Below, in pieces: positions 1-34,782 of a DNA stretch of 34,782 bases. This stretch comes from Luteimonas salinisoli (GTDB lineage Bacteria > Pseudomonadota > Gammaproteobacteria > Xanthomonadales > Xanthomonadaceae). The translations under genes were made by a program, and so were the position numbers. The DNA lies in the NCBI RefSeq assembly GCF_013425525.1, contig NZ_JACCKA010000041.1:1-34782 (forward strand). Reading direction: 5' to 3'. Within the stretch, counting starts at the first letter, position 1, and each line of letters begins with the position of its first letter. The notes under the pieces are model-generated. The model ran no database searches, had not been told where the DNA came from, and saw only the letters and a program-made list of their open reading frames with translations.

Positions 1-336
1 GGCGTGCCGGGCGACGCCGGGCCGCTGCCGCTGCCGGCCGGCTTCCCCGGCGACGTCTACCTGCCGCCACGCTACGAGATCGACAGCGTGCTCGACATGG
101 ACGGCACCACCATGGTGAACCTGCGCGTCTCTGGCCAGGTGGACGCGCTGTTCGCCGATGCCGGCGGCGCGATGACGCGGCTCGGCTGGCAGCGGACCCT
201 GTCGCGGCGCGATGCCGGCCACAGCGCCGTGCTCGCCTTCGAGAAGGGCCCGCGCACCGCGGTGCTGTCGTTCGCGCGCGGCCACGGCGCCGGCGACGTG
301 ACGCTCGGACTGCAGCTGCACGACCGGCAGCAGTAG
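1..336 (+). CDS. Hypothetical protein, C-terminal part (cut by window edge)
   Basis: The reading frame is open from the first base to TAG at 334-336, so the start lies upstream and about 110 residues are visible. The visible part has a LPAGFPGDVYLPP segment, then alternating strands, a GW pair and a late FEKGPRTAVLSF segment. That pattern recalls small periplasmic or lipoprotein domains of the 'FP-DV-Y-P ... GW ... K-x-R' kind, but I cannot name a family with certainty. It converges on the hydrolase gene, whose stop is 17 bases away. Function unknown. Confidence 0.6.
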   Translation, partial: GVPGDAGPLPLPAGFPGDVYLPPRYEIDSVLDMDGTTMVNLRVSGQVDALFADAGGAMTRLGWQRTLSRRDAGHSAVLAFEKGPRTAVLSFARGHGAGDVTLGLQLHDRQQ

Positions 337-352
337 CGCGCGAGGGCACGGC

Positions 353-1198
353 TCAGGCCGCGCCGAGGAAATCCCCGATCGCCGCCGCCACCGCAGCCGG
401 ATCCTCCATGTGCAGGTGATGGGTGCCGGGCAGCACCACCAGCTCGCCCTGCGGCAGCAGCCGCACCCGCCGGCTGCGCTCCGGCTCGGGCAGGTACGGC
501 TGCGGCGGGTCGGCGTAGACCACCCGGGTCGGGCAGGCGATGCCGGCCACCAGATCGTCGACCTGGGCGTCGGTCATGCGCACCATGGTCGGCAGGGTCA
601 GGCGCGGATCGCTGCTCCAGCGCCAGCCGCCGTCCACCGCCTCCAGCCCGCGCTCCACCAGCAGCCGCGCGACCGGCTCGCAGAGGCCGTTGGCCTGCAT
701 GCGCGCGCGGACCGCCGGCTCCGGGTCGGGGAACAGGCGCAGCCGCTTGCCACGCAGCGCGCGCGCCGCGGCGACCGCGTCGCGCAGCCGGGCCGCGGTG
801 CGTGCCGGGTCCTCCGGCAGCGCCCCCAACGCCTCGATCGCCAGCAGCCGCTCGACCCGCCGCGGCGCGCCGGCCGCCACCAGGCTGGCGATGCCGGCAC
901 CCATCGAATGCCCGAGCAGGGCGAAGCGCTCCCAGCCCAGGGCGTCGGCGATGTCGAGCACGCTGTGCAGCGCCCCGGCGAAGGAATAGTCGGCGCCGGG
1001 CGGCAGATGGGCGCTGCGGCCGTGGCCGGGCAGGTCCGGGGCCACCAGGTCCAGCTGCGCCAGGTGCGGCGCCAGCGGCAGGAAGCTGGCGGCATTGTCC
1101 AGCCAGCCGTGCAGGGCGAGCACCCGCGGCGCCCCGGTGTTGCCGTTGCGCAGACCGGCGATGCGGAGGCCGGAGATATCGAGGGCGAACTCGCGCAT
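353..1198 (-). CDS. Alpha/beta hydrolase
   Basis: A 281-residue single-domain alpha/beta hydrolase. Visible features are the oxyanion-hole HGW at residues 30-32, the LPGHGRS loop near 57-62, the nucleophile elbow GHSMG with Ser98, and a late GTHHLHMEDP segment that should carry the catalytic His. The spacing is that of small cytosolic esterase/hydrolases; the substrate cannot be told. The ATG at 1196-1198 shares one base with the hemH stop (ATGA junction), which fixes this start over the longer upstream extension and implies translational coupling with hemH. No signal peptide is seen. Confidence 0.85.
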   Translation of the reverse strand: MREFALDISGLRIAGLRNGNTGAPRVLALHGWLDNAASFLPLAPHLAQLDLVAPDLPGHGRSAHLPPGADYSFAGALHSVLDIADALGWERFALLGHSMGAGIASLVAAGAPRRVERLLAIEALGALPEDPARTAARLRDAVAAARALRGKRLRLFPDPEPAVRARMQANGLCEPVARLLVERGLEAVDGGWRWSSDPRLTLPTMVRMTDAQVDDLVAGIACPTRVVYADPPQPYLPEPERSRRVRLLPQGELVVLPGTHHLHMEDPAAVAAAIGDFLGAA

Positions 1199-2187
1199 CA
1201 GGCGCCGTCGAGGCTCCGCCGCGCGATGCTCGCCAGCGCCTCGGCGTGTTCCGGCGCATCGTTGAGGCAGGGGATGTAGCGCAGCGCTTCGCCGCCGTGC
1301 GCGCGGAACAGCTCGGCGTTCTGCAGCGCGATCTCCTCCAGGGTCTCCAGGCAGTCGACCGCGAACCCGGGGCAGACCACGTCGACGTGCTTCAACCCCT
1401 GGCCGGCCAGTTCGCGCAAGGTGTGGTCGGTGTAGGGCTGCAGCCAGGGTTCGCGGCCGAAGCGCGACTGGAAGGTGAGCCTCCACTGGTCGTCCTCCAG
1501 GCCCAGGGCCGCGGCGATCGCGGCGACGCTGGCGCGGCACTGCGCCTGATAAGGGTCACCGGCATCCACCAGCCGCTGCGGGATCCCGTGGAACGAGAAC
1601 AGCAGCAGCTCGCCGCTGCCGTGCGTGTCGCGATAGCCGCGTATCGAACCGGCCACCGCCGCGACCCAGCCGGCATCGAGGTGGTAGTCCTGCACCACCT
1701 GCACCTCGATTCCCTCGACCGCCGCCGCCACGTCGACTACCGACGCGGTGGTGGTGGTGGAGTACTGCGGATACAGCGGCAGCACCAGCACACTGCGGGC
1801 GCCACCGTCGCGCAGCGACCGCAGCGTGGTCCCCAGCGCCGGCTCGCCATAGCGCATTGCGTGCGCCACGCGCAGGTCCGGCAGGCGCTGCTGCAGCGCC
1901 TGCGCCAGGCGCGCGGTATGCACCGCCAGGGGCGAGCCGCCTTCCATCCAGATTCCGGCGTACAGCTTGGCCACGCGCGGCGAGCGCAGCGGCAGGATCG
2001 CGAAATGCAGCAGCGGGCACCACAGCCAGCGGGTCAGCGCCACCACCCGGTAGTCGTGGAGGAATTCGGCCAGGTAGCGGCGCACCGCTGCCGCGGTCGG
2101 CGCCGCCGGGGTGCCGAGGTTCACCACCAGCAGTGCGGTGTCGCCGCCGGGGGCCGGAATGGGGGGAGCGGGGACGGCCATCGGCAT
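1198..2187 (-). CDS. hemH: Ferrochelatase
   Basis: Inserts ferrous iron into protoporphyrin IX, the last step of protoheme synthesis. From the ATG at 2187 the protein is about 329 residues, close to the family norm. It carries VNLGTP near residue 22, the SFHGIP motif with the metal-binding His at about 200, and the downstream CPGFAVDCLETLEEI segment with the conserved acidic residue that pairs with that His. Alternative starts are ATG 2181 or GTG 2232; none has a clear Shine-Dalgarno, so the N-terminus is uncertain by up to 17 residues. It overlaps the alpha/beta hydrolase by one base (ATGA), so the two are probably co-translated. It diverges from the SYLF gene. Confidence 0.93.
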   Translation of the reverse strand: MPMAVPAPPIPAPGGDTALLVVNLGTPAAPTAAAVRRYLAEFLHDYRVVALTRWLWCPLLHFAILPLRSPRVAKLYAGIWMEGGSPLAVHTARLAQALQQRLPDLRVAHAMRYGEPALGTTLRSLRDGGARSVLVLPLYPQYSTTTTASVVDVAAAVEGIEVQVVQDYHLDAGWVAAVAGSIRGYRDTHGSGELLLFSFHGIPQRLVDAGDPYQAQCRASVAAIAAALGLEDDQWRLTFQSRFGREPWLQPYTDHTLRELAGQGLKHVDVVCPGFAVDCLETLEEIALQNAELFRAHGGEALRYIPCLNDAPEHAEALASIARRSLDGA

Positions 2188-2323
2188 AGGATGACAGGGC
2201 GCGGCAGCCGCCGACAGCGTCGCCCGGCTCACCGCCGATTCATCGCACCGGCCCTAGCCTGAACTTTGTTCCGCTTGGCGCGGTCTGCCTGCCACGTCGT
2301 CCCTTCCGTTCCCGGAGCCCCGC

Positions 2324-3208
2324 ATGTCCCAGCCCCGCCGATCCCTCCTTCCGTCCCTGGTCCAGCTGGGCGCCGTGCTGGCGCTGTCCCTGGCCGGCGC
2401 GGGAACCGCCGTCGCCGGTCCGCAGGAGGATGCCCGGGCCCAAAACGCGGTACGGGTGCTGACCGAGATCCAGGCCATCCCCGAGAGCGGCATCCCCGAC
2501 AAGCTGCTCGACGAGGCGCGCGCGATCGTGGTGGTGCCGGACACCATCAAGGCCGGGCTGGTGATCGGCGGGCGCCGCGGCCACGGGCTGATGGCGGTCA
2601 AGAGCCCCGACGGCACCTGGTCCGCGCCCAGCTTCGTGCGCCTGACCGGCGGCAGCATCGGCCTCCAGGCCGGGGTGCAGTCCGCCGACGTGGTGCTGGT
2701 CTTCCGCAACGACCGCAGCCTGGAGTCGGTGGTCAACGGCAAGTTCACTCTCGGTGCCGACGCCGGCGTCGCCGCCGGACCGCTCGGGCGCAACGCCTCC
2801 ACCGCCACCGACGGCCAGCTCAAGGCCGAGATCTGGTCGTGGTCGCGGGCGCGCGGGCTGTTCGCCGGGGTGGCGCTGGACGGCGCGGTGCTGAGCATCG
2901 ACGACGACGCCAACGAGGCCGTGTACGGCCAGGGCACCACCCCACGGATGATCTTCGAGGGCCGCGCAGGGCAGGCGCCTTCCGACGCCGTGGTGGATTT
3001 CCGCGACCGTCTCGAGGAGGCCACGGCGATCGCCCGCGCCAACCGCGGCACCGGCAGCACCGCGCCGACGCCGGTCACCGCCGCTCCGATCGGCGGACAG
3101 ACGTTGCCCGAACCGCCGCCGATCGACGCCGGCGAGCCGATGCCGCAGCCGTTCGAACCGGTGTCCGAGGGCGAGATCCGCAGCGAACCGCTCGACGACA
3201 CCCCCTGA
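2324..3208 (+). CDS. SYLF (Ysc84/DUF500) lipid-binding domain protein, secreted
   Basis: A 294-residue protein with an N-terminal signal peptide (basic start, hydrophobic core about residues 12-28, likely cleavage after TAVA-31). The mature part matches the SYLF/Ysc84 domain: a conserved [12 protein letters not shown] segment, [36 protein letters not shown] and [22 protein letters not shown] domains bind phosphoinositides in eukaryotes; in bacteria these periplasmic proteins are of unclear function. The C-terminus (from about residue 240) is a Pro/Glu-rich, probably disordered tail. It stands alone upstream of tatA with a gap of about 90 bases. Confidence 0.88.
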
Positions 3209-3299
3209 GCACCCGCGACGGCGCATTCATACCTGCGTTACCGGCATCCGGCCGACCGGCTGCGGTATCCTCACGCCTTCTCCTCTTCCTGGGCACCCC

Positions 3300-3533
3300 A
3301 TGGGCAGTTTCAGCATCTGGCATTGGCTCATCGTGCTGGTGGTCGTGCTGCTGGTGTTCGGCACCAAGCGCCTGCGCGGCGCCGGGCGCGACCTGGGCGA
3401 GGCGATCAAGGGCTTCAAGAAGGGCGTGAACGACGCCGACGACGACAAGCCCGCCGCGCGCCTGGAAGACCAGGCCCGCGACGACGCGGCCACCCGCGAC
3501 AAGCAGCGCGACGACGACAAGACCCCGCGCTGA
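3300..3533 (+). CDS. tatA: Sec-independent protein translocase subunit TatA
   Basis: A 77-residue twin-arginine translocase subunit that forms the variable-size pore for folded proteins in the inner membrane. One N-terminal transmembrane helix (about residues 6-22), then the [10 protein letters not shown] hinge and the amphipathic helix [12 protein letters not shown] are the TatA signature. The tail is highly charged and ends in an Asp/Arg/Lys-rich stretch. First gene of tatA-tatB-tatC, 24 bases before tatB. The Shine-Dalgarno is weak. Confidence 0.95.
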
Positions 3534-3557
3534 CGCCGCTGCGCGGCGCCCATCGGC

Positions 3558-4022
3558 ATGTTCGACATCGGCTTCAGCGAGCTCTTCTTCATCGCGGTCG
3601 TCGCCCTGGTGGTGCTCGGTCCCGAGCGCCTGCCGAAGGCCGCGCGCTTCGCCGGACTGTGGGTGCGCCGGGCGCGGGCGCAGTGGCATTCGGTGAAGTC
3701 CGAACTCGAGCGCGAACTGGCCGCCGAGGAGCTCAAGCGCAGCCTGCACGACGCCGAAGACGCGATGCGCGAGGTCGACGGCTCGGTGCGCGGCGCCCGC
3801 GACCGGGTGCGCAGCGAGGTCGATGCGGTGCGCGATTCGGTGCGCGAGACCGCGCGCGAGCTCGAGGCGGGAACGGCCCGGCGGGCGGCCGCGGGCGAGA
3901 CGGCAGACGTGACGGGCGAGGACGCCGCCCCGCCCGGGCCCGCCGCCGACGACGCCCCCGCCCCGCCCGGCGACGACGCGCCGCCCGCCCCTTCGGAGGA
4001 CGACGATGCCGCGCGACGCTGA
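3558..4022 (+). CDS. tatB: Sec-independent protein translocase subunit TatB
   Basis: TatB pairs with TatC to form the receptor for twin-arginine signal peptides. The MFDIGFSELFF start, the transmembrane helix to about residue 20 and the LGPERLPKAAR hinge distinguish it from TatA. A long charged amphipathic/coiled region follows (about residues 45-115). The last 40 residues are almost only Ala, Pro, Asp and Glu, a low-complexity tail likely to be disordered and common in very GC-rich genomes. The final codons overlap the tatC start by 17 bases, so translation is probably coupled. Confidence 0.95.
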   Translation: MFDIGFSELFFIAVVALVVLGPERLPKAARFAGLWVRRARAQWHSVKSELERELAAEELKRSLHDAEDAMREVDGSVRGARDRVRSEVDAVRDSVRETARELEAGTARRAAAGETADVTGEDAAPPGPAADDAPAPPGDDAPPAPSEDDDAARR

Positions 4023-4779
4023 GAGCGCCGTCGACAGCAGCCTGATCGACCATCTGGTCGAGCTGCGCTCGCGGCTGATGCGCGCGCTGGCCGGCGTGGT
4101 GCTGGTGCTGCTGGCGCTGCTGCCGTTCGCCAACCGCCTCTACGGCCTGCTGGCGCAGCCGCTGCTGGACAAGCTGCCCGAGGGCGCGCACCTGATCGCC
4201 GTGGAGGTGGCCTCGCCGTTCTTCGCGCCGCTGAAGCTGGCGTTCTTCGTGGCGGTGATCTCGACCATGCCCTGGCTGCTCTACCAGGCCTGGGCGTTCG
4301 TGGCGCCGGGCCTGTACCGGCGCGAGAAGAAGCTGGCGCTGCCGCTGCTGGTGTCGGCGGTGGCGCTGTTCTACGTCGGCTGCGCGTTCGCGTTCTTCCT
4401 GGTGCTGCCGGCGGTGTTCGGCTTCCTGACCAGCGTCACCCCCGAGGGGGTGGCGATGATGACCGACATCCACGCCTACCTGAATTTCGTGCTGGTGATC
4501 TTCCTCGCCTTCGGCCTGAGCTTCGAGCTGCCGGTGGCGCTGGTGATCCTGACCCTGCTCGGCTGGGTGACGCCGGCGCAGCTGCGCGAGTGGCGCGGCT
4601 ACGCCATCGTCGGGGTGTTCGTGCTGGCGGCGGTGATCACCCCGCCCGACGTGATCTCGCAGCTGATGCTGGCGATCCCGATGTGCCTGCTGTACGAGGC
4701 CGGCATCGTCGCGGCGCGGCTGCTGGCGCCGAAATCGCAGAACCGCGACGACGACGGGGCCGACCGGCCGCCGGCATGA
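4006..4779 (+). CDS. tatC: Sec-independent protein translocase subunit TatC
   Basis: A 257-residue polytopic inner-membrane protein, the core of the Tat signal-peptide receptor. The LIDHLVELRSRL N-terminus is the TatC hallmark; six hydrophobic segments follow, with WAFVAPGLYRREKK in the first periplasmic/cytoplasmic loop region and GLSFELPV carrying the conserved mid-membrane Glu. The ATG at 4006 has a good GGAGGA ribosome site inside the tatB end. The stop overlaps the next start (ATGA at 4776-4779), extending the operon to the RDD gene. Confidence 0.97.
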   Translation: MPRDAESAVDSSLIDHLVELRSRLMRALAGVVLVLLALLPFANRLYGLLAQPLLDKLPEGAHLIAVEVASPFFAPLKLAFFVAVISTMPWLLYQAWAFVAPGLYRREKKLALPLLVSAVALFYVGCAFAFFLVLPAVFGFLTSVTPEGVAMMTDIHAYLNFVLVIFLAFGLSFELPVALVILTLLGWVTPAQLREWRGYAIVGVFVLAAVITPPDVISQLMLAIPMCLLYEAGIVAARLLAPKSQNRDDDGADRPPA

Positions 4780-5462
4780 TCGCGGCCCGGTTCTGGCGGC
4801 GCTACGCCGCCTGGTCGCTGGACGCCGCCCTGCTGGCGGCGCCCGTGCTGGTGCTCGCTGCGCCGCGGCTGCGCGCCGGTGCGGAGCGCATCGCCGCGGC
4901 ATTCGCGGAGCTCGCCGATGCCGTCTCCACCGCGCTGCTCGAGCTGCTGCTGTCGAACGGATCGCCGCTGGCCGCGGCGCTCGCTGCGGCGCAGGAACCG
5001 CGGCTGCGGGAAGCGGCCGCGACGCTGCTCGACGCCCTCGGCGCCACCGCACTGCCGCCGCTCGCGGCGTTCGCACTGCTGGCGCTGGCCTATCACGTCG
5101 CCAGCGAAAGCTCGCCACGCCAGGCCACACTCGGCAAGCGCGCGCTGGGCCTGCGGATCGTCGCCGCCGACGGCGGCCGACTCGCGCAGCCGCGCGTGCC
5201 GCTGCGCCACCTGGCCGGCGCGCTGTCCTGGCTCAGCGGCAACCTCGGCCACCTGCTCGCGGCGCTGCCGCCGGAACGGCGCGCGCTGCACGACCGCATC
5301 GCCGGGGCTCGGGTGCTGCAGGCGGACGCCGGCCCGCTGCCGGCGTGGGCACGCGCCTGGATCGCGGCGCAGGCGCTGGCGGGCCTGGCGGCGGCGGTGT
5401 GGCTCGGCGCGGCGATGCAGGCGCAGCTGCAGGTCGCGGTTCAGCGCGCGCTGGGCGGCTGA
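4776..5462 (+). CDS. RDD family membrane protein
   Basis: A 228-residue integral membrane protein. The ARFWRRYAAWSLDAALLAAP N-terminus has the Arg...Asp pattern of the first RDD helix. The central QATLGKRALGLRIVAADGGR segment and the later LHDRIAGARVL are typical of RDD proteins, a group of poorly understood transport-related membrane proteins. Ala/Leu-rich stretches suggest three or four transmembrane helices, plus a C-terminal helix. The start was chosen because its ATG overlaps the tatC stop by 4 bases. Role with Tat is not established; co-transcription is inferred. Confidence 0.82.
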   Translation: MIAARFWRRYAAWSLDAALLAAPVLVLAAPRLRAGAERIAAAFAELADAVSTALLELLLSNGSPLAAALAAAQEPRLREAAATLLDALGATALPPLAAFALLALAYHVASESSPRQATLGKRALGLRIVAADGGRLAQPRVPLRHLAGALSWLSGNLGHLLAALPPERRALHDRIAGARVLQADAGPLPAWARAWIAAQALAGLAAAVWLGAAMQAQLQVAVQRALGG

Positions 5463-5468
5463 AGCGCC

Positions 5469-6335
5469 TCAGACCTCGATGCCGGAAGCCGGCGGCGGCG
5501 GCGCCGCGGTGCCGTCCGGCGGCGCCAGCATCTTCTGCCAGGCGCGGTAGGACGCGCCCAGCATCACCGGCATCAGCACCGCCATCATCAGGATCTGGGC
5601 GACGAACTGCATCGCCAGCGGACCGGCGACCAGGCGCGCGATCACCGCCACCAGTTGCGAGGCGAAGCTGACCAGGAAGGCGATGATGATCAGCAGCACG
5701 AAGAACACGATCATCGCCGGGACGTTGCGGATGCAGGCCGCGAAGCTGCGCTTCATCGACTCCAGCGCGCCGCGCCGCTCGAACATGATCTGCGGGGTGG
5801 CGACGAAGGTGAAGAAATAGCTCAGCACGCCGAGCAGGAACACCAGCAGCATCCACAGCAGGAAGCGGCCGATCGGCAGGCTTTCGAACATGGCCGGGTC
5901 GGGACTGGCCTGGCCCTCGGCCTGCTCGAGCACGGCGATCGCCTGCTGCAGCTGGGTCGGCCCCACCAGCACCAGCAGCAGCAGGACCGCGAACACCGCC
6001 AGCGCCACCTGCGGCAGCAACAGCGCGACCAGGCGCGGCGCGCGGCCCTCGGCGAACCCGTGCAGCAGGTGCGCGGGCGCCGCCTGGCGTCCGGCGTCGA
6101 CCTCGCCGACGGCGTGGATGAAGCCGCCCATCAGCACCGGGCCGACCAATACCAGCAGCAGCTGCAGGGCCATGAACATGCCGATCTGCCCCGCGAACAG
6201 CAGCGGCAGCGCGGTCAGGAAACCGAAGATCGCGCCCAGCAGCCCCAGCCCGAGCGGCGACCTGCGCAGCAGCCCGAAGCCGGCCAGCAGCCACTCCGCG
6301 CCGTCACCCGCCGATGCCTTGGTCACGTCCGTCAT
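5469..6335 (-). CDS. BPSS1780-type multi-pass membrane protein
   Basis: A 288-residue membrane protein with about six hydrophobic helices in two groups separated by a Gln/Glu-rich stretch (LQQAIAVLEQAEGQAS). Features are the EWLLAGFGLLRRSP start, the FAEGRAPRLVALLL segment, and the QIMFERRGALESMKRSFAACIRN loop before the C-terminal helices. This arrangement matches the BPSS1780 family; function unknown. Its ATG (6333-6335) lies inside the end of the glutamine amidotransferase gene (32-base overlap), so it is probably the last gene of a leftward three-gene operon. It converges with the RDD gene, with only 6 bases between the stops. Confidence 0.78.
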   Translation of the reverse strand: MTDVTKASAGDGAEWLLAGFGLLRRSPLGLGLLGAIFGFLTALPLLFAGQIGMFMALQLLLVLVGPVLMGGFIHAVGEVDAGRQAAPAHLLHGFAEGRAPRLVALLLPQVALAVFAVLLLLVLVGPTQLQQAIAVLEQAEGQASPDPAMFESLPIGRFLLWMLLVFLLGVLSYFFTFVATPQIMFERRGALESMKRSFAACIRNVPAMIVFFVLLIIIAFLVSFASQLVAVIARLVAGPLAMQFVAQILMMAVLMPVMLGASYRAWQKMLAPPDGTAAPPPPASGIEV

Positions 6336-7095
6336 TGTCGATGTCCCCGATGGTCCGATCCGCCGACAGTGTACGCGCCCGCCGCGCGAAGCGCCGCAGC
6401 GCGCGCCGCGCATGCGGCGCCGCGCGCACCGCTGCCGCCAGTGCCTGCGGGTCGGTTCCCTCGCCGCGCAGCTGGTCGGCGCGGGCGCGGATGTAGCCGC
6501 GCATGTGCATGGCGCTGAACTCGGGATGGAACTGCACGCCCCAGACGTGCTCGCGCCAGCGGAAGGCGTGGCAGCCGTCGTGGTCCGATGCCGCCAGGAG
6601 CACGGTCTCCGGCGGCGCGCGCAGCACGCTCTGCAGATGCGTGGCCTGGGCGGCGAACCGCGGCGGCAGCGCCGCGAACAGCGGATCGTCTTCGCAGCCC
6701 GGCGTGCAGGCCACCTCGACGGTGCCCATCTCGCGGCCGCGCGGGTGGTCCCCCACCTCGCCGCCGAGCGCATGCGCCAGCAGCTGGTGTCCATAGCAGA
6801 TCCCGAACAGCGGCAGCCCGGCGTGCGCCGCCTCGCGCAGCCAGCCGGCAGCGCGCTCGCTCCAATCCAGGCGCTCGGTGACCATCGCCGCCGAGCCGCT
6901 GACGATGATCCCGGCGAAGCCCGCGGGGCGCGGCAGCGGCGCCCCGGCCTCGACGTCGACCACCGTCGCTTCCCGGCGCCCGAGCCCGGCGGCGACCCGG
7001 ATCCAGTGCCCGAACCCGCCATGCCGACGCAGCGGCTCGACCGGGCGCCCGGCGACGACGATCAGCAATGGTCGGGGTTCGGCGGAGACGATCAT
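6304..7095 (-). CDS. Class I glutamine amidotransferase (stand-alone)
   Basis: A 263-residue protein with the complete class I (triad) amidotransferase set: nucleophile Cys100 in GICYGHQ and His190/Glu192 in GVQFHPE. Such proteins hydrolyse glutamine to release ammonia, or act as gamma-glutamyl hydrolases or peptidases when no synthase domain is attached. There is no fused synthase here and no partner in the neighbourhood, so the substrate is unknown. It resembles the GMP-synthase-like stand-alone GATases of proteobacteria. It lies 13 bases after the GspE-type ATPase gene and overlaps the following membrane-protein gene. Confidence 0.87.
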
Positions 7096-7108
7096 CGGGG
7101 TTGGCGAC

Positions 7109-8908
7109 TCACTCGCGCGGCGGCAGCACCGTCAGCACTTCCTCCACCGTGGTCAGGCCCTGGGCGACCTTGGCGGCGCCGGCGGCGTGCAGGGTGCGCA
7201 GGCCGCCCTCGCGCGCGGCGGCGGAGAAGCCGGCGAGCTCCATGTCGGGGCGGATGCGCGCGCGCAGCGCCGGCGTCACCGGCATCAGCTCGTACAGGCC
7301 CACGCGCCCGAGGTAGCCGGTGTTGCGGCACTCCAGGCAGCCGACCGCACCCTGGGTGTCCCCGGCCGGCGGCCGCGCGCCGTCGCCGAGCAGCGCCTGC
7401 CAGGCCTCGTCCGGCACGGTGCGCGGCTGCTTGCAGTGCGGGCACAGCGTGCGCACCAGGCGCTGCGCCAGTACCCCGTTGAGCGTGGAGGCGATCAGGT
7501 AGTGCGGCAGGCCGAGGTCGAGCAGCCGGGTGACCGCCGAGGGCGCGTCGTTGGTATGCAGCGTGGACAGCACCAGGTGACCGGTGAGCGATGCCTGGAC
7601 CGCCATCTGCGCGGTATCGAGATCGCGGATCTCGCCGATCATGATGATGTCCGGGTCCTGGCGCAGCAGGGTGCGCACCCCGGAGGCGAAGGTCAGGTCG
7701 ATCGCGGTGTGCACCTGGGTCTGGTTGAACTCCGGCGAGACCATCTCGATCGGGTCCTCGATGGTGCAGATGTTGAGGTCCGGCGTGGCCAGGCGCTTGA
7801 GCGCCGAGTACAGCGTGGTGGTCTTGCCGGAACCGGTCGGGCCGGTGACCAGCACGATGCCGTGCGGCTGCTGCACCAGCGCGTTCCAGGCCGCGGCCTC
7901 GGCATCGTCGAAGCCGAGCTGCTCGATCGGCTTGAAGGCGGTGTCCGGGTCGAAGATGCGCATCACGCATTTCTCGCCGAACGCCGTGGGCATGGTCGAC
8001 AGACGCATCTCGACCTCGCTGCCGCCGGGCGAGCGGGTCTTGATGCGGCCGTCCTGCGGCCGCCGCCGTTCGCCCAGGTCCATGCGCCCGAGCACCTTGA
8101 TCCGGCTGACCACCGCGCTCATCACCGGCGGCGGCATCTCGAACACCTTGTGCAGCAGGCCGTCGATGCGGAAACGCACCCGGCCGACGTCGCGGCGCGG
8201 CTCCAGGTGGATGTCCGAGGCGCGCTGCCCGTAGGCGTACTGCAGCAGCCAGTCGACGATGTTGACGATGTGGTGGTCGTCGGCGTTGACGTCGCCCGAG
8301 CGCCCCAGTTCGACCAGCTGCTCGAAACTCGGCGCCGCACCCTCCTCGCGCACGTCGCGGGCGCCGCGGATCGAGCGGGTGACGCCGAAGAACTCCATGG
8401 TGTAGCGGTGCAGGTCCAGCGGGCTGGCCACCACCAGGTCGATGCGCCGGCGCAGCAGCCGCTGCAGGTCGGGCAGCCAGTCCAGCGCCATGGGTTCGCT
8501 GGTGGCGATCACGGCGTGATCGCCGCTGACCTCGAGCGGCAGGATGCGGTGGCGCCGTGCGTAGGCGTGCGAGATCAGCTCGGTCACCCCGGCCACGTCG
8601 AGGCGGGTGGGATCGATGCGCCGGTAGGGGTGGCCGCTGGCCTCGGCCAGCCATTCGGTCAACTGCTCGAGGCCCAGGTCGGTCCCGGGCACGCGCGCGG
8701 AGGGCAATTTGAGGTTGGCCAGCAGCACCAGCGGGTGCACCGCCTCCAGCCCGCGTCCGTGGCGGCCGGAGACGCGCGCGCGGTCGGCCTGCCCAGTGTC
8801 GAGCAGGCCGTCGGCGACCAGCGCGTCGAGCACCGGCTCCAGCGTCAGCCGCCCCGGCGGCAGGCGCACTGCAGAACGTTCGCCGACGGCGTGGGGCGGA
8901 TCGATCAA
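7109..8908 (-). CDS. GspE/PulE-family secretion or pilus ATPase
   Basis: A hexameric-type assembly ATPase of the type II secretion/type IV pilus superfamily, about 599 residues. An N-terminal MshEN/GspE_N-like region covers about residues 25-180. The catalytic part has [12 protein letters not shown] near 226, Walker A GPTGSGKT at 356-363, Walker B around IIMIGEIRD (421-429) and a His box [12 protein letters not shown] (443-454). A zinc-binding Cys tetrad is formed by C489/C492 and C524/C527. The indicated start is TTG and has weak support, so the real start could lie nearby. No pilin, secretin or GspF gene is in the window, so its partner system is elsewhere. Confidence 0.9.
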
Positions 8909-8971
8909 GACGGACTCGTGTCTGCGGAGGGAGCCGGGGCGCCGCCGGCCGGGCGGCGCGAACCCGGCCGC

Positions 8972-8977
8972 TATACT
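8972..8977 (+). promoter_or_regulatory. Putative -10 box for glyQ operon
   Basis: TATACT lies 34 bases before the glyQ ATG in an otherwise GC-only stretch, which makes it stand out. No good -35 hexamer sits 16-18 bases upstream, as is common for xanthomonad promoters. It would serve glyQ, the small membrane protein and glyS. Position inferred only from the sequence. Confidence 0.4.
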
Positions 8978-9010
8978 AGCGCGCCCGTGTCAGCGAGCCG
9001 GATGCCGACC

Positions 9011-9915
<905 letters not shown>

Positions 9916-9919
<4 letters not shown>

Positions 9920-10128
9920 GCACGGTAGGCGGCGATTTCGCACCATACGGGCTGGCTGCATTCCTGTTCGCCGTGTTCTGCGCGTACTGGGCCCAGGAAA
10001 CCGCACGCAGCGCCTGGCTTTGGTTTTTCCTCGGCCTGCTGCTGCCGCCGATCGCGGGCATCGCGCTGCTGTCCAAGAACGCGGTCCGCCTCGAACGCCT
10101 CGCTCAAAGGCGAAAGGACAACGCATGA
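9916..10128 (+). CDS. Small two-helix membrane protein between glyQ and glyS
   Basis: A 70-residue ORF with two hydrophobic segments (about residues 11-28 and 33-53; the second contains [19 protein letters not shown]) followed by a basic tail ending [10 protein letters not shown]. It resembles small inner-membrane proteins of unknown function; no family is recognised. Both junctions are 4-base ATGA overlaps, with glyQ at 9916-9919 and glyS at 10125-10128, so it is locked into the synthetase operon and probably translated by coupling. The coding strand, tight fit and sensible topology argue that it is real. Confidence 0.75.
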
Positions 10129-12326
10129 CCCGATTCGCGCCCCTGCTCATCGAACTGGGCACCGAGGAGCTACCGGTCAGAGCGCTGCCGGGGCTGGCGC
10201 AGGCGTTTTTCGACGGCGTCGTCGACGGCTTGGGCAAGCGCGGGATCGCGGTGGAGCCCGGCGCGGCTCGCCCGCTGTACACGCCACGGCGGCTGGCGGT
10301 GCTGCTGCCGCGGGTCGGCGTGCGCCAACCCGAGCAGCGTTCCGAGGTCCTCGGCCCCTACCTCAACATCGCCCTGGACGCGGACGGCCAGCCGACCCGC
10401 GCGCTGCAGGGATTCGCCGCCAAGGCCGGCGTCGAGTGGTCCGCGCTCGAGCGCACCACCGACCAGAAGGGCGAACGCTTCGTGCATCGGGCGGTGAAGC
10501 CCGGCGCCGACACCGCCACCCTGCTGCCGGAGATCCTCGGCGAGGCGCTGGCGGCGATGCCGGTGCCCAAGCCGATGCGCTGGGGCGACCACGCGCACGC
10601 GTTCGCGCGGCCGGTGCACTGGCTGGTGATCCTGCTGGGCGAGGACGTGGTGGACGGCCAGGCGTTCGGCATCGCCGCCGACCGCATGAGCCGCGGCCAC
10701 CGCTTCATGCACGACCGCACGGTCTGGATCGCCCGCCCCGAGGACTACATCGATGCCCTGCGCGGGGCCCATGTGCTGGTCGACCCGGAGGAGCGCCGCG
10801 CGCGCATCGTCGAGGAGGTCACCCGCGCCGCGCATGCGGCCGGCGGCGCCGCGCGGATCGAGCCGGGAAACCTCGAAGAGGTCAACTGCCTGGTCGAATG
10901 GCCGGAGGCGGTGACCTGTTCGTTCGAGGCGGAATACCTCGCCGTGCCGCAGGAAGCGCTGGTCGCGACCATGGAGGCGAACCAGAAGTTCTTCCCGGTA
11001 CTGGGAGCCGATGGGCGCCTGCGCGAACACTTCGTCGGCATCGCCAACATCCTCTCCAGGGACCCGGCCGAGGTGCGCAAGGGCTACGAGCGGGTGATCC
11101 GCCCGCGCTTCGCCGACGCCCGCTTCTTCTTCGTCGAGGACATGAAGCAGGGCATGGCGTCGATGAACGCCGGGCTGCGCAACGTCACCTACCAGCAGAA
11201 GCTCGGCAGCGTCGCCGACAAGGTGGCGCGGGTCGCTGCGCTGGCCGAGGCGATCGCCGCCCGGGTCGGGGTCGATGCGGCGCTGGCGCGCCGTACCGCG
11301 GAGCTGAGCAAGGCCGACCTGCAGTCGCGCATGGTGGGCGAGTTCCCGGAGCTGCAGGGCATCGCCGGGCGCTACTACGCCAGCCAGGATCCGGCACTGG
11401 ACGGCCTGCCGCACGAAGACCGGCTGGCGGTGGCCAACGCCATCGACGAGGCCTATCGACCGCGCCAGGCCGGCGACGACATCGCCCTGTCCGGACTGGG
11501 CAAGGTGCTGGCGATCGCCGAGCGGCTGGACACCCTGGCCGGCGGCTTCGCCGCGGGGCTCAAGCCGACCGGCAACAAGGATCCGTTCGCGCTGCGGCGC
11601 AATGCGCTGGGGCTGGCGCGGACGATCATCGAAAGCGGCTACGCGCTGGACCTGGACGCACTGCTGGCCGCGGCCGTGAACCAGGCCACGCATGCGGTCG
11701 GGCTCACGGGCGCCGCGACGCGCCAGAGCGACGCCGCCGAAGCGGAGCGCAAAGGCGTGCGACTCGCCGATTCGCAGCCGGGCGGCGGTCCCATGCCGAA
11801 CGATACAGCGATCGCCGCGGAGATCTACGACTTCGTCCTCGACCGCCTGCGCGGCTACTACGCGGACCGCGGCGTGCCGCCGCAGCACTTCGCCGCGGTG
11901 GCCGAGAAGCGGCCGCCGTCGCTGTACGACTTCGACCGCCGGATCGCCGCGATCGGCAGCTTCGCCGCGCTGCCCGAGGCCGCGGCGCTGGCGGCGGCCG
12001 ACAAGCGCATCCGCAACATCCTGCGCAAGGCCGGCGAGGACACCGCGGCCACCGTCGACCTGCAACTGCTGCGCGAGCCCGCCGAGCGCGCCCTGGCCGA
12101 GGCGGTGGAGGCGGTCTACGCCGAGACCGGCGCGGCGCTGGCCGGCGGCGACTACGTCGATGCGCTCTCGCACCTCGCACGGCTGCGGCCGCAGGTGGAC
12201 GCATTCTTCGACGCGGTGATGGTCAACGACGAGGACCCGGCGCTGCGCCGCAACCGGCTGGCGCTGCTGCGCCGGCTCGGCGACCGGCTCGGCAGCGTCG
12301 CCGCGATCGAGCAGCTCTCGACCTGA
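10125..12326 (+). CDS. glyS: Glycyl-tRNA synthetase beta subunit
   Basis: The tRNA-binding beta subunit, partner of GlyQ. At 733 residues it is longer than the roughly 690 of the E. coli protein. It opens with [16 protein letters not shown], contains [13 protein letters not shown] and [16 protein letters not shown], and ends with an anticodon-binding helical domain ([20 protein letters not shown]: [16 protein letters not shown], then [16 protein letters not shown]). The extra length is largely a Gly/Ala/Arg-rich insertion at about residues 525-561, just before [20 protein letters not shown]. The start ATG has an AAAGGA ribosome site inside the preceding gene and overlaps its stop by 4 bases. 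Confidence 0.97.
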
Positions 12327-12351
12327 TCCGCGCCCCACGGCGCCCGCCCCC

Positions 12352-12540
12352 GTAGGAGCGGCCCATGGCCGCGAAAGCCGCGGGCGTCGCCGGTCGCGGT
12401 GAAGCCAGGCTCCGGCCATCCCGGGGCATGGCCAACCGCGCCGGCCTTCGCGTGCATGGCACGCTCCTCCGGCGGCGGCGACACCGCTTCGGCTTCTTCG
12501 CGTGCACGGCACGCGGCCACGGGCACCATGGACCGCTCCG
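12352..12540. repeat. SMAG/REP-like palindromic repeats (glyS-tamA gap)
   Basis: The 278-base gap after glyS holds GTAG-headed palindromes. The first, GTAGGAGCG at 12352, includes the stem GCGGCC-CAT-GGCCGC (12358-12372). An inverted copy at 12443-12468 matches, base for base as its reverse complement, a 26-base unit found at 18954 and 26746, with core stem GCGTGC-CAT-GCACGC. A third, decayed copy lies around 12488-12535. The layout resembles the GTAG-type SMAG elements of Stenotrophomonas and other extragenic REP families. Confidence 0.75.
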
Positions 12541-12604
12541 CAACCGGCCGGCGCGCACGACCGGCGTTAATCGGTTCTTGATCCGCCTTGGGTATCCTCC
12601 ACCG

Positions 12605-14386
12605 ATGTACCGACGCCCCTTTTCCAGCGCCTGCCTCGCCGCGCTGCTGATCGCCGCCGGCGCCGCACAGGCGGCCGAGGTCGCGCGCGTCGACATCCGC
12701 GGCCTCGACGAGGAAATGACCGAGAACGTGCGGGTCTCCCTGTCTCTGGTCGAGGCGATCGGACGCGACGTGCCGGGGCGGCGCCTGGCCTACATGGTGC
12801 GCGAGGCGGAAAGCCAGACCCGCGAGGCGCTGGAACCGTTCGGCTACTATTCGCCCACCATCGAGGTCGGGCGCGAGCGCGCCAACGGCACGCTGTCGGT
12901 GACCATCACCGTCGACCCCGGCGAGCCCGTTCGCGTGCGCAACAGCGACATCGCCATCCTTGGCGCCGGCAACCGCGACCGCTACCTGCGCGAGGACCTC
13001 GGCGCGTTCGCGCCCTCGCACGGCGCCGTCTTCGATCACTCGCTGTACGAGGCCAGCAAGGCGCGGATCAGCCGCCGCCTGGCCGAGCGCGGCTATTTCG
13101 ACGCGGATTTCAGCGCGCGGCGGGTAGCGGTGACCCGCGCCGAGCAGGCCGCCGACATCGAGCTGGTCTGGACCAGCGGCGAACGCTACGACATGGGCCC
13201 GATCGACTTCAGCCAGGAGCCCGAGTCGGTGGTCGACGGCACCCTGCTGGAACGCCTGGTCTACTGGGACGAGGGCGACTATTACCACCAGGGCCGCCTG
13301 GACCGGCTGCGGACCTCGCTCACGCGGCTGGACTATTTCAGCCGTATCGAGATCAGCCCGCGGCCGGAGGATGCAGGCCCCGAACGCCGGGTCCCTGTCG
13401 ACGTCACCCTCACCCCGGCGCCGCGCAAGGTGCAGACCGCCGGCGTCAGCTACGGCACCGACAGCGGCGCCGGCATCCGCCTCGGCGAGGAGCGTCGCTA
13501 CGTCAACCGTCGCGGCCACAAGGCGCTGGCACAGCTGGACTACGCGCAGCGGCGCAAGACCCTGACCCTGCAGTACCGGATCCCGGCCTTCGCCTGGCTC
13601 GACGGCTGGTACACCACCAGCCTGCAGGTCGCCGACGAGCAGACCGACTACATCGACACCCGCCGCGTCGAACTGGTGGGCAGCCGCAGCGGGCAGTACA
13701 ACCTCAACCTCAACCTCGTCGCCTCGGGACACGTGCTGCGCGAGCGCTGGGCCTACGTCGAGGAGAACGGCGACGGCGACGACCCCAACGCCGAGCCGGA
13801 CTACCGCTACGCCACCTTCAGCTACCCCTCGCTGCGCGCCGAGTACATCGACGTCGACGACCGGATCTTCCCGACCCGCGGCATCGGCGGCTCCATCGTG
13901 CTCCGCGGCGGGGTCGAGGGCGTCGGCTCGGATGCCAGCTTCGCCCAGCTCCACGCCCGCGCCACCTGGTACCGCGGGCTCGGCGAGCGCAACCGGCTGA
14001 TCGTGCGCGGCGAGCTCGGCTACACCTCCACCGACGCGCTGGTGGCGATGCCGCCCAGCCTGCGCTTCTACGCCGGCGGCGACCGCAGCATCCGCGGCTA
14101 CGAGTGGCGCGAGGTCGGGCCACGGCTCGGCGATTTCGCCGTCGGCGCCAAGAACGTCACCACCGCCGGCGTGGAGCTGGAGCACTACTTCGCCAACAAC
14201 TTCGGTATCGCCGGCTTCGTCGACAGCGGCAGTGCCTTCGACGACCGCCCGGACTTCCGCACCGGCGTGGGGATCGGCGTGCGCTGGCGCTCGCCGGTCG
14301 GGCCGCTGCGCTTCGACATCGCCCGCGGCCTCGACGATCCCGACTCGCCGTTCACCCTGCACCTCGACATCGGCTCCACGTTCTAG
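12605..14386 (+). CDS. tamA: Autotransporter/translocation assembly outer-membrane protein TamA
   Basis: An Omp85-family outer-membrane protein of 593 residues, about the size of TamA. A signal peptide (core ACLAALLIAAGAAQA, cleavage near residue 22) is followed by about three POTRA domains (roughly residues 25-280) and a 16-strand barrel. The barrel contains the conserved loop-6 motif IRGY (in RFYAGGDRSIRGYEW) and ends with a C-terminal Phe, as outer-membrane proteins need. TamA works with inner-membrane TamB in moving lipids and some outer-membrane proteins across the envelope. The tamB start is only 3 bases downstream, so the pair is an operon. Confidence 0.93.
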   Translation: MYRRPFSSACLAALLIAAGAAQAAEVARVDIRGLDEEMTENVRVSLSLVEAIGRDVPGRRLAYMVREAESQTREALEPFGYYSPTIEVGRERANGTLSVTITVDPGEPVRVRNSDIAILGAGNRDRYLREDLGAFAPSHGAVFDHSLYEASKARISRRLAERGYFDADFSARRVAVTRAEQAADIELVWTSGERYDMGPIDFSQEPESVVDGTLLERLVYWDEGDYYHQGRLDRLRTSLTRLDYFSRIEISPRPEDAGPERRVPVDVTLTPAPRKVQTAGVSYGTDSGAGIRLGEERRYVNRRGHKALAQLDYAQRRKTLTLQYRIPAFAWLDGWYTTSLQVADEQTDYIDTRRVELVGSRSGQYNLNLNLVASGHVLRERWAYVEENGDGDDPNAEPDYRYATFSYPSLRAEYIDVDDRIFPTRGIGGSIVLRGGVEGVGSDASFAQLHARATWYRGLGERNRLIVRGELGYTSTDALVAMPPSLRFYAGGDRSIRGYEWREVGPRLGDFAVGAKNVTTAGVELEHYFANNFGIAGFVDSGSAFDDRPDFRTGVGIGVRWRSPVGPLRFDIARGLDDPDSPFTLHLDIGSTF

Positions 14387-14389
14387 CCC

Positions 14390-17300
14390 ATGGCCCCCAT
14401 CCTCCGCCGTCACCGGATCGACCCCGACCTGCCGCCGGAGGAGCGCGAGGCGCGCATCGCCGAGCTGCGCCAACGCCGGCGCGCGCGGCTGCGCTGGCTG
14501 GCGTGGCGCTCGGCGATCGGCCTGGGGGTGCTGCTGCTGGCCGCGGCGGGGCTGGCGTACTGGCTGCTGATGACGCTCGGCGGCCGCGACTTCCTGCTCG
14601 CGCAAATCGTCGCGCGGCTGCCGGCGGGGACCTCGCTGGAGTGGCGCGCGGCGGAGGGCCCCGCCGCGGGTCCGCTGGCCCTGCACGACCTGCGCTTCCT
14701 CCACCGCACCTGCCCGGATCGCGACGGCGAGCCGGTGCCCTTCGGCCGGTGCGACGCACCGCGGACGCTGTCGTTCGAGGCGAGGCGGGTGATGATCGAC
14801 CCCGACATCCGCCCGCTGCTGGGACGCCTGCTCCGCCTGGACGTGCTGGAGGTGGACGACGCGCTGCTGACCCTGCCACCGCCGGCCGACGACGAACCGT
14901 TCGAGCTGCCGCGCTGGCCGGAGTCGCTGCCGCAGGTCGGCCCGCTGCCGCTGGCGCTGCAGGCCGATGCCATCCGCGTCGACGGGTTGCGGGTGGTCGG
15001 CGCGGACGGCCCGGTGATCGACATCGCCTCCGTGCGCGGCGGCATCGACGCGCGCGATGGCCTCCTCCGGATGGAGCGGCTGCGGGTCGAGAGCGACCGC
15101 GGCCGCTTCGCCCTGCACGGCGAGTACGCCCCGCGCGACGACTACCGCATGGACCTGACCGGCAGCGCGCTGCTGCCGGCGCCCGCTGGACGCACCCGCC
15201 CGCGCCTCGGCCTGGTGGCGCGCGGCGACATCGCGCGGCTGGACGTGGCCGTGGCCGGGCACGTGCCGGCGCCACTGCGGGCGGTGCTCACCCTGCGCGG
15301 CCGCGATCAGCCCGGCTGGCGCCTGCGCGCCGGCTCCGAAGCGCTGGACCCGGGCTTGCTGGCGGGCACCGGCGAGCCCGGGGTTCCGGTGGCATTCGCG
15401 CTGGAGGCGGATGGCCGGGGTGGCGAAGCCACGCTGGAAGGGCGTCTTGCGCGCGGCGACTTCTCCGTGGTGATGCTGCCGTCCACCGTGCGGCTGGCCG
15501 AGCAGGTGCTCGAGGTCGATCCGCTGGTCCTGCAGCTGCTCGACGGCACCCTGGCGCTGCGCGGCCGGGCCGACTTCCGCGACGCCGACGATCCGACCGG
15601 GCGATTTTCGGTGGCGGCGCGCGGGCTGCGCTGGGCCGGTACCGCGGCCGCCGACGGTACCCGGCCGGCGGCGGTGACCGCCGACGCCGACCTGGGCATC
15701 GCCGGGCGCATGGCCGCCTGGGCGGTGGTCGGCAAAGCCAGCTTGGCCCGCGACGGCGTCGAGGCCGGGGTGGACCTCGATGGCCGCGGCAATGCCGATG
15801 CCATGGACCTGCGCCTGCTGCGCGCGCGCACCCCCGGTGGCGCCCTGGAAGCCAGCGGCAGGCTCGCCTGGGCCCCGGCGCTGGCCTGGAGCGTCGAGGC
15901 CGGGCTCGAGGGCTTCGACCCCGGGTATTTCCTTCCCGACTGGGACGGGGCGATCGATGGACGCCTGACCAGCCAGGGCGGCACCCGCCCGGACGACGGC
16001 GGCCTGGACGTCGAGGTCCTCGCCGAGCGGCTCGAGGGACGCCTGCGCGGCCACGCCCTGGACGCCCGCGGCCGCTTCGCGATGCGCGGCCCGGCCGCCG
16101 CCGCCGGCGACCAGGCCCGCAGCGACTACGAGGGCGAACTGGCGCTGTCGCTGGGCAGCAGCCGCGTCGAGGCCCAGGGCTCGGTCGCCGACACCCTGCA
16201 GATCGAGGCCACGCTGGCGCCGCTGCAGCTCGGAGACCTCGTGCCCGGCAGCGACGGCCGCATCGAAGGCCAGGTACGGCTCAGTGGCGCGCGCGACGCG
16301 CCGGACGCCGACGTCGACCTTCGGGCCGCGGGCCTGGCCTGGGGCGACTACCGCGCCGATGCCGCCAGCCTCGAGGGGCGCCTGCCGTGGCGGCGCGGCC
16401 AGCAGGGCAGCCTGGAGCTGCAGGCCAGCGGGCTGCAGATGGGCGTCGCCCTGGACACGCTGGCGATCCGGGCCAGCGGCGCGGTCGAGTCGCTGCGCGC
16501 CGAGGCCAGCGCGCGCGGCGAGATCGGCGCGCTCGACCTGGCCGGCAGCCTGGAGCGACGCGGCGACGCCTGGCAGGGCGCGCTGGCGTCGCTGCGGCTG
16601 GCGCCCGAGCGCGGTGCGACCTGGACGCTGCAGGACGCCGCCGCGATCGGCCTGGGCGGCGGTGCCTGGCGGATCTCGGAATCGTGCTTCGGCAGCAGCG
16701 ACGGCGGCTCGTTGTGCGTGCAGGCCGACTGGCCCCGCACGGGTCTGACGGTCAGCGGCCGGCAACTGCCGCTGGCGCTGGCCGAACCCTATCTCCCCGA
16801 GCGCGAACCGGGCCGCCCGTGGGCGCTGCGCGGCGAAATCTCGCTCGATGGCCGGCTGCGGCCGGCCGGCAACGCCTACAGCGGCAACCTCGAGATGCGT
16901 TCGGACTCCGGCGGGATGCGCCCGGGCGAACGCGCGCGACGCGACGTGGTCGGCTACGAAGCGCTGCGGGTCGACGTGGAGTTCGATCCGCAGACGATCC
17001 GCGGCTCCGCGTCCGCGACCCTCGACGGGTCCGGACGCGTCCAGGCGCAGGCGACCACCGGCTGGGACGCGTACTCGCCGCTCTCGGCCGAGCTGGCGCT
17101 CGATACCGACGAACTGCTGTGGCTGGAACTGTTCTCCCCCGACATCGTCGAGCCGCAGGGCCGGCTGTCGGCGCGGATCTCGGTGGCCGGCACCCGCGCC
17201 GAGCCGCAGCTGGCCGGCCAGGCGCAACTGGAGGACTTCCATGCGGGGGTGCCGTCGCTGGCGATCGAGCTGACCGACGGCAACCTGCGCCTGGACGCCG

Positions 17301-18343
17301 ATGCCGATGGCAGCGCCCGGATCCGCGGCAGCGTGCGCTCCGGCGAAGGCACCCTCGACATCGGCGGCTCGCTGGGCTGGCGCGGCACGTCCACCCCGCT
17401 GGAACTGGAGCTTCGCGGCCGCAACTTGCTGGTGTCCGACACCCGCGACCTGCGCGCCGTGGCCGACCCCGACGTGGTGGTGCGCTACGGCGCCGGCCGG
17501 CCGCTGCAGGTGGTCGGCACGGTGACGGTGCCGGAGGCCCGCATCGACCTGGAGCGGCTGGACGAGGGTGTGTCGGCCTCCCCGGACGTGGTGGTGCTCG
17601 ACCCGGTCGATCCGGACGAAGGGGCGCCGCTGGCGCTGCAGCTCGACCTCACCCTGGTGATGGGCGATGCGGTGGTGCTCAACGGGTTCGGGCTCGAAGG
17701 CACGCTCGGCGGGCAGCTGCGGGTGCGCCAGAGCCCCGGCCGCGACATGCGCGCCAACGGTGCGCTGCAGGTCGGCGGCCGCTACGAGGCCTATGGCCAG
17801 GAACTCAACATCGTCCGCGGCAACCTGGTGTGGAGCAACGACGTCATTTCCGACCCTGTGCTGGACATCCGCGCGCAGCGACGGATCGAGGCCGAGGAGC
17901 TGACCGCCGGGATCGACGTCACCGGGCGCGCCTCGGCGCCGCAGGCCAACGTGTGGACCGACCCGGCCCGCGACCAGTCCGAGGCGCTGGCCTACCTGGC
18001 GCTGGGCCGCTCGCTGTCGAGCGTCACCGGCGACGAGAGCCGCCAGCTCGACGCCGCCTCGGCGGCGCTCTCGGCGGGCGGCGGCCTGGTCGCCTCGCAG
18101 CTGGGCTCGGCCATCGGCCTGGACGACGCCGGGGTTAGCCACTCGCGGGCGCTGGGCGGCAGCGTGCTGGGCGTGGGCAAGCAGCTCTCGCCGCGCCTGT
18201 ACGTCGGCTTCGGCGTCTCGCTGCTGGGCACCGGCCAGGTCCTGACCCTCAAGTACCTGCTCAGCCGCGGCTTCGACGTCGAGATCGAGTCCAGCACGGT
18301 CGAGAGCCGGGGCTCGCTGAACTGGCGGCGGGAGACGGACTGA
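14390..18343 (+). CDS. tamB: Translocation/assembly module protein TamB (DUF490, AsmA-like)
   Basis: A 1317-residue protein, the usual TamB length. After a basic cytoplasmic start rich in Arg (residues 20-40) there is one transmembrane anchor (about 42-62). A very long periplasmic region of repeated beta-strand segments follows, as in AsmA-like bridge proteins that form a hydrophobic groove between the two membranes. The C-terminal part is the TamB/DUF490 domain: YGQELNIVRGNLVWSN, ISDPVLDIRAQR, SEALAYLALGRSLSS and PRLYVGFGVSLLGTGQVLTLKYLLS are recognisable. Partner of TamA. Confidence 0.93.
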   Translation: MAPILRRHRIDPDLPPEEREARIAELRQRRRARLRWLAWRSAIGLGVLLLAAAGLAYWLLMTLGGRDFLLAQIVARLPAGTSLEWRAAEGPAAGPLALHDLRFLHRTCPDRDGEPVPFGRCDAPRTLSFEARRVMIDPDIRPLLGRLLRLDVLEVDDALLTLPPPADDEPFELPRWPESLPQVGPLPLALQADAIRVDGLRVVGADGPVIDIASVRGGIDARDGLLRMERLRVESDRGRFALHGEYAPRDDYRMDLTGSALLPAPAGRTRPRLGLVARGDIARLDVAVAGHVPAPLRAVLTLRGRDQPGWRLRAGSEALDPGLLAGTGEPGVPVAFALEADGRGGEATLEGRLARGDFSVVMLPSTVRLAEQVLEVDPLVLQLLDGTLALRGRADFRDADDPTGRFSVAARGLRWAGTAAADGTRPAAVTADADLGIAGRMAAWAVVGKASLARDGVEAGVDLDGRGNADAMDLRLLRARTPGGALEASGRLAWAPALAWSVEAGLEGFDPGYFLPDWDGAIDGRLTSQGGTRPDDGGLDVEVLAERLEGRLRGHALDARGRFAMRGPAAAAGDQARSDYEGELALSLGSSRVEAQGSVADTLQIEATLAPLQLGDLVPGSDGRIEGQVRLSGARDAPDADVDLRAAGLAWGDYRADAASLEGRLPWRRGQQGSLELQASGLQMGVALDTLAIRASGAVESLRAEASARGEIGALDLAGSLERRGDAWQGALASLRLAPERGATWTLQDAAAIGLGGGAWRISESCFGSSDGGSLCVQADWPRTGLTVSGRQLPLALAEPYLPEREPGRPWALRGEISLDGRLRPAGNAYSGNLEMRSDSGGMRPGERARRDVVGYEALRVDVEFDPQTIRGSASATLDGSGRVQAQATTGWDAYSPLSAELALDTDELLWLELFSPDIVEPQGRLSARISVAGTRAEPQLAGQAQLEDFHAGVPSLAIELTDGNLRLDADADGSARIRGSVRSGEGTLDIGGSLGWRGTSTPLELELRGRNLLVSDTRDLRAVADPDVVVRYGAGRPLQVVGTVTVPEARIDLERLDEGVSASPDVVVLDPVDPDEGAPLALQLDLTLVMGDAVVLNGFGLEGTLGGQLRVRQSPGRDMRANGALQVGGRYEAYGQELNIVRGNLVWSNDVISDPVLDIRAQRRIEAEELTAGIDVTGRASAPQANVWTDPARDQSEALAYLALGRSLSSVTGDESRQLDAASAALSAGGGLVASQLGSAIGLDDAGVSHSRALGGSVLGVGKQLSPRLYVGFGVSLLGTGQVLTLKYLLSRGFDVEIESSTVESRGSLNWRRETD

Positions 18344-18346
18344 AGG

Positions 18347-18465
18347 GCCGTGATTGGTCATGGGGGATTCGCACGATTCTGCTGCGAACCTGAACGGGAA
18401 ATCGGACGCGGGCGCCAGCCCGCCGCCTCGCTGCCGATCACGAACGACCAATCACGAATCACGGC
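18347..18465. repeat. Inverted GTGATT-type repeat after tamB
   Basis: GCCGTGATTGGTC (18347-18359) is mirrored by GACCAATCACGAATCACGGC (18446-18465). The right arm equals the left arm plus one extra 7-base AATCACG unit. The arms start 3 bases after the tamB stop and enclose about 86 bases. It may form a long stem that ends tamB transcription, or it may be a short mobile repeat; there is no T-tract. Confidence 0.55.
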
Positions 18466-18477
18466 TCTTCGGCCAAT

Positions 18478-18512
18478 AAAAAGCCCCGCAGGCAGGGGGG
18501 GCCGGCGGGGCT
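18478..18512 (-). terminator. Intrinsic terminator of the polA-downstream sRNA
   Basis: On the minus strand an 8-bp stem AGCCCCGC/GCGGGGCT (18505-18512 with 18482-18489), extended inside by GGC/GCC, is followed directly by TTTTT (18478-18482). It is the clearest factor-independent terminator in the window and sets the 3' end of the candidate sRNA. Confidence 0.8.
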
Positions 18513-18598
18513 CGGTGGAACGGGGCTCGGGGAGAAGCCTTACGTTCCGGGATCACTCCAGGGGAAGGGAGAGATCAGCGACAGACGTTGCATCTGTC
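18478..18598 (-). ncRNA. Candidate sX13-like small RNA downstream of polA
   Basis: Reading leftward, four hairpins follow one another. A perfect 8-bp stem GCGACAGA/TCTGTCGC occupies 18578-18600. Next is a GATC-T-CTC/GAG-T-GATC stem (18551-18576) with loop CCTTCCCCTG. Then comes a GGAACG/CGTTCC plus GGCT/AGCC stem (18517-18548) with loop TCTCCCCG. Last is a terminator stem with a CCCCCCT loop and a U-run. A possible -10 box (CATATA, 18605-18610) fits a start near 18598, but the 5' end could be further upstream. No ORF fits. Position after polA is shared with E. coli Spot 42 and Pseudomonas ErsA. C-rich loops are the recalled feature of Xanthomonas sX13, which targets G-rich ribosome-binding sites. 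Identity is inferred, not searched. Confidence 0.7.
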
Positions 18599-18739
18599 GC
18601 GAGCTATATGACCATTCCCCACATGGATGGTTCGTGAAGATTCCGGTTATTTTTCGGCGAAGTTCAGCATCCATTTACCCAGCGGAGATCTGCACCGCCC
18701 CGCCCATCGCCCCGACGGATCCCGCGCATGGGACGGCCG

Positions 18740-19056
18740 CCGGGCTCCTGCGCGGGAGCGGCCTTGGCGGAGCGATCGCGGGCCGCCTTAAAGCGCACCG
18801 ACGGACCGGCGCACTCCTGCCGGATCGCGCCATGCGCGCGAAGGCCGGCGCGCCCGGCAACCCCGGCGATCGCCGCCCACCGCAACGAAGCCTCGCGCGG
18901 TCTTCGCCGCCATGGGCCGCTCCTACAAAACCGCCGCTCGCCGCTCCCCTTGTAGGAGCGTGCCATGCACGCGAAGGCCGGCGCGGTGACCAACGCCCGG
19001 AGTCACCGCCAACCCCATCGGAAGCCCCCCGCGGCCTTCGCCATGGGCCGCTTTAC
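18740..19056. repeat. Paired SMAG/REP-like repeats (sRNA-polA gap)
   Basis: This is the main content of the 786-base gap between tamB and polA beyond the sRNA. One unit, with a decayed head, ends in CGCTCCTAC at 18918-18926. The next runs from GTAGGAGCG (18952) to GCTTTAC (19056), about 105 bases. Each begins with a GCGTGC-CAT-GCACGC-type stem followed by GAAGGCC and ends with an inverted GGCC...CATGGGCCGC segment, so each unit is a back-to-back palindrome pair. No gene is seen here. Confidence 0.7.
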
Positions 19057-19129
19057 GAAAACAGGCGTACCGCAGACGTCCAGAACGACGCGCTCGCGGC
19101 AGATGCGCGCGCTGCGCGCTGGCCGGCGT

Positions 19130-21901
19130 TCAATGCGCCTCGTCCCAGTTCTCGCCGGTGCCGCAGTCCACCACCAGCGGCGCGCGCAACTCGGCGGCGC
19201 CGGTCATCCGCGGCACCACCTCCGCCAGCAGGGTGTCGACGAAGTCCGCCTGTACCTCGAACACCAGTTCGTCGTGCACCTGCAGGATCATCCGCGCCGC
19301 GCCGGGCGGCTGGGTGGCCAGCCAGGCGTCGATGGCGATCATCGCGCGCTTGATGATGTCGGCAGCGGTGCCCTGCATCGGCGCGTTGATCGCCGCGCGC
19401 TCGGCGCCGGCGCGCAGGCCCTGGTTGCGGGCGGCGATGTTCTCCAGGTACAGCCGCCGGCCGAAAACGGTCTCCACGTAGCCCTGGTCGCGCGCCTGCT
19501 GCCGGGTCCGCTCCATGAAGTCGCGCACCCCCGGATAGCGCGAGAAATACAGCGCGATGTAGTCCTGCGCCTCGCCGCGGCCGATACCGAGATTGCGCGC
19601 CAGCCCGAACGCGCTCATCCCGTACATCAACCCGAAGTTGATCGCCTTGGCGGCGCGGCGCTCGTTCGGCGTGACCTCCTCCACGGCGCGCCCGAACACC
19701 TCGGCCGCGGTGGCGCGGTGGATGTCGGCGCCGGAGGCGAAGGCCTTCAGCAGGCCCTCGTCCTCCGACAGATGCGCCATGATCCGCAACTCGATCTGCG
19801 AATAGTCGCAGGCGACGATGCGGTTGCCGGGATCGGCGACGAAGGCGCGGCGGATGCGGCGGCCGTCCTCGGTGCGGATCGGGATGTTCTGCAGGTTGGG
19901 ATCGCTCGAGGCCAGGCGGCCGGTGGCGGCGCCGGCCTGGTGGTAGCTGGTGTGCACCCGGCCGGTGTCCGGGTTGACGATCTCGGCCAGCTTCTCGGTG
20001 TAGGTGCTGCGCAGCTTGGCCAGCGCGCGGTATTCCAGGATCACCCGCGGCAGCTCGTGCTGGTCGGCGATCGCCTCCAGCGCCTCCTCGTTGACGGACG
20101 GCTGTCCCTTCGGGGTCTTCACCAGCGCCGGCAGCTTCAGCTCCTCGAACAGCAGCGCACAGACCTGCTTCGGCGAGTCGAGGTTGAAAGCGCGCCCGGC
20201 CAGCGTGGTGGCCTGCTGCTGGAGGGCGAGCATGCGCCGCGACAGGTCGGCGGTCTGCCGGCGCAGCTCGTCGGCGTCGATGCGCACGCCGTTGGCCTCG
20301 ATCCGCGCGAGCACCGGCACCAGCGGGATCTCGATCTCGCGATAGACCCGCTCCAGCGCCGGCACCGCGGCCAGCTTCGGCGCCAGCAGCCGGTGCAGGC
20401 GCAGGGTGACGTCGGCGTCCTCGGCGGCGTAGCGGGTGGCGTCGTCGAGCGCGACCTGCGAGAACGCGATCGCCTTGGCGCCCTTGCCGGCGACGTCGGC
20501 GTACTTGACCGTGGTATAGCCGAGGTAGCGCAGCGCCAGCGAGTCCATGTCGTGGCGGCTGGCGGTGGCGTTGTAGATGAAGCTCTCGAGCATGCTGTCG
20601 TCGGCATACCCGCGCAGCTCGACGCCGTGGCGACGCAGCACGTGCAGGTCGTACTTGCCGTGGTGGCCGACTTTCCTCTTCGCCGGGTCCTCGAACAGCG
20701 GCCGCAGCGCCGCCAGCGCCTCGTCGCGGTCGAGCTGCGCCGGCGCGCCGCCGTAGTCGTGCGCCAGCGGCAGGTAGGCGGCGCTGCCCGGCTCGACGCT
20801 GAAACTGACCCCGACCAGGCTGGCGCGCATCGGGTCGAGCGAATCGGTCTCGGTGTCGAAGGCGAATTCCGGCGCGGCGCGCATGCGCTCGATCCAGGCC
20901 TCGAGCCGGGCCTGGTCGAGCACGGTTTCGTATTCGCCGGGCGCGGCCAGGGCCGGGTCGATGCCCTCGGCGGCCACCGCCGCGGGGCGCGCGTAGCCGG
21001 CCTCGGTGCCGCGCACGCTGACCCGGTCGCCGGCGGCGTCGGCCGGCACCGCGCCGGCGCCCTCCAGGTCGCGCAGCGCCTGGGTGAAACCGTAGCGGGC
21101 GTACAGCGTGCGCAGCGCCTCGACGTCGCGCGGGCGCAACTCGAGCTGGCGCGGACCGCGCGCCAGCGGCACGTCGGTGCGGATCGTCACCAGTTCGCGG
21201 TTGAGCGGCAGCCGCTCCAGCACCGCGCGCAGATTGTCACCGATCTTGCCCTTGATGTTCCCCGCGTTGGCGATCACCCCGTCCAGCGACTCGTACTCGC
21301 CCAGCCATTTGGCGGCGGTCTTGGGCCCGCACTTGTCGACGCCACGGACGTTGTCGACGGTGTCGCCCATCAGCGCCAGCAGGTCGACGATCTGGGACGG
21401 GCGCACGCCGAACTTGTCGACCACCGCCACCTCGCTGTCCAGGCGGCTGCCGCTCATGGTGTTGACCAGGGCGATGCCGGGCTGCACCAGCTGGGCGAAA
21501 TCCTTGTCGCTGGTGGAGACGGTGACGTCGATGCCGTCGGCCGCCGCCGCCAGCGCCAGGGTCCCGATCACGTCGTCGGCCTCCACCCCGTCCTCGCGCA
21601 GGATGCTGATGCCCAGCGCCTCGACGATGTCGCACATCGGCTGCAGCTGCGCGCGCAGCTCGTCCGGCATCGGCGGCCGGTTGGCCTTGTACTCCGGGTA
21701 CAGGTCGTCGCGGAAGGTCTTGCCCGGCGCATCGACCACGAAGGCCACGAATTCCGGCCGTTCCTTGAGCGTGGCGCGCAGCATGTTGACCACGCCGAAC
21801 AGCGCGCCGGTGGGCTCGCCCTGGGCGTTGGCCAGCGGCGGCAGCGCGTGGAACGCGCGGTACAGGTACGAAGACCCGTCGATCAGGACTAGGCGTGGCA
21901 T
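19130..21901 (-). CDS. polA: DNA polymerase I
   Basis: A 923-residue protein with all three activities. Residues 1-290 are the 5'-3' exonuclease/flap domain (LVLIDGSSYLYRAFHA, DDVIGTLA, STSDKDFAQLV, GDTVDNVRGVDKCGPKTA). The middle is an intact 3'-5' proofreading domain (FDTETDS, YAAEDADVT). The polymerase domain has motif A CDYSQIELRIMAHLS, motif B RRAAKAINFGLMYGMS and motif C QVHDELVFEV. It fills gaps in repair and removes Okazaki RNA primers. ATG at 21899-21901; transcribed divergently from the DUF2782 lipoprotein gene. Confidence 0.98.
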   Translation of the reverse strand: MPRLVLIDGSSYLYRAFHALPPLANAQGEPTGALFGVVNMLRATLKERPEFVAFVVDAPGKTFRDDLYPEYKANRPPMPDELRAQLQPMCDIVEALGISILREDGVEADDVIGTLALAAAADGIDVTVSTSDKDFAQLVQPGIALVNTMSGSRLDSEVAVVDKFGVRPSQIVDLLALMGDTVDNVRGVDKCGPKTAAKWLGEYESLDGVIANAGNIKGKIGDNLRAVLERLPLNRELVTIRTDVPLARGPRQLELRPRDVEALRTLYARYGFTQALRDLEGAGAVPADAAGDRVSVRGTEAGYARPAAVAAEGIDPALAAPGEYETVLDQARLEAWIERMRAAPEFAFDTETDSLDPMRASLVGVSFSVEPGSAAYLPLAHDYGGAPAQLDRDEALAALRPLFEDPAKRKVGHHGKYDLHVLRRHGVELRGYADDSMLESFIYNATASRHDMDSLALRYLGYTTVKYADVAGKGAKAIAFSQVALDDATRYAAEDADVTLRLHRLLAPKLAAVPALERVYREIEIPLVPVLARIEANGVRIDADELRRQTADLSRRMLALQQQATTLAGRAFNLDSPKQVCALLFEELKLPALVKTPKGQPSVNEEALEAIADQHELPRVILEYRALAKLRSTYTEKLAEIVNPDTGRVHTSYHQAGAATGRLASSDPNLQNIPIRTEDGRRIRRAFVADPGNRIVACDYSQIELRIMAHLSEDEGLLKAFASGADIHRATAAEVFGRAVEEVTPNERRAAKAINFGLMYGMSAFGLARNLGIGRGEAQDYIALYFSRYPGVRDFMERTRQQARDQGYVETVFGRRLYLENIAARNQGLRAGAERAAINAPMQGTAADIIKRAMIAIDAWLATQPPGAARMILQVHDELVFEVQADFVDTLLAEVVPRMTGAAELRAPLVVDCGTGENWDEAH

Positions 21902-21979
21902 CGTTCGATTCTACCGCCGCGCCGGCGCCGATGCCGCTTCGCGCAATGGCGGTCACGGCGCGTTCGCCACGGCCCGGCG

Positions 21980-21985
21980 CATAAT
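21980..21985 (+). promoter_or_regulatory. Putative -10 box for the DUF2782 gene
   Basis: CGCATAATCG occurs here in the polA/DUF2782 divergent gap, 51 bases before the ATG. The same 10-base string precedes the oxidoreductase leader ORF at 22910, which supports a shared promoter-type motif. No clear -35 box is seen. Confidence 0.4.
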
Positions 21986-22035
21986 CGAATGAGAATGCGC
22001 ACCGCCCGAAGCCCACGAACGCCATGGAGTCCGCG

Positions 22036-22314
22036 ATGAAGTCCCTGCTGCTGGTCCCGCTGCTGTTGCTTGCCGCCTGCGCCACCACCGAAGCCCTGGG
22101 GCCGGAGATCCCGGCCGACGCAGCCGAGGCCACCCGCACCGAGCCCAACGGCGACGTCATCACCGAGTACCGGGTCGGCGGCCAGCTGCGGGTGGTGCAG
22201 GTGCAGCCGGCGCGCGGGCCGACGTACTACCTCTACGACCGCGACGGCGACGGCAGCCTCGACAGCGACATCGACGATCCGCCGCGGACCTATTTCAAGC
22301 TGTTCGAGTGGTGA
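22036..22314 (+). CDS. DUF2782 domain lipoprotein
   Basis: A 92-residue lipoprotein. The signal peptide LLLVPLLLLAAC ends in a lipobox with Cys15. The mature domain (GDVITEYRVGGQLRVVQVQPARGPTYYL, then DGDG-rich DRDGDGSLDSDIDDPP and a final YFKLFEW) is the small DUF2782 fold, which is found next to polA in related genomes as far as I recall. I chose the ATG at 22036 rather than 22024 because GGAG lies six bases before it and the resulting signal peptide is standard. The function is unknown. Confidence 0.8.
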   Translation: MKSLLLVPLLLLAACATTEALGPEIPADAAEATRTEPNGDVITEYRVGGQLRVVQVQPARGPTYYLYDRDGDGSLDSDIDDPPRTYFKLFEW

Positions 22315-22335
22315 TCGCGCGGGCGCGTCCGGGGT

Positions 22336-22791
22336 TCATTTCAACCGGATGCGCACCGGCGACTCGAATCCCGGCACGGTCGCCTCCACCCGGCCCGTGG
22401 ACTCGGCCAGGGCCAGGATCGCCCCGCACATGCGGGTCGCGGCTTCGGCGACTTCCGCACCGCGGCCGCGAAACAATGCCGCCAGCGGCTTGATCTCGCG
22501 CGCCGCCCGGTCGGCTTCGCCGAGGAAACGCCGCAGGTCGGCGTAGTAGGCAGGGTCGGCGTGCGCCACCTGCCGCCCATCGAAGACGATCGCATCCGCG
22601 CGCACGGTTGCGACCGCACCACGATCGCCGAAAACGACCTGGTCCGGGTCGATCCGCACCTCGTGCGGGACGTCGACGTCGTCGATACGCGCGCACTGCG
22701 ACGGATCGGCGGCCTGCGCGAACGCCGGCGGCGCCGTGGCGGCGAGCAGGATGGTGCTGAAGGCCATGCGGCGAAGAAACTGGCTGTGCAT
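22336..22791 (-). CDS. Secreted DUF2884 (YggN)-like protein
   Basis: A 151-residue protein with a signal peptide (RRMAFSTILLAATAPPAFAQA, cleavage near residue 25). The mature region has a VDVPHEVRIDPDQVVF...ADAIVFDGRQV beta segment and then a long helical part (YYADLRRFLGEADRAAREIKPLAALFRGRGAEVAEAA). That order resembles YggN/DUF2884 periplasmic proteins, although this one is shorter; two Cys (SQCAR and RMCGA) could pair. An AGGGAA ribosome site precedes the ATG. It converges with the DUF2782 gene and diverges from the oxidoreductase. Confidence 0.68.
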   Translation of the reverse strand: MHSQFLRRMAFSTILLAATAPPAFAQAADPSQCARIDDVDVPHEVRIDPDQVVFGDRGAVATVRADAIVFDGRQVAHADPAYYADLRRFLGEADRAAREIKPLAALFRGRGAEVAEAATRMCGAILALAESTGRVEATVPGFESPVRIRLK

Positions 22792-22909
22792 TCCCGGGTT
22801 CCCTGGCGATGGAGCGGCCGACTGTCGCCCGGCGCAGTGCGCGTTCGCGCGTGCGGGACGGCACCGTGACTTCACGCCCGGCATCGCAGCGCCCTGCCGG
22901 GCGACACCG

Positions 22910-22915
22910 CATAAT
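22910..22915 (+). promoter_or_regulatory. Putative -10 box for leader ORF/oxidoreductase
   Basis: CATAAT inside CGCATAATCG, identical to the string upstream of the DUF2782 gene. It lies 31 bases before the ATG of the short leader ORF. No convincing -35 box. Confidence 0.35.
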
Positions 22916-22945
22916 CGGGTGGACCGAAAGCTGAAGGAGCGCGCC

Positions 22946-22999
22946 ATGCCGATCCCGTTGCCTCGACCGCGATTTCGCCGGCCGGTGGCGTGCCGGTGA
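22946..22999 (+). CDS. 17-codon leader ORF coupled to the oxidoreductase
   Basis: ATG at 22946 has a strong AAGGAG ribosome site six bases upstream, the best in this neighbourhood. It opens a 17-residue, Pro/Arg-rich peptide (MPIPLPRPRFRRPVACR). Its TGA (22997-22999) overlaps a GTG in the oxidoreductase frame as GTGA. The oxidoreductase itself has no visible ribosome site. Either this leader is translated and hands ribosomes on, or a short frame happens to sit here. It is too short to judge by coding bias. Confidence 0.4.
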   Translation: MPIPLPRPRFRRPVACR

Positions 23000-24069
23000 C
23001 GCCGCTGAACGTGGCCCTGGTCGGCTACGGTTTCGTCGGCAAGGTATTCCATGCGCCCTTGGTCGCGCACACGCCCGGGCTGCGGCTGCATACGGTGGTG
23101 TCGGGCGACGCCGCCAAGGTGCGGGCGGACTTCCCCGACGTGCGCGTGCGGGTCGGCCCGGAGGCCGCGTTCAACGACGATGCCGTCGACCTCGTGGTGC
23201 TGGCCAGTCCCAACCGCACCCACGCGCCGCTGGCGCTGGCGGCGATCGCGGCCGGGCGGCACGTGGTGGTCGACAAGCCGTTCACCGTCACCCTCGCCGA
23301 GGCGCAGGCCGTCGTCGCCGCGGCCGACCGCGCCGGGCGCCTGGTCAGCGTGTTCCAGAACCGGCGCTGGGACACCGAATTCCTCACCCTGCGCAAGCTG
23401 ATCGACGACGGCGCGCTGGGCGGGATCGTCGAACTGCACTCGCACTTCGACCGCTTCCGCCCGCAGGTGCCGGACCGCTGGCGCGAGCGCCCGGGACCGG
23501 GCGCCGGACTGTGGTTCGACCTCGGCCCGCACCTGGTCGACCAGGCCCTGCAGCTGTTCGGCATGCCCGACGCGGTGCAGGCCGACCTGGCCCAGATGCG
23601 CGAGGACGCGCGGGTCGACGACTGGTTCCAGGTGACGCTGCGCTGGCCGCGGCGGCGGGTGGTGCTGCACGCCTCGACCCTGGTCGCCGCCAACGGCTTG
23701 CGCTTCGCCGCGCACGGCACCGGCGGCAGCTGGATCAAGCACGGTCTGGACCCGCAGGAGGACCGGCTGCGCGCCGGCATCGCGCCGGGTTCCACGGGCT
23801 GGGACCACGACCCGCTGCCGGGCGAGCTGGTGCGCGCCGATGGCGAAACCCTGCGCCGGGAAACGACCGCCAGCGTGCCCGGCGACTACCGCGACTACTA
23901 CGCCGGCATCCGCGACGCGATCGTGGGCGGCACGCCGCCCCCGGTCACGCCGCGGCAGGCGCTGGAGGTCATGCGGGTGCTGGAAGCCGCGCGCGAAAGC
24001 GCGGCGCGGGGGACGGTCATCGACCTCGCACACACGCCCCGGCCGGCCGCCGGCCCGGCGTCGGGGTGA
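22990..24069 (+). CDS. Gfo/Idh/MocA-family oxidoreductase
   Basis: A 359-residue NAD(P)-dependent oxidoreductase. The N-terminal Rossmann fold has VALVGYGFVG (GxGxxG, about residues 8-17), LASPNRTHAPLAL and the family motif HVVVDKPF (EKP-type Lys). The C-terminal domain carries FDLGPHLVDQALQLFG with the usual catalytic His region. The overall sequence is closest in feel to YdgJ-type dehydrogenases; the sugar or polyol substrate is unknown. Start is GTG 22990 or GTG 22996; the latter overlaps the leader ORF stop. No operon partner with a sugar role is nearby. Confidence 0.9.
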   Translation: MPVTPLNVALVGYGFVGKVFHAPLVAHTPGLRLHTVVSGDAAKVRADFPDVRVRVGPEAAFNDDAVDLVVLASPNRTHAPLALAAIAAGRHVVVDKPFTVTLAEAQAVVAAADRAGRLVSVFQNRRWDTEFLTLRKLIDDGALGGIVELHSHFDRFRPQVPDRWRERPGPGAGLWFDLGPHLVDQALQLFGMPDAVQADLAQMREDARVDDWFQVTLRWPRRRVVLHASTLVAANGLRFAAHGTGGSWIKHGLDPQEDRLRAGIAPGSTGWDHDPLPGELVRADGETLRRETTASVPGDYRDYYAGIRDAIVGGTPPPVTPRQALEVMRVLEAARESAARGTVIDLAHTPRPAAGPASG

Positions 24070-24142
24070 CGACCGGCACTGCGCCGCGCCCGTACCACGC
24101 ACTACCCTCGCCGAGACACGACCCCTGGAAGGAACCGAGCCC

Positions 24143-24844
24143 ATGGCAGCAAGCCCCGCCGTCGCCTGTACGGCCATCGCCGTCGCCCTGTTGTCGTTTC
24201 CGGTCCTCGCGCAGGACGAGGCGCCGAAACGGATCCCGGTCGATGCGCTCGAGCGCATGATCGTCACCCAGACCCCCCAGACCCGGGTCGAAACGATCGA
24301 CCATGAGCGCCTGGCGGTGCGCCGGATCGACATCGTCGACGAGGAGGGCACGATCCGCATGTCGCTGGCGGCACCGGCCGAGCAGCCGATCATCGACGGC
24401 ATCCAGTACCGGCGCATCTTCCCCGCCAGCGGCCTGACCGTGTTCGACCGCAACGGCAGCGAGCGCGGCGGGTTCGCCGTAGCCGACCTGGAAGACGGCG
24501 GCACCGCCACCGTGGTGGCGCAGGACCACGTCAACGGCGACGCCATCGGCTGGCGGGTGATGCCGGACGGCTCGGTCGGCTTCCACCTCAACCAGCGTGC
24601 GCCGGTGCTGCGCGAGCCCGCGCTCGGCAACCACATCGTGCCGGGCATCGGCGGCGCCACCCGTATCTCGCTCTCGGTCGCCGCCGACGGCACGCCGGCG
24701 ATCGCCCTGGCCGATGCGAAGGATCGCCCGCGCCTGCGCCTGACGGTGACCGAACAGGGGTATGGCGCGATCGAGTTCCTCGACGCCGAAGGCGACATCG
24801 TCGAGACGCTGGCGCCCGAGGCGCGGCAGGCCGGGGAGCGCTGA
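24143..24844 (+). CDS. Secreted hypothetical protein
   Basis: A 233-residue protein with a signal peptide (VACTAIAVALLSFPVLA, cleavage before QDE at about residue 24). The mature part is beta-rich with repeated Asp-Gly and short strand units: ERLAVRRIDIVDEEGTIRMSL, FDRNGSERGGFAVADLEDGG, then RISLSVAADGTPAIALADAKDRPRLRLTV. These could be three or four copies of a 'D-G-xxR-xxL' strand repeat. No family is recognised. ATG 24143 has AAGGAA upstream. It lies 73 bases after the oxidoreductase and may be co-transcribed. Confidence 0.72.
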   Translation: MAASPAVACTAIAVALLSFPVLAQDEAPKRIPVDALERMIVTQTPQTRVETIDHERLAVRRIDIVDEEGTIRMSLAAPAEQPIIDGIQYRRIFPASGLTVFDRNGSERGGFAVADLEDGGTATVVAQDHVNGDAIGWRVMPDGSVGFHLNQRAPVLREPALGNHIVPGIGGATRISLSVAADGTPAIALADAKDRPRLRLTVTEQGYGAIEFLDAEGDIVETLAPEARQAGER

Positions 24845-24872
24845 CCTTTCGGGCCGTGTCCGGCGCGGCGCC

Positions 24873-25517
24873 TCAGCGCCGCGTCTCGGCGGCCATCTTC
24901 AGCGCGAACGCCGCCAGCGCCGTGCCCATCAGCCAGCGCTGCGCCAGCAGCCACAGCGGCCGCGCCGCGAGGAACCCGGCGATCGCGCCGGCGAGGATGG
25001 CGATCAGTGCGTTGACCATCACGCTGATCGCGATCTGCAGGCTGCCCAACAGCAACGACTGTCCCAGCACGTTGCCCTGGCCGGGATCGATGAACTGCGG
25101 CAGCAGCGACAGGTACAGCACCGCGGCCTTGGGGTTGAGCAGATTGGTCACCAGGCCCATCGCGAACAGCCGCCGCGGGCTGTCCTTCGGCAGGGCCCGC
25201 GCCTGGACACCGGCATGGAACGGCGAGCGCCCGCCGGGACGCAGCATCTGCCAGGCTAGGTACAGCAGGTAGGCCGCGCCGGCCAGGCGCAGCGCGTCGT
25301 AGGCATAGGGCACCGCCATCACCAGGGCGGTGATGCCGAACGCGGCGCAGATCATGTAGAACACGAAGCCGAGCGCCACCCCGCCCAGAGAGATCAGCCC
25401 GGCAGCGGGGCCTTGCGCGATCGAGCGCGAAATCAGATAGACCATGTTCGGCCCGGGCGTGAGCACCATGCCCAGCGAGATCAGCGCGAACGCCAGCAGA
25501 TGCGACGGCTCGGGCAT
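24873..25517 (-). CDS. LysE/RhtB-family amino-acid exporter
   Basis: A 214-residue inner-membrane transporter with about six transmembrane helices. The family motif TPGPNMVYLISRS sits at residues 20-32. GGVALGFVFYMICAAFG and the second-half FAMGLVTNLLNPKAAVLYLSLLPQF are also typical of LysE/RhtB proteins, which export amino acids or homoserine lactone-like compounds by proton exchange. The substrate cannot be told. The ATG at 25515-25517 gives the standard length. It is transcribed leftward, convergent with the preceding secreted protein gene and 110 bases after gnd. Confidence 0.92.
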   Translation of the reverse strand: MPEPSHLLAFALISLGMVLTPGPNMVYLISRSIAQGPAAGLISLGGVALGFVFYMICAAFGITALVMAVPYAYDALRLAGAAYLLYLAWQMLRPGGRSPFHAGVQARALPKDSPRRLFAMGLVTNLLNPKAAVLYLSLLPQFIDPGQGNVLGQSLLLGSLQIAISVMVNALIAILAGAIAGFLAARPLWLLAQRWLMGTALAAFALKMAAETRR

Positions 25518-25627
25518 GGCGACGACTCCACGGGGAAGACCGGTGCGCCGAAGATACGCGTTCCCCGGCGGCGCGTCTTCGCCGCCAGGCGCAATGCAGC
25601 GTCCCGGATCCGGCCCCGGGCTACCGC

Positions 25628-26533
25628 TCAGCCGCGCTTGAATCCGTGCCCGCCGAAGGCCTCGCGCAGCGCCGCCAGCAGCCGGTCGGCGAAGGCATCG
25701 TCGTCGCGCGAGCGCAGCCGCTCGATCAGCGCCTGGGTGATCACGGGTGCGGCCACGTCGAGGTCGATCGCCTCGGCCACGGTCCAGCGCCCCTCGCCCG
25801 AATCGGCCACGTAGGCTGCGATCCCTTCCAGCCCCGGATTGCCGTGCAGCGACTGCGCGCACAGGTCGAGCAGCCACGACCGCACCACGCTGCCATCGCG
25901 CCAGATGTCGGCGACCTGCGCCAGGTCGAGCCCGAACTCCTGCTTGCGCTGCAGGATCGCGAATCCTTCGGCAAAGGCCTGCATCAGCCCGTACTCGATG
26001 CCGTTGTGCACCATCTTGGCGAAATGCCCGGCGCCCGCCGGCCCGACCCGTCCCCAGCCGCGCTCCGGCGCCGGCGCCAGTGCGGCGAACAGCGGAGCCA
26101 ACCGCTGCGCCAGCGCGGCGTCCCCGCCGATGGTGAGGCTATAGCCCTCTTCCAGCCCCCAGATGCCGCCGCTGGTGCCGACATCGAGCCAGCCGACCCC
26201 GTCCCCGGCCAGCTGTACAGCGCGGCGCTGGCTGTCGCGATAGAAGCTGTTGCCGCCATCGATCACCGCGTCGCCGGCTGCCAGCAGGGGCTGCAACGCG
26301 GCGATGGTGTCGTCGACGATGGGACCGGCCGGCACCATCAGCCACAGCGTCCGCGGCGCCGGCAGCGCCTCCACCAGGGTCGCCAGCGATTGCGTCGCTT
26401 CGATTCCACGGGCCGCCGCCGCCGCGCGCGCCGCGTCGCCCGGATCGTATCCGGCGACCCGGTGCCCGCCGCGCAGCAGCCGCTCGCCCATGTTCGCGCC
26501 CATGCGGCCGAGTCCGATCATTCCGAGGTCCAT
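25628..26533 (-). CDS. gnd: 6-phosphogluconate dehydrogenase, decarboxylating, short form
   Basis: Converts 6-phosphogluconate to ribulose 5-phosphate and CO2 with reduction of NAD(P). The protein is 301 residues, the short (YqeC-type) form rather than the roughly 470-residue classical enzyme. It has GLGRMGANM at residues 6-14, LMVPAG, VIDGGNSFYRDS, the DVGTSGGIWGLEEGYSL substrate motif and the catalytic HFAKMVHNGIEYG (Lys and Glu present). ATG at 26531-26533. The upstream flank is occupied by repeats, so its promoter is not evident. Confidence 0.93.
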   Translation of the reverse strand: MDLGMIGLGRMGANMGERLLRGGHRVAGYDPGDAARAAAAARGIEATQSLATLVEALPAPRTLWLMVPAGPIVDDTIAALQPLLAAGDAVIDGGNSFYRDSQRRAVQLAGDGVGWLDVGTSGGIWGLEEGYSLTIGGDAALAQRLAPLFAALAPAPERGWGRVGPAGAGHFAKMVHNGIEYGLMQAFAEGFAILQRKQEFGLDLAQVADIWRDGSVVRSWLLDLCAQSLHGNPGLEGIAAYVADSGEGRWTVAEAIDLDVAAPVITQALIERLRSRDDDAFADRLLAALREAFGGHGFKRG

Positions 26534-26622
26534 GCGCGTCTCCGTGAGCGGCGGGCGTCCAGCCTCGCACAGCGCCACGCCCGTCGCACGCTCCGTTCCC
26601 GCAGACAGGTCCGTCTCACCCC

Positions 26623-26851
26623 GCAGGAGCGTGCCATGCACGCGAAAGCCGGCGCTGCAGAAAACACCCGCGATCCTCGCACACCCGGCCGGAGACGCCC
26701 ACGGCCTTCGCGGCCACGGGCGGCTGCTACAAACGTGCTGCCCGTAGGAGCGTGCCATGCACGCGAAGGCCGACGCCGCAGGACAGGCCCACGATCACCG
26801 CACGTCCGGCCGGAGACGCCAGCGGCCTTTCCGGCCACGGGCCGCTCCTAC
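26623..26851. repeat. Two tandem SMAG/REP-like units (gnd upstream)
   Basis: Two units of 108 bases each (26623-26730 and 26744-26851), separated by 13 bases, fill most of the 334-base gap between gnd and the BNR-like lipoprotein gene. Each begins with GTAGGAGCG or GCAGGAGCG, then the GCGTGC-CAT-GCACGC stem and a GAAGGCC/GAAAGCC tail. Each ends with CGGCCACGGG(C/-)CGCTCCTAC or a variant. The second unit shares its first 26 bases exactly with those at 18954 and (inverted) 12443. No gene is seen here. Confidence 0.8.
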
Positions 26852-26867
26852 GCACTGCGGGCGACGC

Positions 26868-28172
26868 TCACTCGGCCGCCAACAGCCGTGCGCCGCGCAG
26901 CTGCGGACGGCCATCGACCACGTCGGTCCACACCGCGTGGGCGATGCCGCCGTGCACCACCAGCCGCGGAAAGCCGGTGGCGCGGCCGCGGCCCACCAGC
27001 CTGGCCAACTCGATGCGCTCGAACTCGCGCGACAGGTCCGGCGCCAGTCGCGCATACCACAGCGACTGGCCGGTGCTCTCCTCGCGCAGCCACAGCACCC
27101 GCACCTGGCGCTCGTCCAGGGCCACCGCAACGCGCCCGTGAACCGCGCCGCCGCGATCGAGCACCAGCGGCGCACCGAAGCTGTCGCCGGCATCGCCGCT
27201 GTGCGCCATGCGCACCTGCGGCTCGTTGCCGGCGGCGGTGTACCACGCCACCACCGCCTCGCTGCCGCGTGCGTCCAGATCGGGGCCGTTGACCGGGCAC
27301 GCTGGCATGGTCCAGTCGTCGGCGTGCACGCGACGCGGCGCGGTCCAGACGTTGCCCTCCAGGCGGGTGGCGAGGATGTCGCGTATCTCCTCTCCGGTGC
27401 GGCCGCGGTAGACCAGCAGCGCGCCGCGATCGGTCATCGCGACATCGGTCTTGCAGCACTCGCAGGTGCGGGTATCCACCGTCGCCTCGTGCACCGGCTG
27501 CAACCCGGCATCGAACAGTGCGGTGCGCAGCATCATCGCCCCGTCGTGCGCGCCGTGCGCGTCATGGCCGGCACCGCCGGTGTTGCGGCCATCCAGCCAG
27601 GCGATGCCGAGCAGGTCGCGACCCTGCGGCCACAGCGAGACGAAACCGTGCTCGGTCGGGGTGCCGTCGTCGTGCGGCGACACCGGCGGCGCCCAGTTGG
27701 CACCGCCGTCGCGCGAGCGGGTCATCACCACGTCGTAGGCGTACGGCAGGTCGGCGGTCTTCTGCAGCCAGTGCGCCCAGAGCGCGCCATCCTCGGTGGC
27801 GAGAATGTGCGGGGTGTCGGCCCAGTTGACGAACATGCGGTTGCCGACGGCGATGGTCGCCGGCGCCGCCTGCCAGCGCTGCTGTGCGGTATCCCAGGCG
27901 CTGAACCGGAACAGGTGCCGGCGCCCGGGCTGCGAGTCGAGCCAGGACAGCAGGATGCGGCCATCCGGCGCCAGCGCCAGGTCCGGCGCCGAGGCGCCCG
28001 GCGTGGACGCCGGCAAGGGCCAGTCGAGCACCCGGGTCGGCAGCGACGGGGCGTTGGCCGCATCGGCCGCGGCCGGCGCCGCGTCGCGGTCGTTCGTGCA
28101 ACCCGCAGCGGCCAGGGCGAGGGCGATCAGCGGAATGAATCTGCGTACGATGTGCGGCTTGGCGGCGTTCAT
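26868..28172 (-). CDS. Sialidase/BNR-like lipoprotein with a CxCC motif
   Basis: A 434-residue predicted lipoprotein: the signal sequence IPLIALALAAAGC has a lipobox with Cys25, followed by an Ala-rich linker. The mature part looks like a beta-propeller of the sialidase/BNR type. Repeated 'ALAPDGRILLSWLD', 'MTRSRDGGANWAPP', 'RMAHSGDAGDSFGAPL' segments resemble Asp-box blades (S-x-D-x-G-x-x-W/F). A conserved-looking TCECCKTD cluster and MPACPVNGPD lie in the middle and could form disulfides or a metal site. No sialidase catalytic Arg triad can be assigned by eye, so enzyme activity is doubtful. The start at 28172 was chosen because it gives the lipoprotein signal. Confidence 0.78.
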   Translation of the reverse strand: MNAAKPHIVRRFIPLIALALAAAGCTNDRDAAPAAADAANAPSLPTRVLDWPLPASTPGASAPDLALAPDGRILLSWLDSQPGRRHLFRFSAWDTAQQRWQAAPATIAVGNRMFVNWADTPHILATEDGALWAHWLQKTADLPYAYDVVMTRSRDGGANWAPPVSPHDDGTPTEHGFVSLWPQGRDLLGIAWLDGRNTGGAGHDAHGAHDGAMMLRTALFDAGLQPVHEATVDTRTCECCKTDVAMTDRGALLVYRGRTGEEIRDILATRLEGNVWTAPRRVHADDWTMPACPVNGPDLDARGSEAVVAWYTAAGNEPQVRMAHSGDAGDSFGAPLVLDRGGAVHGRVAVALDERQVRVLWLREESTGQSLWYARLAPDLSREFERIELARLVGRGRATGFPRLVVHGGIAHAVWTDVVDGRPQLRGARLLAAE

Positions 28173-28233
28173 GGCACAAGCGTACCCTGCGGAGACGCTC
28201 ATTGCCCGGCCGGCCGCCAGCTTCGATTCCGCC

Positions 28234-28620
28234 ATGCTCGTCATCGTCGCCACCTACACCGACCCGCTGGAGGCACGGATCGCCCGCGGCCTGCTCGAGG
28301 CCGAGGGCATCGAAGCGCACCTGGGCGACGAGCACAGCGCCCTGGGGGACTGGCAATGGCGGCTGGCGATCGGCGGCGTGAAGCTGCGCGTGCCCGAGGA
28401 GCAGCGCATGCACGCCCAGCGCGTCCTCCAGGCGCTCGACGACGGGGCCTATGCGATCGACGACGAAGGCGGCGCGCCACCGGCCCCGGCGGCGGCGCGC
28501 GCCCTCGACCGCGAGTCGTGGTCCAGCCGCCTGGCCTGGGCCGCGCTGATGCTGTTCAGCGTCCCGCTGCCATGGCGGCGCCGCCACGACGACGCGGATC
28601 CGTCCATCCGCGGGTTCTGA
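28234..28620 (+). CDS. DUF2007-type putative signal-transducing protein
   Basis: A 128-residue protein. The first 70 residues (LVIVATYTDPLEARIARGLLEAEGIEAHLGDEH, then GGVKLRVPEEQRMHAQRVLQAL) match the DUF2007 domain, a GlnB-like ferredoxin fold whose ligand is not known to me. The C-terminus has an Ala/Pro linker and a short hydrophobic stretch (WAALMLFSVPLPW) that may touch the membrane. Divergent from the BNR-like gene with a 61-base gap. Confidence 0.78.
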   Translation: MLVIVATYTDPLEARIARGLLEAEGIEAHLGDEHSALGDWQWRLAIGGVKLRVPEEQRMHAQRVLQALDDGAYAIDDEGGAPPAPAAARALDRESWSSRLAWAALMLFSVPLPWRRRHDDADPSIRGF

Positions 28621-28656
28621 GTCCGCGCCTGGCGGATCTCCCATCGCACAGGCGCC

Positions 28657-28691
28657 CTCGGTCGGGACCCCGTTCCAACGGGTCCTCCGAG
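28657..28691 (+). terminator. Possible terminator-like hairpin after the DUF2007 gene
   Basis: A strong stem is formed by CTCGG (28657-28661) with CCGAG (28687-28691) and GGACC...GGTCC inside, loop around CGTTCCAACG. There is no U-tract, so it may only pause transcription or protect the RNA end. It is the one notable structure in the 189-base gap before tex. Confidence 0.35.
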
Positions 28692-28809
28692 ACCTGCCGA
28701 GCCGCGCGCCGGTCGCCCCGATGGGCGCTCGGCGTGCGGCTGTCAACCGCTATCGCCGCACCGCCACGGTTGCCACAATCGCCGTCCCGCAGCCGACCCG
28801 CCCCACGCC

Positions 28810-31176
28810 ATGTCCATAGCCACGCCCGAACTCGCGCACCGGATCGCCTGCACCATCGCCGGCGAGATCGGCGCCCGCGCCGCCCAGGCCGAGGCCGCCA
28901 TCGCCCTGCTCGACGGCGGCGCCACGGTGCCGTTCATCGCCCGCTACCGCAAGGAAGTCACCGGCGGGCTGGACGACACCCAGCTGCGCAACCTGGAGAC
29001 GCGGCTGGCCTACTTGCGCGAACTCGAGGACCGGCGCGCCACGATCCTGGCCAGCATCGACGAGCAGGGCAAGCTGACCGACGAACTGCGCGCGGACATC
29101 GAGAGCGCCGACAGCAAGGCGCGGCTGGAGGACCTGTACCTGCCGTACAAGCCGAAGCGCCGCACCCGCGCGCAGATCGCGCGCGAGGCCGGGCTGGAGC
29201 CGCTGACCGACGGGCTGCTGCAGGACCCCACGCGCGTGCCCGAGGCGTACGCCGCCGGGTTCGTCGACCCCGACAGGGGCGTCGCGGACGCGAAGGCCGC
29301 ACTGGAAGGCGCGCGCGCGATCCTGCTCGAGCGCTGGGGCGAGGACGCGGCGCTGCTGGGCGAGCTGCGCGGCTGGCTTGCGGAACGCGGGGTGATCCGC
29401 GCGCGCGTGGTCGAGGGCAAGGAGGCGGCCGGCGAGAAGTTCCGCGACTACTTCGACCACGCCGAGCCGCTGGCGAAGATCCCCTCGCACCGGATGCTGG
29501 CGCTGTTGCGCGGGCGCCGCGAGGAGTTCCTGCAGCTGGATCTCGATCCCGGCAGCGACGCCGAGCCCGGCCACGCCCACGCCGAGGCCCGCATCGCCCT
29601 GCACGCGGGCATCGCCGACCGCGGTCGCCCCGCCGACGCCTGGCTGCGCAATGCCTGCCGCCTGGCCTGGCGCGCGAAACTGCACCTGCACCTGATGATC
29701 GACCTCGTCAACCAGGCCCGCGAGAAAGCCGAGGCCGAGGCGATCGACGTGTTCGGCGACAACCTCCAGGACCTGCTGCTGGCCGCGCCCGCGGGGCCGA
29801 AGGCCGTGCTCGGGATCGACCCCGGCATCCGCACCGGCTGCAAGGTCGCGGTGGTGGACGCTACCGGCAAGCTGGTCGCCACCGACACCATCTATCCGCA
29901 CGAGCCGCGCCGGCAGTGGGACCAGTCGTTGCATGCGCTCCGGGCGCTGTGCGCGAAGCACGGCGTGCGACTGATCGCGATCGGCAACGGCACCGCCTCG
30001 CGCGAGACCGACCGGCTCGCCGCCGACGTCATCAAGGCCGCGCCGGAGCTGAAGCTGCAGAAGATCGTGGTCAGCGAGGCGGGTGCCTCGGTCTACTCGG
30101 CTTCGGAGCTCGCGGCGCGCGAGTTCCCCGGCCTGGACGTCTCGCTTCGCGGTGCGGTATCGATCGCGCGGCGCCTGCAGGACCCGCTGGCCGAGCTGGT
30201 CAAGATCGAGCCGAAGTCGATCGGCGTGGGCCAGTACCAGCACGATGTCGACCAGTACCGGCTCGCGCGCGCGCTCGACGCGCGCGTCGAGGACTGCGTC
30301 AACGCGGTCGGCGTGCACGTCAACACCGCCTCTGCCGCACTGCTGGCGCGCGTGGCCGGACTGTCGGCGGGCGTGGCCGAGAACATCGTCGTGCATCGCG
30401 ATGCCAACGGCCCGTTCCGCCGCCGCCGCGACCTGCTCGCGGTCCCGCGCCTGGGCGGCAAGACCTTCGAGCAGTGCGCCGGCTTCCTGCGCATCGCCGA
30501 CGGCGACGAGCCGCTGGACGCCTCCGCCGTGCACCCGGAGGCCTATCCGGTGGTCGAACGCATCGTCGTCGCCACCGGCAGGCCCATCCACGCCCTGGTC
30601 GGCGACGGCGCCTTCGTCCGCACCCTCGAGCCGGAACGTTTCACCGACGATACCTTCGGCGTGCCGACCGTGCGCGACATCCTGAAGGAGCTGGAAAAAC
30701 CCGGCCGCGACCCGCGCCCCGAATTCAAGGCCGCGCAGTTCGCCGAAGGCATCGAGGACATCAAGGACCTCAGGCCCGGCATGGTGCTCGAGGGCGTGGT
30801 GAGCAACGTGGCCGCGTTCGGCGCCTTCGTCGACATCGGCGTGCACCAGGACGGCCTGGTACACATCTCCGCCCTCGCCGACCGCTACGTCAAGGATCCC
30901 CGCGAAGTGGTCAAGGCCGGCGACATCGTCAAGGTGAAGGTGCTGGAAGTGGACGTCGCCCGCAGGCGAATCGCCCTGACCCGCCGTCTCGAGGACCCCG
31001 TGGGCGAGCCGGCGGCGCGGCCGGCGCGCGGCGACGAGCGCCCGGTTCGCCGCGACGGCCCGCGCCGCGACCGGCCGGAGCGGCCCGCACGGGGCGATTC
31101 CGGTGGCGGCAACGCCAAGGGTGCGCCGCCCAACAGCGCAATGGCCGATGCACTGGCCCGTGCACGGCGTTCCTGA
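28810..31176 (+). CDS. tex: Transcription accessory protein Tex (S1 RNA-binding)
   Basis: A 788-residue Tex protein, the normal length. The N-terminal Tex-N helical domain starts [38 protein letters not shown]. The YqgF-like domain has [18 protein letters not shown] near residue 335-355 and [13 protein letters not shown]. The helix-hairpin-helix part ([36 protein letters not shown]) and a C-terminal S1 domain ([31 protein letters not shown]) follow. The last 60 residues are Arg/Pro/Gly-rich and likely bind RNA. Tex acts in transcription and stress responses and is linked to virulence regulation in several species. Confidence 0.96.
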
Positions 31177-31311
31177 GGAATCGCGGCTAGCGAGCGGCGA
31201 ACCACCTGGGATCGATCGACGGCGCCGACAAGCCACGGCTGTCTCCGACCAGTCGCCACGGCAAGCGACGCCGGTTCGGACCAGTCCCGGCCGGCGCCTG
31301 CGCGAGCGATC

Positions 31312-31521
31312 TCACTGCACGCGGAAATCCTCGATTTTGAATTTGTCCTTCGCATCGGGATCGGCGCGAAGTTTTCGCGCCATCGCTCCTAGCGCGTCTG
31401 CGCCGCGCTCATGGGCTCTCACGAAACGCGTCGCGAGCACGAGGAGATACACCACGACGCCGATCAGGCCGACGAGGTAGGCCAGCGACACTGCGGTTGT
31501 AAGAAGACTCAGGCTGCTCAT
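31312..31521 (-). CDS. Small single-helix membrane protein
   Basis: A 69-residue ORF with one long hydrophobic segment (about residues 7-31, LTTAVSLAYLVGLIGVVVYLLVLA) and a charged cytoplasmic tail ending KFKIEDFRVQ. An AGAGGA ribosome site lies about 8 bases before the ATG. No family recognised; it may be a small regulator or envelope peptide. It converges with tex across a 135-base gap in which I see nothing, and it is the first gene of the lower-GC leftward block. Confidence 0.6.
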   Translation of the reverse strand: MSSLSLLTTAVSLAYLVGLIGVVVYLLVLATRFVRAHERGADALGAMARKLRADPDAKDKFKIEDFRVQ

Positions 31522-31570
31522 GCTTTTCGTTCCTCTGGAGTTTGCAAGATTGTCCAGAACTCGTCTTGGC

Positions 31571-31621
31571 GCGACTCGAATCGAGCCGACCCGCGGGGCG
31601 CGGCGCGCTCGAGTGAGTCGC
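31571..31621. repeat. Imperfect hairpin abutting the VOC gene stop
   Basis: GCGACTC (31571-31577) pairs with GAGTCGC (31615-31621), and TCGAGC (31581-31586) pairs with GCTCGA (31607-31612), with an unequal internal loop (3 versus 2 bases). The outer arm touches the stop codon of the VOC gene. It may be a terminator without a U-run or a decayed attC-like fold; the attC core boxes are not visible. Confidence 0.4.
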
Positions 31622-31992
31622 TAGATCGCGTCGTCGCCGGCGATGCTCTGGCCAATGCTGAGCTCATTGCCGCTGGGGTCAGCGATGCGGAAATCGCGCA
31701 TGCCGTACGGGCGATCGTCGATGGGAACGACGATCGCGGCGCCAGCGCCTACGAGGGCGGCGTAGCAATCATCGATGTCCGATACGCCCAAATAGAGATG
31801 CGATGCACCCGCAGGCTTCGCGCCCGGGCGTTGGGTGAGAGTGATCTCGACGCCATCGCGGCACACGGCGGCGATGTCTGGAGGCTCGCCCCACGACCAT
31901 GCCAGATCGAATCCAAGCGCATGGCGATAGAACTCGATCGACCGCGCCAGGTCGACGACTGAAAGGATTGGAGAGACCGATTTGATTTCCAT
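31621..31992 (-). CDS. VOC family (glyoxalase/bleomycin-resistance-like) protein
   Basis: A 123-residue two-module VOC protein. The N-terminal VSPILSVVDLARSIEFYRHALGFDLAW is diagnostic, followed by SHLYLGVSDIDDCYAALVGAGAAIVVPIDD and the C-terminal RDFRIADPSGNELSIGQ with the usual Glu ligand position. VOC proteins include glyoxalases, dioxygenases and antibiotic-binding proteins; which one cannot be told. The ATG at 31992 has GGAG nine bases upstream; 32001 is an alternative. VOC genes are frequent integron cargo, but no attC is seen beside this one. Confidence 0.85.
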   Translation of the reverse strand: MEIKSVSPILSVVDLARSIEFYRHALGFDLAWSWGEPPDIAAVCRDGVEITLTQRPGAKPAGASHLYLGVSDIDDCYAALVGAGAAIVVPIDDRPYGMRDFRIADPSGNELSIGQSIAGDDAI

Positions 31993-32104
31993 GGACGCCA
32001 TCTCCGAAGATCGCAGTTCCGTCGCGCTGTGCGCGCCGAAGCGTCAATACGAGCGAATCCGTACTCGATCGACTTTGTCGCACTTGGCGGTCGGATTCAC
32101 CCCT

Positions 32105-32482
32105 CTACTCTACGTCGACCCCAGACCGTCCAGGGAGCATCTTGCAACTGGCAAGGGCACCCGGAAGCGGAGCCCCCTTGCGCGGGCCGAGAGTGCATGT
32201 ATGCGCGCAACGCCCACCGACGAAGGAGCCGTCCTTGCTACTGATACAAGAGACATAGCAGTCGTCTAGCTCCGTACAGCGCGACTGGAATGCGGCAATC
32301 TCGCATTTTTCCCGCTCAGACAGCCTTCTCTGCGGCCGCGTCGAGCAATTGTTGAACTCCGCGACGTAGCCGACGTCTGGTGCTGGCGGAGGCGGTGGCG
32401 GTGGCGGGTCCAAAGGAGCCTCCGCCTTGTCGCCGCATGCAGCAAGGAGGAGCACCAACACGACTGCGAAACGCTTACTCAC
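32105..32482 (-). CDS. Cys-rich lipoprotein, possible cassette gene
   Basis: From the GTG at 32482 the protein is 125 residues. The signal peptide SKRFAVVLVLLLAAC has a clear lipobox. The mature part has eight consecutive prolines, then a compact domain with eight further Cys, including DDCYVSC and RCAHTC, suggesting four disulfides. No family is recognised. The start codon lies only three bases after the end of an attC-like site, as in integron cassettes. GC is visibly lower than in the core genes. Confidence 0.6.
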   Translation of the reverse strand: MSKRFAVVLVLLLAACGDKAEAPLDPPPPPPPPAPDVGYVAEFNNCSTRPQRRLSEREKCEIAAFQSRCTELDDCYVSCISSKDGSFVGGRCAHTCTLGPRKGAPLPGALASCKMLPGRSGVDVE

Positions 32483-32485
32483 GAG

Positions 32486-32537
32486 GTCTAGCCCCTGAAT
32501 TGAGCGGCATCGGGTCGGTTTGAACGAACTGCTAGGA
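32486..32537 (-). repeat. attC-like recombination site after the DUF6429 gene
   Basis: On the minus strand the site opens with TCCTAGC (32537-32531) and closes with GCTAGAC (32492-32486). These diverge from the canonical GCCTAAC/GTTAGGC core boxes, but the change is compensated, since CTAGC still pairs with GCTAG. The interior keeps CAGTTCGTTCAAACCGAC and GCTCAATTCAGGGGC, close to what I know of L''/L' boxes of xanthomonad attC sites. The stop codon of DUF6429 lies inside the first box and the next gene starts three bases past the second. It is 52 bases, slightly short for attC. Confidence 0.6.
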
Positions 32538-32792
32538 GCCCCTATGCCGAGCAGAATCGTCGGTTGCTGCGGTGCTGAAAAGTCGACTTGCAAGTTCTTG
32601 CCCACGCTTCATGCCGTCCTCGGTGAGTTGCACCGACTTCTTCTTGCCCACGGGGTTGAAAATGTAGCCGGCCTCGTGAAGGCGGTTCATGACGTCGAAA
32701 TCGTAGCCTTTCCACGAGCTGTTCGTGTTGAAAAGGTGGGCGGCAAGAAGCGCCAGGACTGCGTCATCAATGCGGGATTGGTCGTAAGCCAT
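32532..32792 (-). CDS. DUF6429 family protein, possible cassette gene
   Basis: An 86-residue protein: DDAVLALLAAHLF, WKGYDFDVMNRLHEAGYIFNPVGKKKSVQLTEDG, which fits the DUF6429 pattern of a small winged-helix-like domain. Function unknown. Its TAG stop is embedded in an attC-like core box, and its start follows a degenerate region, so it looks like the cargo of one integron cassette. Confidence 0.7.
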   Translation of the reverse strand: MAYDQSRIDDAVLALLAAHLFNTNSSWKGYDFDVMNRLHEAGYIFNPVGKKKSVQLTEDGMKRGQELASRLFSTAATDDSARHRGS

Positions 32793-32926
32793 ATACGCAC
32801 ACTAAACCTGCTTCCAAGAACGCGCAATTCCCAAGGCCAGGCGCCTGGATTAGACCAGCCCACCCCGGCCAATCGTCAGATCAAAGCCGTAACGATGCCG
32901 CTCGGTTGGAGCGACCAGGGCCCAGG

Positions 32927-33023
32927 CTAGTCGAGGCAAAGGCCCGCGACCACTGTGCCACTCTCAATCTTGTCGTAGCAGCCATGGATGTCATGAGTAT
33001 CCTTCTGACAGGTGCCCGTTGAG
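32927..33023 (-). other. Possible remnant of a cassette gene
   Basis: The frame ending in TAG at 32927-32929 reads TCQKDTHDIHGCYDKIE, then GLCLD, which looks like a natural C-terminus. Upstream it runs into a 32-base perfect palindrome and has no good start. A weak attC-like segment lies after the stop (32868-32926, with TCGCTCCAACCG and CGGCTTTGATCTGAC). I treat it as a broken gene; the frame could be chance. Confidence 0.3.
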
Positions 33024-33055
33024 TGTCGCCTCCCCCTGATCAGGGGGAGGCGACA
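33024..33055. repeat. 32-base perfect palindrome
   Basis: The left half TGTCGCCTCCCCCTGA is followed without a loop by its exact reverse complement, centred on GATC. A second imperfect stem, GACAC-T-CCTGA/TCAGG-GTGTC, follows at 33064-33091. No U-run flanks it, and it interrupts a possible gene remnant. Confidence 0.85.
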
Positions 33056-33088
33056 GCATTGAAGACACTCCTGAAGTGAGATCAGGGT

Positions 33089-33138
33089 GTCCACTGAACC
33101 GTAGGAACTACCGCGTCGGCTGGGACGAATTGTTAGGC
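33089..33138 (-). repeat. attC-like half-site after the SMI1/KNR4 gene
   Basis: On the minus strand, four bases after the SMI1 stop, GCCTAAC (33138-33132) is a perfect attC R'' core box. AATTCGTCCCAGCCGAC follows, matching an L'' box. GTCC/GGAC and AGCC/GGTT can pair across a small TTC-tipped hairpin. The expected closing GTTRRRY box is missing, so the site is decayed or was cut by a later event. Confidence 0.55.
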
Positions 33139-33142
33139 CCAC

Positions 33143-33688
33143 CTAGGTGTTCTCCGGTTCGATGAGGCCGCCGTACTCCTCCGAGTAAACCACCTCGCAA
33201 GAAAGGAGCTTGCCGGCAAGTTGCTGCAGCCACGTCGAAAAATTCGGAGCCAGCAACTCCCTTTCAGCCATGTCATGCCACATCGTGATCACTTGGCCGG
33301 TCTGGCCCGCTGAGGTGGGGCTGAGATCTAAGCAGTCGTGATCGCCGCCACCGTTGTGAGTGATGGGCACCCACCCGGGGTTCCACCAGTCACGCGCAAT
33401 AGCTTCGTTCGCTGGCTCGGATTCGTACTCGTCGAAGTCACCAGAATCGAAGAGGTCCTTCCACACCTGCCATTGACTGGCGATCTCGCCACTGGAGAGC
33501 AACTCACCCGATGGGCACAGATAGCCAGCGATTCCCTTCTGGCCGTTGTGAATCCGGAGGCTCGAGACGAAATCTTCGGGAAGTGACCGGGCCAAAGCCT
33601 GCTCCAGAGTCCGGATCTCGTCCTCTGAGGCAGGCCGACTCAGGTCGGCTAACCCGGCCGGCCAGTTCTGCTGAAGCCACGACTCTAT
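33143..33688 (-). CDS. SMI1/KNR4 (SUKH) family protein, 5' end cut by IS5
   Basis: The native coding part is about 181 codons from IESWLQQNWP to PENT. The features ASEDEIRTLEQALARSLPEDFVSSLRIHNGQKG, GDHDCLDLSP and VITMWHDMAERELLAPNFSTWLQQLA are typical of the SMI1/KNR4/SUKH fold. SUKH members are often immunity proteins to contact-dependent or polymorphic toxins. The family usually begins only a few residues before the IEAWL-type motif. The gene here is open back through the IS5 left end to 33808 but has no good start, so the IS has removed or replaced the first codons. An attC-like box follows the stop. Confidence 0.75.
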   Translation of the reverse strand: MESWLQQNWPAGLADLSRPASEDEIRTLEQALARSLPEDFVSSLRIHNGQKGIAGYLCPSGELLSSGEIASQWQVWKDLFDSGDFDEYESEPANEAIARDWWNPGWVPITHNGGGDHDCLDLSPTSAGQTGQVITMWHDMAERELLAPNFSTWLQQLAGKLLSCEVVYSEEYGGLIEPENT

Positions 33689-34782
33689 GGAAGGTCTGAA
33701 CAACTCGTCCGTTCCGCGCGACAATAGCGCAACTTGATTGGGACAGCGATCGATGCAGCTGACGTTCGGTGACGCCGAGGGCTTGGGCAAGGGCAAGCGG
33801 ACCCGCAAGGAGATCTTCCTGGCGGAGATGGACCAGGTGGTGCCGTGGAAGGCGCTGCTGGCGCTGATCGAGCCGCACTACCCGAAGACGGGCCGCCCCG
33901 GCCGCCAACCGTACCCACTTGCCACAATGCTGCGCGTCCACTTCCTGCAGCAGTGGTACGCGTTGAGCGACCCGGCGATGGAAGAGGCCTTGTACGACAC
34001 TCCGGTGATGCGCCGGTTCGCCGGGCTCGGTGGGCTGGACGGCATCCCGGACGAGACGACAATCCTCAACTTCCGGCGATTGCTCGAGACGCACGACCTG
34101 GGCAGGCAGATCTTCGAGCAGGTCAATGCGCATCTGTCGCGTAAGGGCCAGAGCTTGCGCGCGGGCACGATCGTGGATGCGACGATCATCGCGGCCCCGA
34201 GCTCGACGAAGAACCAGGATGGCGAGCGGGATCCGGAAATGCACCAGACGAAGAAGGGCAACCAGTGGTACTTCGGGATGAAGGCGCACATCGGCGTGGA
34301 CGAGGAGTCCGGGCTGGTGCACCACGTGGAATGCACGGCGGCGAACGCGGCCGACATCAGCCAGGTCCACAAGCTGCTGCACGGCAAGGAAGGCACGGTA
34401 CGCGGCGACAGCGGCTACGCCGGCATGGACAAGCGCGAAGAACTGCAGGAGGTCCGGGCGGCTTTCGTGGTGGCGGAGAAGCCTTCGAAGATCCGCGCGA
34501 TGAAGAACAAGCGCGACCGCCGGTACGCGGAGCGTTGGGAGCAGTACAAGGCGAGCCTGCGGGCGAAGGTCGAGCACCCGTTCCGGGTGGTGAAGCAGCA
34601 GTTCCGCCACATCAAGGTGCGCTACCGCGGATTGATGAAGAACACCGGCCAGATGCTGACGTTGTTCGCGTTGTCGAATCTGTGGATGGCGCGCCGGCAC
34701 TTGCTGCCGGCGACGGGATAGGTGTGTCCCCCGGGCGGGGAACCCCGCCCAAATGCGCCGAAAACGGCGCAACGAGCGTCGC
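33689..34782 (+). mobile_element. IS5-family insertion sequence (right end outside window)
   Basis: The left end is taken as GGAAGGTCTGAACAAC at 33689, close to the IS5 terminal GGAAGGTGCGAATAAG. CTAT precedes it, near the YTAR target of the family. One transposase gene is inside, followed by two tandem hairpins (34733-34750, GGGCGGGG/CCCCGCCC; 34755-34770, GCGCCG/CGGCGC). The right inverted repeat is not reached before 34782. Confidence 0.8.
33753..34721 (+). CDS. IS5-family DDE transposase
   Basis: A 322-residue transposase with a complete DDE triad: Asp142 in GTIVDATII, Asp219 in VRGDSGYAG and Glu274 in AKVEHPFRVVK (the Y-(2)-R-(3)-E-(6)-K type region of IS4/IS5). The N-terminus MQLTFGDAEG...KEIFLAEMDQVVPWKALLALIEPHYPKTGRPGR is the IS5-group start, which favours the ATG at 33753 over TTG 33738. 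The frame is intact, so the element may still move. Confidence 0.95.
   Translation: MQLTFGDAEGLGKGKRTRKEIFLAEMDQVVPWKALLALIEPHYPKTGRPGRQPYPLATMLRVHFLQQWYALSDPAMEEALYDTPVMRRFAGLGGLDGIPDETTILNFRRLLETHDLGRQIFEQVNAHLSRKGQSLRAGTIVDATIIAAPSSTKNQDGERDPEMHQTKKGNQWYFGMKAHIGVDEESGLVHHVECTAANAADISQVHKLLHGKEGTVRGDSGYAGMDKREELQEVRAAFVVAEKPSKIRAMKNKRDRRYAERWEQYKASLRAKVEHPFRVVKQQFRHIKVRYRGLMKNTGQMLTLFALSNLWMARRHLLPATG

Follow-up and report, generated by a model that had tools for sequence, protein, structure and literature searches.

sX13 is a small RNA described from Xanthomonas as a virulence regulator of a crop pathogen (PMC3771888). Its length is given there as 115 nt, citing earlier dRNA-seq work, its 5' region is called unstructured, and a requirement for the C-rich loop and for a 4G motif has been shown experimentally. 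The RNA is said to be exclusive to Xanthomonadaceae, its level goes up in minimal medium, at 37 degrees and under salt, and its control is given as independent of HrpG and HrpX (PMC3771888). According to the same source, Spot 42 of E. coli, an Hfq-dependent RNA of carbon metabolism, also follows polA, and alpha-r7 of Alphaproteobacteria has three stem-loops with C-rich motifs at a polA locus; whether the polA locus elsewhere also encodes small RNAs is a question that the paper itself asks. ErsA of Pseudomonas (RF01719, Pseudomon-1 in Rfam) occupies the polA-engB position (PMC8575079). Among the papers listed by our literature search, none treats sX13 together with ErsA.

The window analysed here, a stretch of 34,782 nt (34.8 kb) from Luteimonas salinisoli of the Xanthomonadaceae, carries a match over cut-off to one Rfam family alone, sX13. 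Model RF02232 aligns at 18477-18589 on the minus strand over its full length (model positions 1-115) with 71.2 bits against a cut-off of 50, and this is the single RF02232 match in the genome at E <= 0.001. The upstream neighbour on the same strand is polA (DNA polymerase I, 19130-21901, Pfam DNA_pol_A), the nearest polA among the matches listed being that of Luteimonas endophytica (94% amino-acid identity). The polA stop lies 529 nt before the 5' hairpin discussed below, and the downstream gene, tamB, is convergent. A preliminary description, made from the letters of the sequence, had proposed sX13 and named a search with the Rfam models as the check; the search found sX13 over cut-off at the locus and bears the identity out. 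Its placing of the locus near Luteimonas and Lysobacter is likewise supported, by the polA of L. endophytica. The comparison with Spot 42 made in the same description finds no support, and this identity is rejected, since the Spot 42 model has no match in 18440-18660 at E <= 1. The locus is an ordinary member of the known sX13 family, and the RNA itself is not new. What goes beyond anything we found in print is a 5' hairpin, a sigma-E-type promoter motif and a wide range of relatives. The gap between polA and the RNA (18822-19067 of the window) holds diverged repeats of 66 nt and 29 nt, with inverted copies nearby.

Folding of 18476-18640 (minus strand) with RNAfold returns all four hairpins that had been proposed on the polA strand (z = -5.9, with 0 of 200 shuffles folding as well), and 18476-18589 alone gives the three with C-rich loops (z = -5.4). 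The four hairpins are contained in 18600-18476 of the minus strand, with spacers of 1-3 nt between consecutive ones. The 5' hairpin (18578-18600) has arms GCGACAGATG (18600-18591) and CGTCTGTCGC (18587-18578) around a loop CAA (18590-18588) that lies within a conserved GCAA. It is followed by stem-loop 1 (18551-18576, equivalent to sX13 stem 1), with the loop CUUCCCCU, to which the U-U mismatch noticed beforehand can be assigned (GAUC-U-CUCC / GGAG-U-GAUC), and by stem-loop 2 (18517-18548, sX13 stem 2), with the loop CUCCCC. Stem-loop 3 (18481-18513, loop CCCCCCU) is an intrinsic terminator with a U-run at 18478-18482, which places the predicted 3' end of the RNA at about 18478-18476; a mechanical terminator scan also reports it, where 0.6 such sites would be expected by chance. 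The three stems with apical CCCC or CCCCC loops that define sX13 are all present. The preliminary description was right about the C-rich loops and the terminator, and also about the existence of a 5' hairpin, but not about its form: in place of a perfect 8-bp stem, the fold gives 10 bp and a CAA loop. Over the full four-hairpin structure, 37 pairs are 93.0% paired, and both-side changes are found in 32 of them.

The 5' hairpin is conserved throughout the family. We oriented and read 106 Xanthomonadaceae loci, leaving out 22 mostly near-identical ones together with L058 and L101, and a GCAA loop stands at the place of the 5' hairpin in 104 of them. The other two, which are not part of the hairpin counts, are an incomplete match with a GCAA hairpin visible just upstream (L086) and a second copy with TTCAA (L093). 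Removal of near-identical rows from the 104 loci left the 84-row alignment A1, in which the hairpin is predicted unasked by RNAalifold. Its eight pairs in A1 are 97.2% paired (23-40% in slid controls), seven of them are changed on both sides, and the cells with both-side changes number 75 versus 21.3 in shuffles, with 0 of 500 shuffles reaching 75. When changes were mapped by parsimony onto a polA tree of 99 loci, 41 double changes over nine pairs preserved pairing (38 of them in pairs 1-8) and 31 changes broke a pair, 19 of these in the outermost pair 9. On the same tree, changes from Watson-Crick to G-U number 18 versus 7 to A-C, a modest asymmetry, and pairs 2-9 of 67 unique hairpins hold 32 G-U versus 7 A-C; pair 1 is U-G in 50 of these 67, and a U-G pair is kept in the stem in 65 of the 84 rows of A1. 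The excess of G-U over A-C in the sense strand points to an RNA rather than to a DNA palindrome.

Named polA loci give the same picture: the hairpin is present in all of the best 80 of 588, species of Xanthomonas and Stenotrophomonas among them (8/8 pairs in 72, 7/8 in eight), and all 80 match the covariance model R1 described below, one of them clipped by a contig end. The suggestion that the 5' hairpin may be lineage-specific is ruled out by these 80 stems and by the 104 GCAA loops, the hairpin being family-wide instead, and the proposed check for covariation in polA-downstream relatives came out strongly positive. A family-wide 5' hairpin also makes a transcript of about 125 nt, starting near 18600, likely, rather than the 120 nt or so that had been expected. 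Position 1 of the Rfam model corresponds to 18589, so that the model start (AACGCC in Xanthomonas, AACGTC here) is inside the loop of the inverted repeat GCGACAGATG-CAA-CGTCTGTCGC. The 5' hairpin suggests that both the Rfam model and the published constructs start midway through a conserved element. The 3-bp mini-hairpin at the 5' end of the Rfam model was considered as the cause of the conserved first nucleotides and rejected, with 39.7% of cells paired and covariation absent under our own column mapping.

RF02232 matches 284 of 297 family genomes at E <= 0.001, 239 of them over cut-off; within the genus, 50 of 52 genomes match. When 34 genomes with weak or missed matches were searched again with laxer filters, 31 matched; these 34 include seven of the 13 initial misses, four of which now match. 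In 100 of the 106 family loci polA lies upstream in the same orientation, at a distance of 93 to 817 nt. Some family genomes carry more than one such RNA. One has two tandem sX13-like copies, each with its own 5' hairpin (L380, G022 C2:887650-888350), and another has two copies on different contigs (L379 on C15 and L092 on C14 of G002), of which the C15 copy has the loop TTCAA and not GCAA, and polA is absent from the 5.4-kb stretch fetched around either. A likely paralogue is present in four genomes of family f12 (L372, L375, L378 and L381): this second RNA, distinct from the first, has C-rich loops and a hairpin near TATCGCCGTGA..GGCGA, and its motif reads TTGAACT/TTGAACC..CACTAA.

Beyond the family, we searched with models that include the 5' hairpin. 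R1, built from A1, matches 189 of 299 order genomes at E <= 0.01, 79 of them belonging to the family by our count; nine other families have E below 1e-4, and two more are reached with weaker values. R2, built from 20 family and 27 order loci, matches 73 of 274 class genomes at E <= 0.01, three of them of the family. Pair counts from A2, an alignment fitted to R1, are biased towards structure. The 30 order loci and 27 class loci considered from here on are those returned outside the family by the R1 and R2 searches, all of the class loci with E below 1e-5; two order loci with neither the promoter motif nor a same-strand upstream polA (L178 and L179) are probably false and are kept in all counts. 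polA is upstream on the same strand in 17 of the 30 order loci and in 16 of the 27 class loci, at 700-1320 nt in three of these 16, and it is inverted in two more class loci. GCAA occurs within the first 32 nt of 19 order loci (2.8 expected) and 13 class loci (1.8 expected), in a few cases outside the loop, and in 17 of 30 and 18 of 27 loci, respectively, the fold of these 32 nt is better than that of 95% of shuffles. Hairpin-inclusive models find relatives order-wide and, in the class, in a scatter of families, with polA frequently next to them; these loci bear, at the sequence level, on the question of whether the polA locus of other bacteria encodes small RNAs. In one locus of family f3 (L176) the 5' hairpin, too, carries a C-rich loop (ACCCCCAA), which looks as though it had turned into a further targeting loop.

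The sigma-E consensus of Xanthomonas is GGAACT-N15-17-GTCNNA. Upstream of the 5' hairpin the minus strand of the window reads CGAACC-N16-GTCATA, a predicted promoter with a sigma-E-type -35-like element CGAACC (18629-18634; consensus GGAACT) and a -10-like element GTCATA (18607-18612). The same genome encodes RpoE (345.6 bits, cut-off 236.15), and its rpoE gene is preceded by GGAACTT-N15-GTCACA, with the same spacing as the sX13 motif if counted from GGAACT; GGAACTT is also the -35 element of E. coli RpoE (PMC8103513). The strict form (N)GAAC-N16-GTC at the fixed place is found in 30 of 60 non-redundant family loci. A motif score of at least 9 of 11 is reached in 33 of 87 non-redundant family loci (1.3 expected), some family loci having their top-scoring place at a chance offset, in 24 of the 30 order loci (0.26 expected) and in 24 of the 27 class loci (0.28 expected), the expectations coming from shuffles that kept dinucleotides in one run and single letters in the other. 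To judge by this motif, the RNA is likely tied to envelope stress, as is ErsA.

Our reading, to which we give a probability of about 0.72, is that this is an sX13-family locus with a likely four-hairpin RNA of about 125 nt, whose predicted driver is sigma-E and whose predicted role is the repression of mRNAs that have G-rich ribosome sites. The motif suggests that sigma-E (RpoE) would drive the RNA, and transcription would start at the foot of the 5' hairpin, near 18600 (predicted start region 18597-18600, minus strand, 7-10 nt past the -10-like element). On the evidence of sequence comparison, the 5' hairpin is likely the true start of the RNA, lacking in the published model; since the published start falls in its loop, the 115-nt RNA may be a processed form or have a mis-mapped end. 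The CCCC loops would bind GGGG located at a target's start codon or close to it and block translation without Hfq, by the mode described for Xanthomonas (PMC3771888). Because the GCAA loop is kept while the letters of the stem change, the 5' hairpin may shield the 5' end or serve as a docking site for a protein or another RNA. Evidence on targets is weak. In this genome the start codon of hfq is preceded by GGGG, and GGGG stands before hfq in 13 of the 32 order genomes examined (32 hfq genes, this one included, out of 121 genomes searched); the duplex of sX13 with hfq in this genome is no better than those of shuffles (90 of 300 as good), and hfq as a conserved, duplex-supported target is unsupported.

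Several other explanations must be weighed against this reading. The promoter could be of the usual sigma-70 type, with TATA at 18608-18605. Conservation of these letters across the family is fairly good and extends to Xanthomonas, which has a poor sigma-E motif (GATCCA..GTGTTA). We regard this as improbable, as a -35 match is absent, a mechanical scan for sigma-70 promoters returned 0 sites in 18350-19130, the GAAC..GTC elements have the spacing of the genome's own rpoE motif, and most order and class relatives examined have textbook sigma-E motifs. The inverted repeat could also be a DNA operator of a dimeric regulator, its arms covarying as a palindromic site, with transcription starting in its centre at 18589. 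The 5' end as published (read off the Rfam model) does lie mid-repeat, and conserved blocks extend further upstream. This is a very improbable account given the sense-strand ratios of G-U to A-C (32 to 7 over unique hairpins, 18 to 7 over tree events) and the U-G stem pair retained in most rows of A1; moreover, order and class loci replace the stem letters wholesale and mostly remain hairpins, and TATA and GTCATA end 14-18 nt before 18589, probably too far for a start there. Less easily set aside, though still unlikely in our view, is that the primary start is near 18600 and an RNase cuts within the GCAA loop, the working RNA being of 113-115 nt and the hairpin a processing signal. Such a cut would account for both the published 115-nt RNA (PMC3771888) and the GCAA kept in 104 of 106 family loci, but GCAA is missing from the first 32 nt in 11 of the 30 order loci and 14 of the 27 class loci.

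A published experiment counts against the reading of the 5' hairpin as the start of the RNA: plasmid-borne sX13 without its first 14 nt complements like the full copy in plants (PMC3771888), so that these nucleotides are dispensable there. If the published 115 nt are the 115 positions of the Rfam model, the first 14 nt consist of the 3' arm together with two bases of the loop and a few of the linker; the upstream arm would then be outside the published RNA, and the experiment would show half of the hairpin, not the whole, to be dispensable.

A sigma-E promoter would make sX13 part of the envelope-stress response and might account for its higher level under salt, in minimal medium and at 37 degrees. 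In X. campestris, loss of RpoE1, the candidate sigma-E counterpart, lowers hrpX and not hrpG and delays the response of pepper, and rpoE1 is itself up in minimal medium; the authors' explanation is that RpoE1 binds the hrpX promoter directly (PMC6085468). The reported effects of sX13 loss (PMC3771888) resemble this signature, delayed response included.

At E <= 0.01 the Rfam ErsA model finds matches in 22 of the 274 class genomes, a single one of them over cut-off (L299, 121.3 bits, with polA 104 nt before the match), and in eight genomes (G572, G606, G675, G678, G707, G721, G796 and G817) R2 and the ErsA model match the same place, below the ErsA cut-off. Convergence, with C-rich loops and a GC-rich terminator satisfying such models anywhere, would explain both the order and class matches and the ErsA link. 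In its favour, these eight places are all below cut-off, RF01719 has no match in 18440-18660 of the window at E <= 1, and with filters off R2 scores L299 at just 31.8 bits (E 6e-5 in 67 kb), a value close to what whole-genome scans return as noise; the genome scans with R2 missed this locus. Outside the class, the matches at E <= 0.01 are all of 29-34 bits and are not taken as real, which means that class matches of that size are not safe. Against it, a control search of 125 kb around hfq and sigma-factor genes gave 0 matches at E <= 10, and the class loci have features outside the model, namely polA upstream on the same strand (16 of 27) and the promoter motif (24 of 27). Convergence appears rather doubtful to us. 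Two class loci match several families. G721 (L197, C33:13149-13905) has four tandem copies of a C-rich RNA after polA, with GGAAC..GTCTGA before each, that match the sX13, anti-hemB, ar14 and ErsA models, all below cut-off, and L208 (G707 C11) matches R2, ErsA (30.3 bits, below cut-off) and anti-hemB (51.7 bits, over cut-off).

Compared with the described systems, the window shares with sX13 (RF02232) the three hairpins with C-rich loops, the terminator and the position after polA. It differs from sX13 as published in its 5' end, which PMC3771888 draws as unstructured and for which Rfam has a start within the loop of the hairpin, and a 3-bp mini-hairpin in place of the longer one; as to promoter class, the available text of PMC3771888 gives none. 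ar14 of Alphaproteobacteria reaches 22.0 bits here, far below its cut-off of 58.8, and anti-hemB of Burkholderia (RF02837, a model of 81 positions) has no match in 18440-18660 at E <= 1, although it matches some of the order and class loci found by R1 or R2, one of them over cut-off. ErsA is similar in position and in type of promoter, the locus L299 having TGAACTT-N16-GTCATA and a C-rich terminator loop like the window. It is described as dependent on sigma-22/AlgU (PMC7565897), where the window shares the sigma-E-type motif only, as having a U-rich unstructured middle domain, where the window has hairpins 1-3 nt apart and no such domain, and as Hfq-dependent, in contrast to the Hfq-independent sX13 of Xanthomonas (PMC3771888). 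The comparison with ErsA made in the preliminary description gains some independent support from promoter type, position and the loci that both models match below the ErsA cut-off, and none from RF01719 in the window. We see an even chance that sX13, ErsA and perhaps anti-hemB are one gammaproteobacterial family of sigma-E-driven envelope-stress RNAs beside polA, tandem in some lineages, in which the opening stem would drift, the GCAA loop would tend to stay, and the C-rich loops that follow would mask ribosome sites.
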